From Joostella atrarenae (GTDB lineage: Bacteria > Bacteroidota > Bacteroidia > Flavobacteriales > Flavobacteriaceae), in assembly GCF_021764745.1 (NCBI RefSeq), contig NZ_JAETXX010000015.1:1-64000 (forward strand): a DNA stretch of 64,000 nucleotides. Reading direction: 5' to 3'. The translations under genes were made by a program, and so were the position numbers. Within the stretch, counting starts at the first letter, position 1; each line of letters starts with the position of its first letter. The notes under the pieces are model-generated. The model was not told where the DNA came from. It did no database searches and saw only the letters and a program-made list of their open reading frames with translations. Of this stretch, positions 1-64,000 are shown piece by piece.

Positions 1-45
1 CTATGAAAATTGCTTTAAAGCATGACCAAATTGGTTATACTGCTA

Positions 46-444
46 CTACGGCTGTTTTATATACGCTCCTTCCCGTTTATTAGAAATAAGCGATCCATTT
101 GAAGCTTTATAAAATGAAAAATCCATATGTTCATTACCGTATGTAATTGTAAATGTATATTCATTTTTGGCAGCCTTCTCATAAACTACTGGAAATATCC
201 CTTCACTTTCCATATTATGTAATTTACTTTTATAGCTTGATATGAGTTTAGTATGACCATGCGTCATTATAAAATCATTTGAAGTAAACTTGTAACCATC
301 TAATACCACTCCCCTTTCTTTGCTAACCCATGTGCCTTGAATCCATGTTGGAGGATTAAAATATTGCACGTCTACAACCTCATTGTCATCTGATGAACTA
401 CATGAAATAACAATTAATAACCCGAATAATAGAAAATTTCTCAT
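46..444 (-). CDS. Small lipoprotein, lipocalin-like
   Basis: A 132-residue protein with a type II signal peptide ending in Val-Ile-Ser-Cys (Cys15), followed by Ser-Ser-Ser-Asp-Asp. A Ser/Asp-rich start after the lipid Cys is typical of flavobacterial lipoproteins and resembles their surface-export signal. A Trp-Ile-Gln-Gly-Thr-Trp motif near residue 35 looks like the first strand of the small lipocalin-like lipoproteins common in Bacteroidetes. No catalytic residues are visible and the ligand is unknown. The lipoprotein call is firm; the fold is a guess. It lies opposite the repeat array from a second lipoprotein of similar size (1140-1571), and the two may be distant relatives. Confidence 0.75.
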   Translation of the reverse strand: MRNFLLFGLLIVISCSSSDDNEVVDVQYFNPPTWIQGTWVSKERGVVLDGYKFTSNDFIMTHGHTKLISSYKSKLHNMESEGIFPVVYEKAAKNEYTFTITYGNEHMDFSFYKASNGSLISNKREGAYIKQP

Positions 445-634
445 AACAAATAACTTTTTGATTTACATAAAGTTACAGCTAAGACTAAGGGATTATCTAG
501 GGTCTATTTCCCCTTTTAGTCAAAACGTATCTAAAACAAGGTCGAGTAACATTTAAACCTCTTAAAATCAAATATTTATAGACTGAATTCTATTAGTTAC
601 TTATTTATAATATTAATTATTACAGGTCAATTCA

Positions 635-951
635 GTTGCCATACGTATAATTTGGCGTGAAAGACCTATCCAGATACGTTACCATACGTATAATTAGGCA
701 TGAAAGACATGTCCCGATACGTTGCTATACGTATAAGTTGGCGTGAAAGACCCATCCCGATACGTTGCCATACGTATAATTTGACGTAAAAGACCTATCC
801 CGATACGTTACCATACGTATAATTAAGCGTGAAAGACCTGTCCAGATACGTTACTATACGTATAATTAGGCATGAAAGACCTGTCCAGATACGTTGCCAT
901 ACGTATAATTAGGCGTGAAAGACCTATCCCGATACGTTGCCATACGTATAA
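635..951. repeat. 43-bp tandem repeat, seven full units plus a partial eighth
   Basis: Units begin at 635, 678, 721, 764, 807, 850 and 893, each exactly 43 bp, with a partial unit from 936 that decays after about 16 bp. Each unit carries the palindrome ATACGTAT (ATACGTATA context) and a conserved GTGAAAGAC-like segment; units differ at several positions. There are no spacers, so it is not a CRISPR array. Because 43 is not a multiple of three, the short ORFs crossing it are artefacts. The rest of the 445-1139 intergenic interval shows nothing else recognisable. Confidence 0.95.
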
Positions 952-1139
952 ATTATTATGTAAGACGTACTTAGATAGGTTAAGCAATATAAAACACCGA
1001 TTTTTATACTGTATTGAATGTAACATTACTAATAAATGTAAACACTACTACGATTTTTTTATCGGATATATTCTAAAATATTGTATGTTTGGGTGAAAAT
1101 AAATTTAACAAAAACACAAATTAACAAATTGAAAAAAGA

Positions 1140-1571
1140 ATGAGAAGAATATTTTTGCCCCTAATAATTGGACTTTTATTAATTTCCTGTTCATCTGATG
1201 ATGATAATCAAACTATAAGCTTAGATAAACAAATTCTTGAAGATTCATGGAATTTTCAGAGACATGGAGAAGTATGCTCCGAAGGATTTGATTTAGAAGA
1301 AGGCGCTCCCTTTGAGTTTAGGTTTTTAGCTGACAATACTATTGAATTTACTGATCCTGGATATCTAACAAGTTCTTATTACGAGTTAATAGGAAATGAA
1401 TTAACTCTTGAAACCGTCTATACGCTTCCTTCAGGTAGTAAGCGTAAGTTTATTGGTAACTATACTTATTCTGAAAGTAATGAAAATTTTACTGGTACTA
1501 ACTCATTTACAGCCTATAATGATGATGAAATACTTTGGGCTTGTGAAGGAACAACTAGTATTTTTAGATAA
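1140..1571 (+). CDS. Small lipoprotein, lipocalin-like
   Basis: A 143-residue protein with a lipoprotein signal peptide ending in Leu-Ile-Ser-Cys (Cys17) followed by Ser-Ser-Asp-Asp-Asp, the usual flavobacterial lipoprotein start. The rest is predicted beta-rich, with a Trp at the start of the mature domain (Asp-Ser-Trp-Asn-Phe) and two Cys residues (in Val-Cys-Ser and Ala-Cys-Glu) that could form a disulfide. This resembles lipocalin-like lipoproteins, but no specific family is certain. The start is an ATG after an A-rich leader without a Shine-Dalgarno site, normal for this phylum. It is transcribed away from the 43-bp repeat array. Confidence 0.75.
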   Translation: MRRIFLPLIIGLLLISCSSDDDNQTISLDKQILEDSWNFQRHGEVCSEGFDLEEGAPFEFRFLADNTIEFTDPGYLTSSYYELIGNELTLETVYTLPSGSKRKFIGNYTYSESNENFTGTNSFTAYNDDEILWACEGTTSIFR

Positions 1572-1623
1572 TAAATGAAATTCTAAAATTATTAATCACT
1601 AACACCCCTACTCATAACAAAAA

Positions 1624-3159
1624 CTAACCAAGCCAACCGTCTCGATCTAGGCTTCTGTACTGAATGGCTTCACTGATGTGACTTTCATTAATAGCATTCA
1701 CATTTTCTAAATCGGCAATTGTTCTTGATACTTTTAAAATACGGTCGTATGCTCTTGCTGAAAGATTTAGCCGTTCCATAGCACTTTTTAATAGTTGAAG
1801 AGAAGACGGTTGTAACTTACAATACTCACGGATTTGTTTGGTATTCATTTGAGCATTATTATTTATGGTGGGTAAGCCTTCAAAACGTTTTGTTTGAATC
1901 TCTCTAGATTTAGTTACCCGCTTTCGAATTACGGAACTGTGTTCGCCTTTTCGTTCGTCTGAAAGCTTTTCAAAAGGAACAGGAGTTACTTCTATATGAA
2001 TATCTATACGGTCTAAAAGCGGACCTGAAATCTTCCCTAAATAACGTTGCATTTCTGCTGGTGATGATGTTACAGGCGCATCTGGATCATTAAAATATCC
2101 CCCTGGACTAGGATTCATACTAGCAACCAACATAAAACTAGAAGGGTATGTTACCGTAAATTTAGCTCTAGAGATCGTCACCTCTCTATCTTCTAACGGT
2201 TGTCTCATTACTTCTAAAACGCCTCGTTTAAATTCTGGTAATTCATCTAAAAAAAGTACTCCGTTATGAGCCATCGAAATCTCTCCTGGTTGTGGGTAAG
2301 CACCGCCACCAACAAGGGCAACGTCCGAAATTGTATGATGTGGGCTCCGAAACGGACGAGAATTCATGATTCCTATATTGGCTGTTCTTCCTGTAACAGA
2401 ATGAATTTTAGTTGTTTCTAAAGCTTCATTCATCGTCATGGGTGGCAGAATTGAAGGAAGTCGCTTTGCTAACATTGTTTTTCCTGAGCCTGGTGGTCCT
2501 ATTAAAATAATATTATGTCCTCCTGCGGCAGCTATTTCCATGCTTCGCTTGATACTTTCTTGTCCTTTTACATCAGAAAAATCAAACTCTGGAAAATCCA
2601 ATGCTTTATTAAACTCCTCCTTTATATCTACAATAGTAGGTGTTAACGGAATTCCTTCATCAAAAAAAGCGATAACATCTTTTATATCTTTAATTCCATA
2701 GACATTAATTCCTTCCACAATAGCAGCTTCCTTAGCATTCTCTTCTGGAAGGATAAAACCTTTAAAACCTTCTTCTTTGGCGTTTATAGCTATTGGTAAC
2801 GCTCCTTTTATTGGTTGCAAAGTACCATCTAAAGAGAGTTCCCCCATGATTAAGTAATCTTCTAGACCATCTGCTTTTATTTGCTGTGAAGCTGTTAAAA
2901 TCCCTATGGCAAGAGTAAGATCGTATGCAGAACCTTCTTTAGGCAAGTCTGCTGGAGCCATATTGATGGTAATCTTTTTCCCTGGAATTTTAAATCCGTT
3001 ATACTGTAAGGCTGCCGCTATTCTATAATTACTCTCTTTTATGGCATTATCTGGCAAGCCAACCAAATGATACCCTATCCCCTGACCTATATTTACTTCT
3101 ACAGTTATTGTAGTTGCTTCAATACCAAACACCGAACTGCCGAAAATTTTTCTTAACAT
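1624..3159 (-). CDS. comM: YifB/ComM-family AAA+ ATPase (Mg-chelatase-like)
   Basis: 511 residues, the normal length for ComM/YifB. An N-terminal Lon-protease-like ChlI domain (about 1-170) is followed by an AAA+ module with Walker A GPPGSGKT at 221-228 and a Walker B region Leu-Phe-Leu-Asp-Glu near residue 295, then the C-terminal Mg-chelatase helical domain (about 400-500). In Vibrio and Haemophilus, ComM is a hexameric helicase that promotes branch migration during integration of transforming DNA; the same role is inferred here. The gene stands alone on the minus strand. Only the historical 'magnesium chelatase' label is misleading. Confidence 0.92.
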   Translation of the reverse strand: MLRKIFGSSVFGIEATTITVEVNIGQGIGYHLVGLPDNAIKESNYRIAAALQYNGFKIPGKKITINMAPADLPKEGSAYDLTLAIGILTASQQIKADGLEDYLIMGELSLDGTLQPIKGALPIAINAKEEGFKGFILPEENAKEAAIVEGINVYGIKDIKDVIAFFDEGIPLTPTIVDIKEEFNKALDFPEFDFSDVKGQESIKRSMEIAAAGGHNIILIGPPGSGKTMLAKRLPSILPPMTMNEALETTKIHSVTGRTANIGIMNSRPFRSPHHTISDVALVGGGAYPQPGEISMAHNGVLFLDELPEFKRGVLEVMRQPLEDREVTISRAKFTVTYPSSFMLVASMNPSPGGYFNDPDAPVTSSPAEMQRYLGKISGPLLDRIDIHIEVTPVPFEKLSDERKGEHSSVIRKRVTKSREIQTKRFEGLPTINNNAQMNTKQIREYCKLQPSSLQLLKSAMERLNLSARAYDRILKVSRTIADLENVNAINESHISEAIQYRSLDRDGWLG

Positions 3160-3191
3160 GTCATATTTTATTTACACTCCTAAATATAGTG

Positions 3192-3221
3192 AAAAAAATA
3201 AGCTCCAAATTGGAGCTTATT
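3192..3221 (-). terminator. Rho-independent terminator after the SSS symporter
   Basis: An 11-bp perfect stem (3197-3207 with 3211-3221, 3-nt loop), followed in the minus direction by a T-run (A-run 3192-3198 on plus). It lies about 40 nt past the stop codon of the symporter gene. Confidence 0.8.
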
Positions 3222-3260
3222 CTATAATCATATAATATGTTTTATTTCTACTGAAACTTA

Positions 3261-4910
3261 TTAAGAGAAGTATGCATAGATACCTATTACAATTGCACAA
3301 ATAGCAAGTCCTACAGGAACTAAATACTTGTAAGGTTCGATGCTTACTTTCTGCGTATACTCTAATTCGAAATCTGTATCTCTAGGTGCTATTTTACCAA
3401 TTATCAACATAATGATGATATTAATAACAAACAAAATTGCCATTACATGTAAATAATGTGGATAAGCAAGAGTACCTATTTCAACTAACTTATCAGGATC
3501 AGTAATCCCTGAAGCTTTTGCGGCTTCAATTGCATTATCTGCCATCATAGGTTTTACTATAAACTGACTAATAATATATAAAGCACTCCCAGAAATAATC
3601 CCAACTTTGGCAGCGATTGCTGGTACACGCTTGGTTGCGTATCCTACCACAATAATAGTAAGAATAGGAATACTATAACACCCATTTACTTCTTGTAAGT
3701 ATCCAAATAATCCGTTTGGAGCATTTGCAATAAGCGGTGCAATTAACATTGATGCTATTGCTAAAACAATTCCGAAGTATTTACCGTTTTTAATAACTGT
3801 AATCTCAGAAGCATCTTTATTGATATATTCTTTATAAAAATCAATACTAAACAACGTTACAGAACTATTTAAAGCACTGTTAAACGAACTTAATATAGCT
3901 CCGAATAATACAGCGGCAAAGAACCCTAATAATGCTGTAGGAAGCACTTTATTAACTAATAAAGGATATGCTTGATCTGGAGTTTCTAAGTCAGGCCCAA
4001 AAACATAAAAAGCAATGATCCCAGGAAGCACCACAATTAGCGGCCCTAATATTTTAATAAAAGCAGCTAGTAATAATCCTTTTTGACCTTCTTTTAAGTT
4101 TTTAGCAGCTAAAGCTCGTTGAATTATAGCTTGATTAGTACCCCAATAAAACAACTGCACAAGCATCATCCCTGTAAAAATAGTACTGAAAGGTACAGAA
4201 CTAGTACGATCTCCCATGGATTGGAATTTTTCTGGAGCCTCGTTCATTAAAATAGTAATACCTTCTGTAACAGAACCGTCTCCAATTAACATCAATCCAA
4301 AGAAAGGAATCATTAATCCTCCAATAAGAAGTCCAACAGCATTTACAGTATCTGAAATTGCTACTGCTCTTAATCCCCCAAAAATTGCGTAAATAGATCC
4401 GATAATTCCAATTACCCAAACACAAATCCAAATAGATGTGTTTAAAGAGACTCCTAATAAAGAAGGGATATCGAACATTGTAGAGATTGCCAAAGAACCA
4501 GAATACAATACGATTGGTAAAAATATAACTACATAACCTAATAAAAATAGCCCTGAAGCTATTGTTTTGGTTCCTTTATCATATCGAGTTTCTAAGAATT
4601 GAGGCACGGTAGTAAGTCCACCTTTTAAGTAACGAGGAAGTAAAAATATAGCAGTTACCACCATTGCTAGTGCTGCTAATGTTTCCCATGCCATTACAAG
4701 AATTCCTTCTGAATATGCTTGTCCGTTAAGACCTACAATCTGTTCTGTAGAAAGGTTTGTTAGTAATAACGACCCCGCAACAACTCCAGCAGTTAGACTA
4801 CGTCCTCCTAAGAAATATCCATCAGATGTGTTTTCGTTTGTTTTTTTTGTAGCAAAATATGCGATTACCGCCACTAAAAGCGTAAATCCTACAAAGGATA
4901 GTATTGCCAT
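3261..4910 (-). CDS. Sodium:solute symporter (SSS/SGLT family)
   Basis: 549 residues, strongly hydrophobic, with about 14 predicted transmembrane helices. The N-terminal Gly-Gly-Arg-Ser-Leu-Thr (35-40) and Asn-Leu-Ser-Thr-Glu-Gln (52-57) match the sugar-transporting vSGLT branch (GRSLT, N-x-S-x-E-Q) better than the proline or pantothenate branches. It most likely imports a sugar or related polyol with Na+ across the inner membrane. The exact substrate cannot be read from sequence, and no sugar-catabolic genes lie beside it. The start fits the short hydrophilic N-terminus before helix 1. A strong terminator follows, so it is probably monocistronic. Confidence 0.88.
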   Translation of the reverse strand: MAILSFVGFTLLVAVIAYFATKKTNENTSDGYFLGGRSLTAGVVAGSLLLTNLSTEQIVGLNGQAYSEGILVMAWETLAALAMVVTAIFLLPRYLKGGLTTVPQFLETRYDKGTKTIASGLFLLGYVVIFLPIVLYSGSLAISTMFDIPSLLGVSLNTSIWICVWVIGIIGSIYAIFGGLRAVAISDTVNAVGLLIGGLMIPFFGLMLIGDGSVTEGITILMNEAPEKFQSMGDRTSSVPFSTIFTGMMLVQLFYWGTNQAIIQRALAAKNLKEGQKGLLLAAFIKILGPLIVVLPGIIAFYVFGPDLETPDQAYPLLVNKVLPTALLGFFAAVLFGAILSSFNSALNSSVTLFSIDFYKEYINKDASEITVIKNGKYFGIVLAIASMLIAPLIANAPNGLFGYLQEVNGCYSIPILTIIVVGYATKRVPAIAAKVGIISGSALYIISQFIVKPMMADNAIEAAKASGITDPDKLVEIGTLAYPHYLHVMAILFVINIIIMLIIGKIAPRDTDFELEYTQKVSIEPYKYLVPVGLAICAIVIGIYAYFS

Positions 4911-5042
4911 ACCAAATAATAGTTAAAGTTAGATTGCGAATATATAATATTTCAATAAATTTATTTGAGATTTTGACAATTAAAAAGAGGCATTTTTGTT
5001 CATATTCGTACCTTTTTTGTTGCAAAGCTATTATGAAGAATC

Positions 5043-5073
5043 AAAAAAAGGTGCCTCGATTAGAGACACCTTT
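5043..5073 (-). terminator. Rho-independent terminator after the S15-type hydrolase
   Basis: An 11-bp stem with one mismatch (5047-5057 with 5063-5073), followed in the minus direction by seven T. It lies about 30 nt downstream of the stop at 5101. Confidence 0.75.
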
Positions 5074-5100
5074 GTATAAGCATGAGATTATAATTCGATA

Positions 5101-6939
5101 TTAGTCTAATACCTTAAATTCTATTTTCGAGGAATTATAAACTCTATGTGTTTGTTTTTTAAAGTCTTCCTTTTTTGCTTTAAAGATATTGTCTACATAC
5201 GTCTGCGGATTAATATCTATTAATGGGAACCAAGTACTTTGGATTTGCACTTGCATTTTATGTCCTTTTTTAAATGTATGGTAAATATCTTGAAGCTTAA
5301 TATTTACTGCTGTTTCTTCATTCGGTACAAAAGGCTCTGGATTTTCAAAACTATTTCTAAAACGTCCACGCATTACTTCACTACGCACCATCATATGGTA
5401 ATTACTCATTTGAAGGTAATCTTGTGTTTCTTCATAGTTTTCAGCATCAGCAGGGAAAACATCTATTACTTTAACCACCCAATCTGCAGCTGTTCCAGAA
5501 GTAGCTACTTTTAATTTCGCCATTATATCTCCAATAACAGTCATATCTTCTTCTAAAACTTGTGTTTCAAAAACTAAAACATCAGGTCTTCTTGCTGCAA
5601 AGCGCTGATCGTCGGTCATATACTTTCTAGGAGTAAAAACCATTTTTATGTCCTCGCTATATGGAACAGGTTTGTTAGGATCACTTATAAACTCTTCATA
5701 AGAATGTTGTAACGTCATTATTTCTCCCATAGATTGGTGCTGACCCAAACTATAAGTTTTCTCTTTTATGTTCTTTGGAGGCCATACATCATATGTATTC
5801 CACTCATTTATACCTGTATCATAAACATAAGCTTCAGGAAGTCCAGATTCACCTTTGCCTCCTTCTTTAAGAAAATGATTGAAGAATTTCGTTTCTATCT
5901 CCTCTTGAAAGAATTCAGAAATATTATCTCCAAAATATACATTCCCAATTGCTTGGCGCTCTTTTGTTCTCGCCCAATCACCATGACTCCATGGTCCCAT
6001 TACAATAGTATTGTAGTTATTACTACTCTTTTCTATTGTTTTATAAGTGGTAAGTGGCCCGTATAAATCTTCGGCATCAAACCAACCTCCAACAACCATT
6101 GTTGCTGGTTTTATATCTTCTAAATGCTGGATAATCCCTCTAGATTTCCAAAATTCATCATAGTTAGGGTGTTCCTTTAATTGCTGCCAGAATACATTAT
6201 CTTCTTTATAGTATTTATCTAGATTACTAAGAGGTCCTGCATCTAAGAAAAACTGATATTGGTCTTTACTTTCTAATTCAGGAAAATTGTACCAAGCTTC
6301 TGTTTTTTGACCGTCTTTCTCATAACCAAATAAAGAAGTTGCTCTCCAATAGCTCAATAAATAAGCTCCATTATGATGAAAATCATCAAAGAAGAAATCT
6401 GCAATACATGCTTGTGGAGATACCGCTTTTAAATTAGGATGCTCGCTTAACAATGAATAAGTAGAGTAAAATCCAGGGTATGAAATTCCCCAAACACCAA
6501 CGTTTTTATTCGTGTTTTTTACATTTTTCACCAACCAATCAATCGTGTCATAAGTATCTGATGCTTCATCAATTTCTTTCTTCTTTTTATTGGGAATAAA
6601 AGCACGCATATTATCATATACCCCTTCACTATTCCAACGTCCACGAACATCTTGATACACTATAATATTCCCTTCTTTCATCATCGTTTCATTAGGTCCA
6701 ATTTTAGAACGAAATTGGTTTTCTCCGTAAGGTTTACAGCTGTAAGGAGTTCTTTGCATTAGAATAGGATACTTCTTAGAAGTATCTTTTGGACTGTAAA
6801 TAGTAGTATGCAGTTTTATACCATCGCGCATTGTAATCATAACTTCCTGTTTGTTATAATTATCTTGAACGCTATATGTATCCTGTGCAGATAAGTAACT
6901 AAAGGATACTAATAAAAAGAGTAATAATATTTTTTTCAT
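5101..6939 (-). CDS. Exported CocE/NonD-type serine hydrolase, alpha-amino-acid ester hydrolase-like
   Basis: 612 residues with a signal peptide (about 1-19, ending Ser-Ala-Gln). An alpha/beta-hydrolase domain of the X-Pro dipeptidyl-peptidase S15 superfamily comes first. The nucleophile motif Gly-Ile-Ser-Tyr-Pro-Gly gives Ser153, Gly-Gly-Trp-Phe-Asp-Ala-Glu-Asp-Leu-Tyr gives Asp288, and Gly-Pro-Trp-Ser-His gives His319. A beta-sandwich PepX_C domain fills about 400-610. The GGW(F/Y)DAEDL context is typical of alpha-amino-acid ester hydrolases and glutaryl-7-ACA acylases, so hydrolysis of acyl or peptide ester/amide bonds in the periplasm is likely. Natural substrate unknown. It is transcribed alone and ends at its own terminator. 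Confidence 0.85.
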   Translation of the reverse strand: MKKILLLFLLVSFSYLSAQDTYSVQDNYNKQEVMITMRDGIKLHTTIYSPKDTSKKYPILMQRTPYSCKPYGENQFRSKIGPNETMMKEGNIIVYQDVRGRWNSEGVYDNMRAFIPNKKKKEIDEASDTYDTIDWLVKNVKNTNKNVGVWGISYPGFYSTYSLLSEHPNLKAVSPQACIADFFFDDFHHNGAYLLSYWRATSLFGYEKDGQKTEAWYNFPELESKDQYQFFLDAGPLSNLDKYYKEDNVFWQQLKEHPNYDEFWKSRGIIQHLEDIKPATMVVGGWFDAEDLYGPLTTYKTIEKSSNNYNTIVMGPWSHGDWARTKERQAIGNVYFGDNISEFFQEEIETKFFNHFLKEGGKGESGLPEAYVYDTGINEWNTYDVWPPKNIKEKTYSLGQHQSMGEIMTLQHSYEEFISDPNKPVPYSEDIKMVFTPRKYMTDDQRFAARRPDVLVFETQVLEEDMTVIGDIMAKLKVATSGTAADWVVKVIDVFPADAENYEETQDYLQMSNYHMMVRSEVMRGRFRNSFENPEPFVPNEETAVNIKLQDIYHTFKKGHKMQVQIQSTWFPLIDINPQTYVDNIFKAKKEDFKKQTHRVYNSSKIEFKVLD

Positions 6940-7206
6940 CTGAATAAATAAAAATTAGCTATTAGTTTAAGAAATTCAAATTTATTAGTATTTCCTGTAA
7001 TAGTGAATTTATAAAAGTTAAAAACTAACATATTTGATTAAAATTATACGTTGCGTTCTTTATTATTGTTGAAGTTTAGAAAAATAAATCACGAATTAAG
7101 TTTCATGCATCTAGAAATGTGTAATCCATTCAGATTTTCAGTTTAAATACAAGTCGATTTATAATCGACCTAAAATATAAGACATAAGCGATGTTATATG
7201 ATAATT

Positions 7207-7824
7207 TTACTTCAAAAACGGAATAGCAGGAAAATACCAACTTAATTTCCCCTTTTTTATCCTCATATAATTCTTAAATATTAATACAATGTTATACAAA
7301 TAAAGAACGCCTATAAGAGCAGTAAAGATTACTTCTTTATTCATTCTAAAATTTACTAAGGATGAAAATATATCAAAAAAATTAATATCGAATCTAATAT
7401 AAGAACCTTTTGTAGCTATCATTATGATGGAATAAAGTAACAAAGTCCAAGTGATCTGAAAACTAATTATCTTCTTTCCATAATTATCCACAAACTTTAT
7501 TTTATCCTTTTTCAAGATCCACATTACTAATGGGATTATTATCCCTAGCAATGGATGAAATAATAAACCTGCTAGAGCACTAAAGTTCAAAAGAGTTAGA
7601 TAACCTTTATCTTCAACATCTGCCCATTCTAAAAGATCGTCTGGCGTTACTCCAAGAGCTTGCGTTAACTTTAATAACGTATCACCTCTCGGAATTGATT
7701 CGCCTTTTTCAATTCGTTGAACTGTTCTAAGACTTAATTTTGATTCTTCCGATAGTTGTTCTTGAGAGAAACCTTTTCTATTTCTCAACTCTTTTACTTT
7801 AATTGCTAAGTTTTGATTATTCAT
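7207..7824 (-). CDS. XRE-type HTH fused to a DUF4870-like membrane domain
   Basis: 205 residues. The N-terminal 60 or so form a Cro/C1-type helix-turn-helix (Gln-Glu-Gln-Leu-Ser-Glu-Glu-Ser, then Leu-Arg-Thr-Val-Gln-Arg-Ile-Glu-Lys-Gly). The rest has three to four hydrophobic helices, with Ser-Ala-Leu-Ala-Gly-Leu-Leu-Phe-His-Pro and Phe-Val-Asp-Asn-Tyr-Gly typical of DUF4870. It is therefore a membrane-anchored putative transcription regulator, an architecture known in Bacteroidetes whose signal and targets are not. The C-terminal helix ends just after a Lys/Gly-rich loop. No obvious operator or divergent partner is visible. Confidence 0.8.
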   Translation of the reverse strand: MNNQNLAIKVKELRNRKGFSQEQLSEESKLSLRTVQRIEKGESIPRGDTLLKLTQALGVTPDDLLEWADVEDKGYLTLLNFSALAGLLFHPLLGIIIPLVMWILKKDKIKFVDNYGKKIISFQITWTLLLYSIIMIATKGSYIRFDINFFDIFSSLVNFRMNKEVIFTALIGVLYLYNIVLIFKNYMRIKKGKLSWYFPAIPFLK

Positions 7825-7992
7825 AATTCAATAATTTTAATGTTCACTAAGCAAAGGTATTTTAAGTCCGTTTTAGTTCTTACGTCACTATTATGACAAT
7901 TCTATGACAATTACGCCAATGTCTGACTCAAAAGTCATATAACTTTAAAATTACAGCTAGTTATTCATTTTTTATAGTTCTGATGCTTTTTA

Positions 7993-9231
7993 CTAATGAT
8001 TGATAAATTTTAGCGTTTGGGAAATCCAATCTTCATTATTATCAAGATAAATATCTGGTGAAACTCCAATCACTTCATATTCTAAAAACTGACTATTATC
8101 AATATCTGTTGGATGAAAAACAAAGTATTCGCTGGGTGTTATAACTTGGGTTTTAGAGTTCCAGCCATAAGACAATGCTCCAGCGGTATTATCACCTAAA
8201 ACAGTTACATTAGGTAGCTCGCTAACCTTTAAAAGGAACTGTTCTGCTGCGCTTCTTGTATTTCCATTGACCAAAACATATAGATTTCCGTTACGCACAA
8301 ATTTCTTAAGTAGTTTGTAGAACTGTTTAGAATTACGCTCACCTCCGCCAGTATTATCACGAAGATCTACAATAATATTTTCTGCCGTAAGTTTATTAGA
8401 GATTTTATCAGCAAAAGCATCTGCCTCTTTTAATAGATTTCCATAGCTCCCAAAACTCCCCAATTTTATATACTGAGTATTAGAAGCAACTATACTTAAT
8501 TCATAGTTATGATCAGGATAAGGTGGTTTGTAGTAATTAATTGTAGTGGTATCTTTTTTATAACCGAGCTTTAAAAATTGACCGTTTTTTATAACTCCTG
8601 AAGCACTTATTAACTTTTTACCGGTATGAGTTCCCGTAACAAATTGGTATCTATCGTTGATAGTATTGTATAGATTCAAAATAACATCTCCACGTTCCCA
8701 TGTATATAATGTAGATTTTAAAACTACTCCCCTATATGCTTTATCTGAAGTTTTATAAACTCCTATCTTTAAGTATTTTCCATAATAATATACTCCCTCA
8801 AGATCTTCTCTCTTTTTAGTTGATAATTCTTTTGAAAGAGAATCGATTGCTAATGTACTTTTAGGAAAGATCCTATTGGTTTCACTAGCTTTAAAGTCAG
8901 CCAAAATAGCTTCGTTATCAAATTCACTATAAGCTACAGATGTAGTATTCCCATAGATTTCCGTGTGTCTATCCTTTATAGGCAACAACAGTCTATTTAA
9001 CAGAATATAACAATCAAAAACAGGAGTTTCTTCTTTATTTATAGATGCTTTTAATTTTTGATACGAAGCTTTAAAATCGGATTCTATATTTCTCTTTTGA
9101 GATTTATAGGCTTTAGATTCTATCAATTCTTTATAAAGAAAATCTAAATCAGCCTTACAGTCGCACGTTGGAGATTGGGCGTTTGTATTCAGTATAAAAC
9201 AAAAAAAGAAGAGGCTGGAAATCAGTTTCAT
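7993..9231 (-). CDS. Exported S41-family (C-terminal processing type) peptidase
   Basis: 412 residues with a signal peptide ending Asn-Ala-Gln (about 1-19), so periplasmic or surface located. The C-terminal half carries the S41 signature: Ile-Ile-Val-Asp-Leu-Arg-Asp-Asn-Thr-Gly-Gly-Gly, then Asn-Gly-Asn-Thr-Arg-Ser-Ala-Ala-Glu-Gln-Phe, where the Ser is the expected nucleophile. No PDZ domain is obvious, so this is closer to the tail-specific-protease-like S41 lipases/peptidases of Bacteroidetes than to CtpA. Substrate unknown. It sits about 130 nt after the dsbD terminator and is probably transcribed alone. Confidence 0.82.
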   Translation of the reverse strand: MKLISSLFFFCFILNTNAQSPTCDCKADLDFLYKELIESKAYKSQKRNIESDFKASYQKLKASINKEETPVFDCYILLNRLLLPIKDRHTEIYGNTTSVAYSEFDNEAILADFKASETNRIFPKSTLAIDSLSKELSTKKREDLEGVYYYGKYLKIGVYKTSDKAYRGVVLKSTLYTWERGDVILNLYNTINDRYQFVTGTHTGKKLISASGVIKNGQFLKLGYKKDTTTINYYKPPYPDHNYELSIVASNTQYIKLGSFGSYGNLLKEADAFADKISNKLTAENIIVDLRDNTGGGERNSKQFYKLLKKFVRNGNLYVLVNGNTRSAAEQFLLKVSELPNVTVLGDNTAGALSYGWNSKTQVITPSEYFVFHPTDIDNSQFLEYEVIGVSPDIYLDNNEDWISQTLKFINH

Positions 9232-9263
9232 TATAAAGATAAGGTTAAATAATTACTAAAAAT

Positions 9264-9297
9264 AAAAAACCTCAAAGACTCTAGGAACCTTTGAGGT
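9264..9297 (-). terminator. Rho-independent terminator after the tilS-dsbD unit
   Basis: A 9-bp perfect stem (9269-9277 with 9289-9297, 11-nt loop), followed in the minus direction by a T-run (A-run 9264-9269 on plus). It lies 70 nt past the dsbD stop. Confidence 0.75.
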
Positions 9298-9364
9298 GAA
9301 TTTTATAAATTATTAAGTATGAATATTGCTTTATTCAGCTAAAAATCAAACTACTTTAAGTCTA

Positions 9365-11335
9365 TTACTCCTTTTTGAAGTTAGCCAAACCTTGTTTAAG
9401 CCACTCATAATAAGCTATGTCATCTGCATATTGCTGCGGACTATTAAGGAGTTCAAAATCTGGAGACATCAAAATATAATATGGCTGTGAAGCTGTTTTA
9501 AAGTTGATAGCTTGGAAGGTAGCCCATTTATCGCCTATTGTTTTGATAGATTTTACTCGTCCGTTGTCAAGTTTATAGTTAAACTGTAAATCCTCAGGCA
9601 AGTCTTTACGGTCGTCTACGTACAATGAAATAAGAACATATTCATCATTTAACATTGAGAATATCTCTGTTTCACTCCATACATTCTCTTCCATTTTTCT
9701 ACAATTTACACACGCCCATCCTGTAAAATCCAATAAAATAGGTTTGTTATTTGCCTTGGCATATTCCAAACCATCTTCAAAGTTTTTAAAACAGGTAAGT
9801 CCAAGTGGACAGTCACTTTCCTGTGGGTAAATACTATAAAATACAGGCGGTGGGAATCCACTTAACAGCTTTAAGTTAGACTCCTTGGAGTTCTGTAAAC
9901 CAGGAATTAAATAAATAACAAAACCTATAATTGCAACACCAAAAATTCCACGGTAGAAGCTAAGTTTCTTCTTAGGTCCATCATGAGGGAAACGAATGAT
10001 TCCGAACACATAAAGCGCCATTAATATGAAAATAACAATCCAGATTCCGATAAAAACCTCTCTTTTTAAGATTCCCCAATGCTCAACAAGATCGGCATTC
10101 GATAAGAATTTAAAAGCTAAAGCAAGCTCTAAGAAACCTAGAATCACTTTTGTTGTATTCATCCAACCTCCAGACTTAGGAAGCGATTTTAGCATATTTG
10201 GAAATAAGGCAAACAAGGCGAATGGTAAAGCTAAAGCAGCACCAAAACCTGTCATTCCAACTGTAAGTTGCATTGCGCCACCGTCATTTGATAATGAACC
10301 TGCCAATAAAGAACCTAGAATTGGCCCTGTACAAGAGAAAGAAACAATTGCCAGCGTTAATGCCATAAAGAAAATTCCAATTATACCTCCAGAATTAGAA
10401 GCAGAATCCATCTTATTACCCCAAGAACTCGGTAATGTTAATTCATAATATCCAAAGAATGAAAAAGAGAAAAATATAAAGATTACAAAAAAGGTAACAT
10501 TCAGCCAGACGTTCGTAGAGATATTATTTAAAATTTCTGGAGCAATAGAATCCAAGAAATGAAAAGGAACACTCAGCGCCATATAAATCCCAATAATAAA
10601 CGCTCCATAAAGAACAGCGTTAGAAATTCCTTTCTTTTTATCCGAAGATTGCTTAGTAAAAAAAGAAACCGTTAACGGAATCATAGGGAAAACACAAGGT
10701 GTTAGTAAGGCAATAAGTCCACCTAGAAAACCAAGTACAAAAAGGCTCATAAGTCCACTATCCTCGCTTGTCTCGCTTCCTTGCGTATGCTCTAAAAGCT
10801 CTTTGTTTTTTAATGGTAATGCTAGGTTTTCAGCAAGATTAAGGCTTTTATCGTCGATATTTTTATTTTGAAAAACAACTTCTCCTCCATCAATAGAAAA
10901 ACCTAATTCGGCATCGTTAAATATACAACGTTCATCATCACAAGCTTGATATTCTACAGAACCAATTACACTTTTTAAGGCTGGATCTGTAATTTGGATT
11001 CGCTGTTTAAAAATTGCATTCTCAGCAAAATAAGACAACTCTTCCTCAAAAATCTGATCCATTTCTGTAATGGGCTCCTCTTCCACTACCTCTCCGATAA
11101 GATTGTAGCCTTCTCCTTCATTTTCAAAATGGAAAACAGTAGGAATTATAGAAGCATCCTCTCCGAGCGGCTGATTTTGAGCATATAAATGCCAATGCTC
11201 TTGTATGGAAGCATTGATAGTTAACTCATATTCAGTATCAGAAATTTTTTCTACGGAAGTATTCCATTTTACAGGATCTTGAGCTTGGGAGAATGTAGTA
11301 ATAAAAAGTAATAATGTAACTAATAAATTACGCAT
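9365..11335 (-). CDS. dsbD: Thiol:disulfide interchange protein DsbD
   Basis: 656 residues in the full three-domain arrangement. A signal peptide (1-19) is followed by a periplasmic N-terminal domain with a redox Cys pair (Cys132 and Cys137), then about eight membrane helices with Cys residues in Leu-Thr-Pro-Cys-Val-Phe-Pro and Ser-Cys-Thr-Gly-Pro. A C-terminal thioredoxin-like domain carries Cys-Val-Asn-Cys at 542-545. DsbD passes electrons from cytoplasmic thioredoxin to periplasmic disulfide and cytochrome-c maturation partners. It overlaps the end of tilS by 8 nt, so the two are cotranscribed. Confidence 0.93.
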   Translation of the reverse strand: MRNLLVTLLLFITTFSQAQDPVKWNTSVEKISDTEYELTINASIQEHWHLYAQNQPLGEDASIIPTVFHFENEGEGYNLIGEVVEEEPITEMDQIFEEELSYFAENAIFKQRIQITDPALKSVIGSVEYQACDDERCIFNDAELGFSIDGGEVVFQNKNIDDKSLNLAENLALPLKNKELLEHTQGSETSEDSGLMSLFVLGFLGGLIALLTPCVFPMIPLTVSFFTKQSSDKKKGISNAVLYGAFIIGIYMALSVPFHFLDSIAPEILNNISTNVWLNVTFFVIFIFFSFSFFGYYELTLPSSWGNKMDSASNSGGIIGIFFMALTLAIVSFSCTGPILGSLLAGSLSNDGGAMQLTVGMTGFGAALALPFALFALFPNMLKSLPKSGGWMNTTKVILGFLELALAFKFLSNADLVEHWGILKREVFIGIWIVIFILMALYVFGIIRFPHDGPKKKLSFYRGIFGVAIIGFVIYLIPGLQNSKESNLKLLSGFPPPVFYSIYPQESDCPLGLTCFKNFEDGLEYAKANNKPILLDFTGWACVNCRKMEENVWSETEIFSMLNDEYVLISLYVDDRKDLPEDLQFNYKLDNGRVKSIKTIGDKWATFQAINFKTASQPYYILMSPDFELLNSPQQYADDIAYYEWLKQGLANFKKE

Positions 11336-12644
11336 CGACGTATTGTATTTTTATAATTTGCTTCGTTTTTTCAGTTACTTTAAATCGATTATCGGCACGC
11401 TTGCCAACTATCCAAATAATCGTATTGTGAGCATCACATAGTAACCATTGTTTTTCTTTATCCAGCAAGGAAAATTTTTCATCCTTAAAAAACTTACTGA
11501 GCTTTTTCTTTCCCTGCATTCCAAAAGGGTAAAAATAATCACCATTTTCCCATTTTCGGAGTTTTAAAGGAAACTTTAACGTTTCCTTATCAACATATAT
11601 TGAATACGAATCTCCTGCTTCAATTTGTCCTACTAAATCGATAGATATTTTGATAGGGGTAGTAATAAGACTTTGCGATTCTTCAATAAAAAAATCAACT
11701 GTTTCTTCTTCTTTTTCAGCAGTAGAAATAATAATTTCATCACGGTCACGAACCAACCGATGTGTACTTGAAAAAAGCTGTTTTCCGCTTTGAGAATCTA
11801 TTATATTAATAAGATCCGTGGGATCATTAAATCCAAAACCCTTAAACAGATGATAAAAATAAGACTCTTTTGGAGTAAGTTCTTGCAAAGCAGATATGGA
11901 CACCCTAATATCCTTTTCCCCTTTAATAAAAATATCCGATCGTAAACTATCGATGTGATTATTTAGGATTTCTGAGCTCCCTTTTAAGTGATTTACCGTA
12001 TTTTCAAAACTTTGTAATACGTTAGGATTGATTTCCTTTATTTTTGGAATAACCTCATGGCGGATTTTATTTCTTAGATATTTAGTTTCAGCATTACTAC
12101 TATCTTCTCGCCACTTAATTTCATTGTGCAGTGCATATTGAAATATCTCATCCCTAGAAAAAGGTAATAATGGACGCACTATATAATCGTTAATTTCTGG
12201 GATTCCAGTGAGGCCTTCAATTCCTGTTCCGCGAGAAAGGTTAATCAAAAAAGTTTCTAAATTATCATCTGCATGATGCCCCGTTAATAGATACTCAAAA
12301 TTTAAAATGTCTTTTTGCTGTTTAAACCAATCGTAACGTAATTCTCGGGCTGCAATTTGCGTAGAAATTTTATGAGCTTCAGCATAAGCATTCGTCATAA
12401 ACCTAATCGAATAAAAAGGAACATCAAATGTTTCCATTTTTTGCTGAAGAAAATCTTCATCTCCAAGACTTGCATCCCCTCTCAGTTGAAAATTGCAATG
12501 CAAGACACAGATATCCATTCCCAATTGATAGCATAAATGAGTAAGCACCATACTATCAATTCCTCCGCTAGAAGCTATTGCCACTTTTGAAGTCAACAGA
12601 TAAGGAAATCGTTTTGTAATATGATTTTTAAATCTATCAAACAT
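11328..12644 (-). CDS. tilS: tRNA(Ile)-lysidine synthase TilS
   Basis: 438 residues, close to full-length TilS. The N-terminal PP-loop ATP-binding motif SGGIDS (26-31) is intact, followed by the Leu-Thr-Gly-His-His-Ala-Asp-Asp-Asn motif of this family. The C-terminal part carries the substrate-recognition domain (Arg-Lys-Trp-Glu-Asn-Gly-Asp). The enzyme converts C34 of tRNA-Ile(CAU) to lysidine so that AUA is read as Ile; it is essential and cytoplasmic. It is the first gene of a two-gene unit with dsbD. Confidence 0.94.
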   Translation of the reverse strand: MFDRFKNHITKRFPYLLTSKVAIASSGGIDSMVLTHLCYQLGMDICVLHCNFQLRGDASLGDEDFLQQKMETFDVPFYSIRFMTNAYAEAHKISTQIAARELRYDWFKQQKDILNFEYLLTGHHADDNLETFLINLSRGTGIEGLTGIPEINDYIVRPLLPFSRDEIFQYALHNEIKWREDSSNAETKYLRNKIRHEVIPKIKEINPNVLQSFENTVNHLKGSSEILNNHIDSLRSDIFIKGEKDIRVSISALQELTPKESYFYHLFKGFGFNDPTDLINIIDSQSGKQLFSSTHRLVRDRDEIIISTAEKEEETVDFFIEESQSLITTPIKISIDLVGQIEAGDSYSIYVDKETLKFPLKLRKWENGDYFYPFGMQGKKKLSKFFKDEKFSLLDKEKQWLLCDAHNTIIWIVGKRADNRFKVTEKTKQIIKIQYVDA

Positions 12645-12709
12645 CCTACAAAGGTAACTAAAGCCTATTTTAAATGATGTTTTTTTTAAATGACTTCTTG
12701 AGATATGTT

Positions 12710-13555
12710 TTAAATCTCTACAAGATCAGCCAATAACTGCTTATCCAGCCAATCTACAATAGTTTCAAAAACATCTTCTCGATCTAAATCATTATGAAGT
12801 TCGTGGTAACCACCTTTATAAAGCTTAAAAGTTATTAAATTGGATTGTTTAGCAAAGGCTTTACTAGCCCAATGACTCGTAATATGATCGCCAGAACCAT
12901 GAAATAATAGTAATGGAATTTCTAATTCCTTGGGATTGTTTAGCACCCACTCTCCCCATTTTATAAAGGGGATTGTAAAATTTGGGCTTACGCGATCATG
13001 CACTAAAGGATCGTCTTTATATTTTTCTATTTCGCTTTCATCACGAGAAATATATTTAGCTTTAATTCCGCTAGGCATCGTTATAAAAGGCAGCATATAG
13101 TAACATACTTTCCCTGCGCTCATTTTCCATCCTGGCGGATCGAAAGCCATTCTTAGAAAAGGACTCGAAGCTATTACCCCTTGCAATGTTGGTTTACGCC
13201 TCATTACATAATTAAGAACCACATTGCCGCCCATGCTGTGTCCGTAGAGAAAAGTTGGAAGTTCTGGGAAACGATCATTTTTTTCTGTTATAATAGCATC
13301 TACACTATCTAAAACAGCCTTATAACTTGGGCAATGGCCTCTTTTTCCTTCTGAATGACCGTGACCAAAATGGTCGTAACTAAAAACTACATAACCGGCA
13401 TCCACAAGTTCGGGGATTACAGAGCCTGTATAACGGCCACTATGTTCTCCCATTCCATGAACCAACATAACGGCTGCTTTCATCTTTTCACCATGCCAAT
13501 ATTGACCAAATAAACGCTTGTTACTACAATAAAAATCGAAACCTTGATGTTGCAT
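12710..13555 (-). CDS. Monoacylglycerol-lipase-like alpha/beta hydrolase
   Basis: 281 residues, the usual length for a minimal alpha/beta hydrolase. The oxyanion region His-Gly-Met-Gly-Glu-His-Ser-Gly-Arg-Tyr (about 33-42) and the nucleophile elbow Gly-His-Ser-Met-Gly-Gly (Ser107) match monoglyceride lipases and lysophospholipases. Asp in Phe-His-Gly-Ser-Gly-Asp-His and the late His in Tyr-His-Glu-Leu-His complete a plausible triad. No signal peptide is seen, so it is cytoplasmic or peripheral. Function is inferred from the family: hydrolysis of monoacylglycerols or lysophospholipids. Confidence 0.85.
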   Translation of the reverse strand: MQHQGFDFYCSNKRLFGQYWHGEKMKAAVMLVHGMGEHSGRYTGSVIPELVDAGYVVFSYDHFGHGHSEGKRGHCPSYKAVLDSVDAIITEKNDRFPELPTFLYGHSMGGNVVLNYVMRRKPTLQGVIASSPFLRMAFDPPGWKMSAGKVCYYMLPFITMPSGIKAKYISRDESEIEKYKDDPLVHDRVSPNFTIPFIKWGEWVLNNPKELEIPLLLFHGSGDHITSHWASKAFAKQSNLITFKLYKGGYHELHNDLDREDVFETIVDWLDKQLLADLVEI

Positions 13556-13709
13556 AAAAGAAAAAGGGTAATGGTTAGTTCCCTCTAAAATCGTAAAATG
13601 TAATGAAATACACTAAATTTCATCAATTATTTTATCAACAGAATTGACTTCTTTATCTATTTAATGATTTAAAGATGTCCTAAAAAATAGTTATTAAATA
13701 AATGTCTTT

Positions 13710-15005
13710 CTACTGAAGTGCTCTCCGCATTGCAGCAGCTTTAACAAGACACTCTTCATATTCTTTTTCTGGTTTCGACTTTGCCGTAATGGCACTTCCT
13801 GCGGAAAAAGAAACATATTTCTTTTCACTATTAAAACAGATACTTCTAATAATTACATTAAAATCAAAATCTCCATTCGGACTAAAATAACCTACAGCAC
13901 CACTATATACACCGCGCTTAGTTTCTTCTAAATCTTCAATGATTTTCATTGCTGAAAGTTTTGGAGCACCAGTCATACTTCCCATAGGAAAAGCGGCTTT
14001 AATTATATCTACAGGACTTGTTGTTGGTAACACTTCTGCTTTTATCGTAGAGATCATCTGATGAACTTGCATAAAAGTATATACTTTACAAAGTTCTTCT
14101 ACCTTTACACTGCCTTTTACAGCAACTTTAGATAGGTCATTACGCACCAAATCTACAATCATAACATTCTCGGAGCGTTCTTTAGTATCGTTCTCCAACT
14201 CTTTTATCAATAGAGCATCTTCTTCTTTATCTTCTGCTCTTTTTGCAGTCCCTTTAATTGGTTGTGATATAATTTGAGTTCCTTCCTTTCGAATATATCT
14301 TTCTGGAGAAGCTGATAAAACATATTTATTTTGATGTTTTAGAAAAGTTGCAAATGGAGGTTTGGAGATTTCATTTAAATTCTGAAAAGTTTTTACAGGA
14401 TCTATTGTAGTATTTTCAGCATAAAACTCTTGACAAAAATTAGCTTCATAAATATCTCCACGGTGAATATGAGTCAGCATTGCATTTACCTTTTCCAAAT
14501 AGGCTTGCTTCTCTATTCTATGTTGAATCTGAATATCTTTCTTTCCATAATTACTTTTATCTTCAGCAATAAATGAAGATATTTCCTGAAAATCGCTCTC
14601 AATTTCGTCATCAATCATTCCTAAATAATGGAATTCCAAAACTCCTTCCTTTATGAATATTAATCGTTTTGGCTGAAAGAAAAACAAATCTGGAAATTCT
14701 AATCCGTCGTAATTTTTAGAAGATAGTTGTTCTACATCATTTTTTAGATCGTAAGTAAGGTATCCGAAGATCCAATCTTTAGTAACCGACTGATATTCTT
14801 TAAGATTTTCGAAAGCATCATAATAATCGGTCTTTATAGAAGTAAAGGCTTCCGCAGCTAAAACTGCATCATAACTACCATGGGATTGTTTGTAAAAGTT
14901 GCTATCCAGCCAAATTACTTCCTCAAATGAAGAGGACCAAGCGAGAAGATTACTTTTAAACAGTTCAATATCTGTTATATTAAATTGTTTAATAGTTCTA
15001 TTCAT
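13710..15005 (-). CDS. pabB: Aminodeoxychorismate synthase component I (PabB)
   Basis: 431 residues with the chorismate-binding domain in the C-terminal two thirds. The decisive motif is Pro-Ile-Lys-Gly-Thr at 249-253. Lys251 is the nucleophile found in PabB, whereas anthranilate synthase (TrpE) has Ala there. The enzyme makes 4-amino-4-deoxychorismate from chorismate and ammonia for folate synthesis. No glutamine amidotransferase (PabA) lies beside it, so that subunit must be encoded elsewhere. It is transcribed divergently from the arginine/proline cluster with only about 115 nt between it and the Arg leader ORF; a TAAATTTG -7-like element is present on the minus strand near 15036-15043. 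Confidence 0.9.
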
Positions 15006-15122
15006 ACCAAAAAAACGAGTTTCTTATTAATGTTACAAATTTAACAAACTATAAGCTTTTTAAGCTAATTATTATTCATAATATTGTACTATAATTCTAA
15101 GAAAAGAACGAATACTTGCGAA

Positions 15123-15239
15123 ATGCAAAAAGTAATTGAAAAAATACAAACCATTATTAGAGAATTGTCCTTAAGGGCAACTCCTACTTATGTAATGGTT
15201 CCTGTACGTCACGTTCGCTTTCCTCGTCGCCGCCCGTAA
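15123..15239 (+). CDS. Putative Arg-rich leader peptide of the arginine/proline cluster
   Basis: A 38-codon ORF in front of the arginine genes. The peptide starts Met-Gln-Lys-Val-Ile-Glu-Lys and ends Pro-Val-Arg-His-Val-Arg-Phe-Pro-Arg-Arg-Arg-Pro-stop, so five of its last ten residues are Arg. Those five Arg are read from CGT/CGC, while the two upstream Arg use AGA/AGG. The CGT/CGC codons look rarer in neighbouring genes, but I did not count them. The ATG follows an A-rich stretch typical of flavobacterial starts. Its position, size and Arg run match the logic of an attenuation leader, where ribosome stalling at Arg codons senses charged tRNA-Arg. Expression is unproven; it could be a conserved small protein of other function. 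Confidence 0.6.
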   Translation: MQKVIEKIQTIIRELSLRATPTYVMVPVRHVRFPRRRP

Positions 15240-15278
15240 GGGTGTAACGATATTATGGAGTTAGGTGCGTCCAACTCC
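15178..15278 (+). promoter_or_regulatory. Mutually exclusive RNA stems at the Arg leader (attenuator-like)
   Basis: Three structures can be drawn. First, CGCCC (15231-15235) pairs with GGGTG (15240-15244) around a GTAA tetraloop that holds the leader stop codon. Second, GGAGTT-A-GG (15257-15265) pairs with CCAACTCC (15271-15278), an 8-bp stem with one bulged A. Third, the identical CAACTCC at 15178-15184, inside the leader ORF, can pair with the same GGAGTT instead. A further long-range option pairs TTAAGGGC (15171-15178) with GCCCGTAA (15232/3-15239), seven of eight positions. No U-tract follows the last hairpin, so simple intrinsic termination is not shown; control of translation or Rho access is possible. 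Confidence 0.45.
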
Positions 15279-15332
15279 CCTCTTAAAAAACAAAACCATT
15301 TCCAATTTTATTAATTTTAATTCAGTAATTGA

Positions 15333-15956
15333 ATGCAAATACTTATTGCAAACGATACACACATACCATACGCAGAACAGATCTGTGATACTATTGAAGA
15401 ATCTGCAAAACAACGCGGAACGGGTATTGCTAAAAGAACTCCTGAGTATATAACTACCAAAATACAAAACGGTAATGCTGTTATCGCTTTGGATGGTAAT
15501 AGGTTTGCTGGATTTTGCTACATTGAAACATGGGGCCATGGAAAATATGTAGCCAATTCTGGACTTATTGTACATCCTGATTTTAGAGGTCAAGGTTTGG
15601 CTACTAAAATTAAAAATAAGGTTTTCGAACATAGTAGAACCAAATTTCCAGATGCCAAAATTTTCGGTATTACTACAGGCTTGGCGGTAATGAAAATCAA
15701 CTACGATTTAGGATATGAACCTGTAACATTTTCAGAATTAACAGACGATCCTAGCTTTTGGAACGGATGTAAAACATGTAAAAACTTTGATATTCTAACT
15801 AGAAATGAAGGGAAAATGTGTTTATGTACTGGAATGTTGTATGATCCTGTTGAAAAAGAACAGAAAAAGCATAAGCATAAATACGACTCTAAAGTATTCA
15901 ATAGATTAAAAAAAATTAAACAATCTCTATTCCTAAAGAAAGAGAAACAGAAATAA
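15333..15956 (+). CDS. GNAT acyltransferase, candidate N-acylglutamate synthase
   Basis: 207 residues. The GNAT fold shows the acyl-CoA pyrophosphate-binding loop Arg-Gly-Gln-Gly-Leu-Ala (85-90) preceded by Val-His-Pro-Asp-Phe. The C-terminal part has four Cys as CxxC (146, 149) and CxC (163, 165), which look like a metal site, followed by a very basic tail. It is the first conventional gene of the arginine cluster, about 100 nt upstream of argG. No argA or argJ occurs in the window. I recall that a GNAT protein in the arginine cluster of Bacteroides thetaiotaomicron was assigned genetically as the acylglutamate synthase; by position and features this is its likely counterpart, catalysing step one of arginine synthesis. 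Confidence 0.7.
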   Translation: MQILIANDTHIPYAEQICDTIEESAKQRGTGIAKRTPEYITTKIQNGNAVIALDGNRFAGFCYIETWGHGKYVANSGLIVHPDFRGQGLATKIKNKVFEHSRTKFPDAKIFGITTGLAVMKINYDLGYEPVTFSELTDDPSFWNGCKTCKNFDILTRNEGKMCLCTGMLYDPVEKEQKKHKHKYDSKVFNRLKKIKQSLFLKKEKQK

Positions 15957-16007
15957 GATTAAGTAAATAGTAATCTCTTTTGGGATTATAAAATATTAAT
16001 AACAACG

Positions 16008-16049
16008 TACAATGGTCAATCTAAAAATAAATCTCATTGTAGGATTGAC
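16008..16049 (+). promoter_or_regulatory. Two interleaved inverted repeats just upstream of argG
   Basis: TACAATG (16008-16014) is complementary to CATTGTA (16035-16041), and the next seven bases GTCAATC (16015-16021) are complementary to GATTGAC (16043-16049). The pairs cross, so the two 7-bp stems exclude each other, or form a strained pseudoknot, 16 nt before the argG ATG. This could be an RNA switch or a composite operator; the sequence alone does not decide. Confidence 0.45.
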
Positions 16050-16064
16050 AAAAAATAAAAAGAA

Positions 16065-17246
16065 ATGAAAAAATTAGTTTTAGCATACAGCGGAGGTTTA
16101 GATACTTCTTATTGCGCAAAGCATTTATCTGAAAACGGTTATGAAGTACACGCTGTAAGTGTAAACACAGGAGGTTTCTCTAAAGAGGAAATAAAAAATA
16201 TTGAAGAGAAAGCCCTGAAATTGGGTGCTACTAGCTACACTTCTTTAGATGCTGTACAGACATTTTATGATAAAGTAGTAAAATATCTTATCTACGGTAA
16301 TGTCCTTAAAAATAATACATATCCACTTTCTGTAAGTGCAGAGAGGATTGTACAAGCTATTGAGATTGTAAATTTTGCTAAAGAAAACAATGCTCAGTAT
16401 ATAGCTCACGGAAGTACAGGTGCAGGAAACGACCAAGTACGTTTCGATATGATTTTTCAAATATTAGCTCCAGAGATTGAAATTATCACTCCTATTAGAG
16501 ATAATAAGCTTTCTAGACAAGAGGAAATCGACTTCTTAAAATCTAAAGGAGTAGATATGGAATGGGAGAAAGCTAAATATTCTATTAATAAAGGACTTTG
16601 GGGAACTAGTGTTGGTGGAGACGAGACACTTACCTCTCACCTATCACTTCCAAATGAAGCATACCCTAGTCAATTAGAAAACATGGGGAGTCAGAAAGTA
16701 AAATTAACTTTTACAAAAGGGGAGTTAACTGCTATCGACGGAAAGGAAGATAAAACCATCAATCTAATAGAAAAGCTTGATAAAATAGCTTCTGCTTTTG
16801 CTATCGGAAGAGATATTCACGTTGGAGACACTATTATAGGTATTAAAGGAAGAGTTGGTTTTGAGGCCGCTGCTCCGATGGTAATTATAAAAGCACACCA
16901 TACGTTAGAAAAACACGTGCTAACAAAATGGCAACAACAACAAAAAGACTATTTGGCAAATTGGTATGGAATGCTACTTCATGAAGGAAACTATTTGGAT
17001 GAAGTAATGAGAAATACAGAAGCTTTTTTAACTGATGCTCAGAAAAATGTAACTGGAGATGTTTGGGTAACTTTATTCCCATATAGATTTTTTGTGGATG
17101 GTATTAAATCAGAACACGATTTAATGAATGCTAAATTTGGTAGCTACGGAGAAATGAATGAAGGCTGGACAGCAGAAGAAGCTAAAGGATTTATTAAAAT
17201 CAATGCAAACGCTGCAAAAATACATCAAGCAGTAAATAAAAAATAG
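16065..17246 (+). CDS. argG: Argininosuccinate synthase
   Basis: 393 residues, typical length. The N-terminal ATP-pyrophosphatase motif Ser-Gly-Gly-Leu-Asp-Thr-Ser lies at 9-15, and the citrulline/aspartate-binding Gly-Ser-Thr-Gly-Ala-Gly-Asn-Asp-Gln-Val-Arg-Phe motif is near 116-127. It condenses citrulline with aspartate to argininosuccinate in the cytoplasm. It follows the GNAT gene and heads the run argG-argC-proC-argD-proA-proB. The 108-nt gap before it contains the interleaved inverted repeats at 16008-16049, a possible control point. Confidence 0.96.
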   Translation: MKKLVLAYSGGLDTSYCAKHLSENGYEVHAVSVNTGGFSKEEIKNIEEKALKLGATSYTSLDAVQTFYDKVVKYLIYGNVLKNNTYPLSVSAERIVQAIEIVNFAKENNAQYIAHGSTGAGNDQVRFDMIFQILAPEIEIITPIRDNKLSRQEEIDFLKSKGVDMEWEKAKYSINKGLWGTSVGGDETLTSHLSLPNEAYPSQLENMGSQKVKLTFTKGELTAIDGKEDKTINLIEKLDKIASAFAIGRDIHVGDTIIGIKGRVGFEAAAPMVIIKAHHTLEKHVLTKWQQQQKDYLANWYGMLLHEGNYLDEVMRNTEAFLTDAQKNVTGDVWVTLFPYRFFVDGIKSEHDLMNAKFGSYGEMNEGWTAEEAKGFIKINANAAKIHQAVNKK

Positions 17247-17335
17247 TTTAGACATATAACACTGGATTGTTTCATTAAGAAATCTAATTACTAAACGATC
17301 CAATCGTTAGATTATTCAGAAGAAAAAAATAAAAA

Positions 17336-18310
17336 ATGATTAAAGCAGGAATTATAGGTGGTTCGGGATATACTGGAGGCGAACTGATAAGAATTTTAAT
17401 TAACCATCCGCAAGCAGAGATAGACTTTGTATATAGCACCACGCGTGCTGGGAAACCAGTTACAGATGCTCATGAAGATCTTCTTGGTGCTACAGATTTA
17501 AAATTCACAGGAACCATTAACCCTAATGTTGATGTGCTTTTTTTATGTCTTGGTCACGGTAATTCTAAAGCTTTTTTAGATCAGCATACATTTTCAGATC
17601 ACACAAGAGTTATAGACTTAAGTAATGATTTCAGATTAAATGCTGATGCTACTTATAATGGTAGAGAATTTGTATATGGCTTGCCAGAATTACAAAAAGA
17701 AGCCATTAAAGCGGCGAAAAATATTGCAAATCCAGGATGCTTTGCTACTGCAATCCAACTGGCATTACTGCCATTAGCTAAAAACAACCTATTAACAGAG
17801 GATATTCATATCAATGCTGTTACTGGAAGTACTGGAGCAGGAGTTTCTCCTTCTTCTACTTCTCATTTTAGCTGGAGAAACAACAATGTATCTTGGTACA
17901 AACCCTTTACACACCAACACTTAGGAGAGATCAATCAAAGTATTGTGAGTCTTCAGAACAACCAACCAAATATTTTTATGCTCCCACAAAGAGGGAATTT
18001 CACAAAGGGGATTTTTGTAACATCTTACATGAAATTTGAAAATAGTTTGGAAGAAACTTGGAATTTATACGAGGATTTTTATGTTATAGACCCGTTCACA
18101 CATTTATCAAAGAAAGAAGTTCACTTAAAACAAGTTATTAATACTAACAATTGTTTTATCCATCTTCATAAGCACGAAGACGTGCTGCTCATCACTAGTG
18201 TCATAGATAATTTAATAAAAGGCGCCTCTGGACAGGCAGTACAAAACATGAACTTACTTTTCGGTTTAAATGAAAGTGACGGACTAAATTTAAAAGGAAG
18301 TTATTTCTAA
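17336..18310 (+). CDS. argC: N-acyl-gamma-glutamyl-phosphate reductase
   Basis: 324 residues. The NAD(P)-binding loop Gly-Gly-Ser-Gly-Tyr-Thr-Gly (8-14) and the active-site Asn-Pro-Gly-Cys-Phe-Ala-Thr (Cys135) identify ArgC. It reduces N-acyl-glutamyl-5-phosphate to the semialdehyde, the third step of arginine synthesis. In this cluster the acyl group may be succinyl instead of acetyl (see the transcarbamylase at 23466), which ArgC itself does not reveal. It lies 19 nt before proC and is clearly cotranscribed with it. Confidence 0.95.
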   Translation: MIKAGIIGGSGYTGGELIRILINHPQAEIDFVYSTTRAGKPVTDAHEDLLGATDLKFTGTINPNVDVLFLCLGHGNSKAFLDQHTFSDHTRVIDLSNDFRLNADATYNGREFVYGLPELQKEAIKAAKNIANPGCFATAIQLALLPLAKNNLLTEDIHINAVTGSTGAGVSPSSTSHFSWRNNNVSWYKPFTHQHLGEINQSIVSLQNNQPNIFMLPQRGNFTKGIFVTSYMKFENSLEETWNLYEDFYVIDPFTHLSKKEVHLKQVINTNNCFIHLHKHEDVLLITSVIDNLIKGASGQAVQNMNLLFGLNESDGLNLKGSYF

Positions 18311-18329
18311 AAAACTAAAAACAAAACAA

Positions 18330-19118
18330 ATGAAAGTTACCGTTATTGGATCAGGAAATCTAGGAAAATCAATCATTACCGGAATTGCATCCAGCGATTT
18401 ATTTGATTCAAAGAACATCTTAGTAGCAGACAAATCAGATGAGAATCTGGAAATTATTAAAGAACAAGCCGGCGTATCTGTTACGTCAGACAATATTAAA
18501 GCAGTTAAAGAGTCCAAATGGGTAATCCTTTGTATTCAACCGCGAATTTTAAAAATTGTACTTAACGAAATTAAAGATCATCTTACAGACGATCAGATTT
18601 TAATTTCGACAGTTACTGGAGTTTCTATTAGTGAGATTAACGAAATTGTACCAAACAATAAAGTTATTAGAGCTATGCCAAACACAGCTGCTGTAAAACT
18701 ACAGTCAATGTCTTTTATCTGTGCTGATGATATCGAGCATGATGATGTACATTTTGTAGAAAAGATGTTTGGTACCATTGGGAAAACAATGATTATTGAA
18801 GAGCGTTTAATGCAAGCAGCAACAGTTCTTGGAGCTAGTAGTACTGCTTTCTTTTTACGTTTCTTAAGAGCACTTACACAAGGAGGTGTGCAAATGGGAT
18901 TCCATCCTCACGAAGCACAAGAAATCTCTGCTCAAGTAGCAATTGGAGCTGCTGCTCTAATTGAAGATGGAACACATGCCGAAGTAGAAGTAGATAATGT
19001 TACTACTCCTATGGGTTGTACTATTGAAGGTTTAAATGCCATGGAGCACAACGGATTGAGTTCTGCAGTGATAAAAGGTATTATGGCTTCATACAAACGA
19101 ATTAGTGATATTAAATAA
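18330..19118 (+). CDS. proC: Pyrroline-5-carboxylate reductase
   Basis: 262 residues, normal length. An N-terminal Rossmann motif Gly-Ser-Gly-Asn-Leu-Gly (7-12) binds NAD(P)H, and Arg-Ala-Met-Pro-Asn-Thr near residue 113 plus the C-terminal helical dimerisation domain (about 160-262) are characteristic. It reduces 1-pyrroline-5-carboxylate to proline, the last proline step. Its place between argC and argD shows that proline and arginine genes are interleaved in one unit here, as in many Bacteroidetes. Confidence 0.95.
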   Translation: MKVTVIGSGNLGKSIITGIASSDLFDSKNILVADKSDENLEIIKEQAGVSVTSDNIKAVKESKWVILCIQPRILKIVLNEIKDHLTDDQILISTVTGVSISEINEIVPNNKVIRAMPNTAAVKLQSMSFICADDIEHDDVHFVEKMFGTIGKTMIIEERLMQAATVLGASSTAFFLRFLRALTQGGVQMGFHPHEAQEISAQVAIGAAALIEDGTHAEVEVDNVTTPMGCTIEGLNAMEHNGLSSAVIKGIMASYKRISDIK

Positions 19119-19215
19119 CTTAAAAATTGAAGTATATAACAAAATTTGTAACATTACTGATTAACAACGTTATATATCTTCAATTAAGCAAACTTTATAA
19201 TTTTTAGCACAATAA

Positions 19216-20358
19216 ATGAAACTGTTTGATGTTTATCCTTTGTACAACGTTACTCCTGAAAAGGGAAAAGACGTTTATGTTTACGATGAAAGCGGTCAAG
19301 AATATTTAGATCTCTATGGAGGTCATGCCGTTATTTCTATTGGTCATTCGCATCCTACATATGTAGAGCGCATTACCGAGCAAGTAAACAAACTTGGTTT
19401 CTACTCCAATGCCATTCAAAATCCACTTCAAGTGGAATTGGCAGAAAGGTTAGGAAGGCTTTCTAATTGTGAGGAATACAACCTATTTCTTTGCAATTCT
19501 GGAGCAGAAGCCAATGAGAATGCATTAAAGTTAGCGTCTTTTCATACGAATAAGTCGCGAGTAATAGCTTTTAAAAATGGATTCCACGGAAGAACATCTG
19601 CAGCAGTTGCAGCAACCGATAATGGAGCTATAAACGCTCCTATTAATAATCAGCACAGCGTCACAACATTCCTTCCTTTTAACCAACTTCACTCTTTAGA
19701 TTATGAATTAGCGTTCGGTGACGTATGTGCGGTTATTATTGAACCTATACAAGGTGTTGGAGGCTTAGACGAGCCAACAACAGAATTTCTCCAAGGAGCA
19801 GCTGCATTATGTAAAAAGCACAATGCTGTATTGATTTTAGATGAAATTCAATCTGGTTATGTTAGAAGTGGAAAATTCTTTGCATTTCAGCATCATGACA
19901 TAGAACCCGACATAGTGACAGTTGCTAAAGGAATGGGTAATGGTTTTCCTATTGGAGGCGTATTAATCCACCCACGATTTAAAGCTAAACATGGAATGCT
20001 GGGCACCACCTTTGGAGGGAATCATTTGGCATGTACTGCTGCCCTTGCCGTTCTGGAGGTTATGGAAGATGAAAAACTCATTGATAACGTGAACGAAATT
20101 TCTGATTATTTTATTGAAAAATCAAAGGAAATCAAGAGTTTACAAAAACTTAAAGGTAGAGGATTGATGCTTGGTATGGAGTTTGAACAAAATGTATCAG
20201 AGATAAGAAAAGAGCTTATTTACGAGAAAAAAATATTTACAGGCGGCTCGTCAAATAAGAACTTATTAAGAATTTTACCGCCATTAACGATTAAGAAACA
20301 TCATATAGACACATTTTTAGATTCTTTGTCTGATGTTTTGGAAAATCACAACTTGTAA
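19216..20358 (+). CDS. argD: N-acylornithine aminotransferase
   Basis: 380 residues, class III PLP aminotransferase. Asn-Ser-Gly-Ala-Glu-Ala-Asn-Glu lies at 94-101, and the Schiff-base Lys238 is in Val-Ala-Lys-Gly-Met-Gly-Asn-Gly. It converts the N-acyl-glutamate semialdehyde to N-acylornithine. Enzymes of this type often accept both acetyl and succinyl substrates, so it fits either branch. Its TAA stop shares one base with the proA ATG at 20358, indicating translational coupling. Confidence 0.93.
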   Translation: MKLFDVYPLYNVTPEKGKDVYVYDESGQEYLDLYGGHAVISIGHSHPTYVERITEQVNKLGFYSNAIQNPLQVELAERLGRLSNCEEYNLFLCNSGAEANENALKLASFHTNKSRVIAFKNGFHGRTSAAVAATDNGAINAPINNQHSVTTFLPFNQLHSLDYELAFGDVCAVIIEPIQGVGGLDEPTTEFLQGAAALCKKHNAVLILDEIQSGYVRSGKFFAFQHHDIEPDIVTVAKGMGNGFPIGGVLIHPRFKAKHGMLGTTFGGNHLACTAALAVLEVMEDEKLIDNVNEISDYFIEKSKEIKSLQKLKGRGLMLGMEFEQNVSEIRKELIYEKKIFTGGSSNKNLLRILPPLTIKKHHIDTFLDSLSDVLENHNL

Positions 20359-21554
20359 TGAATAAAATACTAACAATTTCCGAAAGAAATAATGTATTAT
20401 TAACCATGGCTGATCTTATCCGTGAGGAAAAAGATGCACTCATAAAAGAAAACAAGAAAGACCTAGACGGTTATTCTGGCGATGATCTCGCTATGGAAGA
20501 CCGACTAAAAGTTGATGATGCTAAAATCGATGGGATGATAGCGTCATTAAAAGAATTAGCTTCACAAGAGGATCCGTTAGGAAAAGAACGTTTCCACTTT
20601 AAGCATGATAACGGAATGGATGTTTATAATAAAACAGCTCCTTTCGGAACTATCATGATTATATACGAATCTAGACCAGATGTTACAGTAGAAGCAGCAG
20701 GAATTGCTTTTAAATCTGGTAATAAGATTTTATTAAAAGGAGGTAAAGAGTCTTTAAACTCTAACCTACTAATTGTTGATTTATGGCATAAAGCCATGAA
20801 AAAACATGGAGTTTCTACTGTTTGGGTTGAATATTTACAATTTAACCGTCAAGAAACTCAAGCTTTCTTAGAAAAGCCAACACAACAAATAGACCTTATT
20901 GTTCCTAGAGGTGGTGAGCGTCTTATTCAATTTGTAAAAGAAAATGCAAATTGTCCAGTTATTGTAAGTGGTAGAGGAAACAACTTTGTATATGTCCAAA
21001 AAGATGCAGATCTAGATTTAGCACTTAAAGTTATTATCAATGCTAAAACAGCTAAGATTTCTGCTTGTAATGCATTAGATAAAGTACTTATTGACACAAA
21101 TCTTCCAAATTATAAAGAGTTTGCAAAAAGACTTCTTGACAAATTGGCGGAGCATAAAGTAGCTGTTCATGTAGATAAAGAACTAAGTGATTTAGATAAT
21201 GTTACTGTTATATCAGACGATAATATTTGGTATGAAGAGTTCTTAGACTATAAGATAGTGATTGGTGTTATTGATTCTAATGAAGAAGCAATTGCTAAGA
21301 TAAATAAATACTCTGGAGGTCATTCTGCGTCTATTATAACAAAAGATAAAGAAGTAGCAGAAGAATTTATGGCAACCGTAGATACAGCTGCTGTATATCA
21401 TAATGCGTCTACAAGATTTACAGATGGATCGCAATTAGGATTAGGTGGTGAGTTGGCAATTAGTACAGACAAATTACACCAGCGTGGACCTATTGGCCTT
21501 GAGCACTTGGTTACCAATAAGTGGTATATCCATGGAGATGGTCAAATTAGATAG
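20358..21554 (+). CDS. proA: Glutamate-5-semialdehyde dehydrogenase (gamma-glutamyl phosphate reductase)
   Basis: 398 residues, somewhat short of E. coli ProA (417) but complete. The catalytic Cys237 lies in Ile-Ser-Ala-Cys-Asn-Ala-Leu, and Tyr-Glu-Ser-Arg-Pro-Asp-Val-Thr-Val-Glu near 103-112 is a family signature. It reduces glutamyl-5-phosphate, made by ProB, to the semialdehyde that cyclises to P5C. It overlaps argD by one base and is followed after 120 nt by the two proB copies. The 21599-21646 stretch in that gap contains two small hairpins. Confidence 0.94.
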   Translation: MNKILTISERNNVLLTMADLIREEKDALIKENKKDLDGYSGDDLAMEDRLKVDDAKIDGMIASLKELASQEDPLGKERFHFKHDNGMDVYNKTAPFGTIMIIYESRPDVTVEAAGIAFKSGNKILLKGGKESLNSNLLIVDLWHKAMKKHGVSTVWVEYLQFNRQETQAFLEKPTQQIDLIVPRGGERLIQFVKENANCPVIVSGRGNNFVYVQKDADLDLALKVIINAKTAKISACNALDKVLIDTNLPNYKEFAKRLLDKLAEHKVAVHVDKELSDLDNVTVISDDNIWYEEFLDYKIVIGVIDSNEEAIAKINKYSGGHSASIITKDKEVAEEFMATVDTAAVYHNASTRFTDGSQLGLGGELAISTDKLHQRGPIGLEHLVTNKWYIHGDGQIR

Positions 21555-21598
21555 TTTTACGCTATTAAAGAAGTTTAACAATAATAAATAATAATAAC

Positions 21599-21646
21599 TC
21601 GATAATTAATCGAACTGTAAAAAAGCTCAATTGGTGAGCATTTACA
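21599..21646 (+). promoter_or_regulatory. Two hairpins between proA and the first proB
   Basis: A TCGAT/ATCGA stem around AATTA lies at about 21599-21613. Then TGTAAA (21616-21621) pairs with TTTACA (21641-21646) enclosing GCTCA (21625-21629)/TGAGC (21635-21639). No U-tract follows, so these look like intercistronic RNA structure rather than a terminator. Confidence 0.4.
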
Positions 21647-21674
21647 ACTTTAACATAATACTAAAAACAAAAAA

Positions 21675-22457
21675 ATGAGTAAGCCCGAAAAAAAGAAGAA
21701 AAGAATTCTTTTAAAAATAGGATCTAATACGCTTACAAAAGAATCTGACCAGATATCTAGAGGTAAATTAGAAGATATTGGTCGCCAAATCGCAGCACTT
21801 CAAGATGATTACGAATTTGTAATCGTAAGTTCTGGTGCCAAAGTAGTTGCTAAGCAATTTGTAAACTTAGAAAGTACTTATAGCGAAGATATTAACGTGA
21901 AACAAGCGCTTACCTCTATTGGTCAGCCTCACTTAATACGTATATTTCAAGAAAGTTTTAGAGAGTTAGGATTATTGGCTTCTCAATGTCTACTTTCTTA
22001 TTCTGATTTTGAAAAAGATGTTTCAAAAGAAAACATTGTAAATACCATAAATATTTTGGTTGAAAATGGATACATTCCAATTATCAACGAAAATGATACG
22101 GTTGCTACTGATGAGATTCAATTTGGTGATAATGATAAATTAGCTGCTTTAACAGCTGCTTTATTAAAAGTTGACTTATTGATAATCGCAACAAATACAA
22201 ATGGTATTTATACGAAGGAGTCATTTGCAGAAGGATCGCCAGAAACTATTGAAGAAGTAGATAACTTCTCCGACCTTAAAAAAGAGGTTATGGATGACAC
22301 AAAATCATCTCATGGTACTGGAGGTATGAGTTCTAAAGTAATTGCTTTAGAGATTGCAAACAAAGCAAATATCGAAACATGGATAGTAAACGGATTGGAA
22401 GATAATTTCATTCTAAATACTATCAACGATAATACTCCTTATACTAAAATTGAATGA
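21675..22457 (+). CDS. proB: Glutamate 5-kinase-like protein, first tandem copy (diverged)
   Basis: 260 residues: an amino-acid-kinase domain only, without the C-terminal PUA domain of E. coli ProB. Lys-Ile-Gly-Ser-Asn-Thr-Leu-Thr near residue 14 and Gly-Thr-Gly-Gly-Met near 214 are kept. It is about two-thirds identical by eye to the next gene. The segment after the glutamate-binding Ser-Ser-Gly-Ala reads Lys-Val-Val-Ala here instead of the usual Ile-Ala-Ala-(Gly/Ala), and Asn-Thr-Asn-Gly replaces Asn-Thr-Asp-Gly. It probably phosphorylates glutamate for proline synthesis, but this copy may have changed activity or feedback. A terminator-like hairpin separates it from the second copy. Confidence 0.85.
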   Translation: MSKPEKKKKRILLKIGSNTLTKESDQISRGKLEDIGRQIAALQDDYEFVIVSSGAKVVAKQFVNLESTYSEDINVKQALTSIGQPHLIRIFQESFRELGLLASQCLLSYSDFEKDVSKENIVNTINILVENGYIPIINENDTVATDEIQFGDNDKLAALTAALLKVDLLIIATNTNGIYTKESFAEGSPETIEEVDNFSDLKKEVMDDTKSSHGTGGMSSKVIALEIANKANIETWIVNGLEDNFILNTINDNTPYTKIE

Positions 22458-22488
22458 TTTTTTAATTAAAATATAAGTATAGATAAAT

Positions 22489-22556
22489 AAGGCTCGAAAA
22501 GTAAATAATGGCTCCGTATTTTTAATATGAAAGCATTGCTTTTCGAGCCTTTTTTA
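22489..22556 (+). terminator. Terminator-like hairpin between the two proB copies
   Basis: A 13-bp perfect stem (22489-22501 with 22539-22551) encloses an unusually long loop of about 37 nt and is followed by a T-rich tail (TTTTTTAT). The next gene starts only about 20 nt later, so it may cause partial termination inside the operon or act as an RNA processing site. Confidence 0.65.
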
Positions 22557-22575
22557 TGTCATTTGTCCAACTAAA

Positions 22576-23352
22576 ATGATGAAAACAACCAAAAAAAGAA
22601 TTGTTCTTAAAATAGGTTCCAATACCCTAACCAGAGAAACAAACCACATTTCTCGCGGTAAAATTGAAGATATTGCTAGACAAATAGCAGTACTTAAAAA
22701 TAAATATGAGTTTGTAATTGTAAGCTCTGGTGCTATAGCCGCAGCCAAACAGTTTGTAAACTTAGAAAGTAACGGCAAAGAGATTAATGTAAAACAAGCG
22801 CTTGCATCAATCGGGCAGTTACATCTTATGAGAATCTATCAAGAGAATTTTAGAGAATTAGGCCTCTTAATTTCACAATGCCTCCTCTCCTATTCTGATT
22901 TTAAAAGTAAAACATCAAAAGAAAATATTGTAAATACCATAAATATCTTGCTTCAAAATGATTACATCCCAATAATCAATGAAAATGATACGGTTGCTAC
23001 TGATGAAATTAAGTTTGGTGACAATGATAAATTAGCCGCTTTAACAGCAGAGCTCATACAGGCAGATCTTCTTATTATTGCCACAAATACTGATGGAATT
23101 TACACTAAAGAATCAATGACTCACAATTCTCCAGAAACTATTAAGGAAGTTATTGGTTTTGAAAGCCTAATTAAAGAAATTGCAGATGGAAAGTCATCTC
23201 ATGGAACTGGAGGCATGAAATCTAAAGTAGATGCTGTAGAAATTGCCTCTGCCGCAGGCATAGAAACATGGATTGTAAATGGACTTAATGAGAATTTTAT
23301 TACTAATGCAGTTGCAGATGAGATCCCATTTACCAAGATAAAACCTCGTTAA
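22576..23352 (+). CDS. proB: Glutamate 5-kinase, second tandem copy (canonical motifs)
   Basis: 258 residues, amino-acid-kinase domain without PUA. It keeps the conventional Ser-Ser-Gly-Ala-Ile-Ala-Ala after the nucleotide lobe and Asn-Thr-Asp-Gly-Ile-Tyr-Thr, plus Ser-Ser-His-Gly-Thr-Gly-Gly-Met. This makes it the safer candidate for the working glutamate 5-kinase, first step of proline synthesis. Two Met codons are adjacent at the start (ATGATG); either may be used. Both copies lack the PUA domain, so neither was split from a longer gene; the pair arose by tandem duplication and then diverged. Confidence 0.9.
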   Translation: MMKTTKKRIVLKIGSNTLTRETNHISRGKIEDIARQIAVLKNKYEFVIVSSGAIAAAKQFVNLESNGKEINVKQALASIGQLHLMRIYQENFRELGLLISQCLLSYSDFKSKTSKENIVNTINILLQNDYIPIINENDTVATDEIKFGDNDKLAALTAELIQADLLIIATNTDGIYTKESMTHNSPETIKEVIGFESLIKEIADGKSSHGTGGMKSKVDAVEIASAAGIETWIVNGLNENFITNAVADEIPFTKIKPR

Positions 23353-23407
23353 TAATTAAAAATAACTTTTATATAATCGATAAAAGTATAGATATAAAAC
23401 ACATAAC

Positions 23408-23448
23408 TTCTAAAGGCGACATATGGTAAATCCAATAGGCTTTTAGAA
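23408..23448 (+). promoter_or_regulatory. Intercistronic hairpin before argF'
   Basis: A 10-bp stem with one G-T pair (23408-23417 with 23439-23448) and a 21-nt loop, ending 17 nt before the next ATG. No T-run follows. It has the same long-loop style as the hairpin between the proB genes. Confidence 0.4.
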
Positions 23449-23465
23449 AATTAAAAATTAGTAAA

Positions 23466-24404
23466 ATGAAACAATTCCTAGATTTAGAAGACATCGATAA
23501 TGTAGATGAACTTATTAAAAATGCTATCACTTTAAAATCAAATCCTTTTTCTCATAAAGAGTTAGGGAAAAATAAGAGTATAGGACTTTTATTCTTTAAT
23601 TCTAGTTTAAGAACACGTTTAAGTACTCAAAAGGCGGCACAAAACCTTGGAATGGAGGTTATGATTCTAAATCTTAATTCTGATGGTTGGGCTTTAGAAT
23701 TTGAAGATGGAAGCATAATGAATGCTGGTACTGCAGAGCACATTAAAGAAGCTGCAGCAGTTATTTCTCAATATGTAGACATCATTGCATTAAGAGCTTT
23801 CCCTTCTTTAACTGATAAGAAAAAGGATGAAGAAGAACTCATTATAAAGAGCTTTAAAGAGCATGCATCAGTTCCTGTAGTAAATATGGAAAGCGCAACA
23901 GCTCACCCGCTTCAAGCGCTTACAGATGCTATTACAATTTCAGAATTTAAACAAAAAGAACGTCCAAAAGTTGTTTTAACATGGGCTCCACACCCAAGAG
24001 CATTGCCTCATGCTGTTCCAAATTCATTTGCTAAAATGATGCAGATGATAGATGTAGATTTTGTTATTACTCATCCAGAAGGCTATGAATTAAATCCTAA
24101 AATCACTGGAGAAACTCCTATTATTTACGACCAGGAAGAAGCTTTAAAAGATGCCGATTTTGTGTATGCAAAAAACTGGAGTAGCTATAATGACTACGGA
24201 CAAATAAAAAGCACTGATGAGAGTTGGATGGTTACGCTTGATAAAATAAAAGCTGCGAAATTCATGCATTGCCTTCCTGTAAGACGAAATGTAATCGTTG
24301 CTGATGAGGTTCTAGACAGTGAGCAATCGTTGGTAATCGAACAAGCAAACAATAGAACTTATGCAGCACAAGCTGTATTAAAAGATATTCTGGAAGGGAA
24401 ATAG
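23466..24404 (+). CDS. argF': N-succinylornithine (or N-acetylornithine) carbamoyltransferase
   Basis: 312 residues, strongly like the Bacteroides fragilis ArgF' transcarbamylase. The carbamoyl-phosphate loop Ser-Ser-Leu-Arg-Thr-Arg is at 46-51 and His-Cys-Leu-Pro-Val-Arg-Arg is in the C-terminal half. The residue that sets acyl specificity is known: Pro90 in the B. fragilis succinyl enzyme, Glu92 in the Xanthomonas acetyl enzyme. Aligned by Ile-Met-x-x-x-x-(P/E/A)-Glu-His, this protein has Ala90. Replacing that Glu with Ala or Pro is reported to switch the acetyl enzyme to succinylornithine, so a succinyl pathway is inferred. It makes N-acylcitrulline. Confidence 0.88.
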   Translation: MKQFLDLEDIDNVDELIKNAITLKSNPFSHKELGKNKSIGLLFFNSSLRTRLSTQKAAQNLGMEVMILNLNSDGWALEFEDGSIMNAGTAEHIKEAAAVISQYVDIIALRAFPSLTDKKKDEEELIIKSFKEHASVPVVNMESATAHPLQALTDAITISEFKQKERPKVVLTWAPHPRALPHAVPNSFAKMMQMIDVDFVITHPEGYELNPKITGETPIIYDQEEALKDADFVYAKNWSSYNDYGQIKSTDESWMVTLDKIKAAKFMHCLPVRRNVIVADEVLDSEQSLVIEQANNRTYAAQAVLKDILEGK

Positions 24405-24474
24405 TTGTTGGTTACCAGTTACTTACTCATAACTAAACTTTACAACATTCATTATTAAAATTTTATAAACGCAT

Positions 24475-25248
24475 ATGAAAGTATCTATTATAAAAATTGG
24501 TGGGAATCTTATTGAAGACGAAACTGTTCTTGATCAAGTTCTTACAAATTTCGCTGCCATAGAAGGTGCTAAAATATTAGTTCACGGAGGTGGAAAAATG
24601 GCTACGCAATTATCAGAGAAATTGGGTGTAAAAACTCAAATGGTCGATGGTAGAAGGATTACCGATAGAGAAACACTAAATATCATTACAATGGTTTACG
24701 GCGGACTCGTAAATAAAACTATTGTTGCAAAATTACAGGCTAATAATTGTAATGCGCTAGGGCTTTCTGGAGCAGATTTAAATACTATAAAATCAATAAA
24801 AAGACCTATAAAAACTCACGATTTTGGGTTTGTGGGTGATGTAACTGAAGTAAACTCAGAGATGTTTTCTCTTTTACTGAATAATAATATCACTCCTGTT
24901 TGCTGTGCTATTTCTCATGATAAAAACGGACAATTATTTAACACCAACGCAGATACAATTGCTTCAGAAATAGCTGTTTCTTTAGCAAACGATTTTGAAG
25001 TAGAATTGTATTATTGCTTTGAGAAAAAGGGTGTCTTAAGAAGTATTGAAGACGAAAATTCAGTAATAACAGATATTAATACAGAGATATATCAAGCGCT
25101 TGTAAAAGAACACATTATTGCAGACGGAATGCTTCCAAAGCTTCATAATTGCTTTAATGCGTTAGAAAAAAAGGTGTCAAAAGTATTTATAGGTAGTGTA
25201 GCAATGCTCGCTGATGATAATCAACTAAAAACAACAATTACTCTTTAA
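24475..25248 (+). CDS. argB: N-acylglutamate kinase
   Basis: 257 residues, amino-acid-kinase fold. Lys-Ile-Gly-Gly-Asn at the N-terminus and Leu-Val-His-Gly-Gly-Gly-Lys-Met near 35-42 bind ATP, and Asn-Ala-Asp-Thr-Ile-Ala near residue 160 is the family signature. It phosphorylates N-acetyl- or N-succinylglutamate, the second arginine step. It lacks the N-terminal helix associated with arginine-sensitive hexameric ArgB enzymes, which suggests weak or no feedback inhibition by arginine; that would leave control to transcription or the leader. Cotranscribed with argF'. Confidence 0.92.
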   Translation: MKVSIIKIGGNLIEDETVLDQVLTNFAAIEGAKILVHGGGKMATQLSEKLGVKTQMVDGRRITDRETLNIITMVYGGLVNKTIVAKLQANNCNALGLSGADLNTIKSIKRPIKTHDFGFVGDVTEVNSEMFSLLLNNNITPVCCAISHDKNGQLFNTNADTIASEIAVSLANDFEVELYYCFEKKGVLRSIEDENSVITDINTEIYQALVKEHIIADGMLPKLHNCFNALEKKVSKVFIGSVAMLADDNQLKTTITL

Positions 25249-25274
25249 AGTTATATTATTTAATTCAGGGGAGG

Positions 25275-25310
25275 CAATAAGAAGATTAATTTTCAATCTT
25301 CAACTTATTG
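25275..25310 (+). promoter_or_regulatory. Intercistronic hairpin between argB and argE
   Basis: CAATAAG-AAGATT (25275-25287) pairs with AATCTT-CAA-CTTATTG (25295-25310), a 13-bp stem with a 3-nt bulge and 7-nt loop. No T-run follows at once. It resembles the other long intercistronic stems of this cluster. Confidence 0.45.
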
Positions 25311-25366
25311 ACTTCTTCATTTAATTAAATATAAACAACATATTTTCAACATTAGAACTTAACATA

Positions 25367-26428
25367 ATGACTATTCAACAACTTACACAAGAGGCAATAG
25401 AACTTTTAAAATCACTAATTAGTACACAATCTTTTTCTTCTGAAGAGGAAAAAACAGCTGCACTGATTGAAAATTGGTTTCAGAAATATAACATCCCATT
25501 CAAAAGGGAGAACAATAATATATGGGCTTTTAATGAAGATTATACAGAAGGAAAGCCTTTGCTACTCCTTAATTCGCATCATGATACCGTAAAACCAAAT
25601 ACTGCATATACCAAAGATCCTTTTAATCCGCATATTGAAGACGGAAAATTATTTGGTCTTGGAAGTAATGACGCTGGAGGTTGCTTAGTTTCTTTAATTG
25701 CTACTTTTACGTATTTCTATCAGAAGAAAAACCTTAATTATAACATAGTTATCGTTGCTTCTGCTGAAGAAGAAAGCTCAGGTCCAAAAGGACTCAATTC
25801 TGTATTAAAAAGCCTGCCAGAAATCGAAGTTGCTATTGTTGGTGAGCCTACATTAATGAATCTTGCCATTGCTGAGAAAGGTTTGGTTGTTTTTGATGGT
25901 TCTGTAAAAGGAACTCCAAGTCATGCCGCACATCCAAATGACGACAATGCGATATATAAAACTATCAACGTTTTACAGTGGTTTAAAGATTATAAATTCG
26001 AGAAAGTATCTGAAGTTTTAGGCCCTGTAAAAATGACGGTCACTCAGATAGAAGCTGGAAATCAACACAATGTAGTTCCTGCAGAAGTCAAATTAGTAAT
26101 TGATGTACGCGTAAACGACAAGTATAGCAATCAAGAAGTATACGATACCTTAAAAGAATTAGCTCCTTGTGAAGTTACACCAAGATCATTACGTTTAAAT
26201 TCTTCAGCTATTCCAAAAGACCACGCTCTTGTAAAGGCTGGTATTGAATTAGGAAGGGAAACATACGGATCTCCTACCCTTTCAGATCAAGCAACGTTAA
26301 CCTGTGCTTCTTTAAAATTAGGTCCTGGAGATTCTACGCGATCACATTCTGCAAACGAATTTATTTATGTGAATGAGATTGAAGAAGGTGTGGATTTATA
26401 TATTAAGTTATTAGAGAAAGTGCTATAA
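25367..26428 (+). CDS. argE: M20-family N-acylornithine/N-acylcitrulline deacylase
   Basis: 353 residues of the M20 zinc-peptidase family. Metal ligands His71-His-Asp-Thr and the catalytic Glu cluster at 134-136 (Ala-Glu-Glu-Glu-Ser) are visible; a dimerisation domain sits in the middle (about 165-270). In ArgF'-type pathways deacylation follows carbamoylation, so the substrate should be N-succinylcitrulline or N-acetylcitrulline, releasing citrulline for ArgG. Its position between argB and argH supports this. Confidence 0.88.
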   Translation: MTIQQLTQEAIELLKSLISTQSFSSEEEKTAALIENWFQKYNIPFKRENNNIWAFNEDYTEGKPLLLLNSHHDTVKPNTAYTKDPFNPHIEDGKLFGLGSNDAGGCLVSLIATFTYFYQKKNLNYNIVIVASAEEESSGPKGLNSVLKSLPEIEVAIVGEPTLMNLAIAEKGLVVFDGSVKGTPSHAAHPNDDNAIYKTINVLQWFKDYKFEKVSEVLGPVKMTVTQIEAGNQHNVVPAEVKLVIDVRVNDKYSNQEVYDTLKELAPCEVTPRSLRLNSSAIPKDHALVKAGIELGRETYGSPTLSDQATLTCASLKLGPGDSTRSHSANEFIYVNEIEEGVDLYIKLLEKVL

Positions 26429-26483
26429 GCTGGTAATGGATTTTAGGTGCTAGAATTACATTTTAAACTTGAAACAATAAAGC

Positions 26484-27017
26484 ATGTCTATACGAATTAG
26501 GGACTCATTAAACTACCATACATACATTGAACATTCATTGAGTATGAAGTTTGCTGCAGATGAAAATGCAAAGTTATTTATTGAAAAAGTTAAAAATTGG
26601 AATCAAGAAAATAAAAGTAAAGTTAGAGGGCTATTCAGATCCTCAATGCTCTTGTATGCTGTAAGTATTGAATTAATAATTAAAGCTCGCGGTTTATATG
26701 CAGAAAAGGAAAATATAAAGAATGATTCTATCAAAAATTTCTATGATTTTTTAAAAATATGGAAAGGAAAAAGTGATGGTCACAATTATTTTAAAATAAT
26801 CGAACATTATAATATTAAAATCAATCCTGAAGAAAAAGAATTATTGGAAAATTTTCTATCTTATACAAGTTGGGCGGGTAGATTTCCATATCCAAAAAGA
26901 GAAGATGAGGTATTAAATATGGAGATAAATGGAAGAAAACATGGTAAGATTTCGGAAAAATATCAATCGAAGGTTAATAATTTTATAGACCAACAAATTG
27001 AATTTATGAAATTATAA
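26484..27017 (+). CDS. Unknown helical protein, possibly HEPN-like, inserted in the arg cluster
   Basis: 177 residues, cytoplasmic, highly charged and helical. Met-Leu-Leu-Tyr-Ala-Val-Ser-Ile-Glu-Leu-Ile-Ile-Lys-Ala-Arg near residue 55, then Gly-His-Asn-Tyr-Phe and Trp-Ala-Gly-Arg-Phe-Pro-Tyr-Pro near 130, resemble stand-alone HEPN-like domain proteins, which often sit in defence or toxin loci. No RxxxxH active site is obvious, so toxin activity is not claimed. It lies 55 nt after argE and 120 nt before argH, where a biosynthetic gene would be expected. The start could also be the internal ATG at 26544. Confidence 0.6.
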   Translation: MSIRIRDSLNYHTYIEHSLSMKFAADENAKLFIEKVKNWNQENKSKVRGLFRSSMLLYAVSIELIIKARGLYAEKENIKNDSIKNFYDFLKIWKGKSDGHNYFKIIEHYNIKINPEEKELLENFLSYTSWAGRFPYPKREDEVLNMEINGRKHGKISEKYQSKVNNFIDQQIEFMKL

Positions 27018-27138
27018 ATAAGGAGCAAAACATAAATCATTGCCACTAATATAAAATAATAATAAAAGTTATCTTTGTCTTAATAACCATTCTAGGCAAT
27101 ACGTAACTAGATAATAACACTCATAATACTAGAGAATA

Positions 27139-28419
27139 ATGAAACTTTGGGAAAAAGGTTTTTCAACTGATAAAAAAATAGACATCTTCACTGTAGGTTC
27201 AGATAGAGAATTAGATTTAGTAATTGCAAAATATGATATTTTAGCCTCTATTGCGCATGCTAAAATGCTTCATAAAATTGATCTTATCACTAAAGAAGAG
27301 GCTCAAGATTTAGTGACAGAACTAGAAAATATTGGAGAAACCATAAAAAATGGTTCTTTTACTATTGAAGATGATTTTGAAGATGCGCATTCTAAAATTG
27401 AATACCTTTTAACCGACAAGCTGGGAGACACTGGAAAAAGAATCCATACAGCTCGTTCTAGAAACGATCAAGTTCTTGTTGCAGTAAACCTTTATTTAAA
27501 AGAAGAGCTTTCTGAAATAAAGAATAGCACTAGAGAACTTTTTGAAGTATTATTAGGATTAGCAGACACACACAAAGAAACATTACTCCCTGGATATACA
27601 CATTTACAGATTGCAATGCCTTCTTCTTTTGGACTATGGTTTTCTGCATATGCTGAAAGTCTAATTGACGATTTATATTTTATTGACGCTGCACATAAAA
27701 TTGTAGATCAGAATCCATTAGGAAGCGCTGCTGGTTATGGTAGCTCCTTCCCTATTGATCGTGATTACACAACAAAAGAGCTTGCTTTCGAAACACTAAA
27801 ATATAATGTGGTAGCCGCACAAATGAGTAGAGGGAAATCTGAGAAAAGTACTGCTTTTGGATTAAGTAGTATTGCTTCAACACTCTCCAAAATGTCCATG
27901 GATATATGCTTGTATATGAGTCAGAATTTTGACTTCATTACTTTCCCAGATGAACTAACAACAGGGTCTAGTATTATGCCACATAAAAAGAACCCTGATG
28001 TTTTTGAACTTATTCGTGGGAAATGTAATAAAATCCAAGCAGTTCCAAACCAACTAGCTATGTTAACTACAAATTTACCTAGTGGATATCATAGAGATCT
28101 TCAGCTTACAAAAGAAATAATTGTTCCTGCTATACAAGAGTTAAAATCATGCTTAGAGATGCTTACTTTCTCTATCAAGAATATAATTGTAAAAGAAGGT
28201 GTAATTGATGATAAAAAATATGATTATCTCTTTAGTGTAGATACTTTGAACGATTTAGTTTTAAGTGGAATGCCTTTTAGAGACGCATATAAAAAAATGG
28301 GAGAAGAAATTCAACGAGGAGAGTTCACTCCTAAAAGAAATATCTCTCATAGCCATAAAGGGAGTTTAGGAAATCTATGCTTAGATGAAATTAAAAGTAA
28401 AATGGATCTACTTTTTTAG
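27139..28419 (+). CDS. argH: Argininosuccinate lyase
   Basis: 426 residues, slightly short of E. coli ArgH (457) but with all motifs. These include Thr-Ala-Arg-Ser-Arg-Asn-Asp-Gln near 110-117 and the fumarase-superfamily signature Gly-Ser-Ser-Ile-Met-Pro-His-Lys-Lys-Asn-Pro near 275-285. It splits argininosuccinate to arginine and fumarate, the final step. It closes the arginine/proline cluster; the next gene (outer-membrane protein, 50 nt on) may be read through. Confidence 0.95.
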   Translation: MKLWEKGFSTDKKIDIFTVGSDRELDLVIAKYDILASIAHAKMLHKIDLITKEEAQDLVTELENIGETIKNGSFTIEDDFEDAHSKIEYLLTDKLGDTGKRIHTARSRNDQVLVAVNLYLKEELSEIKNSTRELFEVLLGLADTHKETLLPGYTHLQIAMPSSFGLWFSAYAESLIDDLYFIDAAHKIVDQNPLGSAAGYGSSFPIDRDYTTKELAFETLKYNVVAAQMSRGKSEKSTAFGLSSIASTLSKMSMDICLYMSQNFDFITFPDELTTGSSIMPHKKNPDVFELIRGKCNKIQAVPNQLAMLTTNLPSGYHRDLQLTKEIIVPAIQELKSCLEMLTFSIKNIIVKEGVIDDKKYDYLFSVDTLNDLVLSGMPFRDAYKKMGEEIQRGEFTPKRNISHSHKGSLGNLCLDEIKSKMDLLF

Positions 28420-28468
28420 ATTTTTTATTGATATTAGTTGAATAATTATATTAGATATACAAAAACTT

Positions 28469-29221
28469 ATGAAAAGTATTAAGGAACTTAATTTAAACGT
28501 ATCTTCTGTTGTTTTATATGCTTGCTTAATGCTTTTCCCTCTAGCAACAAACGCTCAAGCAGCTATTATTGCTGCCATTTTTGGTGATCGAGTAGCATCA
28601 GAAAAGTTTAATCTTAGTATGGAAATTGGAGTTCCTCTAACAAATTATAGCAATATAGAAGGAAATAAACCAAATCTAGGAATCAACTTCGGAATTGCTG
28701 GGAATATTAAGATTAATGATTCTTGGTCTCTGAGTCCTACAGCTTACTTTTTATCAAAAAGAAGTTTTGATATCGAATCGTTTTCAATGAATGGCCCTGA
28801 TGCTTATTTAAATAATATATACAGTGATGTTCCTGCAACTATAGAACTTAATTATATTCAGGTTCCAATATTTGTAAATTATAAAATTCCAAATTCCAAA
28901 TTTAGAGTTGGTTTAGCTCCTCAAATGTCGTTTAAACAAGACGTAGACGCTACATTTAGTTCCGAAATAGGTGACTTTAAACAAGCCGTTGGAACTCGAG
29001 TAAATGACATCGATTATGGACTTATTGCCAATCTTAGTTATTATTTACAATATAAAAGAAACGGTAAAGGTATTTATGTAAGTCTACGTTACAGTCAAGG
29101 GTTTACAGATGTCTTTAAAGATTCTTTTATCGACGGTAATAATAAGAGTCGCTATTTATCTTTTAATATCAGTTTACCTTTTATAACGGACGAATTAGCA
29201 CAGAAAAACCTAAATAATTAA
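28469..29221 (+). CDS. Outer-membrane beta-barrel protein
   Basis: 250 residues with a signal peptide ending Asn-Ala-Gln-Ala (about residue 30), then alternating hydrophobic/aromatic strands of the OmpW/PorT-like 'outer membrane beta-barrel' type found in Bacteroidetes. It ends with a Phe-rich strand near residue 240. No ligand or partner can be named. It follows argH closely on the same strand and converges on the FMN reductase, ending 1 nt before that gene's stop. Confidence 0.7.
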   Translation: MKSIKELNLNVSSVVLYACLMLFPLATNAQAAIIAAIFGDRVASEKFNLSMEIGVPLTNYSNIEGNKPNLGINFGIAGNIKINDSWSLSPTAYFLSKRSFDIESFSMNGPDAYLNNIYSDVPATIELNYIQVPIFVNYKIPNSKFRVGLAPQMSFKQDVDATFSSEIGDFKQAVGTRVNDIDYGLIANLSYYLQYKRNGKGIYVSLRYSQGFTDVFKDSFIDGNNKSRYLSFNISLPFITDELAQKNLNN

Positions 29222-29761
29222 TTAGATCTTACTTAAAAAATCTGATAATTCAGCAGCGTGTTTTTGCTTTAGCTCCTCATTAATTATTGTCCCTTTTTTT
29301 ACTGAGAAATTTTCTCCGAATTTTGGCAACGAAAATATATTCTCTAAAGAAGCTCCGAATCTAGGCAACGTTTGCTCCATAAGTGTAATCGAAGAAATAG
29401 CTCCTCTTCCACCAGGAGAAGTTCCCATTAGAAATAATTTCTTATCAAGTAAAAACTTTGGATCAAGTCGAGACAACCAATCGATAAGGTTTTTAAAATA
29501 AGCAGATGGATTGCTATTGTGTTCATTAACACTTATAATAACAGCATCAGCCTCTAAAATATCATCTTTTAACTCGATTAATGAGTTTTTATAACCGTTC
29601 TCACGCTCTTCATCTTCACTAAAAAGAGGAAATGCCATATTTGCCATATTTAGTAATTGAATATCATAATCATCAATTAAAGAAACGGTATATTTTACCA
29701 ATTCATAATTTATAGATCCTTTAGAATTACTACCAGCAAAAGCGATTATTTTTTTCATCAA
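29222..29761 (-). CDS. NADPH-dependent FMN reductase family protein
   Basis: 179 residues with a flavodoxin-like fold. The N-terminal Ala-Gly-Ser-Asn-Ser-Lys-Gly-Ser-Ile-Asn is the FMN phosphate loop, and Gly-Thr-Ser-Pro-Gly-Gly-Arg-Gly near 100-107 is typical of the azoreductase/chromate-reductase-like group. It probably reduces FMN or quinone/azo substrates with NAD(P)H. Transcribed alone. Confidence 0.85.
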   Translation of the reverse strand: MMKKIIAFAGSNSKGSINYELVKYTVSLIDDYDIQLLNMANMAFPLFSEDEERENGYKNSLIELKDDILEADAVIISVNEHNSNPSAYFKNLIDWLSRLDPKFLLDKKLFLMGTSPGGRGAISSITLMEQTLPRFGASLENIFSLPKFGENFSVKKGTIINEELKQKHAAELSDFLSKI

Positions 29762-29865
29762 TAAAATTATTTATTTTCTATATTAATAACAAGATAGCAA
29801 TCTTTTTTAATATAGTAAGCTAGTTTTTATACTTTTGATAAGTATCCATTATTTATAGCCAAACG

Positions 29866-30753
29866 ATGAAAAATTCTGAAAAAATATCTATCAAAAACAC
29901 ATTATTACAAATTGATATTACAAAAGTTGGAGCCGAACTTTGCAGTATTAAAAACAATGATAATCAAGAATATATCTGGCAGGCAGATCCAAAGATTTGG
30001 GGCAGCCATGCACCTGTTTTATTTCCTATAATTGGAGGCCTAAAAAACAATCTCTTTTATTACCAAGGAGAAGAATATACCGTTCCTAAACATGGCTTTA
30101 TAAGACATAACGAAGCCTTGAAAATTACCAACCACCAGGAGCATTCTATTACTTTTCAATACAAATATGATTCAGAAACATTAAAAACATATCCATTTAA
30201 GTTTGAGTTCAATATTACTTTTTCGTTGAACGATAAAGTTCTTACAGTTTCTCATGAAGTTATAAATCACGATTCCGAGAAAATGCTATTCTCTCTCGGC
30301 GGTCACCCAGCATTTAAATGTCCTCTGAAGGATAACCAAAACTATGATGATTATTCACTAGTTTTTGAAGAGAAGGAAACTAGCAATCGTCATTTAATAA
30401 ACGATAAGGGCTTACAAAACGGAAGAACACTTCCTTTTTTAGAAAATACGGATACATTACAGCTAAAACATGAATTATTTAATGAGGATGCCTTGATATT
30501 TAAAGATCTAAAGTCTAAAAGAATAAGTTTAACTCATAAAACCAACGGAAAGGTGGTGACTGTTTCTTATCCTGATTTTGATTATGTAGGAATTTGGGCT
30601 AAACCAGATGGAGATTTTGTTTGTATAGAACCTTGGCTAGGAATTACAGATCACGAAGATACGAACGGAGATTTCGATAAGAAAGAAGGGATTATTAGCC
30701 TGGCAGGAAAAAACACATTTAAGGCTGAATATACTATAGAAATACACTCGTAA
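29866..30753 (+). CDS. Aldose 1-epimerase family protein (LacX-like)
   Basis: 295 residues, galactose-mutarotase fold. Phe-Pro-Ile-Ile-Gly near 60, Lys-His-Gly-Phe near 79 and Gly-Gly-His-Pro-Ala-Phe (catalytic His, near 146) are present, with a C-terminal Glu-Pro-Trp motif matching the LacX subfamily. It interconverts sugar anomers; the sugar is unknown and no sugar operon is adjacent. It converges on lpd with a shared bidirectional terminator. Confidence 0.85.
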   Translation: MKNSEKISIKNTLLQIDITKVGAELCSIKNNDNQEYIWQADPKIWGSHAPVLFPIIGGLKNNLFYYQGEEYTVPKHGFIRHNEALKITNHQEHSITFQYKYDSETLKTYPFKFEFNITFSLNDKVLTVSHEVINHDSEKMLFSLGGHPAFKCPLKDNQNYDDYSLVFEEKETSNRHLINDKGLQNGRTLPFLENTDTLQLKHELFNEDALIFKDLKSKRISLTHKTNGKVVTVSYPDFDYVGIWAKPDGDFVCIEPWLGITDHEDTNGDFDKKEGIISLAGKNTFKAEYTIEIHS

Positions 30754-30758
30754 ATCAA

Positions 30759-30794
30759 AAAACGCCCAAAGATCATCAAATCTTTGGGCGTTTT
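30759..30794. terminator. Bidirectional terminator between the epimerase gene and lpd
   Basis: A 15-bp perfect stem (30759-30773 with 30780-30794) with A/T ends that give a T-run on both strands. It lies between the convergent genes ending at 30753 and 30816. Confidence 0.9.
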
Positions 30795-30815
30795 ATATAT
30801 TATTAAAACAGTTAC

Positions 30816-32216
30816 TTAAACGTGTAACGCTCTATCATCTGTAGCCGCTAGAGCAGCTTCTTTTACTGCTTCAGCATATGTTGGATGCGCATGACTCATA
30901 CGAGAAATATCTTCAGCACTTGCTCTAAATTCCATCGCAGTTACTGCTTCAGAAATTAAATCTGCAGTACGAGCTCCAATCATATGAACACCTAAAACTT
31001 CATCTGTTTCAGCATCAGCAAGGATCTTTACAAACCCATCAATATCCATACTAGCACGCGCTCTACCTAAAGCACGCATAGGAAACTGTCCTGTTTTATA
31101 TTTTACACCAGCTTCTTTTAATTGCTCCTCTGTTTTACCAACAGCAGCAACCTCTGGCCATGTGTAAACAACACCTGGAATTAAGTTATAATCGATATGT
31201 GGTTTTTGACCAGCTAAACTTTCAGCAACTAAAACTCCTTCTTCTTCAGCCTTATGAGCTAACATCGCTCCTTTAATAACATCTCCAATTGCATAGATAT
31301 TAGAAACATTAGTTTGCAAATGATCATTTACTTCTACTTGTCCTCTATCGTTTAATTTAACACCTGCTTTATCAAGGTTCAATCCTTCAGTATAAGGACG
31401 TCTCCCCACAGAAACTAAACAGTAATCTCCTTCAAAAGAAACTTCTTTCCCTTTCTTATCATCAGCTTTTACAGTAATAGTATCTCCCTTACGAGTTACT
31501 TCTTTTACTTTATGAGAAGTAAAGAACTTCATACCTCTTTTCTTAAGAGAACGTTGTAACTCTTTAGAAAGTCCACCATCCATAGTAGGGATAATTCTAT
31601 CCATATATTCTATTACAGAAACTTCAGCTCCAAGACGACTATAAACTTGTCCTAGCTCTAAACCAATAACTCCACCACCAATAATAATAAGGTGTTTAGG
31701 AATTTCCTTAAGTTTTAAAGCTTCTGTAGAAGTAATAATTTTTTCTTTATCGATTTCAATAAAAGGAAGACTAGAAGGTTTAGAACCTGTAGCTATGATA
31801 ATTTTCTTAGCCTCGATTTCTTCATTCTTTTCTCCTTTAATCTCAATATGAGTAGCATTTTTAAAACTTCCCATTCCGTGGTATACATCAATTTTATTCT
31901 TGTTCATCAAGAAATCGATTCCACTAGTTGTTTGTTCTACTACGCCTTGCTTACGCGCTATCATTTGCTTTAAATTCACCTTTATTTCCCCAGGAATATC
32001 TATTCCATGCTCTTTAAAATGAGATATTGCATCTTCATAATGGTGAGAAGAATCTAATAGTGCTTTAGACGGAATACAACCTACGTTAAGGCAAGTTCCT
32101 CCTAAAGTGTTATATTTTTCAATAATAGCAGTTTTCATACCCAATTGTGCGCAACGTAATGCTGCTACATAACCACCGGGTCCTGAGCCTATAACGGCCA
32201 CATCGTATGAATTCAT
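30816..32216 (-). CDS. lpdA: Dihydrolipoyl dehydrogenase
   Basis: 466 residues, full length. The FAD-binding Gly-Ser-Gly-Pro-Gly-Gly (10-15), redox disulfide Cys42/Cys47 in Gly-Gly-Thr-Cys-Leu-Asn-Val-Gly-Cys, an NAD-binding Gly-Gly-Gly-Val-Ile-Gly near 180, and the C-terminal His-Ala-His-Pro-Thr active-site base are all there. It is the E3 subunit of 2-oxoacid dehydrogenase complexes or the glycine cleavage system; no E1/E2 genes are nearby. A good flavobacterial promoter lies upstream. Confidence 0.96.
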   Translation of the reverse strand: MNSYDVAVIGSGPGGYVAALRCAQLGMKTAIIEKYNTLGGTCLNVGCIPSKALLDSSHHYEDAISHFKEHGIDIPGEIKVNLKQMIARKQGVVEQTTSGIDFLMNKNKIDVYHGMGSFKNATHIEIKGEKNEEIEAKKIIIATGSKPSSLPFIEIDKEKIITSTEALKLKEIPKHLIIIGGGVIGLELGQVYSRLGAEVSVIEYMDRIIPTMDGGLSKELQRSLKKRGMKFFTSHKVKEVTRKGDTITVKADDKKGKEVSFEGDYCLVSVGRRPYTEGLNLDKAGVKLNDRGQVEVNDHLQTNVSNIYAIGDVIKGAMLAHKAEEEGVLVAESLAGQKPHIDYNLIPGVVYTWPEVAAVGKTEEQLKEAGVKYKTGQFPMRALGRARASMDIDGFVKILADAETDEVLGVHMIGARTADLISEAVTAMEFRASAEDISRMSHAHPTYAEAVKEAALAATDDRALHV

Positions 32217-32251
32217 AGTATGTTTTTTGTATAACTTTTATAATGTACTAA

Positions 32252-32281
32252 CAAAAATACAAATGTTTTATGGGAAGGCAA
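32252..32281 (-). promoter_or_regulatory. Promoter of lpdA (Bacteroidetes type)
   Basis: On the minus strand, TTG (complement of 32279-32281) is followed after exactly 19 nt by TATTTTTG (complement of 32252-32259). This matches the TTG-N19-TAnnTTTG consensus of the phylum, about 36 nt upstream of the lpdA start. Confidence 0.75.
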
Positions 32282-32416
32282 CTATCTATCTTTTTAAAAT
32301 TATTGAATTATAACATTCTATAACAAATGTATTCCTTAAACTATGTTTCCATAATTTCAAACTGTTTAAAATCATTCCCTATATTTAAAGTTTTACAATT
32401 AAAGACAATTATTTAA

Positions 32417-33379
32417 ATGAAATATTTACTGTTGATCATAGCTTTTTGCCTCTTTTCATGCCAAAGGGATAAAAATACTCCTATTTCAAGTGAAGAGAAT
32501 CCACCTAAACTTATAAAAGATGTTTCTCTTATCGTATTAGGAAACGTTCAAGATGCCGGTGCTCCCCAAATAGGATGCGATAAAGATTGCTGTGCAGAAC
32601 TTTTTAATGATCCTGATGCTTCCAAGAAAGTAACAGCATTGGGAATTTACGATCATGAGAATGGAAAATCATTCCTTTTTGAAGCTTCTCCTGATATAAA
32701 TACGCAAACCAAGCTTTTAAAACGATATACTCAAAGAGAGAGTGAACTCCCAGACGGGATTTTTATTACCCATGCTCATATTGGGCATTACGCTGGACTC
32801 ATGTTTTTAGGAAAAGAAGCTATGAACGCTACTAATGTTCCTGTATATGCGATGCCTAAATTGAAAGGTTTTATAGAGAATAATGGTCCTTGGGAACAAT
32901 TGGTCAACAATTCTAATATTAAAATTGAGGCGCTACACCAAAAAGATACAATAGAAATCACTTCCAACCTTAGCGTAATTCCGTTTACAGTGCCTCATCG
33001 GGATGAGTATTCTGAAACCGTTGGATATACTATTATTGGGCCAAAAAAGAAAGTGCTATTTATTCCTGATATTGATAAATGGCAAAAATGGGATACAGAT
33101 ATTATTGATGAAATTAAAAAAGTAGATTATGCTTTTCTAGACGCTACGTTTTATGATGCTGAAGAAATAAATAATCGTGATATCTCTGAAATTCCGCATC
33201 CATTTGTAATTGAAAGCATGGATCTTTTTAAAAACTTAAAAACATCAGAAAAAGAGAAAATTTATTTTATACATTTCAATCACACAAATCCTTTATTAAA
33301 TAAAGAAAGTGAACAAACAAAAGAGGTTCTTAAAAATGGATACAACATAGCACGTTTAAATAATACGCTTGCGTTATAA
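32417..33379 (+). CDS. PqqB-like metallo-beta-lactamase-fold lipoprotein
   Basis: 320 residues with a lipobox Leu-Phe-Ser-Cys (Cys15), so membrane anchored on the periplasmic side. The Val-Leu-Gly-Asn-Val-Gln-Asp-Ala-Gly-Ala-Pro-Gln start with nearby Cys pairs resembles PqqB. The metal motif reads His119-Ala-His-Ile-Gly-His124, that is HxHxGH, with Gly where the canonical HxHxDH has Asp. Further His and Asp ligands (Pro-His-Arg-Asp, Pro-Asp-Ile-Asp) follow. No pqq genes are present, so a PQQ role is unlikely. Substrate unknown. It overlaps the convergent lrp gene by 6 nt. Confidence 0.75.
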   Translation: MKYLLLIIAFCLFSCQRDKNTPISSEENPPKLIKDVSLIVLGNVQDAGAPQIGCDKDCCAELFNDPDASKKVTALGIYDHENGKSFLFEASPDINTQTKLLKRYTQRESELPDGIFITHAHIGHYAGLMFLGKEAMNATNVPVYAMPKLKGFIENNGPWEQLVNNSNIKIEALHQKDTIEITSNLSVIPFTVPHRDEYSETVGYTIIGPKKKVLFIPDIDKWQKWDTDIIDEIKKVDYAFLDATFYDAEEINNRDISEIPHPFVIESMDLFKNLKTSEKEKIYFIHFNHTNPLLNKESEQTKEVLKNGYNIARLNNTLAL

Positions 33380-33832
33380 TTCCACTATTGTTGTGTTTTT
33401 TACTTCTTCAATCATAAAAATACTATGCGTACTTCCTATATGTTTTAGGGAAGTCAGTTTTGTAGTCATGAATTCCCTATACGTAGCCATATCTGCAACA
33501 CTTATTTTTAAAATATAATCATAATCTCCACTTACGTGATAACATTCCAACACCTCTGGGAGCTTAATTACTTCGCGCTCAAAACTAGTAATATGCTCTT
33601 TTGTATGCTGCACTAATCGTACATGACAAAAAACGGCAAATGCTTTATTTATCTTCCTTTTATCTAAAAGTGCAGTATATCCTTTAATAACACCTTCTTT
33701 CTCCAACTTCCTAATCCGCTCATAAACGGCAGTTTTAGATAGATTAAGCTGCATAGAAAGTGCTTTTGTAGTTTGTTTTGCATCTTTCTGCAGTAATTCT
33801 AGTAAGATTTTATCAATGTTATCAAGTTTCAT
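33374..33832 (-). CDS. Lrp/AsnC-family transcriptional regulator
   Basis: 152 residues from the ATG at 33832. A longer open frame reaches back to 33934, but the Lrp fold begins at Met-Lys-Leu-Asp-Asn-Ile-Asp and the extra 34 residues are an unrelated hydrophobic stretch, so the shorter start is chosen. It has an N-terminal winged HTH (Leu-Ser-Lys-Thr-Ala-Val-Tyr-Glu-Arg-Ile-Arg) and a C-terminal RAM/AsnC ligand domain (Tyr-His-Val-Ser-Gly-Asp-Tyr-Asp). It is divergent from the trans-sulfuration enzyme at 33992, 160 nt away, which it probably regulates in response to an amino acid such as methionine. Confidence 0.9.
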   Translation of the reverse strand: MKLDNIDKILLELLQKDAKQTTKALSMQLNLSKTAVYERIRKLEKEGVIKGYTALLDKRKINKAFAVFCHVRLVQHTKEHITSFEREVIKLPEVLECYHVSGDYDYILKISVADMATYREFMTTKLTSLKHIGSTHSIFMIEEVKNTTIVEL

Positions 33833-33991
33833 AAATGACAAATTTTCTTTTAGCTGGATTAATTTCAACAAAAATAAAAATATAATCACATTAAACACAC
33901 TATGGCAGATTATTAATCTAAATAATCTAATCACTATTGATATTTAGTCAGCCATTACCTTATTTTGATGAACAAATAAACCTTATTAGTT

Positions 33992-35194
33992 ATGAAATTT
34001 AATCCCGCAGACAACGTTCAAGATTTACAATACTTTGGTGAATTTGGTGGTGTAAATCCATCGATATCAGATTCTTCAACATATACCTTTTTATCAGCAA
34101 AAACAATGTTCGATACTTTTGAAGGTAATACAGAGGGTTGCTACCTATATAGCAGACACTCCTCCCCTTCTAATTTATATTTAGGCGAAGCTTTGGCCGC
34201 TCTTGAAGGTACAGAAACAGCAAACGTTACCGCATCTGGAATGGGTGCTATTACTGCAGTAATCATGCAATTATGTAATGCAGGAGACCATATTGTTTCT
34301 AGCCGAACAATTTACGGTGGAACGTATGCTTTTATGAAAAATTTCCTACCTAAGTTTAATATTTCTACTTCTTTTGTAGACACTACAAACCTTCAGAAAG
34401 TAGAAGAAGCAATCACAGAAAACACTAAAATGATTTACTGTGAAACTATTAGCAATCCGCTTCTAGAAGTTTCCGATATAGAAGGATTAGCAAAAATTGC
34501 TAAGAAACATAATATCGCACTTGTAGTAGACAACACATTTTCCCCTTTAACAGTAGCTCCTGCAAAATTGGGCGCTGATATTGTGATTAATAGTCTTACT
34601 AAATTTATAAACGGAAGTAGTGATGCTGTTGGTGGTGTTGTTTGCGGAACTAAAGAATTCTGTACGAGCTTAAAAGATGTAAATGATGGTGCTGCAATGC
34701 TTTTAGGAAGCACGATGGACAGTTTAAGAGCTTCTTCCATCTTAAAAAACTTACGTACACTTCATATTAGAATAAAAAAACATAGTGAGAACGCACTTTA
34801 TCTAGCTGAGAATTTTGAAAAAGATGGATTAAAAGTTGTTTACCCTGGATTAGTATCTCACTCGGGAAATGAGACTATAAAATCTCAAATGAATGAAGAG
34901 TATGGCTTTGGGGGGATGTTAACAATAGATATTGGATCTCTAGAAAAAGCAAATGCGCTTATGGAAAAGATGCAAGAAAAAAACCTTGGATACCTTGCTG
35001 TAAGTCTTGGATTTTATAAAACATTATTTAGTGCCCCAGGAAGCTCTACATCTTCAGAAATTCCAATAGAAGAGCAAGAAGAAATGGGACTTAGCAATGG
35101 ATTGATTCGTTTTTCAATAGGATTAGATAACGATATTAAACGTACCTATGAAATGATGAAATCATGCATGAAAGAACTTGATATACTAAACTAA
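33992..35194 (+). CDS. PLP-dependent trans-sulfuration enzyme (Met gamma-lyase / cystathionine gamma-lyase type)
   Basis: 400 residues, Cys/Met-metabolism PLP family. The Schiff-base Lys204 is in Ser-Leu-Thr-Lys-Phe, and Tyr-Ser-Arg (about 53-55) contacts the phosphate of the partner subunit. Such proteins are often called methionine gamma-lyase in Bacteroidetes, but the position of the Met-gamma-lyase-specific Cys116 (Tyr-Gly-Cys-Thr in Pseudomonas) is Gly here (Ile-Tyr-Gly-Gly-Thr). The substrate may therefore be cystathionine, homocysteine or another sulfur amino acid. It is controlled, by position, by the divergent Lrp protein and followed by its own terminator. Confidence 0.88.
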   Translation: MKFNPADNVQDLQYFGEFGGVNPSISDSSTYTFLSAKTMFDTFEGNTEGCYLYSRHSSPSNLYLGEALAALEGTETANVTASGMGAITAVIMQLCNAGDHIVSSRTIYGGTYAFMKNFLPKFNISTSFVDTTNLQKVEEAITENTKMIYCETISNPLLEVSDIEGLAKIAKKHNIALVVDNTFSPLTVAPAKLGADIVINSLTKFINGSSDAVGGVVCGTKEFCTSLKDVNDGAAMLLGSTMDSLRASSILKNLRTLHIRIKKHSENALYLAENFEKDGLKVVYPGLVSHSGNETIKSQMNEEYGFGGMLTIDIGSLEKANALMEKMQEKNLGYLAVSLGFYKTLFSAPGSSTSSEIPIEEQEEMGLSNGLIRFSIGLDNDIKRTYEMMKSCMKELDILN

Positions 35195-35221
35195 AAACTG
35201 ACAATTAGGTTTAGGTTATTT

Positions 35222-35268
35222 AAAACTGTAGACTCAGGATTTACATCTTGGTCTGCAGTTTTGTTTTT
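35222..35268 (+). terminator. Terminator after the trans-sulfuration gene
   Basis: A 12-bp stem with one G-T pair (35222-35233 with 35251-35262) and a 17-nt loop, followed by a T-rich tail (TTTTGTTTTTT). It lies 28 nt past the stop. Confidence 0.8.
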
Positions 35269-35411
35269 TAAAAATCCTCATAAAATAAAACTCCTAACCT
35301 CATTATAATTGATAATTTATAAACTTAAAACACTATTAATACTGACGAAAATCACATAAAACTTTGAACTTTCGCCTCCATTTCGTAACATTACAAAATC
35401 AAAATATTTTA

Positions 35412-36866
35412 ATGGAAGACGAAAAAGTAATTCAGAATAAAGAGCTTAGTATATGGGAAGCTCTTATCCCAGTTCTTGTTTTAGTAGGTTTATTAGCTTT
35501 TAATGTGTTTGTTTATGGTGATGATGCATTAAGCGGTTCTAACCAATTTATACTTTTAATTGGTGGCGCTGTAGCAGGTGTTGTAGGTGTTTTTAATAAG
35601 GTTTCTTATGATAGAATGCTTGAGGAAGTTGCCAATAACATTAAATCTACTGCTGGAGCAATTCTAATTTTACTTTTTGTAGGTGCTTTAGCAGGAACAT
35701 GGCTTATAAGTGGTGTAATTCCTTCCATGATTTACTACGGACTACAGATATTAAACCCTACATTTTTCCTTTCAGCTTGTGTAATCATTTGTGCAATTAT
35801 TTCTATTGCAACTGGGAGTAGCTGGACAACTTCTGCTACTGTTGGTATTGCGCTAGTTGGTATTGGTGGAGCTTTAGGGATTTCTCCTGGTATGACAGCT
35901 GGAGCTGTAATTTCTGGAGCATATTTTGGAGATAAAATGTCTCCTCTTAGCGACACTACAAATCTTGCGCCTGCAATGGCGGGAACAGATTTGTTTACTC
36001 ATATTAGATATATGGCATTAACAACGGTACCTACTGTTGTTGTAACGCTTATAATTTTCACGATTATTGGACTTAATCTCGATACAACAAAAGTGCCTGA
36101 AACGGCTTCTTTATTGTCTTCGATTGACGAATCTTTCAATATTTCTCCTTGGTTATTTTTAGTCCCTGTAGTTGTTATATTCCTAATTGTAAAGAAAGCT
36201 CCTCCCCTTTTAGCATTACTAATAGGAACACTTTTAGGAGGTGTTTTTGCACTTATCTTTCAGCCAGAAATCGTAAAAAGTATTACAGGAGCAACAGACC
36301 TTAATTTTATCTCAGGATATAAAGGTATTATGAATGCTATTACGGTAGATACTGCTATAGAAACTAGCAATGAGAAATTAAACGACTTATTCTCTTCCGG
36401 AGGAATGTCTGGTATGTTAGGAACCATTTGGTTAATTATATGCGCCATGGTTTTTGGAGGTATTATGGACGCTATTGGAGCGCTGGCTAGAATTAGTAAA
36501 GCCCTACTTACTGCTTTCGATTCTGTATTCGGATTATTTGCAAGTACTGTTGCTAGCTGCTTGGTATTAAACGTTACTGCTTCCGATCAATATTTGGCTA
36601 TCGTAGTTCCCGGTAAAATGTATGCACAAGCATATCGAGATAAAGGGTTGGCTCCAGAGAATCTAAGTAGAACCCTTGAAGATTCTGGTACTGTAACTTC
36701 TGTTTTAGTCCCTTGGAATACATGTGGAGCATATCAAAGTGGCGTTTTAGGAGTAGATACTACTGCATATATTGGGTATGCATTCTTCAATTATCTTAGT
36801 CCTTTTGTAACTTTATTGTATGCTGCATTTAACATCAAAATAAAACAACTCACCGAGAAAAAATAA
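35412..36866 (+). CDS. nhaC: NhaC-type Na+/H+ antiporter
   Basis: 484 residues from the ATG at 35412; a TTG at 35364 in the same frame would add 16 residues with no recognised similarity, so the ATG is preferred. About 11-12 membrane helices occur. Gly-Ser-Ser-Trp-Thr-Thr-Ser-Ala-Thr-Val-Gly (near 135), Asp-Lys-Met-Ser-Pro-Leu-Ser-Asp-Thr-Thr-Asn-Leu-Ala-Pro (near 175) and Val-Pro-Trp-Asn-Thr-Cys-Gly (near 435) are NhaC-family signatures. It exchanges Na+ (or exports amino acids or lactate in some relatives) for H+. Typical of a saline habitat. Confidence 0.9.
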   Translation: MEDEKVIQNKELSIWEALIPVLVLVGLLAFNVFVYGDDALSGSNQFILLIGGAVAGVVGVFNKVSYDRMLEEVANNIKSTAGAILILLFVGALAGTWLISGVIPSMIYYGLQILNPTFFLSACVIICAIISIATGSSWTTSATVGIALVGIGGALGISPGMTAGAVISGAYFGDKMSPLSDTTNLAPAMAGTDLFTHIRYMALTTVPTVVVTLIIFTIIGLNLDTTKVPETASLLSSIDESFNISPWLFLVPVVVIFLIVKKAPPLLALLIGTLLGGVFALIFQPEIVKSITGATDLNFISGYKGIMNAITVDTAIETSNEKLNDLFSSGGMSGMLGTIWLIICAMVFGGIMDAIGALARISKALLTAFDSVFGLFASTVASCLVLNVTASDQYLAIVVPGKMYAQAYRDKGLAPENLSRTLEDSGTVTSVLVPWNTCGAYQSGVLGVDTTAYIGYAFFNYLSPFVTLLYAAFNIKIKQLTEKK

Positions 36867-36872
36867 TTTCAC

Positions 36873-36921
36873 AATATAAGTGCGCTTATATTATACATTT
36901 ATTAATAAGTGCCGACTTATT
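36873..36921. promoter_or_regulatory. Twin hairpins after nhaC
   Basis: AATATAAG-TGCG-CTTATATT (36873-36892) and, 11 nt on, AATAAGT-GCCG-ACTTATT (36904-36921). Both have GC-rich tetraloops on A/T stems of the same design. They may form a double terminator, although only TTT follows, or be paired protein-binding sites in the 205-nt gap before ahpC. Confidence 0.4.
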
Positions 36922-37006
36922 TTAGGCTATCAATAAAAATAATTATTCATAATAGTTACTATAGGTAATTCTTATTCCTAGATAAGTTAATATAATTTAA
37001 AAATCA

Positions 37007-37036
37007 TTGTTTCCTCTGTATTACTACTTAAATTTG
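37007..37036 (+). promoter_or_regulatory. Promoter of ahpC (Bacteroidetes type)
   Basis: TTG at 37007-37009 and TAAATTTG at 37029-37036 with exactly 19 nt between, a perfect match to TTG-N19-TAnnTTTG, 36 nt before the ahpC ATG. Confidence 0.8.
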
Positions 37037-37071
37037 CATATAGAATTTAACAAAATTAAATAGTAATAAAT

Positions 37072-37710
37072 ATGGCACTAGTAGGAAAAAAATTTCCAAA
37101 TATAGCAGTAGACGCTATGAACGAAATGGGAGATACTTTTAAATTAAACGTTTTCGAAGAAGCGGTTAAAAACAACAAAAAAGTTATTCTTTTTTGGTAT
37201 CCAAAAGACTTTACGTTCGTATGTCCTACTGAACTTCATGCATTCCAAGCAGCTTTAGGAGAATTTGACAAAAGAAACACTATTGTTGTAGGTGCATCTT
37301 GTGACACTCCAGAAGTACATTTCGCTTGGTTAAACGCTTCTAAAGACAACGGAGGAATTGAAGGTGTTACTTACCCTCTTCTTGCTGATAGCAACAGAAA
37401 CTTAGCTAATATGCTACGTATTTTAGATTTATCTTCTGAAACTTACAATGAAGAAACAGAATCTTACGTATACGAAGGTGACAATGTAACTTATAGAGCT
37501 ACTTTCTTAATTGATGAAGAAGGTAAAGTATTCCATGAAAGCGTTAATGATATGCCTGTTGGAAGAAATGTAAACGAATATTTACGTCTAATCGATGCTT
37601 ATACTCACGTTCAGAAAAACGGAGAAGTATGTCCTGCAAACTGGGAAGAAGGTAAAGATGCTATGAATGCCGACAGAAAAGGAGTTGCAGCATACTTAAG
37701 CGCAAACTAA
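37072..37710 (+). CDS. 2-Cys peroxiredoxin (AhpC/Prx1 type)
   Basis: 212 residues. The peroxidatic Cys51 lies in Phe-Thr-Phe-Val-Cys-Pro-Thr-Glu and the resolving Cys187 in Glu-Val-Cys-Pro-Ala-Asn-Trp, the typical 2-Cys Prx arrangement. It reduces H2O2 and organic peroxides in the cytoplasm using thioredoxin. The gene directly behind encodes a thioredoxin-like protein, the likely electron donor. A consensus promoter precedes it, suiting a highly expressed protein. Confidence 0.95.
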   Translation: MALVGKKFPNIAVDAMNEMGDTFKLNVFEEAVKNNKKVILFWYPKDFTFVCPTELHAFQAALGEFDKRNTIVVGASCDTPEVHFAWLNASKDNGGIEGVTYPLLADSNRNLANMLRILDLSSETYNEETESYVYEGDNVTYRATFLIDEEGKVFHESVNDMPVGRNVNEYLRLIDAYTHVQKNGEVCPANWEEGKDAMNADRKGVAAYLSAN

Positions 37711-37716
37711 GAAATT

Positions 37717-38031
37717 ATGCTTTTAGAATTAGAAAAAGACAATTTAGCTGAATTAATTGCAGAAAATGAAACTGTTTTAGTACAGTATTCTGCTGGATGG
37801 TGTGGTAACTGTCGCATTATGAAACCAAAATTCAAGAAATTCTCTCAAGAAGCAGAAAATGCAACATTTGTAATTGTAGACGCTGAGAAGTTTCCTGAGT
37901 CTAGAAAATTGGCTAGCGTAGACAATTTACCAACTTTTGCCGCTTTTAAAAACGGCAAGGTTGAAAACCAAATTCAGACTAATAAGACAGAAATTTTAAA
38001 ATCTTTTATCGATGAAGCTACCAGTAATTAA
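37717..38031 (+). CDS. Thioredoxin-family protein
   Basis: 104 residues, minimal thioredoxin fold with active site Trp-Cys-Gly-Asn-Cys (Cys29/Cys32) instead of the classical WCGPC. The Asn for Pro change alters redox potential in other thioredoxins. It lies 6 nt after the peroxiredoxin gene and overlaps the next gene by 20 nt, so the three form one operon. It probably recycles the peroxiredoxin. Confidence 0.92.
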   Translation: MLLELEKDNLAELIAENETVLVQYSAGWCGNCRIMKPKFKKFSQEAENATFVIVDAEKFPESRKLASVDNLPTFAAFKNGKVENQIQTNKTEILKSFIDEATSN

Positions 38032-38272
38032 ACAGCTTTCTAATTTTATTGAAACTAATGATGAAGATTATGTAATTGAGGCAATAGAAACGTTAGAAGC
38101 TATTACCGAAGTACCTTCATTAAAAGACGAAGAGCTAGATGTTATAGGAGAATTAATCTCTAATATGTACGGCGCTTTGGAAGTAAATAAAATGATAAAA
38201 GAAGAAGGAATAAACCAAAAAGAGGCGGTTAACAAATTTATGAAGAGAGTTTTAGGCTCTATTGATAAATAG
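38012..38272 (+). CDS. DUF6952-type small protein
   Basis: 86 residues, acidic and helical, starting Met-Lys-Leu-Pro-Val-Ile and ending Arg-Val-Leu-Gly-Ser-Ile-Asp-Lys. I recognise it as the small protein of unknown function that regularly follows this thioredoxin in Flavobacteriia (DUF6952). It overlaps the thioredoxin gene by 20 nt, implying tight coupling. No catalytic residues are visible; a binding partner or regulatory role for the Prx/Trx pair is a guess from position. Confidence 0.8.
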   Translation: MKLPVIKQLSNFIETNDEDYVIEAIETLEAITEVPSLKDEELDVIGELISNMYGALEVNKMIKEEGINQKEAVNKFMKRVLGSIDK

Positions 38273-38314
38273 CAACAGATCCTCACATGGGAAAGAATTG
38301 AGAAAAAGAGCATT

Positions 38315-38341
38315 AAGGCAGCCTGAAAAGGCTGCCTTTTT
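38315..38341 (+). terminator. Terminator after the Prx-Trx operon
   Basis: A 9-bp perfect GC-rich stem (38315-38323 with 38330-38338), 6-nt loop, followed by TTTTTG. It lies 43 nt past the DUF6952 stop. Confidence 0.9.
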
Positions 38342-38484
38342 GTTTCTACTTATCAGTAATTATTAATATCTTTAAAAAAGTAAATTCAGCCTTTACTATT
38401 TATAGTATTAAGATGACTTACACTCAATTAATAATAACATCAAAAGGATTATATCACACAAAAAATCGTTTATAAAAAATTATT

Positions 38485-38988
38485 ATGGCAACAGTAACTT
38501 TAAAAGGAAATAAAATCAACACTTCTGGAGAATTACCTAAAACAGGAACAAAAGCACCAGAATTCACTTTAGTAAAAACAGACCTTTCTTCTGCTTCATT
38601 AGGAGATTACAAAGGTTCTAAAGTAGTTTTAAATATATTCCCTAGTGTAGATACAGGAACGTGCGCAGCAAGTGTTCGTGCATTTAATAAAGAGGTTTCT
38701 GATATGGAAAACACTAAAGTTCTATGTATCTCAAGAGATTTACCATTTGCAATGGCTAGATTTTGTGGTGCTGAAGGATTAGACAATGTTATTTCTTTAT
38801 CAGATTTTAGAAATCAGAAGTTCGGTAAAGATTACGGTTTAGAGTTTACAGATGGACCTTTAGAAGGACTCTTAAGTAGAGTTGTAATTGTATTAGATGA
38901 AGAAGGAAATGTAGCATATACAGAACAAATAGCAGAAACTGTAGACGAGCCAAATTACGAAGCTGCACTTAACGCTATTAAAGCTTAA
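38485..38988 (+). CDS. tpx: Thiol peroxidase (Tpx)
   Basis: 167 residues, same length as E. coli Tpx. The peroxidatic Cys60 is in Val-Asp-Thr-Gly-Thr-Cys, the resolving Cys94 is in Ala-Arg-Phe-Cys-Gly, and the Tpx-specific Ser-Arg-Asp-Leu-Pro-Phe-Ala motif lies between. It is an atypical 2-Cys peroxiredoxin that prefers organic peroxides. It shares one base with the start of the next gene. Confidence 0.95.
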   Translation: MATVTLKGNKINTSGELPKTGTKAPEFTLVKTDLSSASLGDYKGSKVVLNIFPSVDTGTCAASVRAFNKEVSDMENTKVLCISRDLPFAMARFCGAEGLDNVISLSDFRNQKFGKDYGLEFTDGPLEGLLSRVVIVLDEEGNVAYTEQIAETVDEPNYEAALNAIKA

Positions 38989-39344
38989 TGAGTTTTATAA
39001 TAAATAGAATACATAGTATTAGATACGCTCTTAAAGGAGCGTATCTTCTTCTTAAAACAGAAGCCAGCATTCAAACGCAATTTTTTATTGCAGTCATTAC
39101 TACTATCGCTGGATTCTATTACCATATATCTCCTACAGAATGGATATTACAAATCCTAACTATAGCATTGATTCTTAGCTTAGAAGGAGTAAATACTGCT
39201 ATCGAAAAAATTGCGGACTTTGTCCACCCAGAACATCACAAAAAAATAGGCTTCATTAAAGATATAGCCGCTGGAGCTGTATGTATTGCTGCCATCGCAG
39301 CAGTAATAATAGGTTGCATTATCTACATTCCTAAAATATTTTAA
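38988..39344 (+). CDS. dgkA: Diacylglycerol/undecaprenol kinase (DgkA family)
   Basis: 118 residues with three membrane helices. The catalytic motif Glu66-x-x-Asn-Thr-Ala-Ile-Glu73 is intact. In bacteria other than Proteobacteria this family usually phosphorylates undecaprenol for cell-wall carrier recycling, which is more likely here than diacylglycerol. Its ATG overlaps the tpx stop by one base, so the two are cotranscribed; ftsK follows 62 nt later. Confidence 0.93.
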   Translation: MSFIINRIHSIRYALKGAYLLLKTEASIQTQFFIAVITTIAGFYYHISPTEWILQILTIALILSLEGVNTAIEKIADFVHPEHHKKIGFIKDIAAGAVCIAAIAAVIIGCIIYIPKIF

Positions 39345-39406
39345 AAATATAAATAGAAAATGTACGTTTGTAATTAGTATTTTTGCGATTAAACTTAATG
39401 TAGCCG

Positions 39407-41857
39407 ATGGCCAAAAAAACGACGAAAACAAGTAAGACTGCTTCTTCAAAAAAGAAAATATCTTTTAAGGTATCTAATCAACAAAAAATCATTTTTGGGA
39501 GTTTGTTAATGCTACTTAGTGTTGCTTGTGTTATTGCTTTTATCTCGTACTTTTCTACTTGGCAAGAAGACCAAAGCTTACTAAAAGAATTTGGTGACCG
39601 ACAAGCTGAGGCTAAAAATTGGCTTAACAAATTTGGTGCATCCGTAAGTCACTTTTTTATATACAAAGGCTTTGGAATTGCTGCATTTATTTTCCCTATT
39701 CTTTTATTTCAGATTGGACTTTACATGTTTTTAAACTACAGTCTTAAAAAACTGATTAATAGAGTTTTTTGGGGAGTTATTGTAAGTGTTTGGTTAGCTA
39801 TATTTTTCGGGTTTTTCTCAGAAAGCGCTCCACTACTTGGTGGTGTAGTTGGTTTTGAAATGAATGATTTTCTACGCGCCTATATTGGAGTAATCGGAGT
39901 TGTTTTGGTGTTGTTTTTTATATTTATTACCTATGCAGTTATAAGACTTGGTGTTACTCCTCAAAAAATAAAAGCATTATTCTACACAACACAAGAAGAG
40001 TTTAAAGCCGCTTTTAAATCTAATAAAGTAAAAGCAGAGCATAGCGAAGAATCTACTAACCAGAATACAGATACTGAAGAATCTTTAGAACAAGAAATAG
40101 AGAAAGTAAATACTACTAACACTGATTCTGAAAGTCATATTACTGATGAAACATCTGATGTAGATATCGAAAACTCTTTTGAAGTGAAAATAGCCGATGA
40201 AGAAGAGGATGATGAAGAACTAGCTGCTCCAACACTAAAAACAAAAGAGACTACTTCTACAGAAGGTAAAGAAGAACTGAAGATAGAGGTAGAAACTGTT
40301 GAAGAAGAGAAAGAAGAAATCGACAACCTTTCAGATAAACTAGTTAAAGATTTTGGGGAATTCGATCCAAAACTCGCATTAAGCAATTATAAATTTCCAA
40401 CGCTAGAGCTTTTAAATGAATATGGCTCTGGAAGCATAACCATCAATCAAGAAGAGCTAGAGGAAAACAAGAATAAAATTGTAGATACTCTTAAAAACTA
40501 TAAAATTGAGATCTCTCAAATAAAGGCAACTATTGGTCCTACGGTAACATTGTACGAAATAGTTCCTGCTGCGGGAGTGAGAATTTCAAAAATTAAAAAT
40601 TTAGAGGATGATATTGCGCTTTCTTTAGCGGCTCTAGGAATTCGAATCATCGCTCCTATCCCTGGGAAAGGAACAATTGGTATTGAGGTTCCAAACAAAA
40701 ATTCTACTATTGTTTCTATGCGTTCGGTAATTGCTTCCAAGAAATTCCAAGCTGCCGAAATGGAGTTACCAATTGCTTTTGGTAAAACTATTAGCAATGA
40801 AACTTTTGTTGTTGATCTTGCCAAAATGCCTCACTTATTAATGGCGGGAGCTACAGGGCAAGGTAAATCGGTTGGATTAAATGCAATTTTAACTTCTCTA
40901 CTTTATAAAAAGCATCCTGCAGAAGTAAAATTTGTATTAGTCGATCCTAAAAAAGTAGAGCTTACGCTATTTAATAAAATCGAACGTCACTTTTTGGCTA
41001 AACTTCCAGACAGTGAAGAAGCTATTATAACTGACAATACTAAAGTAATCAATACTTTAAATTCACTTTGTATAGAAATGGATAATCGCTATGAGATGTT
41101 GAAAAACGCCATGGTGAGAAACATTAAAGAATACAACACTAAGTTTAAAGCTAGAAAACTAAATCCAAACGACGGACACCAATTTCTACCATATATTGTA
41201 TTGGTTATTGATGAGTTTGCCGATTTAATTATGACTGCTGGAAAAGAAGTAGAAACACCAATTGCCCGTCTAGCACAATTAGCGCGTGCGATCGGAATTC
41301 ACTTGATTGTAGCCACACAACGTCCTTCTGTAAACGTTATAACAGGTATCATTAAGGCGAATTTCCCAGCTAGGGTTGCCTTTAGAGTAACTTCTAAAAT
41401 CGACTCAAGAACAATTTTAGATTCTCCTGGAGCGGATCAATTAATTGGTCGTGGAGACATGCTTTATACGCAAGGAAACGATCTTACAAGGCTACAATGT
41501 GCTTTTGTGGACACTCCAGAAGTAGATAAAATTACAGACTTTATTGGTGGACAGCGAGCTTATCCTGACGCTCATTTACTGCCAGAATATGTAGGAGAAG
41601 AGTCTGGCACAGGACTTGATGTAGATATCTCCGATCGTGATGCGCTCTTTAGAGAAGCAGCAGAAGTTATTGTTATTGCACAACAGGGATCTGCTTCCCT
41701 TTTACAACGAAAATTAAAGCTTGGTTACAACAGAGCTGGAAGAATTGTAGATCAGTTAGAAGCAGCAGGAATTGTTGGTCCTTTTGAAGGTAGTAAAGCA
41801 AGACAAGTACTTGTATCGGATATGGCAGCATTAGATCAATTATTAAGCAACGAGTAA
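39407..41857 (+). CDS. ftsK: DNA translocase FtsK
   Basis: 816 residues. Four membrane helices occupy about 25-190, then a Glu/Thr/Ser-rich linker of some 120 residues, then the motor domain with Walker A Gly-Ala-Thr-Gly-Gln-Gly-Lys-Ser (481-488) and Walker B Leu-Val-Ile-Asp-Glu-Phe. The C-terminal winged-helix gamma domain (about 750-816) normally reads KOPS-type sites. It pumps chromosome ends at the division septum and activates XerCD recombination. The start matches the basic Lys/Thr N-terminus usual for the flavobacterial protein. Confidence 0.95.
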   Translation: MAKKTTKTSKTASSKKKISFKVSNQQKIIFGSLLMLLSVACVIAFISYFSTWQEDQSLLKEFGDRQAEAKNWLNKFGASVSHFFIYKGFGIAAFIFPILLFQIGLYMFLNYSLKKLINRVFWGVIVSVWLAIFFGFFSESAPLLGGVVGFEMNDFLRAYIGVIGVVLVLFFIFITYAVIRLGVTPQKIKALFYTTQEEFKAAFKSNKVKAEHSEESTNQNTDTEESLEQEIEKVNTTNTDSESHITDETSDVDIENSFEVKIADEEEDDEELAAPTLKTKETTSTEGKEELKIEVETVEEEKEEIDNLSDKLVKDFGEFDPKLALSNYKFPTLELLNEYGSGSITINQEELEENKNKIVDTLKNYKIEISQIKATIGPTVTLYEIVPAAGVRISKIKNLEDDIALSLAALGIRIIAPIPGKGTIGIEVPNKNSTIVSMRSVIASKKFQAAEMELPIAFGKTISNETFVVDLAKMPHLLMAGATGQGKSVGLNAILTSLLYKKHPAEVKFVLVDPKKVELTLFNKIERHFLAKLPDSEEAIITDNTKVINTLNSLCIEMDNRYEMLKNAMVRNIKEYNTKFKARKLNPNDGHQFLPYIVLVIDEFADLIMTAGKEVETPIARLAQLARAIGIHLIVATQRPSVNVITGIIKANFPARVAFRVTSKIDSRTILDSPGADQLIGRGDMLYTQGNDLTRLQCAFVDTPEVDKITDFIGGQRAYPDAHLLPEYVGEESGTGLDVDISDRDALFREAAEVIVIAQQGSASLLQRKLKLGYNRAGRIVDQLEAAGIVGPFEGSKARQVLVSDMAALDQLLSNE

Positions 41858-41887
41858 AAGCTCAGAAAACATAATTTAAAACACAAA

Positions 41888-42535
41888 ATGAAAAAAATAT
41901 TCTTATTAATATCAGTAGTTCTTATTTCTATAAGCGCAAACGCTCAAAGCGATGCAAAAGCCAAAACATTATTAGACGAAGTTTATAATAAAGTAAAAAG
42001 CTACGATAATATTTTTATTGAATTTAAGTATGCTTTAGATAACACTTCGGAAAGCATTCACCAAGAAACAAAAGGTGATGTAACCATTAAAGATGATAAA
42101 TATGTTTTCAACTATTTAGGAGCTACAAAAATATTTGACGGAAGTAATACATACACAATAATTCCTGAAAATGAAGAAGTAGTAATCGAAGCTAATGAAG
42201 GTGATACAGAAGGAACAATTACACCTTCTAAAATGCTTACTTTTTATAAAAAAGGGTATAATTATAAGTGGGATATTCTTCAGAATGTAAAAGGGAGAAA
42301 TATCCAATATGTTGAGTTAACACCAATAGATAGCAATTCAGAAATCAAACAGATTTTGCTAGGTATTGATGCGCAAACAAAACATATTTATAATTTAATT
42401 GAAGTTGGTAACAACGGAACAAAGACTACTATTACAGTTAATTCTTTTAGAACAGACGAGCCACTTTCAAAATCATTATTTACCTTCGACAAAAGGAAAT
42501 ATGAAAATTTAGGATACTACATCATAACAAACTAG
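41888..42535 (+). CDS. lolA: Outer-membrane lipoprotein carrier LolA
   Basis: 215 residues with a signal peptide ending Asn-Ala-Gln (about 1-20), then a LolA/LolB-like half-barrel. A Gly-Asp-Val-Thr-Ile-Lys-Asp-Asp-Lys-Tyr start and a Ser-Lys-Met-Leu-Thr-Phe-Tyr motif are family hallmarks in Bacteroidetes. It escorts lipoproteins through the periplasm. It sits in the conserved ftsK-lolA-lptG-ribBA run, 30 nt after ftsK and 4 nt before lptG. Confidence 0.88.
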   Translation: MKKIFLLISVVLISISANAQSDAKAKTLLDEVYNKVKSYDNIFIEFKYALDNTSESIHQETKGDVTIKDDKYVFNYLGATKIFDGSNTYTIIPENEEVVIEANEGDTEGTITPSKMLTFYKKGYNYKWDILQNVKGRNIQYVELTPIDSNSEIKQILLGIDAQTKHIYNLIEVGNNGTKTTITVNSFRTDEPLSKSLFTFDKRKYENLGYYIITN

Positions 42536-42539
42536 TAAT

Positions 42540-44069
42540 TTGAAGATTTTAGACAGATATATTCTATCGAGATTTTTATATAATTTCATCAGTTCGTTTG
42601 TTATACTGATGCTTATATTTATTTTTCAAGCAATTTGGTTTTTTATTGACGAATTTGCTGGAAAGGATATCGATTTAGCTATTGTAGGGAAATTTTTATT
42701 CTACTACTCCCCTAACCTTGTACCTAATGTACTCCCACTTACTGTGTTATTAGCCTCGATAATGACTTTCGGTTCTTTGGCAGAAAACTATGAGTTTGCT
42801 GCAATGAAAGCCTCCGGAATCTCATTGTATCGTGCTATGCGAGGATTAATAGTCTTTATATTCTTTTTGAGTATTGGGACTTTCTTTTTTGCAAATGATA
42901 TTATTCCTGCTGCGGAATACAAGTCTTATAACCTAAGGAGGAATATTGCTCAAATGAAGCCTGCAATGGCTATTTCAGAAGGAGCTTTTAGTACTGTAGG
43001 AGAAGATTTTAGCATTAAGGTTGATGAAAAACACGGAGATAATGACAATCTTCTGGATAACGTTATTATTCATCAATTATCAGATGGAAACATAAATAAT
43101 AAAGTTATTAAATCTGTTGATGGGGAGCTTGTAAGCAGTGAAAACTCAAACATCCTTCAGTTAATATTAAAAAATGGGAATTACTACGAAGACTTAAAAG
43201 CAGAAAGTCGAGATAAAAGAGATAATTACCCACATGCAAAGGCAAGTTTTGATCGCTATACCATATTTATGGATCTATCGGAATTAAATAATGTAGATCT
43301 TGAAGAAGAAAAGGTTAAGAACACTTTCAAAATGCTTAATGTTACAGAGCTAGATTACGCTATAGATTCCATAAAAAAAGACAATAAAAAAATCTATACT
43401 AATTTTGGAGAAAATGTCTACAAAAGAACAGGAGCAGCGAATCTTAAAATAACTCCTACTAAGGCTAAAAAGCCAGATAATAATAAAGATAAAGTTGTTA
43501 TTTCTGCTGAAGAGAAAGAGAAACTTCATGCGTTAATAACAGAGAATAGTGATAGTATTATCACCATTTTTGAAGATTACAGACAGAACCAATTAGTAGA
43601 TATGGCGCTGAATACTGTAAAGAATACTACATCTACTTTAGAAGGTAAGAAATGGGATTTAAACAGGAGATTAAAACTGTACAACCACCATATTCTTTCT
43701 TTACACCAAAAATATGCATTAGCTTTTGCTTGTTTTATCCTCTTTTTCGTAGGAGCGCCATTGGGTGCTATTATTAGAAAAGGTGGATTAGGACTTCCTA
43801 TGGTACTTGCAATTGGATTATTCCTAACTTATCACTTTATAGGGATTTTTGCTAAGAACTATGCAGAAGACGGAAGTATTCCTCCTGTAATTGGCGCATG
43901 GGTTGCAACTGGAATTATGCTTCCGTTAGGAATCTTCTTAACAAGGCGAGCTACTGCCGATAAGGCTTTATTTGAAACAAACTTTTCTTTTAAAAACGTT
44001 GGAAAGCTATTCAGTTTTCTAAAGAAAAAGAAGTCAAAAGTTGAAGAAAAAGGAGCCAAAAGTATCTAA
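42540..44069 (+). CDS. LptF/LptG-family LPS export permease
   Basis: 509 residues, YjgP/YjgQ family: six membrane helices (three near the N-terminus, three after residue 385) flank a periplasmic beta-jellyroll-like domain. The start is TTG at 42540. It gives Met-Lys-Ile-Leu-Asp-Arg-Tyr-Ile, the conserved family start, and no in-frame ATG precedes helix 1. The protein pairs with an ABC ATPase (LptB) to extract lipopolysaccharide from the inner membrane. A charged insert of about 100 residues before the second helix group is longer than in E. coli LptG. Confidence 0.9.
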   Translation: MKILDRYILSRFLYNFISSFVILMLIFIFQAIWFFIDEFAGKDIDLAIVGKFLFYYSPNLVPNVLPLTVLLASIMTFGSLAENYEFAAMKASGISLYRAMRGLIVFIFFLSIGTFFFANDIIPAAEYKSYNLRRNIAQMKPAMAISEGAFSTVGEDFSIKVDEKHGDNDNLLDNVIIHQLSDGNINNKVIKSVDGELVSSENSNILQLILKNGNYYEDLKAESRDKRDNYPHAKASFDRYTIFMDLSELNNVDLEEEKVKNTFKMLNVTELDYAIDSIKKDNKKIYTNFGENVYKRTGAANLKITPTKAKKPDNNKDKVVISAEEKEKLHALITENSDSIITIFEDYRQNQLVDMALNTVKNTTSTLEGKKWDLNRRLKLYNHHILSLHQKYALAFACFILFFVGAPLGAIIRKGGLGLPMVLAIGLFLTYHFIGIFAKNYAEDGSIPPVIGAWVATGIMLPLGIFLTRRATADKALFETNFSFKNVGKLFSFLKKKKSKVEEKGAKSI

Positions 44070-44095
44070 TTAAGTATCTTTGATAAAAATTTGTA

Positions 44096-45247
44096 ATGAA
44101 CACAAATACACTAATGTCAGCAACAGATATTAAACTAAATAGCATTGAAGAAGCAATAGCCGATATCCGAGCAGGAAAGGTTATAATTGTTGTCGATGAT
44201 GAAAATAGAGAAAATGAAGGAGATTTTGTTGCAGCTGCAGATAAGGTAACTCCGGAGATGATTAATTTTATGGCTACTCATGGCCGTGGATTAATTTGTG
44301 CACCCCTAACAGAAAAAAGGTGTAAAGAGTTAGACTTACATCCAATGGTTGGAAATAATACCGATCCAATGGAAACTGCATTTACTGTATCTGTAGATTT
44401 ACGTGGGCATGGTGTTACAACTGGTATTTCTGCTGGAGATAGAGCTAAAACAGTAAAAGCATTTATAGATAAGAACACTAAATCCTTCGATTTAGCTAGA
44501 CCAGGACACATATTTCCTTTAGTAGCGAAAGAAGGTGGTGTTTTAAGAAGAACAGGACACACAGAAGCTGCTATAGATTTTGCTAGACTTGCAGGCTTAG
44601 AACCCGCTGGTGTTATTGTAGAAATAATGAATGAAGACGGGAGCATGGCTCGATTACCAGAGTTGTGCGAAGTTGCCAAATCTCATGATTTAAAGATTGT
44701 TACAATAGAAGATCTTATTGCTTATAGAATGCAACACGATAGCCTGATAGAAAAGGGAGAAGATTTTGATATCCAAACAAGATATGGGAAGTTTAGACTT
44801 CGTGCTTATAAACAAACTACAAACGATCAGATTCATATAGCCCTCACCAAAGGTACTTGGACTGTAGACGAACCGGTATTAACACGTATAAATTCTACTT
44901 TGGTAAATAACGATATCTTAGGAACTCTTACTAGTGATGCTGATAAGAAGCTTGATGATATGTTTAAATTGCTAAATAAAGAAGATAAAGGTGCGATTGT
45001 ATTTATAAATCAAGAGAGTCACTCTTTAAATCTACTTGGACGTTTATCAGAATTGAAAAAACTACAAGAAGAAGGTGAAATGAGAGCTCCTAAAATAAAT
45101 ATGGACGCCAAAGATTTTGGAATTGGAGCACAGATACTTCACGATTTAGACATTTCTAAAATAAAATTAATGTCTAATTCTTCGCAAACTAAAAGAGTAG
45201 GTATTATTGGTTACGGACTTGAAATTGTTGAATATGTAAATTATTAA
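44096..45247 (+). CDS. ribB: RibBA-type protein: DHBP synthase with a degenerate GTP cyclohydrolase II domain
   Basis: 383 residues in RibBA layout. The N-terminal 3,4-dihydroxy-2-butanone-4-phosphate synthase domain is intact (Asp-Asp-Glu-Asn-Arg-Glu-Asn-Glu-Gly-Asp-Phe at 34-44, and Arg-Thr-Gly-His-Thr-Glu-Ala). The C-terminal RibA-like domain (about 220-383) has lost the three zinc-binding Cys, where Ser-Asp-Ala-Asp replaces the usual Cys-Asp-Cys region. The catalytic Gln-Glu-Gly-Arg-Gly-Ile-Gly reads Gln306-Glu-Ser-His-Ser-Leu-Asn. GTP cyclohydrolase activity is therefore not expected; a separate RibA must exist. The start could also be Met7. Confidence 0.88.
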   Translation: MNTNTLMSATDIKLNSIEEAIADIRAGKVIIVVDDENRENEGDFVAAADKVTPEMINFMATHGRGLICAPLTEKRCKELDLHPMVGNNTDPMETAFTVSVDLRGHGVTTGISAGDRAKTVKAFIDKNTKSFDLARPGHIFPLVAKEGGVLRRTGHTEAAIDFARLAGLEPAGVIVEIMNEDGSMARLPELCEVAKSHDLKIVTIEDLIAYRMQHDSLIEKGEDFDIQTRYGKFRLRAYKQTTNDQIHIALTKGTWTVDEPVLTRINSTLVNNDILGTLTSDADKKLDDMFKLLNKEDKGAIVFINQESHSLNLLGRLSELKKLQEEGEMRAPKINMDAKDFGIGAQILHDLDISKIKLMSNSSQTKRVGIIGYGLEIVEYVNY

Positions 45248-45281
45248 GTCTATATTTCGTTGTAAAGCGAATTAATACTTA

Positions 45282-46769
45282 ATGGCAGATTTAAACATAT
45301 CACAAACTGTAAATTATAAACTCATATTAATTGGGATTCTATTTTTTATAGGTTTCGTGCTTTTTGTCGATTTAGACCCTGAGCGTCCTGAACTTACATA
45401 TACTGCTGCCATTGGAATCCTTGTTGCTTTTTGGTGGATTACCGAAGCAATTCCCATTGGCGCCACCTCATTATTACCGCTTATTTTATTCCCAATTTTT
45501 GGAGTCGCAGATGGTAAAATCATCTCCGAAAGTTATATTAACTATATCATCTTCCTATACATTGGAGGTTTTATAATGGCGCTCACTATTGAAAGATGGA
45601 ATCTCCATCGTAGAATAGCCTTAAAAGTACTGTCGTTACTTGGCGGTAGTCCATTTATGGTATTATTAGGATTCATGTTTGCTTCCGCATTTTTATCAAT
45701 GTGGATGAGTAATACTGCAACAGCTATGATGATGCTTCCTATTGTATTCTCAGTAATTTCAGCTTTAAATACTATATATTCAGAAAAAAACCTAGGAAAC
45801 TATAGTGCAGGTCTCCTACTGGGAGTTGCCTATGGTTGTTCCATTGGAGGGATTGCAACTTTGGTAGGAACCCCTCCTAACCTATCGTTTATAAGAATTT
45901 ATGAGATTATGTTTCCAGAGAATCAATCCATAAGCTTTGGTAATTGGTTTGTATTTGCATTGCCAATTAGCATCATTATTTTCTTAGTCACACTTTGGTA
46001 TTTATATCTATTATATAAACCAAAACAGGCACTTAAAAAACTTCCTAAGAGCTATTATTTAGAAGAATATGCGAAATTAGGAAAGCCAACTACAGAAGAG
46101 AAACGTGTGTTCTCACTTTTTCTGATTCTGATATTTCTATGGATTTTTAGAGGAGATTTATCTATTGGGAGTTTTGTTTTACCAGGCTGGAGTAACCTTT
46201 TTAACAATCCGAAATATATAAACGATGGCACTGTAGCTATTTTTATGGCTGTATTATTATTCATGATACCATCTTCAGATGAAAATAAAGCATTAGCAGA
46301 TTGGGAACTCACTAAAAAAATCCCTTGGCATATAGTCTTACTTTTTGGAGGAGGTTTTGCTCTTGCTACAGGGTTTGTAGAAAGTGGTTTATCTAACTAT
46401 TTGGGCGAAGTAATTATAAATACAGTAAATACTACACCAAATGGATTCATGATTTTACTTACAGCTATGATGAGTGTACTTACAGAATTTACTAGTAATG
46501 CAGCGACCACAGAAATGTTACTACCAATTGTGGGAGGACTAGCATCAGAATTAAAAATAAATCCGCTTTTACTTATGATTCCTGTTACACTAGCAGGCTC
46601 CATGGCTTTTATGTTTCCTATAGCCACTCCTCCAAATGCAATTATTTATGGTGCAGGAAAACTTACTATAAAACAAATGGCAACCACGGGTTTTATTTTA
46701 AACCTGATTGCCATTGGTGTTATTTGTATAATGACCCTTTTTTGGGGAAACTTAATTTTTAACTTCTAG
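45282..46769 (+). CDS. SLC13/DASS-family sodium:anion symporter
   Basis: 495 residues, about 11-12 membrane helices. The two Ser-Asn-(Thr/Ala) signatures of DASS carriers are present: Met-Ser-Asn-Thr-Ala-Thr-Ala-Met near 147 and Thr-Ser-Asn-Ala-Ala-Thr-Thr-Glu near 405. These bind Na+ and a carboxylate or sulfate. It imports di- or tricarboxylates (succinate, citrate) or sulfate with Na+. Substrate cannot be settled from sequence. It converges on the aminotransferase gene with an 18-nt overlap of the 3' ends. Confidence 0.88.
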   Translation: MADLNISQTVNYKLILIGILFFIGFVLFVDLDPERPELTYTAAIGILVAFWWITEAIPIGATSLLPLILFPIFGVADGKIISESYINYIIFLYIGGFIMALTIERWNLHRRIALKVLSLLGGSPFMVLLGFMFASAFLSMWMSNTATAMMMLPIVFSVISALNTIYSEKNLGNYSAGLLLGVAYGCSIGGIATLVGTPPNLSFIRIYEIMFPENQSISFGNWFVFALPISIIIFLVTLWYLYLLYKPKQALKKLPKSYYLEEYAKLGKPTTEEKRVFSLFLILIFLWIFRGDLSIGSFVLPGWSNLFNNPKYINDGTVAIFMAVLLFMIPSSDENKALADWELTKKIPWHIVLLFGGGFALATGFVESGLSNYLGEVIINTVNTTPNGFMILLTAMMSVLTEFTSNAATTEMLLPIVGGLASELKINPLLLMIPVTLAGSMAFMFPIATPPNAIIYGAGKLTIKQMATTGFILNLIAIGVICIMTLFWGNLIFNF

Positions 46770-47960
46770 GAGCACGTCACTAAGAACTTCTTTTAATTTT
46801 TCTGCTCTTAACTTAACCTCTTCTTCTGTCCAGCTTAATTTTATAAGCATTGAGATATTTCTTCCTAACCATTTATCAGATTGAGAGAAATCTAACTTAT
46901 CAAAATCTTGTAAACCATTAATTACTTCCGCAGGAAACTTTCCAAGACTTTTTAACTCTTTTAAATGATCCCATTTTTTAATATAGTGCCAGTTATTATC
47001 AAACCAATAGAAACAACCATCTACGCCATTCTCCACAAGTAGTTTTTGTGTAGATCTAGCAATCTCCTCTTCAGGTAAAAAGAAACTTAAAAAAGAATAA
47101 TTCTCTTCTCCACCCTCAGGAACAGTTCTAATAGTTACTCCAGGAAGATCTTCAATAGCATTTCTTAAAACTGTATAGTTTTTCTTCTGAAGGGCAATAA
47201 ACTCATCCAAACGTGCTATTTGAGCTAATCCAACAGCAGCATTCAATTCAGAAATTCTAAAATTATAACCTAAAAAAGGATGTGTTTCAGCACCTCTATC
47301 TTTACCAACATGATCGTGACCGTGATCAGAATAATTATCTGCATGCACAGCATAAGTGTCATTATTTGTAATAATAGCACCACCCTCTCCACAGGTAATT
47401 GTTTTTACATAATCAAAAGAAAAGCAACCTAAGTCTCCGTAACTTCCTAGTGGTTTACCTTCATAACTCCCACCAATTGCCTGACAAGCATCTTCTAAAA
47501 GCAATAGTTTATGTTGCTCACAAATCTCTTTCAACGCTTTTAAGTTGGCCATAGAACCACACATATGCACAGGCATAATAACTTTCGTTTTCGAGGTAAT
47601 TGCCGCTTTAACCTTTTCAGGATCTAAAGTAAGTGTATCATCGATATCTACTAAAATAGGAACCGCACCAAGAGCCATAATAGACTCAAAACTCGCAACA
47701 AATGTGAAAGTAGGCATGATAACCTCGTCTCCAGCACCAATACCAGCACTCGCCAAGGCTATTGTAAGCGCAGAAGTACCGCTACTTACTAGCTGAGTGT
47801 GCTTCACTTCCATTCTTTCAGAAAGAGCTTTTTCAAGCTCTACAGCTTTCCAATGTCCATTTCTCATTCCATCAAAACCATAACGCATCAAAACGCCACT
47901 TTCTAGCACATCGTTAACTTGTTTTCTTTCTTGATCTCCAAATAATTCAAATCCAGGCAT
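46752..47960 (-). CDS. DegT/DnrJ/EryC1-family PLP aminotransferase
   Basis: 402 residues from the ATG at 47960. A TTG at 47990 would add ten residues without similarity. The PLP Lys186 lies in Phe-Asp-Tyr-Val-Lys-Thr-Ile-Thr-Cys-Gly-Glu-Gly-Gly, the family hallmark, and Glu-Asp-Ala-Cys-Gln-Ala near 155 contacts the cofactor. Members transfer an amino group to keto sugars for surface polysaccharide or to other cyclic ketones. No sugar-nucleotide genes are adjacent, so the substrate is open. Confidence 0.88.
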   Translation of the reverse strand: MPGFELFGDQERKQVNDVLESGVLMRYGFDGMRNGHWKAVELEKALSERMEVKHTQLVSSGTSALTIALASAGIGAGDEVIMPTFTFVASFESIMALGAVPILVDIDDTLTLDPEKVKAAITSKTKVIMPVHMCGSMANLKALKEICEQHKLLLLEDACQAIGGSYEGKPLGSYGDLGCFSFDYVKTITCGEGGAIITNNDTYAVHADNYSDHGHDHVGKDRGAETHPFLGYNFRISELNAAVGLAQIARLDEFIALQKKNYTVLRNAIEDLPGVTIRTVPEGGEENYSFLSFFLPEEEIARSTQKLLVENGVDGCFYWFDNNWHYIKKWDHLKELKSLGKFPAEVINGLQDFDKLDFSQSDKWLGRNISMLIKLSWTEEEVKLRAEKLKEVLSDVLLEVKN

Positions 47961-48105
47961 ACTATTATATTTATCATTGCTTATGCACAAAGTTAGCTAA
48001 AAGCGTATTTAAAAAAAATCTTTCAACATCTAAACTTTACGCATCAATTTCTTCTTACAGAGTCACTCTAATTAGCTTAGCATACGACGTAAGTAATTAT
48101 AAAAT

Positions 48106-48738
48106 TTATTCAAACTCTATCACACTATCCTGTAGCGGCTTACGAACTTTTTTAAGCTCGGCAAACATATCGTCATCGGCACGATAACCAATTGGCAATA
48201 CTAAAACAGACTTTAACCCCTTTGTGTCAAGCTTTAAAATCTTATCATAATCTTCAGGTAAAAAACCTTCCATAGGGCAAGCATCAATCTCTTCGAGAGC
48301 GCAAACAGTAAGTAAATTTCCCATAGCTAAATACACCTGATTTTTTGCCCAATGTTTAATCTCTTCGGTAGTTTTTCTGTTGAAATCTTCAATTAAGAAG
48401 TTCTGAAAAGGAGCTAGGATTTCATCAGGAGTATTTCGAATATTCTTCACCCGTTCGAAATACTTCTTAATATATGCATCATCTATTTCATTTTCAATAC
48501 AGAAAATCAATAAATGGGAAGCATCCTCCACTTGCGCCTGATTCCATGAACTTGCTTTTAAAGTCTTCTGAAGCTCTTTATTGGATACTATAATTAATTT
48601 TACAGGTTGTAGTCCGTATGAAGTGGCTGTTAAATTAAAAGCCTTTTTTAATACAGAAACCTTTTCTTTAGAAAGTATTTTTTTGGGGTCAAACTTTTTT
48701 ACTGCATAACGCCATTCTAGTGCATTAATGATACTCAT
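48106..48738 (-). CDS. NAD(P)H-dependent nitroreductase family protein
   Basis: 210 residues of the FMN-binding NfsB-like type. Trp-Arg-Tyr-Ala-Val-Lys-Lys-Phe-Asp near 9-17, Ala-Thr-Ser-Tyr-Gly-Leu-Gln-Pro near 38-45, and Cys-Pro-Met-Glu-Gly-Phe near 150-155 are all typical. It reduces nitro compounds or quinones with NAD(P)H. It is transcribed away from the tRNA-Ser gene and marks the last core gene before the island. Confidence 0.9.
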   Translation of the reverse strand: MSIINALEWRYAVKKFDPKKILSKEKVSVLKKAFNLTATSYGLQPVKLIIVSNKELQKTLKASSWNQAQVEDASHLLIFCIENEIDDAYIKKYFERVKNIRNTPDEILAPFQNFLIEDFNRKTTEEIKHWAKNQVYLAMGNLLTVCALEEIDACPMEGFLPEDYDKILKLDTKGLKSVLVLPIGYRADDDMFAELKKVRKPLQDSVIEFE

Positions 48739-48879
48739 TCAAATTGGTTTTGAGCAAAAGTAAGAGATAATATTATAATTATAGCAAGAATTCAGAAAGT
48801 CAGAAAAAAAATTAAAAAATTATCTATCTGATAATCAAGGTTAAAAAAAATAATTTAAAAAAAGTTCGTTTAAGGCTTT

Positions 48880-48907
48880 TTGTATTTAAAAAAGGTTTCT
48901 ATATTTG
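48880..48907 (+). promoter_or_regulatory. Promoter of tRNA-Ser
   Basis: TTG at 48880-48882 (within TTTTTG) and TATATTTG at 48900-48907 with 17 nt between, 11 nt upstream of the tRNA 5' end. The -7 element is a perfect TAnnTTTG. Confidence 0.65.
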
Positions 48908-48917
48908 CAACCGCTAA

Positions 48918-49002
48918 GGAGAAATGGCAGAGTGGTCGAATGCGGCAGTCTTGAAAACTGTTGAGGGTCACACCTCCGGGGGTTCGAATCCCTCTTTCTC
49001 CG
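48918..49002 (+). tRNA. tRNA-Ser (anticodon UGA)
   Basis: An 85-nt type II tRNA. The acceptor stem GGAGAAA (48918-48924) pairs with TTTCTCC (48995-49001), discriminator G49002. The anticodon stem CAGT/ACTG surrounds loop CTTGAAA with anticodon TGA. There is a long variable arm (GTTGAGGGTCACACCTCC region) and T-loop GGTTCGAATCC. CCA is not encoded. A genomic island with an integrase follows, so its 3' end is the probable attachment site. Confidence 0.97.
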
Positions 49003-49025
49003 CTGAGAGCGGATAAAGCTCCAAC

Positions 49026-49061
49026 AAAATCCCGTAAACGTCAATGTTTACGGGATTTTTC
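49026..49061 (+). terminator. Terminator after tRNA-Ser
   Basis: A 14-bp perfect stem (49026-49039 with 49046-49059), 6-nt loop, followed by T residues, 24 nt after the tRNA. Confidence 0.9.
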
Positions 49062-49114
49062 ATTTTATACCTATTCATTTGATTTCAATTAATATCATTA
49101 AAAAGGGGACTAAA

Positions 49115-49247
49115 TCGGTGTCAGTAAAATCTCTAAATTAAGTGACACCTAATTACACTAAATCCCTTTAATTTAGTACGTTTTGATGTTTTTTGCATTT
49201 TGTAATTAAGTAGTCATTTTGTAACTTTTCTTCAAAATTCGGTGTCA
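49115..49247. promoter_or_regulatory. Repeated TCGGTGTCA motifs between tRNA-Ser and the integrase
   Basis: TCGGTGTCA occurs directly at 49115-49123 and 49239-49247, and its core occurs inverted as TGACACC at 49143-49149. Short repeats between an att site and its integrase gene are what arm-type integrase or excisionase binding sites look like; the role is inferred. The 49239 copy touches the integrase start codon. Confidence 0.4.
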
Positions 49248-49422
49248 CTTATGATCAATTCTCTATCACTATTGTACTACATAAAAAAATCAAAAGCAGA
49301 TCAAAATAAGAAATGTAATATCTATATGCGCATAACCATTGACGGTAAAAGGGCAGAATTTAGTATCAATAGGAAAATTGAGGCGAATCGTTGGATAGCC
49401 AAATCGGGAGTGGCTAAAGGCT
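49199..49422 (+). repeat. Direct repeat, left copy (integrase 5' end)
   Basis: 224 bp covering 52 bp upstream of the integrase ATG and the first 57 codons. The same 224 positions recur at 62374-62597 with about 15 mismatches by eye (roughly 93 percent identity). Confidence 0.95.
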
Positions 49423-50441
49423 CAAGTCCGGAAATTAATGAATTGAATAGCTATTTAGTAAAAGTTAAAACTGCCCTGCTTAATAAGCACCAAGAATTTA
49501 TAGTTAATGAAAAAGCGCTTACTGCTATTTCTTTAAGAGATGCCTATCTCGGGAAAAGTAGAAACAATAAAATGCTATTAAAAATCTTTCAAGAGCATAA
49601 TGATAAAGTTAATAGCCTCATTGGAAAAGATTTCTCTGCCGGTACAGCAGAACGTTATAGAACCGCAAAGAAACATATTGAAAACTTCATTAAGAATGAG
49701 TATAAACTTAACGATATTCCTGTTACTGATGTTGACTACCGATTCATAAGCGGATTTGAATACTATCTTAAAACCGTCCGTAAGTGTAGCCATAATACAG
49801 CAATTAAATACATCACAAACTTTAAAAAGATTATCCGTATTGCTTTAGCTAATGATTGGATCAAAAAAGATCCTTTCTTAAACTGGAAGGTTCGGTTGAA
49901 AAACGTAGAGCGTGAATTTCTACTAAAAAAGAATCTTAGAACCCCAAGACTAGAACAGGTTCGAGATATTTTTATATTCTGTTGCTTTACTGGTTTAGCC
50001 TATGCTGATGTAGAGAAGTTAAATGAAAATGATATCACCATAGGTATTGATGGTGAAAAATGGATCAAAACTAAAAGAAAAAAGACCAATTCAAAAAGCA
50101 ATATTCCAATTTTACCTATTGCTGCTATGATTTTAGATAAGTATTCTGATTATATAGATAATAAGGGACACAATAAGTTACTACCAGTATTAACCAATCA
50201 AAAAATGAATGCTTATTTAAAAGAAATAGCCGATTTATGTGGTATTAATAAAAATTTCACGCCCCATATGGCTCGTCATACATTTGCAACGACTGTAACG
50301 CTATCAAATGGTGTTCCGATCGAATCTGTTAGTAAAATGCTGGGACATAGTTCATTAAAAACTACGCAACATTATGCTAAAATTTTAGATAGCAAAATAA
50401 GTAATGATATGGCTATCTTAAGCAAAAGGCTTAATCTTTAA
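49251..50441 (+). CDS. int: Tyrosine recombinase/integrase (IntDOT-like)
   Basis: 396 residues from the ATG at 49251. A GTG at 49242 is in frame, but in the second copy at 62417 that codon is GTA, so ATG is preferred. An N-terminal arm-binding region, a SAM-like core-binding domain (about 100-200) and a catalytic domain follow. His-Met-Ala-Arg-His-Thr-Phe (Arg342), Leu-Gly-His-Ser (His366) and the nucleophile Tyr375 in Gln-His-Tyr-Ala are present. The first catalytic Arg site reads Gly-Leu-Ala-Tyr-Ala-Asp, that is, no Arg, as in Bacteroidetes conjugative-transposon integrases such as IntDOT. It lies directly after tRNA-Ser. Confidence 0.93.
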   Translation: MINSLSLLYYIKKSKADQNKKCNIYMRITIDGKRAEFSINRKIEANRWIAKSGVAKGSSPEINELNSYLVKVKTALLNKHQEFIVNEKALTAISLRDAYLGKSRNNKMLLKIFQEHNDKVNSLIGKDFSAGTAERYRTAKKHIENFIKNEYKLNDIPVTDVDYRFISGFEYYLKTVRKCSHNTAIKYITNFKKIIRIALANDWIKKDPFLNWKVRLKNVEREFLLKKNLRTPRLEQVRDIFIFCCFTGLAYADVEKLNENDITIGIDGEKWIKTKRKKTNSKSNIPILPIAAMILDKYSDYIDNKGHNKLLPVLTNQKMNAYLKEIADLCGINKNFTPHMARHTFATTVTLSNGVPIESVSKMLGHSSLKTTQHYAKILDSKISNDMAILSKRLNL

Positions 50442-50604
50442 CACTCATATGAATTAAGGCAAAATATTCCTATCTTAAAAATAAAAAATAGCTAATTTAT
50501 CAGAATGGATAAACCATTATTTTAGAAGAAAAGTCGATTTAATTTTAATATAGAGTCACTGAGTATTGTTCTTTTAAATTGGTCATAGTTTCGGAAGCTT
50601 AGCT

Positions 50605-51399
50605 TCAAGTTTCAAGTTTCAACTTTCTACCCCCATTCAATTCCTGTAATTCTACCATTAGTTTTTCCTTATCACCTAGCACATATTTAGGCAATACATA
50701 GACAAATCGAAGCGATTGACCATTCCATATTTTAGTAGGTGGATTACAAATGTAGATGGGTTTCATTTCGAGTCTTTGGTAAGATGCTTTTCGTTTTTTA
50801 TCACCACTGGCTCTATATATATTTAAAAAGTCAGTTTCAAAGGTAATACCTGAGGTATTACCTATTTCCAAGACCAAGTACATTTCAGATTTGTGATAAA
50901 TTAAATTCTGAAGCTGTAGTTTAATTCCACTCTTTTGCTCCCTCTCTACTTTACGAGGTTCTATCTTTAGTAAATATTTACTAAATGTTTTAAAGTATTG
51001 CTCACTTCTATCCGTACTGTCCAATTCTTTCTGCTTTGGCTTTGGTTCCTCTGAAAATGGAATTTCGCTACCAATGCTTTCTCTTCTTGATATAAAGTAA
51101 TTTAGTTTCGATAGTTCTTTGGTGTACTTCAAAATATAGGAATATACCATTCCATCGTCAGTAACAACTAGCAAATTACTTTCTCCCCCAGGTTGTGCTT
51201 GTAACAATCCAAAATATTGCTTTTCTTCTCGATTGTAGCTAAATACAAAATGAGAAGCTCCTGTAATTCCTTGACGAATGGTCTCGGGGAAAAACAAGGA
51301 AACATTCTTTTTATCGTTGGCATATAGTGTATCCAAAACAGCTTGTGCTTGTATAGGACTCGATAATATTATCGTTAAAAGTATAAGTATTGTTTTCAT
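50605..51399 (-). CDS. traN: Conjugative transposon TraN-like protein (DUF4138)
   Basis: 264 residues with a signal peptide (about 1-19, ending Gln-Ala-Gln-Ala). The body matches the Bacteroidetes TraN family: beta-rich, Leu-Tyr-Ala-Asn-Asp-Lys-Lys-Asn near the start and a late Lys-x-Trp-Asn-Gly-Gln-Ser-Leu-Arg-Phe motif. TraN is a periplasmic/outer-membrane part of the type IV-like mating apparatus. It overlaps the traM remnant by 4 nt, the order found in CTnDOT-type elements. The gene looks intact, but almost all other tra genes are missing, so it is probably non-functional. Confidence 0.8.
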   Translation of the reverse strand: MKTILILLTIILSSPIQAQAVLDTLYANDKKNVSLFFPETIRQGITGASHFVFSYNREEKQYFGLLQAQPGGESNLLVVTDDGMVYSYILKYTKELSKLNYFISRRESIGSEIPFSEEPKPKQKELDSTDRSEQYFKTFSKYLLKIEPRKVEREQKSGIKLQLQNLIYHKSEMYLVLEIGNTSGITFETDFLNIYRASGDKKRKASYQRLEMKPIYICNPPTKIWNGQSLRFVYVLPKYVLGDKEKLMVELQELNGGRKLKLET

Positions 51400-52219
51400 T
51401 GTTTAAGTTTTAATACCAATTGATAGTTATCTATTACTGTCGCCTTTATTTGTCGGTTACTTCTTCTAAAAAGCTGTTTAATACCGCTTACTTGCGGCAC
51501 TCCGGGCACACTTATATCATTGACCACATCTCCAATTACTTGATTTCGCAGCGCTTCCTGAAAACTGTTCTCTATATAAATCCCGTTACTTCCATCGTCC
51601 AGATCATAGGCTTCAAATTGAACAGGAATTCCTTTAATATGTCCAATGTTTATGAGCGTTCTATTTGATTTAAAACTCACAAAACCATATATCAAAGTAT
51701 TCCTATTAAGTTTCACCCCATCTATAATGGCTGATTTAGAAAGTCGCATACGCAATCTAAAATTTTGTTTTACGCGCTGAGTGCCATCTACGTGCACCAT
51801 CAATTCTTGATCTGTATTTCGGGTAATCTGTTCTAAATTTTTTTTGGGGTTTGAGGCAAAAAATAATTGATGTTCCAACGCTAATTCTTTTGCACTCCTT
51901 TCCATGGCTTTTGCGTAAGTTTTGGAAACGCCCGTATTAGATGTATCAATAGTTTGAGGTATGGGTGCTTTAGACTGCTTTTTTAAATAATTTCCTTCTA
52001 AATTCTTCAAGGATGCTATGTTTTGGTATCGCCTTTGTCCCAGAAAATAGACACTATCTATCAGTCTTTTTTTTCGGATACTATCCCTATTTGTATTATA
52101 ATACCCTAAGGAGTCCAAAAGCCTTTCGTCATATAGGCATTTAAATGTTCATCGGTACAATTTGCCTTTAATGCTTCATGCCAAAAAACATTTATATGGA
52201 TAACGGAGGTACCCAGAGA
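51396..52219 (-). pseudogene. traM: traM remnant (5' truncated, likely frameshifted)
   Basis: The open frame from a TTG at 52118 encodes 240 residues matching the C-terminal part of Bacteroidetes TraM; the N-terminal membrane helix of TraM is missing. Upstream of the TTG, the sequence continues as plausible coding in another frame (about 52121-52219, containing Asp-Glu-His-Leu-Asn-Ala-Tyr-Met-Thr-Lys-Gly). The two frames join at a run of four T near 52118-52122, where one extra T would restore a single frame. Whether the upstream part is truly TraM is uncertain. Upstream of about 52219 the coding signal stops. Confidence 0.6.
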
Positions 52220-52378
52220 TCAAGCTAGGTTGTTTTTATGTAAGTATAAACACTTGAATTATAAATTACGTAGTTATACGGTTATATAAAAAGTAGTATT
52301 AAAATAAATTTGAAAAAAGACCTAAAGGAGGGATAAAAATTTAATCCTCTTATTTATTAACCACTAAAATTATTAAAA

Positions 52379-53362
52379 ATGGGAAAATCCAAAACAATTG
52401 AACAGAAAATGAAAGATGATCAAAAGTTTCGTGAATACATGAATCAATTGGATCAAGATTCAAAAAAAGAAGAAGAAAAGATTTTTAAAACTATTAAAGA
52501 AAATATTACTTCACATTATGAAGGTAATGGATGGGATCATGCTCGTTTTTTTGGTAACAGAAATAGTGATTACCAGAATTATGACGATTGGAGTTTAGCT
52601 AGAATTAACAATATGGTTGATATGATTGGTAATGCATTAAGTGACGGGAACTTCCCTTCAAAAGAAGTTCCAGGGTCAGAGGGTGCTGAAGAATCAACTG
52701 TTGAGGATGCAAAAGATTTTCTGGGTGCATTTCAGGGAGATTACAGCCTCATTATTAAAAGAGTTAAGGCAATTATCTCTGGGGTACTGACTCAATTTGC
52801 TACAGCGAGTAAAACATCAAGAAAAACTACTTTTAAAGACATGCCCCTTTCTGGAGGATTACATCTATTCTTTGGATCTACAGGAGAAGTGTTTACCAAT
52901 AATACTTTCTTTACTAATCAGTATATTGGTTCATTTCAAATTGTATTTGAGGTAATGATGAGTGTTGATGAAGCACAGGCAATTGGGGTTCAACAGATCT
53001 TAGCTACTACTGAGCAGGAATTAAGCATTTTAAAGAGCCTTATTCTAGATGCTAGAAAAGCATCTGCCGAAAGCTTAAAAAAGATTTTAAAAGAAGATCC
53101 AGAAAAATATGTTGCAACTAAAGCTACATACGATTTAATACTTGCAGATTTGAAAAAAGATCGCGCCGAGGTAATGCTTGAATATGACAAATATAACCAG
53201 GTGACCAATACTATTGATCATTTATACACGGAAACAGCTACTAATGAATTAGTCTCATCAGCTCCAAAACATGATTTAAAAAATATTTTTAGTGAATGGG
53301 AATTCGGAATTGCTAAGCGTTACATCAATGAGAAGTATAATAATACAGCTTTAATTGACTAA
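52379..53362 (+). CDS. Unknown cytoplasmic protein, 327 aa
   Basis: Not recognised. No signal peptide or membrane helix. A charged helical N-terminus (about 1-60) is followed by an aromatic, Asn-rich stretch (Gly-Trp-Asp-His-Ala-Arg-Phe-Phe-Gly-Asn), a central beta-looking segment (about 150-200) with Gly-Gly-Leu-His-Leu-Phe-Phe-Gly-Ser-Thr-Gly and Phe-Thr-Asn-Asn-Thr-Phe-Phe, then long helices rich in Lys/Glu (about 205-300). This helix-sheet-helix plan could suit a soluble toxin or an assembly protein, but that is speculation. It has its own terminator, and its -7-like TAAATTTG is near 52303. It stands alone facing the minus-strand cassette. Confidence 0.75.
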   Translation: MGKSKTIEQKMKDDQKFREYMNQLDQDSKKEEEKIFKTIKENITSHYEGNGWDHARFFGNRNSDYQNYDDWSLARINNMVDMIGNALSDGNFPSKEVPGSEGAEESTVEDAKDFLGAFQGDYSLIIKRVKAIISGVLTQFATASKTSRKTTFKDMPLSGGLHLFFGSTGEVFTNNTFFTNQYIGSFQIVFEVMMSVDEAQAIGVQQILATTEQELSILKSLILDARKASAESLKKILKEDPEKYVATKATYDLILADLKKDRAEVMLEYDKYNQVTNTIDHLYTETATNELVSSAPKHDLKNIFSEWEFGIAKRYINEKYNNTALID

Positions 53363-53379
53363 TCGTATATTTAAAAACT

Positions 53380-53412
53380 ACAGGCAGTTGGTAATAAACT
53401 GCCTGTTTTTTT
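53380..53412 (+). terminator. Terminator after the unknown 327-aa gene
   Basis: A 10-bp perfect stem (53380-53389 with 53397-53406), 7-nt loop, followed by six to seven T, 18 nt past the stop. Confidence 0.9.
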
Positions 53413-53782
53413 GATTTCAAGATAATCCATTCCAGCTAAACTTTTGTAATAACTAAATCTAGTCGGTTCCATTAAGAAGCGTTTTCTCACCCCCTATTTT
53501 AATCAATTCAGTGTATACTTCAGTTTGAATCAATCTAATTATTAGAATAAACTATGTATATAAGCAGCGACCTTGAAAGTTATCACCATATTCCTTTTTG
53601 TTTAAAATTATTGAGCAATAAATACATGTAAATAGCAGTGCTTTTCATTCTGCAGTAATTCTATAAAAAACAAATTCTATATAAGGATTTACTAGTGTTT
53701 CATTTCTCTCAATAATATTAAATAGTACTACAAATAAGCTAAGGTATGATACACTAAAAGTTATTAAACTCCCTGTATCTAC
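53413..53782. other. Intergenic stretch without recognisable genes
   Basis: About 370 bp between the two converging terminators. Both strands are broken by frequent stops and I see no repeat, RNA or coding remnant. Confidence 0.6.
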
Positions 53783-53823
53783 CAAAAAAACCAATAAGCC
53801 ATGCATTGAATGGCCTATTGGTT
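53783..53823 (-). terminator. Terminator of the minus-strand cassette
   Basis: A 14-position stem with one mismatch (53789-53802 with 53810-53823), 7-nt loop, followed in the minus direction by seven T (A-run 53784-53790). It lies 25 nt beyond the stop at 53848. Confidence 0.85.
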
Positions 53824-53847
53824 AATGTTAATATCTCAAATAATGGG

Positions 53848-54336
53848 TTAAGGTAAACTCGCATTATTACCCCTAACTTGGCTTGCACAAGCAGACCAAT
53901 ACAATTTTAACTTTTCACCTTTTGGTAAATTATCTAATGCTACTTTTATTTTACTTTGGGTGGTAATTAAATCGGATAATGAAATGGTAGTACTAACAGT
54001 AATAACATTCTTCTTATTTCCAATTACTTTTTGACCCCAAGATGTTAATTCTCCTAAATCATACAGCATAAGGTCTGGAGCCAGTTCACCTCCTCTATAT
54101 ATAGCCATGGGAGGATCTATCAATGTATTCCCACTTCCATTGGCATGATGTAAAAGTATTTTTGTAATGGGTTGTTGTGTAATCAATGCTGCAGCCACGT
54201 CTGTCATAAGTGTATAGCCAACTGGCTGTAAAACATATAGGTCAATGGTTTCTGGAAGCTTAAAGTTTTTTGCTCCCCCTGAATAGCTTCCGTGTCCTAA
54301 TAGGACAATATCTTTGTTAGATACATGTACGCTCAT
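53848..54336 (-). CDS. Small protein with a caspase-like (clan CD) His/Cys signature
   Basis: 162 residues, no signal peptide. Val-Leu-Leu-Gly-His15-Gly-Ser near the start and Leu-Tyr-Trp-Ser-Ala-Cys150-Ala-Ser near the end reproduce the two motifs of clan CD peptidases and CHAT domains (hydrophobic strand then His-Gly; hydrophobic strand then Ser-Ala-Cys). The overall sequence also recalls the bacterial 'putative adhesin (Stv)' domain found in polymorphic-toxin-like proteins; I am not certain of that assignment. Function unknown. It lies 240 nt downstream of the response regulator on the same strand, with no terminator visible between them, and is the last gene before a strong terminator. 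Confidence 0.65.
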   Translation of the reverse strand: MSVHVSNKDIVLLGHGSYSGGAKNFKLPETIDLYVLQPVGYTLMTDVAAALITQQPITKILLHHANGSGNTLIDPPMAIYRGGELAPDLMLYDLGELTSWGQKVIGNKKNVITVSTTISLSDLITTQSKIKVALDNLPKGEKLKLYWSACASQVRGNNASLP

Positions 54337-54574
54337 AATATAATTTTTAGATGGTTAATATTCTTTTTTAAATGAATCACAGAAACGTTAATAAGTAATG
54401 ATTAGAACAGATTAGGATGTAATATGTGTCTATCGAATTTATTAACTTCGTTGCATACTGTAATTAATGTCAAATGTTTAATCCTTATGAAGCTTCAATT
54501 GATTAACAATACAAATAAAATCATATAAAGAAAAAGTGGAAAGAGTAAAATCCCCTATATTATAAAATCCGTAA

Positions 54575-55261
54575 TTATACGTAGCGAACACGCGGAGGTA
54601 GAGGATGAATATTATTTAATATTGCATAAAGAACAATTCCTACTGTATTTTTAGCCCCCGTTTTATCTAAAATATTTTGACGATGACTCTCAATTGTACG
54701 AACACTTAAGAATAATTTTCCCGCAATTTCTTGATTTGTATATTCTTTACATATTAATTTTAAAACATCTATTTCTCTTGGAGATAGTTCTTCATGACTA
54801 ATTAAGCTGGGACGTTTTTGCTTAGAATTTAGATATCCTTTTAACATTTCATGGTCATTATGAGAAAAATAAATGCCCGTTTTATGAACCGTACCAATGG
54901 CCATTATAAAATCTTCTTTTTTAGCATTTTTGGGTAAAAATGCGGAAACTCCCATCTTTATCATATGACCAAAAACATTCTGTTTATAATGGGACGAAAG
55001 AATTATAATCTTTAGATGCTCATATATCTTTTTTATTTCTTCTACAAGATCAAAACCATCCATAGGCTCCATTTGAAGATCAATTAAAACTATATCAGGA
55101 TGCTCTTCTATGGGTAATTTTGAAAGTCTCTTAAGAAACCTTGTAGCATCAGTTTCAGCCATAGTTACCGAAATATTTTTATGCCCAGAGAATAAGAGTG
55201 TAATCCCTTCCACAAAGAGAGATTCATCATCAACAATTGCTATATTTATTAAATCTTTCAT
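54575..55261 (-). CDS. LuxR/NarL-type response regulator
   Basis: 228 residues. An N-terminal receiver domain has the acidic pocket Asp-Asp-Glu (11-13) and phospho-acceptor Asp61 in Leu-Ile-Asp-Leu-Gln-Met; the switch Ser and Lys (Leu-Ser-Ser, Leu-Pro-Lys-Asn) follow. The C-terminal LuxR helix-turn-helix (Leu-Ser-Pro-Arg-Glu-Ile-Asp-Val-Leu, then Leu-Ser-Val-Arg-Thr-Ile-Glu-Ser-His-Arg) is complete. It overlaps the kinase gene by 4 nt, so the pair is translated together. Targets unknown; its own operon and the 53848 gene are the nearest candidates. Confidence 0.93.
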   Translation of the reverse strand: MKDLINIAIVDDESLFVEGITLLFSGHKNISVTMAETDATRFLKRLSKLPIEEHPDIVLIDLQMEPMDGFDLVEEIKKIYEHLKIIILSSHYKQNVFGHMIKMGVSAFLPKNAKKEDFIMAIGTVHKTGIYFSHNDHEMLKGYLNSKQKRPSLISHEELSPREIDVLKLICKEYTNQEIAGKLFLSVRTIESHRQNILDKTGAKNTVGIVLYAILNNIHPLPPRVRYV

Positions 55262-55980
55262 GAGTTATAAATCAGTATTATTAAACGTGTTCCTTTTCTT
55301 GAATCACTTTTCCATTTCCAGGTTGCTTCAATTGACTTTAATCTTGTCTCTATATTGTTTATTCCCATTCCTCTCTTAATCTCACTTAAGTTAAAGCCTA
55401 TTCCATTATCCGCTAATACAATTGAAAAGGCGTTCGCTGCATCACGCAGATATAATTTTACTTCAGAGGCTTGAGCATGCTTTACGACATTTGAAATAAA
55501 TTCTTGAACTATACGATAAATTTGAATTTCAATTAACCGTTCTTTTTTTTGATATGGATATGCTAAAAAAAACTGAATCTTAAAAAATAATTCAATATTT
55601 GATAACAGTTCTTCTATAGTAAGTATAAGTCCAAACCTTTCAAGTGATACTGGATAGAGTTCATGTGATATACTTCTTGTTTCGTTTATTAATTTCGGAA
55701 CTAGATTCTCTATTACTGCTCTAGAATTTTTATTGCTCCAGGTGTCTTCATTGTCAATCCAAAGTGATAAAATATTTAATTTACTACCTATATGATCGTG
55801 TAAGAGATTAGCAATTTGTTTACGCTCATTTTCCTGAACTAAACTATATTGAATTCTAAGGTTTTTCTGATGATCCAATTCACTTTGGAACAACTTATTT
55901 TTTTCTTTTACAATCCTCCTTAGAAAAACTCTGTATATCAAAAAAAATAATATTAAAACAATTGATAATACTAAAATCAA
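55258..55980 (-). CDS. NarX/DesK-type sensor histidine kinase with one membrane helix
   Basis: 240 residues. One N-terminal membrane helix (about 2-20) is followed by a coiled stretch, then the HisKA_3-type phosphorylation motif Glu-Arg-Lys-Gln-Ile-Ala-Asn-Leu-Leu-His61-Asp-His. An HATPase domain has the N-box Glu-Phe-Ile-Ser-Asn-Val-Val-Lys-His and Asp-Asn-Gly-Ile-Gly-Phe. It has no periplasmic or cytoplasmic sensor domain of its own, so the signal probably comes from a partner; the seven-helix protein encoded 26 nt upstream is the obvious one. Confidence 0.93.
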   Translation of the reverse strand: MILVLSIVLILFFLIYRVFLRRIVKEKNKLFQSELDHQKNLRIQYSLVQENERKQIANLLHDHIGSKLNILSLWIDNEDTWSNKNSRAVIENLVPKLINETRSISHELYPVSLERFGLILTIEELLSNIELFFKIQFFLAYPYQKKERLIEIQIYRIVQEFISNVVKHAQASEVKLYLRDAANAFSIVLADNGIGFNLSEIKRGMGINNIETRLKSIEATWKWKSDSRKGTRLIILIYNS

Positions 55981-56006
55981 TATGACTAGATGGACTATAT
56001 TTAGTT

Positions 56007-56642
56007 CTATTTGTTTAATTTGTAAAAGGCATAAAAGGATGACACATATAATATTGAACTCAATAGATTATTTATACTCCATAGAACATATGAACTATCA
56101 CCATCGAGTGATGGCAATTGATTTAATACTAGAAATAAAAATAAAGATACAATGTAATAAAACAACAGGGCTTCATATACCAATAAAATTGGATTAGGCG
56201 TATTCCTCTTCGCTATTTCTTTCAATAGGATGTAACCGCTCCCAATAATAAAAAACATTCGTGAAAAAATAAGGCTAAAACTAGGGCCAAATACCTTATC
56301 ATATCTCCAAAGTAGTATGCCTTCAACGAAAAATAAAATACAGATTCCTATCAAAATCTTTCTCCAAATTCTAGACAATTTTAATTCCGCGGCTAGCATT
56401 TGAGAAAGCGTAAAAAATTCAAGTGCTATATAAAAAGGATATGTAAAACTGGTATCCTGACTTTTAAGAATATAAATTGAAAACTTATTAACTACTTCAA
56501 CACATAACACGACTGCTAAATATGCTAGTAACCATTTCAAAATAACGCATTCATTCCTTTTATTGCTATAAATCCCATAGACAAAGGACACGAATAGTAG
56601 TATATTCGATAAAGTCAGGGAAATGAAAAAAAAATTTCGCAT
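56007..56642 (-). CDS. Seven-helix membrane protein, putative receptor partner of the kinase
   Basis: 211 residues from the ATG at 56642; a TTG at 56666 would extend it by eight residues into the upstream gene and is less likely. Seven hydrophobic helices are spaced across the whole length with very short loops and no soluble domain. I do not recognise a family. Its place between a soluble protein and a sensor-less kinase suggests a membrane signal receiver, like other seven-helix proteins encoded beside histidine kinases in Bacteroidetes. Confidence 0.75.
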   Translation of the reverse strand: MRNFFFISLTLSNILLFVSFVYGIYSNKRNECVILKWLLAYLAVVLCVEVVNKFSIYILKSQDTSFTYPFYIALEFFTLSQMLAAELKLSRIWRKILIGICILFFVEGILLWRYDKVFGPSFSLIFSRMFFIIGSGYILLKEIAKRNTPNPILLVYEALLFYYIVSLFLFLVLNQLPSLDGDSSYVLWSINNLLSSILYVSSFYAFYKLNK

Positions 56643-56649
56643 TTTAAAG

Positions 56650-57438
56650 TTAACTAAACAACCCAAAATCGTCAGATTCTCTACAAAATGGAGGGCATGG
56701 TTGTGAGTAATCTTGAGTATTCATTACCTCTGGTGTATCAACAGATATTCCCCGAATGATTCTTGAATCCTTTTTACCAGAACTGTGTGTAGCTACAAAA
56801 ATTAAGTTAGGAAGTGATTTTTGGTATACTATAGAAAACTTTAATCCAAATAGTATCTTTATTTCATTATATTTACTATCATTAATTAGCATATCTGCAT
56901 CAGAAAAAGGCACTTTAAAAGCTTTGAAAATGTTTTCTCCATTATCTTTTTCACATTCATAATAAAACCAATCCATACAGTTATTTTTCCATAATTCAAT
57001 GTCATTTACGGATGCTCTTTGGCTTATACGTGGTTCATTATTGATTGGTAGATTGTTGTTTTCACAATAACTAATAACATTTAGGTTTTTATCCAAAACT
57101 GTTTTTTTAGTAGTCACAAAAGTATCCTCTTCAACCAGTGTCAAATTATTTGCTATTGGTCCATAACTTGAATAGATGAAAAAATCTAACTTCTTTTCTT
57201 TTCCTTGGTTATTTAAAGGCACGCTAATTAAAATAAGCTTACTATTATGAATACCTACATAGATATGAAAAAAACTATAATCATTCTTATGCTTGAGCCA
57301 TAAATAATCCTCCAAACTGAAGCTAAAACTAGAAAATGGAGCTATTAATTTACTTATTTTGGAATAATCGCATCTGGCTTCATTCCAGATTTGAATCGCT
57401 TTAATACAATTCTCCTTATTGAGTTTATTTAATGGCAT
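56650..57438 (-). CDS. Unknown soluble protein, 262 aa, first gene of the kinase cassette
   Basis: Not recognised. No signal peptide and no membrane helix; mixed alpha/beta composition with many aromatic residues and an N-terminal helical start (Leu-Asn-Lys-Glu-Asn-Cys-Ile-Lys). It ends in a distinctive Cys-containing tail: Gln-Pro-Cys-Pro-Pro-Phe-Cys-Arg-Glu-Ser-Asp-Asp-Phe-Gly-Leu-Phe-Ser. The stop lies 7 nt before the ATG of the seven-helix protein, so the genes are coupled. The CPPFC tail could bind metal or be a recognition tag; that is inference. Confidence 0.7.
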   Translation of the reverse strand: MPLNKLNKENCIKAIQIWNEARCDYSKISKLIAPFSSFSFSLEDYLWLKHKNDYSFFHIYVGIHNSKLILISVPLNNQGKEKKLDFFIYSSYGPIANNLTLVEEDTFVTTKKTVLDKNLNVISYCENNNLPINNEPRISQRASVNDIELWKNNCMDWFYYECEKDNGENIFKAFKVPFSDADMLINDSKYNEIKILFGLKFSIVYQKSLPNLIFVATHSSGKKDSRIIRGISVDTPEVMNTQDYSQPCPPFCRESDDFGLFS

Positions 57439-58132
57439 ATCGGTAGCTAGATTTGGTTAAACAACAGGTTTTCATACGTATAAAATTAAGAAAAGAAATT
57501 TATAGATATGACAGAATCGCCAATTTCTTTTCCACTAAAGTCCATATAAATTCTAATTTAGCTTACTCTCATCAACTTTACCCTATTTATACTATTGATC
57601 CTTGTAAAGCTTCATATGTACTTCTATTTAACAACAATTCCTCTTTTATTTAATGGATTGCTCCATTTAATTTTTATTTACTTGCGATACATACGATTTT
57701 AATACCTGGATTCTCACCAAAAAAATGTACTTCGTTGGAGTAATACAATTACAATTTGGAACAAGCTTTTGGTAACTAACAAAAGTATCCCATACTATAA
57801 AAACATTGACAATTTACACTTTAACTTAACATTGTACAAGATAAAGAAGGAGTAGGATACCCTTCCAATAATTCTTAATAAAAAATAAAGTTTTGTTTAC
57901 CACTAATATGAAAAAGGTCATAATAAATTATAAAGTAACAGTTATAACATGATTACTATTTAACTATTTTCAAACCTTCCTCTAAAATTTTCACTGTAAA
58001 CTCAAAAAACCTAGGGGAAACTTAAAATGTCGTTTAATCTACAAATAAATGCAAATTCTTTCATTATGATCATTTTTAATATTCATGTTAAAGACGATTA
58101 GGTTTTCAATATGGGTACATAATGAAACGCTT
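57439..58132. other. 694-bp gap without recognisable genes
   Basis: AT-rich, with stops in all frames apart from a 66-codon plus-strand frame of non-coding character. It should contain the promoter of the minus-strand cassette, but I see no convincing TTG-N19-TAnnTTTG element. It separates two accessory gene blocks and may be a junction between separate insertions. Confidence 0.6.
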
Positions 58133-58510
58133 TTATATTTTTATACAATAGGATGTAATAGCATTAATTTTTTCGCCCTTTACACTTTGAAAAATATAAA
58201 AATCTGAAAATGCATAATCCTCTCCATTTTCCATTATCCTTGTGCCATTTGCCGCTCCTCCTTTGCCGTGAGATAAGATCTGGTCCAATATTAATTCAGC
58301 GGTTTTCACACATTGCACTTCTTCTAAAGCCTTTATAAAATTTGCCTTCCCTTCAATTTTTTGGCCTCCAATAATACTCCAAACGATATCATCTGTCACA
58401 TTTTTAATTAAAAATATAAGATTCACTTCAGCAAAGGCTATGCTAAACTTTTTCAGGAATTCCATTTTGGGCGAATTACCACAATAAGGGCTTGCTATTA
58501 CTTTGGTCAT
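58133..58510 (-). CDS. SnoaL-like (NTF2-fold) protein
   Basis: 125 residues. Trp-Ser-Ile-Ile-Gly-Gly near the middle, Ile-Glu-Gly-Lys-Ala-Asn-Phe, and the C-terminal Tyr-Ala-Phe-Ser-Asp-Phe-Tyr-Ile-Phe strand fit the nuclear-transport-factor-2 / SnoaL-like cone fold of small isomerases and hydratases. No active-site assignment is possible. It is the last gene of the minus-strand small-enzyme cluster, 18 nt after the VOC gene. Confidence 0.7.
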   Translation of the reverse strand: MTKVIASPYCGNSPKMEFLKKFSIAFAEVNLIFLIKNVTDDIVWSIIGGQKIEGKANFIKALEEVQCVKTAELILDQILSHGKGGAANGTRIMENGEDYAFSDFYIFQSVKGEKINAITSYCIKI

Positions 58511-58528
58511 TTTTTATCATTATTAGCA

Positions 58529-58945
58529 TTACATATTTTCATTATAGAGAAGATTAAATTTATGCCCGTCTGGGTCGACAAAAACACAAACGAAAAATCC
58601 ATTTTCATCATAGAATTCTTTTCTGTCTACGTTTGAATCGAATAAAATACTGCCGCCTGCTTTGCTTATTTGAGTCACCCAACGGTTGTATTCGTCTTTG
58701 CTCTCTGCTGCCATGGAAAACATCACTTCATTCCCAATATTTAAGTCAGCAGATTTACCTTCTAGACTCGATTCTAACTTTTCTTTTTTAAAGAAGTGAA
58801 TTACAAAATTATCTGCTCCAAAAAAGAAACTAACTAAATCATCTGATGGGTTTCCATTTAACTCAAAGCCCAAGGATTGATAAAAAGTTTTAGTGCGGAC
58901 GATGTTTTCCACACCTAAGTTTGCCCATATTTTTTTTATCAGCAT
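58529..58945 (-). CDS. VOC-family (glyoxalase/bleomycin-resistance-like) protein
   Basis: 138 residues, two beta-alpha-beta-beta-beta modules. Ala-Asn-Leu-Gly-Val-Glu-Asn and Thr-Phe-Tyr-Gln-Ser-Leu-Gly-Phe at the start and Phe-Val-Asp-Pro-Asp-Gly-His-Lys-Phe-Asn-Leu at the end are typical VOC signatures. Members bind drugs, dioxygenate or isomerise small molecules; specificity is unknown. Cotranscribed with the SnoaL-like gene. Confidence 0.85.
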   Translation of the reverse strand: MLIKKIWANLGVENIVRTKTFYQSLGFELNGNPSDDLVSFFFGADNFVIHFFKKEKLESSLEGKSADLNIGNEVMFSMAAESKDEYNRWVTQISKAGGSILFDSNVDRKEFYDENGFFVCVFVDPDGHKFNLLYNENM

Positions 58946-59246
58946 ATTATTTTATTTATCTATCTAATTTAATACAACCAAGAATTCTTTTCTAACAAAT
59001 GTTCTTAATATACTAGAATATTCCAATATCTACATTTCATTCATTGTTTTTGCTATAGTCAGATCGTCTGGTTTGGCTAATATTGAACCATTCATTAATA
59101 GTTTTTTCTTACACTTAATCCATCTAGCTGAGCTACTACAAACGCATTTAGTTCAAGATTTACCATGTCTCAGTGAAATCGTGATTTTCTACTTCAACGA
59201 ATCCATTCAGCGACAACAGATTATAAAAAATCTAAGTATGGCATAA
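58946..59246. other. Gap with possible coding debris
   Basis: About 300 bp without an intact gene. Short minus-strand segments read like coding in changing frames (for example around 59040-59170), suggesting a decayed gene, but I cannot name a family. Confidence 0.3.
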
Positions 59247-59977
59247 CTAGTCATTGCTACTTTTATTCCTTTTTGATATCAATATTTCTACTAGAACAGT
59301 TGCCAATTCTTTCGGCTTGGTATGCATGGGCCAATGTCCCCCATCTAATTTTTCAAAGGTTATTTTCTCAAAATTAGAATTAGTTTTAATACTTTTAGTT
59401 AAGAATCCTCCTATATAATAGACAGGCATACTCCTAAGAACATCATTATGTATTTGCACCTTATCCGTTACCGTTCTTCCAGGATGACTCATCATACTAT
59501 TGACTAAGTAATCTATTTGATCTTTCGATAAATATGATTGAGATTGCAATTCTTTTTTAGTAGGGAATGGCCACCAGCATTATTTTCCTCAATTGACTTA
59601 GTTTCTGATGCTACATCCAGTCCTGCCACTTCTAGCAAGGACTTGTTATTTTCAGGCAAAAAAGCTTCAATAAAAACTAAACCAACAATTTTATCTGGAA
59701 TGCGCTCTGCTGCCAAGTAAGCAACAAATCCTGAATAGCTGTGCCCTACTAAATAAAATTGATCAGTTTTATGAGTTTCAATAAAATTTACAACATTTTG
59801 TATGTGAGGCTCTAAATCAATGTGCTTTTCAGTAATCTCTTTATTAAGTCCATCCAAAGTTATCGAATGTGATTGGATTCCTAAATTGTAGAGTTCATTA
59901 ACGAAAAGCTTCCAAATAGATGCATCTGACCAAGCTCGGGGAATTAAAATGAGTCTTGTATTTTCCATTTCTATCAT
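59247..59977 (-). pseudogene. Alpha/beta hydrolase broken by a frameshift
   Basis: Two open frames make one hydrolase. The upstream part (59513-59977) carries the N-terminal strand, the oxyanion region (Leu-Ile-Pro-Arg-Ala-Trp-Ser-Asp) and nucleophile elbow Gly-His-Ser-Tyr-Ser-Gly. The downstream part (to 59247) carries the C-terminal Leu-Asp-Gly-Gly-His-Trp-Pro-Met with the catalytic His. The reading frame changes near 59570-59580, where the second frame resumes with Pro-Phe-Pro-Thr-Lys-Lys-Glu-Leu, so a single-base indel explains it. It resembles short esterases of the EstC/salicylate-esterase-like type. The break could be genuine decay or a sequencing error. Confidence 0.8.
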
Positions 59978-60000
59978 ATGATATCAGAAGTAAAAAAGAG

Positions 60001-60399
60001 CTATGACCAATTCAATTGCCAAGAAACTCCGAACCTATCCTCTACAAAAGAAAATTGTTTACTAAACCCATAGTAATCCATAGGCATTTTTACAACTCCA
60101 TTTTCTGATAGTCTCACAAAGAAATGTTCAATTTCTTCTTTTGAATTACATTCTACCCAATTCGATACCGCAGGTGTAAAAGTCCATTCGTGTTGAATAA
60201 AACTATCGCTACACATAAATTGTTTCCCGTTTAATTCAAAAATTGCTCTAATGATTGTTCTTTTTGCACCAGGGCCATCTTTTCCGTAGCGTTGTATCTC
60301 TATTATTTCTGAATTATAGAATAAATCGACATAAAAATTCATTGCTTCTTCAGCGTTGTTTTTTTGGAATGTTAGAAAAGTTGAGATTTGTTGTTTCAT
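60001..60399 (-). CDS. PhnB-like VOC protein
   Basis: 132 residues of the PhnB/3-demethylubiquinone-methyltransferase-like VOC subgroup. Phe-Leu-Thr-Phe-Gln-Lys-Asn-Ala-Glu-Glu-Ala-Met-Asn-Phe-Tyr at the N-terminus, Trp-Val-Glu-Cys-Asn-Ser in the middle, and Asp-Arg-Phe-Gly-Val-Ser-Trp-Gln-Leu-Asn at the end are diagnostic. Function of such proteins is largely unknown; despite the name no methyltransferase motif exists. Cotranscribed with its neighbours on the minus strand. Confidence 0.85.
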   Translation of the reverse strand: MKQQISTFLTFQKNNAEEAMNFYVDLFYNSEIIEIQRYGKDGPGAKRTIIRAIFELNGKQFMCSDSFIQHEWTFTPAVSNWVECNSKEEIEHFFVRLSENGVVKMPMDYYGFSKQFSFVEDRFGVSWQLNWS

Positions 60400-60418
60400 A
60401 ACTTTGCTACTTGTTAAT

Positions 60419-60814
60419 TTATCTTTCGCAGTAGTTCTTTAATCTTAGTAAAAACATGGCCCAATTATAATTGCACCAACCGTAAAACTCCGTGCGAGCT
60501 CTCCAGTCAAAATGTTTCAATTTAATGGTTGTGACCTTATTTCTTTCACTAAGTTCAAAAGATACTTTAGTGCCTATCCATTCTTCATCTGATGCAATAC
60601 ATTCCCAAACAATTTTACTGTTTTGAACTAGTTCTACAATCTTAAACTTTGTAAGATAACCTTCATCAAAATCAAACTCATTAACAAAACCTACTTCAGG
60701 TTTTACTTTTAGTTTTGTTGTCCAAATATTTCCTAAGCCTTCTTCATGAATAAGTGTTTTATAGACCTTAAAAACAGGAACATTGACGTAATTGATGTGT
60801 TCGATGCTTTCCAT
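60419..60814 (-). CDS. SRPBCC/AHSA1-like protein
   Basis: 131 residues with a START/Bet v 1-like helix-grip fold: Val-Asn-Val-Pro-Val-Phe-Lys-Val-Tyr-Lys-Thr-Leu at the start, a Lys-Ile-Val-Trp-Glu-Cys strand, and a closing helix Trp-Ala-Met-Phe-Leu-Leu-Arg-Leu-Lys-Asn-Tyr. Such proteins bind hydrophobic ligands and often accompany VOC proteins. It lies 12 nt after the upstream VOC gene, so they are one operon. Confidence 0.8.
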   Translation of the reverse strand: MESIEHINYVNVPVFKVYKTLIHEEGLGNIWTTKLKVKPEVGFVNEFDFDEGYLTKFKIVELVQNSKIVWECIASDEEWIGTKVSFELSERNKVTTIKLKHFDWRARTEFYGWCNYNWAMFLLRLKNYCER

Positions 60815-60826
60815 AAAAATTTATTC

Positions 60827-61210
60827 TTATTGCAAGGAATGAAATCCAATGGAGTTGCCTTCCGTATCTTTGACTATTGAAACAAAACCGTGTTCACCTA
60901 TCCCCATTTTTGCTTGAATGATTTCTGCTCCATTTTCTGTTGCTCTACTTTCTAGAACTTTACAATCTTCACAGCCAAAATAAACCAGACTTCCATTAGT
61001 AGAAGGCTTTGTAGATTCCATTTTCACCAAAGCACCAGCAGCACCGTAACTTTCCATATCACTCGGGAAGCTTTTCATTTCTACAAAATTATTTGTTGGG
61101 TCACTTATATTTTCCATTGTTATTTGAAATACGTTTTCATAAAACTTTGCAGCTCTATCTATATCGTTCACATAAATTTCGAACCACACCACTGGATTAA
61201 AATTTTTCAT
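60827..61210 (-). CDS. VOC-family protein
   Basis: 127 residues: Trp-Phe-Glu-Ile-Tyr-Val-Asn-Asp-Ile-Asp-Arg-Ala-Ala-Lys-Phe-Tyr starts the first module and Asp-Thr-Glu-Gly-Asn-Ser-Ile-Gly-Phe-His ends the second, with a Gly-Ala-Ala-Gly-Ala-Leu-Val motif between. This matches the lactoylglutathione-lyase-like VOC proteins common next to Crp or AraC regulators. Substrate unknown. It is the first enzyme gene after the regulator and is separated from it by 76 nt. Confidence 0.87.
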   Translation of the reverse strand: MKNFNPVVWFEIYVNDIDRAAKFYENVFQITMENISDPTNNFVEMKSFPSDMESYGAAGALVKMESTKPSTNGSLVYFGCEDCKVLESRATENGAEIIQAKMGIGEHGFVSIVKDTEGNSIGFHSLQ

Positions 61211-61286
61211 CTTTTATATTCTTTTAGTTGTTAGTATCACAAAATTGAAAAAAGAAAATCAATAAAATCTTGTCTTATGGCAAGTT

Positions 61287-61868
61287 CTATGTTTCAGAAA
61301 ATACTTCTTTTCTTATTCTACTCAAAGAGGTATCAGTAACTCCTAAATAAGTAGCAATGTGTTTTAAGGGTGCCTCTTTAATGATTTGAGGTTTTTCTTG
61401 TACTAAGTTTATATAGCGTTGTGAAGCACTTTGTATATGCATATTAACAGCACGGTGTTTTGCCAAAAAAAGTTGGTGAGACATCCAATTACGACCCCAC
61501 TCAGTAAAACCTTCTATAGTTGTATATAACTTTTGGAAATCGTTGAATGTAATTTTATAAACTTCGCAGTCTGTTAATGCCTGAATGGTTTCTTTTGATG
61601 GTATTCGAAGGAATAGTGAAGCTACTTCAATGAGAATATCATTAGGACCAAAAAAATCGGTGGTAATTTCATTTCCTTTATAATCGATCACATATGAACG
61701 AAATAAACCTTTTTTTATCAAATAATAAGCATTACTTATTTTATGTTCATTCAGTACAATTTCATTTTTTGAAAATGTAACTTTTGTATGGGAATCAATA
61801 ATGTTCTTGTAATCCCCTTTTTTAATGTTCTGATGATTGTATATATTTTCGAAAAAGGAAGCTTTCAT
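61287..61868 (-). CDS. Crp/Fnr-family transcriptional regulator
   Basis: 193 residues. An N-terminal cyclic-nucleotide-binding-like barrel (about 20-115) lacks the Arg-Ser cAMP-phosphate motif and has no Fe-S Cys cluster, so the ligand is unknown. The C-terminal winged HTH has Lys-His-Ile-Ala-Thr-Tyr-Leu-Gly-Val-Thr-Asp-Thr-Ser-Leu-Ser-Arg-Ile-Arg. Such regulators are frequent in Flavobacteria beside small detoxifying enzymes. It heads the minus-strand block and probably controls the VOC/SRPBCC genes behind it. Confidence 0.9.
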   Translation of the reverse strand: MKASFFENIYNHQNIKKGDYKNIIDSHTKVTFSKNEIVLNEHKISNAYYLIKKGLFRSYVIDYKGNEITTDFFGPNDILIEVASLFLRIPSKETIQALTDCEVYKITFNDFQKLYTTIEGFTEWGRNWMSHQLFLAKHRAVNMHIQSASQRYINLVQEKPQIIKEAPLKHIATYLGVTDTSLSRIRKEVFSET

Positions 61869-62373
61869 AGACTTATACTTTTAGATAAAAATATAATTTA
61901 TTTTTTGTTTAATTTAATTGCTCATGAAATATCAGATTCAAAAATGTCGTCTGTAAATTCTGTACCAAATGCTTAACCTATTTTTAGAAATTTATTACTC
62001 GCTCATTCCAGAAGTTAAGACTTGTCTATAAATTCATTTTCATTAATGAATGAAAATGACTTCCTTAATGGGATAGACTAATGCTTATAAGTAATTATAT
62101 TATAGCTTTATACAGGAAAACCATTAAAATATTAAGTTCTCCTCGTATTTTTTATTGATTCATAGTGCTAAAATTTACAAATGTTTTATAAGTTTTTTAT
62201 CTAGCATAAATTGATTAGTAGTTTTCAAATGAACTAATCTTTATTTCTCTAGTTATGGTACTACTATTAGATTGGGAACTCAGAGCATTTTAGAAATCTA
62301 ATTGTACTTCCAGAAGCAATCATTATATATCTATATAACTTACTACCAACGAGTTTTCTCATAAGTATTGTAC
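61869..62373. other. 505-bp gap without recognisable genes
   Basis: AT-rich, all frames closed. It must hold the regulator's promoter, but none matches the consensus convincingly. It ends where the second integrase repeat begins. Confidence 0.6.
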
Positions 62374-62597
62374 TTTGTAATTAGGTAGTCATTTTGTAAC
62401 TTTTCTTCGAGATTCGGTATCACTTATGATCAATTCTCTATCACTACTGTACTACATAAAAAAATCAAAAGCGGATTTAAATAAGAAATGTAATATCTAT
62501 ATGCGCATAACCATTGACGGTAAAAGGGCAGAATTTAGTATCAACAGGAAAATTGAGGCGAATCGTTGGATAGCCAAATTAGGAAAAACTAAAGGCT
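62374..62597 (+). repeat. Direct repeat, right copy (integrase 5' end)
   Basis: The counterpart of 49199-49422, same orientation, offset 13,175 bp. It includes the 52 bp upstream of the integrase start; homology begins abruptly at TTTGTAATTA in both copies and fades at the shared AAAGGCT. Confidence 0.95.
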
Positions 62598-62599
62598 AA
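62426..62599 (+). pseudogene. Integrase remnant, N-terminal 57 codons only
   Basis: ATG at 62426 opens a 57-residue frame nearly identical to the start of the integrase at 49251 (Met-Ile-Asn-Ser-Leu-Ser-Leu-Leu-Tyr-Tyr), up to Trp-Ile-Ala-Lys, then diverges and stops at 62597-62599. The core-binding and catalytic domains are absent. About 93 percent identity over the shared DNA means it came from a related element, not a recent copy of the same one. Confidence 0.9.
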
Positions 62600-62682
62600 A
62601 TCCTAAGTTTAGTATAAAAAAGTGGCATAACTTGCATTACTATTAAAGCACTTAAGATCAATAAAACAGTGCTAACAATTAA

Positions 62683-64000
62683 TTACTTAAAATAATTTAT
62701 TATAAATTCGCTTCTACGATTTTGCTGATGTTCAGATTCAGTACACAAGATTCCATTTTTACATTTGTTGACTAATTTAGATTCACCATACCCAAACGTT
62801 GACAAACGATTCTTACTTATGCCTTTATGAATCAAATATTCCTTAGTTGCACGAGATCGTCTTTCCGAGAGTATTTGATTATATGAATCATCTCCTCTAC
62901 TATCCGTATAAGATTTAATAACTATTTTTAGATTAGGGTATTTTTCCATAGCAATTAATACTTTCTGTAATTCAACTTCTGCATTCGGACGAATATTCCA
63001 TTTATCAAAGTCAAAATAAATTTCCTTAATCCCTAACATTTTCGCAAGATCCTCTCCCGTGGTTAGAGCGTATAAATTTCTTTCCAGTTCAAAATCAATT
63101 TTTTGTTCTTTCTCCCCATTAATGGAACTTATCTCTTTCGAGCTATATTCATCTTTTGAAACACGCACCGTATATCCCATAAAACGATTAGTTGTTGCTA
63201 CATAATTTCCTTCTGAATCAGTTAAAGCTGAAATAAATAAGGAGCCATTCTCGTCATATAGGTCTACTTTTCCATTTACAATAGGCTTTTTGGTATCAGC
63301 ATCGGTTACAGTTCCATATATCATACCTTGAATAAGTTCTCTTATATCCTTAGTCTCTTCAAAGGAATATATATCATCATAACCTAATCCTCCTTCTCTG
63401 TTGGAGCTTATAAACCCCATGTGCGTATTTAAATCAATAGAAAAAGAGATATCGTCCATAGAAGAATTAATGGGTTTACCTACATTTAAAATAGAACTCT
63501 TTGCTCCTTCTCCATTCTCTAATAACTGAGTATAAAAAACATCATAACCTCCTAATCCATAATGTCCATCAGAAGAAAAATACAATTCATTTCTTTCTGA
63601 AACAAAGGGAAATGATTCTCTTCCATTTGTATTGATAACATTTCCCATGTTTTCCACCTTCCCTAAACTGCCATCAGGATTAATATTGACGTAGAAGATA
63701 TCAGTAGCTCCAATGGACTCAGGACGATCTGATACAAAATACAACTTATCCTCACTTGAATTTAAAACTGGATGGGCTGTTGAATAATTGTCACTATTAA
63801 TGGAAAGATCTTCTATATTAGTCCACTTTCCATTGACCAAGGTAGATCGGTATATTTTTAATCGTTGAATATTACTGCCTCCTTTTTTTTCAATAGGAGT
63901 TGTATTATTACGGGTAAAATATAAACTCTTACCATCCCTAGTAATACAACCAGAAGATTCATGAAAGCGGGTATTTACATCTCCCTTAATTTTATTGCTT
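62683..64000 (-). CDS. OmpA/PD40-repeat outer-membrane protein (5' end beyond the window)
   Basis: The frame is open to the right edge, so at least 439 residues are seen and the start lies outside. PD40/WD40-like beta-propeller repeats (Tyr-Phe-Val-Ser-Asp-Arg, Leu-Tyr-Phe-Ser-Ser-Asp-Gly, Gly-Phe-Ile-Ser-Ser-Asn-Arg) fill the first half. A carboxypeptidase-regulatory-like domain follows (Gly-Thr-Val-Thr-Asp-Ala). The C-terminal OmpA domain has Phe-Asp-Phe-Asp-Lys, Ser-Tyr-Thr-Asp-Ser-Arg-Gly and Asn-Arg-Arg-Ser-Glu-Phe and binds peptidoglycan. In Bacteroidetes such proteins often pair with PorP/SprF-like partners in type IX secretion or adhesin anchoring. A TTG at 63840 is internal. Confidence 0.92.
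   Translation of the reverse strand, partial: SNKIKGDVNTRFHESSGCITRDGKSLYFTRNNTTPIEKKGGSNIQRLKIYRSTLVNGKWTNIEDLSINSDNYSTAHPVLNSSEDKLYFVSDRPESIGATDIFYVNINPDGSLGKVENMGNVINTNGRESFPFVSERNELYFSSDGHYGLGGYDVFYTQLLENGEGAKSSILNVGKPINSSMDDISFSIDLNTHMGFISSNREGGLGYDDIYSFEETKDIRELIQGMIYGTVTDADTKKPIVNGKVDLYDENGSLFISALTDSEGNYVATTNRFMGYTVRVSKDEYSSKEISSINGEKEQKIDFELERNLYALTTGEDLAKMLGIKEIYFDFDKWNIRPNAEVELQKVLIAMEKYPNLKIVIKSYTDSRGDDSYNQILSERRSRATKEYLIHKGISKNRLSTFGYGESKLVNKCKNGILCTESEHQQNRRSEFIINYFK

Follow-up and report, generated by a model that had tools for sequence, protein, structure and literature searches.

A candidate arginine leader peptide upstream of the arginine/proline cluster of Joostella atrarenae and related loci in the Bacteroidia

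How is arginine synthesis controlled in Bacteroidia that do not carry the repressor ArgR? Among the matches listed from the open-access literature, we found neither a description of such control nor a paper on an arg leader in Bacteroidota. The question is raised by a locus of Joostella atrarenae (Flavobacteriaceae), analysed here within a window of 64,000 nucleotides (contig NZ_JAETXX010000015.1, positions 1 to 64,000, forward strand). An earlier note, made from the letters of this DNA, had proposed that an arginine leader peptide stands ahead of a whole arginine/proline cluster. Comparison with relatives strongly supports this proposal, through the leader ORF, its CGY codons, its hairpins, its place before GNAT and argG, the promoter boxes found upstream of the ORF in relatives, and the rarity of ArgR. 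The features of the locus are collected in Table 1.

Table 1. Features of the leader region and of the genes that follow it (positions in the window).
Feature	Position	Strand	Description and basis
Probable -7 promoter box TAATATTG	15079-15086	+	one mismatch to TAnnTTTG; direct reading
Leader peptide ORF	15123-15239	+	38 codons, MQKVIEKIQTIIRELSLRATPTYVMVPVRHVRFPRRRP then stop, ends R-R-R-P-stop; direct reading
HP0	15165-15180	+	TTGTCC-TTAA-GGGCAA, inside the ORF; fold
Arg codons of the control region	CGT 15207, CGC 15216, CGT 15225, CGC 15228, CGC 15231	+	direct reading
HP1	15231-15244	+	CGCCC-GTAA-GGGTG; the 5′ arm includes the last Arg and Pro codons, and the loop the stop codon
HP2	15257-15278	+	GGAGTT-A-GG-TGCGT-CC-AACTCC; outer stem, bulged A, 2-bp inner stem, 5-nt loop
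HP2 loop	15266-15270	+	TGCGT; mostly UGNGU across the family, and UNNGY in some of the class
GNAT gene, first downstream gene	15333-15956	+	PF00583, 34.2 bits
Presumed controlled cluster	16065-28419	+	ORF list and family matches

The leader ORF ends 93 nt before the start of the GNAT gene, which heads the arginine/proline cluster. Behind it come argG, argC, proC, argD, proA, two copies of proB, an argF-like gene, argB, an argE-like gene, an ORF of 177 aa and an argH-like gene, presumably transcribed together. The leader region is present in a single copy in its own genome. The closest named relative of the GNAT protein, among the matches listed, is that of Robertkochia solimangrovi (89% identical). 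The two proB genes (glutamate 5-kinase) are adjacent paralogues of 260 and 258 aa (21675-22457 and 22576-23352), both above the TIGR01027 cut-off, and the 177-aa ORF (26484-27017), located between the argE-like and argH-like genes, was matched by no Pfam or NCBIfam family at E 0.001. On the other side, a divergent chorismate-binding gene, pabB-like by family match (13710-15005, minus strand), shares the intergenic region of the leader; by eye, TTTGTTAAATTTG on its strand resembles that gene's own promoter.

Direct reading confirmed the ORF of the earlier note: 38 codons, with 5 Arg among the last ten, all CGT or CGC. As in trp and his attenuators, it is a short ORF with codons for the end product, placed before the operon. 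In a sample of 128 unique Flavobacteriaceae genomes, its frame (frame 0) was open across the last 72 nt in 126, compared to 28 and 40 for the other two frames, and the leaders contained on average 4.41 Arg in frame 0, versus 0.91 and 0.72 in the others. An Arg-rich ORF was detected in 127 of the 128 loci, and in 10 of the 128 on the reverse strand, used as a control. A second Arg-rich ORF was found further upstream in 39 leaders, by an approximate rule, and we refer to these as the two-ORF class, the other 89 forming the single-ORF class. The end of the peptide is alike in both classes: R in 93-95%, R in 97%, P in 93-97% and stop in 82-85%, with the final two Arg codons encoding Arg in 93-97% of the 128 leaders.

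Codon choice in the leaders departs from that of the window genes counted. CGC and CGT make up 497 of the 584 Arg codons of the leaders (85%), and AGA 38, whereas the share of CGY in two sets of window genes was 23% and 42%. The first set, the arg/pro genes (94 Arg codons), had 57 AGA, 17 CGT and 5 CGC; the second, four other genes (52 Arg codons), had 17 CGT, 13 AGA and 5 CGC. The possibility that CGT and CGC are both rare codons holds only in part: over these 146 Arg codons CGC was rare (10/146), but CGT was not (34/146). In four leaders of equal length from the same genus, the ratio of nonsynonymous to synonymous changes was 0.14, and 0.19 once the shared Arg codons were removed. Low as these ratios are, and small as the sample is, they argue for translation of the leader ORF.

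To what extent does the leader follow the cluster? GNAT was present in 34 of 60 relatives. Thirty loci were examined for the HP2 core pattern, which occurred in 26, each of them from the family of the window; these are all 26 GNAT genomes of that family in this first set of relatives. A covariance model, R1, was built on these 26 loci; it gave them at least 50.7 bits, as expected for training loci, and at most 13.4 bits to anything else in the 30. In the window, the covariance-model match covers 15225-15295, with 79 bits. Over 199 genomes of the family, R1 had a match at E ≤ 1 in 160 and at E ≤ 1e-5 in 123. Downstream of 103 strong loci lying outside the first set (one of them, L038, from a genome already included), the first arg gene was GNAT in 101 cases and argG in 2, and none of the 11 family genomes without GNAT had a strong match. 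Among 19 weak matches (E 4e-5 to 0.02), taken from a longer weak list, none had a cluster gene downstream in the stretch covered. Named GNAT loci gave a strong match in 79 of 80, a set that overlaps the other genomes and is not independent of them; the exception, L212 of Confluentibacter sediminis, had a match of 15.5 bits in the expected position. Named strains with the leader include Robertkochia solimangrovi and Zobellia uliginosa. In one genus of the family, g146, the canonical HP2 core was absent in 8 of the 8 loci read, and locus L272 of this genus has a different leader, which ends in SRTNRPTTSPEVRML.

The start of transcription was approached through promoter boxes. In the part of PMC9723704 covered here, the -7 consensus TAnnTTTG is placed at -12 to -5. 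Exact TAnnTTTG boxes in the relatives accumulated at two distances upstream of HP1, 75-100 nt (27 boxes) and 200-225 nt (14 boxes), with 1 to 6 in each other bin; downstream of HP1 there were 3. An exact box was found in 38 of the 89 single-ORF leaders, 29 of which had a gap of 4-7 nt to the next ATG (7 nt in 19, 4 nt in 6). Among the 39 two-ORF leaders, 12 had an exact box followed by an Arg-rich ORF1, as the test required, the gap being 4 nt in 6 and 5 nt in 3. Such a spacing would place the start of many of these ORFs only a few bases from +1. In the window, only TAATATTG is present, and the 5′ part is longer.

The earlier note had also placed the stop codon in a hairpin with a GTAA tetraloop, which is what we find: HP1 is a 5-bp hairpin with GTAA as its loop. 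A hairpin spanning the stop position was present in 124 of the 128 relatives, compared to a mean of 7.1% (maximum 28.1%) at control positions, and its loop was GTAA in 81 of the 128. HP1 positions were paired in 78.8% of cases, versus 65.6% in shuffled alignments (maximum 75.3%), over 17 distinct rows. For HP0, further upstream in the ORF, pairing at a fixed register in the 39 two-ORF leaders was 73.3%, versus 57.2% when shuffled (maximum 65.4%); the hairpin is weaker overall, with a mean z of -0.99 over the 128 leaders.

HP2 pairs were formed in 97.2% of cases, versus 81.3 ± 1.0 for shuffles (maximum 84.5), over 62 distinct rows among 125 parsed, a contrast that is flattered by setting the 5′ arm at the best of five bulge lengths. 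Three of the 128 leaders, L026, L131 and L145, were not parsed by the HP2 pattern and are absent from the HP2 counts. Two-sided changes were seen in 7 of the 8 pairs, and the second inner pair changed from G-C to both A-U and U-A. The core GGTG-N-GTCC was present in 119 of the 125 parsed rows, N being A in 81, T in 29 and C in 9. Conservation in relatives extends to the ORF, the Arg run and the covarying stems, the three features by which the earlier note had suggested judging the leader. Other readings of the HP2 core were set aside. A generic genome motif was rejected, as AGGTGNGTCC occurs 6 times in the genome and the reversed control also 6 times; among the 3 of 6 contexts inspected, the expected stem was seen only at the arg copy. 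Pairing with the 16S 3′ end and an anticodon mimic in the loop were dismissed by eye, the core covarying as a stem and the third loop base being variable. A boxA-like motif after HP2 and docking of the HP1 loop into HP2 were considered by eye only.

HP2 was rejected as an intrinsic terminator on its tail. At least 5 T in 8 nt followed it in 15 of 123 rows, versus 44% of background stretches, and at least 6 T in 8 in 2 of 123, versus 22%, the background being taken 12-33 nt further on and two further rows being too short. The earlier claim that the leader has no U-tract therefore holds for HP2, where such tracts are rarer than background, and is ambiguous for HP1. A terminator scan of the window found none (0.2 in shuffles), with a loop limit of 8 that covers HP1, not HP2. 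More generally, the stem rules allow loops of 3-8 nt (3-10 for his and trp leaders under the strict rule) and are blind to the outer stem of HP2, so that zero terminators at HP2 by these rules carries no weight.

The leader was then compared with loci of the class outside the family. In Bacteroidia of other orders, an Arg-rich short ORF preceded GNAT in 21 of 26 loci (5 on the reverse strand; 16% in shuffles), and in 13 of 20 further loci (5 on the reverse strand). The total is 34 of 46, with 10 on the reverse strand; the 46 loci come from 49 GNAT genomes outside the order, and L371, from a genome with ArgR, is kept in the count though its Arg-rich ORF was judged a chance occurrence. Within the order, outside the family, an Arg-rich ORF was present in 9 of 23 loci (3 on the reverse strand), and it was absent in the loci of families f5 (0/8) and f16 (0/5). 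A hairpin with a UNNGY loop followed the leader in 16 of 44 cases outside the family, compared to 1.55 in mononucleotide shuffles (maximum 4), and the other 28 had none under the rule used; examples are TTTCCC-TACGC-GGGAAA (L359) and GTCTGGT-TCCGT-ACCAGAC (L288). For the narrower UA(C/U)GY loop, 11 of 44 leaders were positive (shuffles 0.05, maximum 1). Of nine other loop patterns, with counts of 0 to 6, only C..G[TC] (4/44) beat the shuffles (mean 0.93, maximum 3). These 44 leaders, from which the 8 f5 and 5 f16 loci had been left out, were searched for loops and for HP1 with laxer stems; with stricter stems, UNNGY hairpins were found in 11 of 30 leaders (shuffled 0.28, maximum 2). HP1 outside the family was present in 17 of 44 leaders, modestly above control (mean 18.5%, maximum 31.8%).

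Some of the GNAT loci without Arg leader (L285-L287 and L289-L291 in f5, L282 and L283 in g146) have, by eye, AGATA/TATCT-like stretches upstream, which are perhaps operators of another regulator. In the 600-kb genomes of f16 (G230, G252 and others), the GNAT match is part of an open frame some 590-650 aa in length, suggestive of GNAT being fused to the next gene; in the f16 loci inspected, the short upstream ORF contains no Arg run.

An ArgR regulon supposes an argR gene in the genome, and in genome G000 the ArgR profile (PF01316) had no match. ArgR was detected in 1 of 147 genomes of the order (G202, 26.9 bits, or 27.3 with neighbours, for a cut-off of 27) and in 8 of 149 genomes of the class, 7 of them above cut-off, with a profile that detects ArgR in 9 of 14 control genomes. 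G202 carries the leader too (L134). Four genomes of the class sample have both GNAT and ArgR (G371, G410, G441 and G470, loci L383-L386), and in all four argR lies within about 1 kb upstream of GNAT. No UACGY or UAUGY core was seen in these four stretches, nor any credible leader. They contain three short Arg-rich ORFs: two fall inside the stretch occupied by the argR frame, and the third, in L386 between argR and GNAT, we took for chance.

We consider it rather probable that the locus encodes an arginine-responsive leader peptide for the arg/pro cluster, with occupancy of HP1 by the ribosome as the switch and HP2 as the output. There is good support for the sensor part, i.e. an operon preceded by Arg codons in a conserved frame. 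The whole is built, from sequence comparison, on the conservation of the ORF and the selection acting on it, the codon bias, the covariation of the hairpins, the genomic position and the rarity of ArgR; from these we infer stalling, the direction of control, switching at HP1 and recognition of HP2 in trans. Transcription would start just upstream, in many relatives probably a few bases from the ATG, so that the ribosome would trail RNA polymerase closely. With ample charged arginine tRNA, the final CGY codons would be read, and the ribosome would stop inside HP1 and leave, allowing HP1 to fold. When arginine is short, it would pause on the CGY codons of the HP1 5′ arm, HP1 would stay unfolded, and the arg genes would be expressed. 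No alternative pairing is necessary in such a scheme because the ribosome itself would cover the hairpin. Unlike in trp leaders, the control codons come at the very end of the ORF, within the 5′ arm of the hairpin that contains the stop codon, so that the simplest switch is occupancy and not the choice of one structure over another. HP2, whose loop and bulge are conserved and which has no U-tract, would most likely be the output element, read by a factor (a protein, RNA polymerase or an RNase), and the conservation of its loop over long distances speaks for recognition by such a putative factor. The output could lie in weak termination at HP1, in the reading of HP2 by a factor, or in control of translation or decay.

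Several observations go against this explanation. A stalled and a terminating ribosome would be only a few codons apart, which makes the classical positional logic weak, and the amino-acid-level conservation of non-Arg codons, seen in one genus, is beyond the needs of codon sensing. To these are added the g146 loci without HP2 core, the f5 and f16 loci without ORF, the modest hairpins outside the family, and matches of HP1 to a loose terminator rule.

These last matches lead to an alternative that we regard as unlikely, in which HP1 would be a weak intrinsic terminator by virtue of the T-rich stretch before HP2, a ribosome held up at the Arg codons would block it, and HP2 would have a separate role such as mRNA protection. 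The loose rule was satisfied at HP1 in 56 of 128 leaders (63 counting all places, 10.8 in shuffles), and at least 5 T in 8 nt followed HP1 in 76 of 128, versus 44% of background stretches. However, at least 6 T in 8 were found in 31 of 128 (24%), which is like the background (22%), and the T-rich part lies, by our reading, some 8-13 nt beyond the stem. The strict rule retained 3 of 128 leaders in all (0.8 in shuffles), two of them at HP1 (L080 and L131) and one elsewhere; the terminator scan found none in the window. HP1 may then be at most a weak terminator, and the conservation of HP2 is left unexplained by this scheme.

Sensing could also reside in the nascent peptide rather than in the codons. 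In the fungal arginine attenuator peptide and in TnaC, the nascent chain is the sensor, and abundant ligand makes the ribosome stall at the stop codon. By analogy, free arginine would be sensed by the leader peptide, with a stall at its stop codon under plenty, a hypothesis we find quite unlikely. R-R-P precedes the stop in most of the 128 leaders, and within one genus nonsynonymous changes are suppressed at non-Arg codons too (the ratio of 0.19 given above). Family-wide, conservation is mainly that of R-R-P, with more in the two-ORF class, where positions -3, -2 and -6 are often F (69%), P (54%) and R (59%), respectively; by eye, PVRP/PVRH-like stretches recur in distant families. But in the single-ORF class no residue exceeds 36% upstream of the last four sense codons, and several lineages have no terminal Pro or run past it (RRPLGV, FRRTFVRA). 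V (66%) and N (74%) are also common in the two-ORF class, and their conservation may follow from the pairing of HP0.

The earlier note had rather envisaged a competition, with two CAACTCC copies for one GGAGTT segment. The copies are present (15178-15184, overlapping the 3′ arm of HP0, and 15272-15278), and each can pair with GGAGTT (15257-15262), but in relatives the competition is at chance level. Of the 125 parsed leaders, 3.2% had in their ORF region a segment perfectly complementary to the HP2 5′ arm, versus 4.2% with species-swapped partners, and the mean best complementarity was 4.872, versus 4.869 ± 0.037, with 107 of 200 swaps reaching the observed value. Ensemble folding gave no conserved pair between ORF and HP2, the highest mean pair probability being 0.03. 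Competition between the ORF and the HP2 arm was rejected on this complementarity, and for pairings with HP2 we found no mutually exclusive antiterminator and terminator of the trp/his type. A classical trp-type attenuator with mutually exclusive structures is thus very improbable, even though the trp and his leaders of the same genomes look classical, since pairing is no better than in swapped controls and a U-tract after HP2 is rarer than background.

Returning to the ribosome-occupied leader, a broader picture can be drawn for arginine control in the Bacteroidia, which we put forward as possible rather than probable. An ancient leader with no classical terminator would be built from a near-leaderless upstream ORF that times the departure of the ribosome via its stop-codon hairpin, and from a UNNGY-pentaloop hairpin bound by a putative trans-acting factor; an operon-adjacent ArgR would replace the leader in some lineages. 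If a leader unmatched in Rfam is indeed spread across the class, and its last hairpin lacks both a U-tract and an exchangeable partner, the ribosome signal would have another route. The elements of the leader are short, which makes them easily testable.

How does this leader compare to known systems? The speF leader of Salmonella is also named orf34/SpeFL. In what PMC6386406 gives of it, control of the mRNA is likewise tied to the arginine level, but the target is ornithine decarboxylase, and the title reports alternative conformations of the mRNA, of which we found no sign in the arg leader. In Staphylococcus aureus, the Arg codons of the rbfL leader peptide sense arginine limitation, as would those of the arg leader; according to the portion of PMC13009471 covered, the stall there covers the ribosome binding site and represses translation of a biofilm regulator, the codons are AGA/AGG, and no arg genes are involved. 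The GUCCY-hairpin (Weinberg 2010; PMC2864571) was compared by name only, and here GUCC is mostly followed by A or G. Clues to leader-peptide attenuation before amino-acid operons are reported in Flavobacterium psychrophilum, where elements are named for pheA and hisG (PMC9723704); section 19 of that article names no arg leader, and its Table S7, outside this coverage, may list arg. In Bacteroides thetaiotaomicron, leader-like sORFs are mentioned, the word arginine having 0 occurrences in the main text of PMC7366714.

No credible Rfam match to the arg leader was obtained in the window or in the 40 loci searched, while the Bacteroid-trp leader RNA (RF01692) was matched in 12 of 21 genomes, 11 over cut-off, including that of the window. 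Like the arg leader, Bacteroid-trp precedes an amino-acid operon and has a leader peptide that contains control codons; it differs in that a long hairpin encloses its Trp codons, and the GC-rich stem that comes next leads into at least 4 T in the 12 inspected. The his leader of the same genomes is likewise a short ORF, with a His run, before hisG, and differs by a GC-rich stem running into T in 6 of the 7 inspected, the seventh being cut off. By eye, L342, upstream of hisG, has the His leader MTIYTSHHHHFHTCAQAR with a U-tract stem, and L347, upstream of ilvD, a Val/Ile-rich short ORF and then a U-tract stem. Among 12 his and 12 trp leaders, the loose terminator rule recognised 9 and 8, and the strict rule 4 and 4, so that the automatic contrast with the arg leaders is weaker than the contrast by eye. 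Within one genome, the trp and his leaders look ordinary, in contrast to the arg leader.
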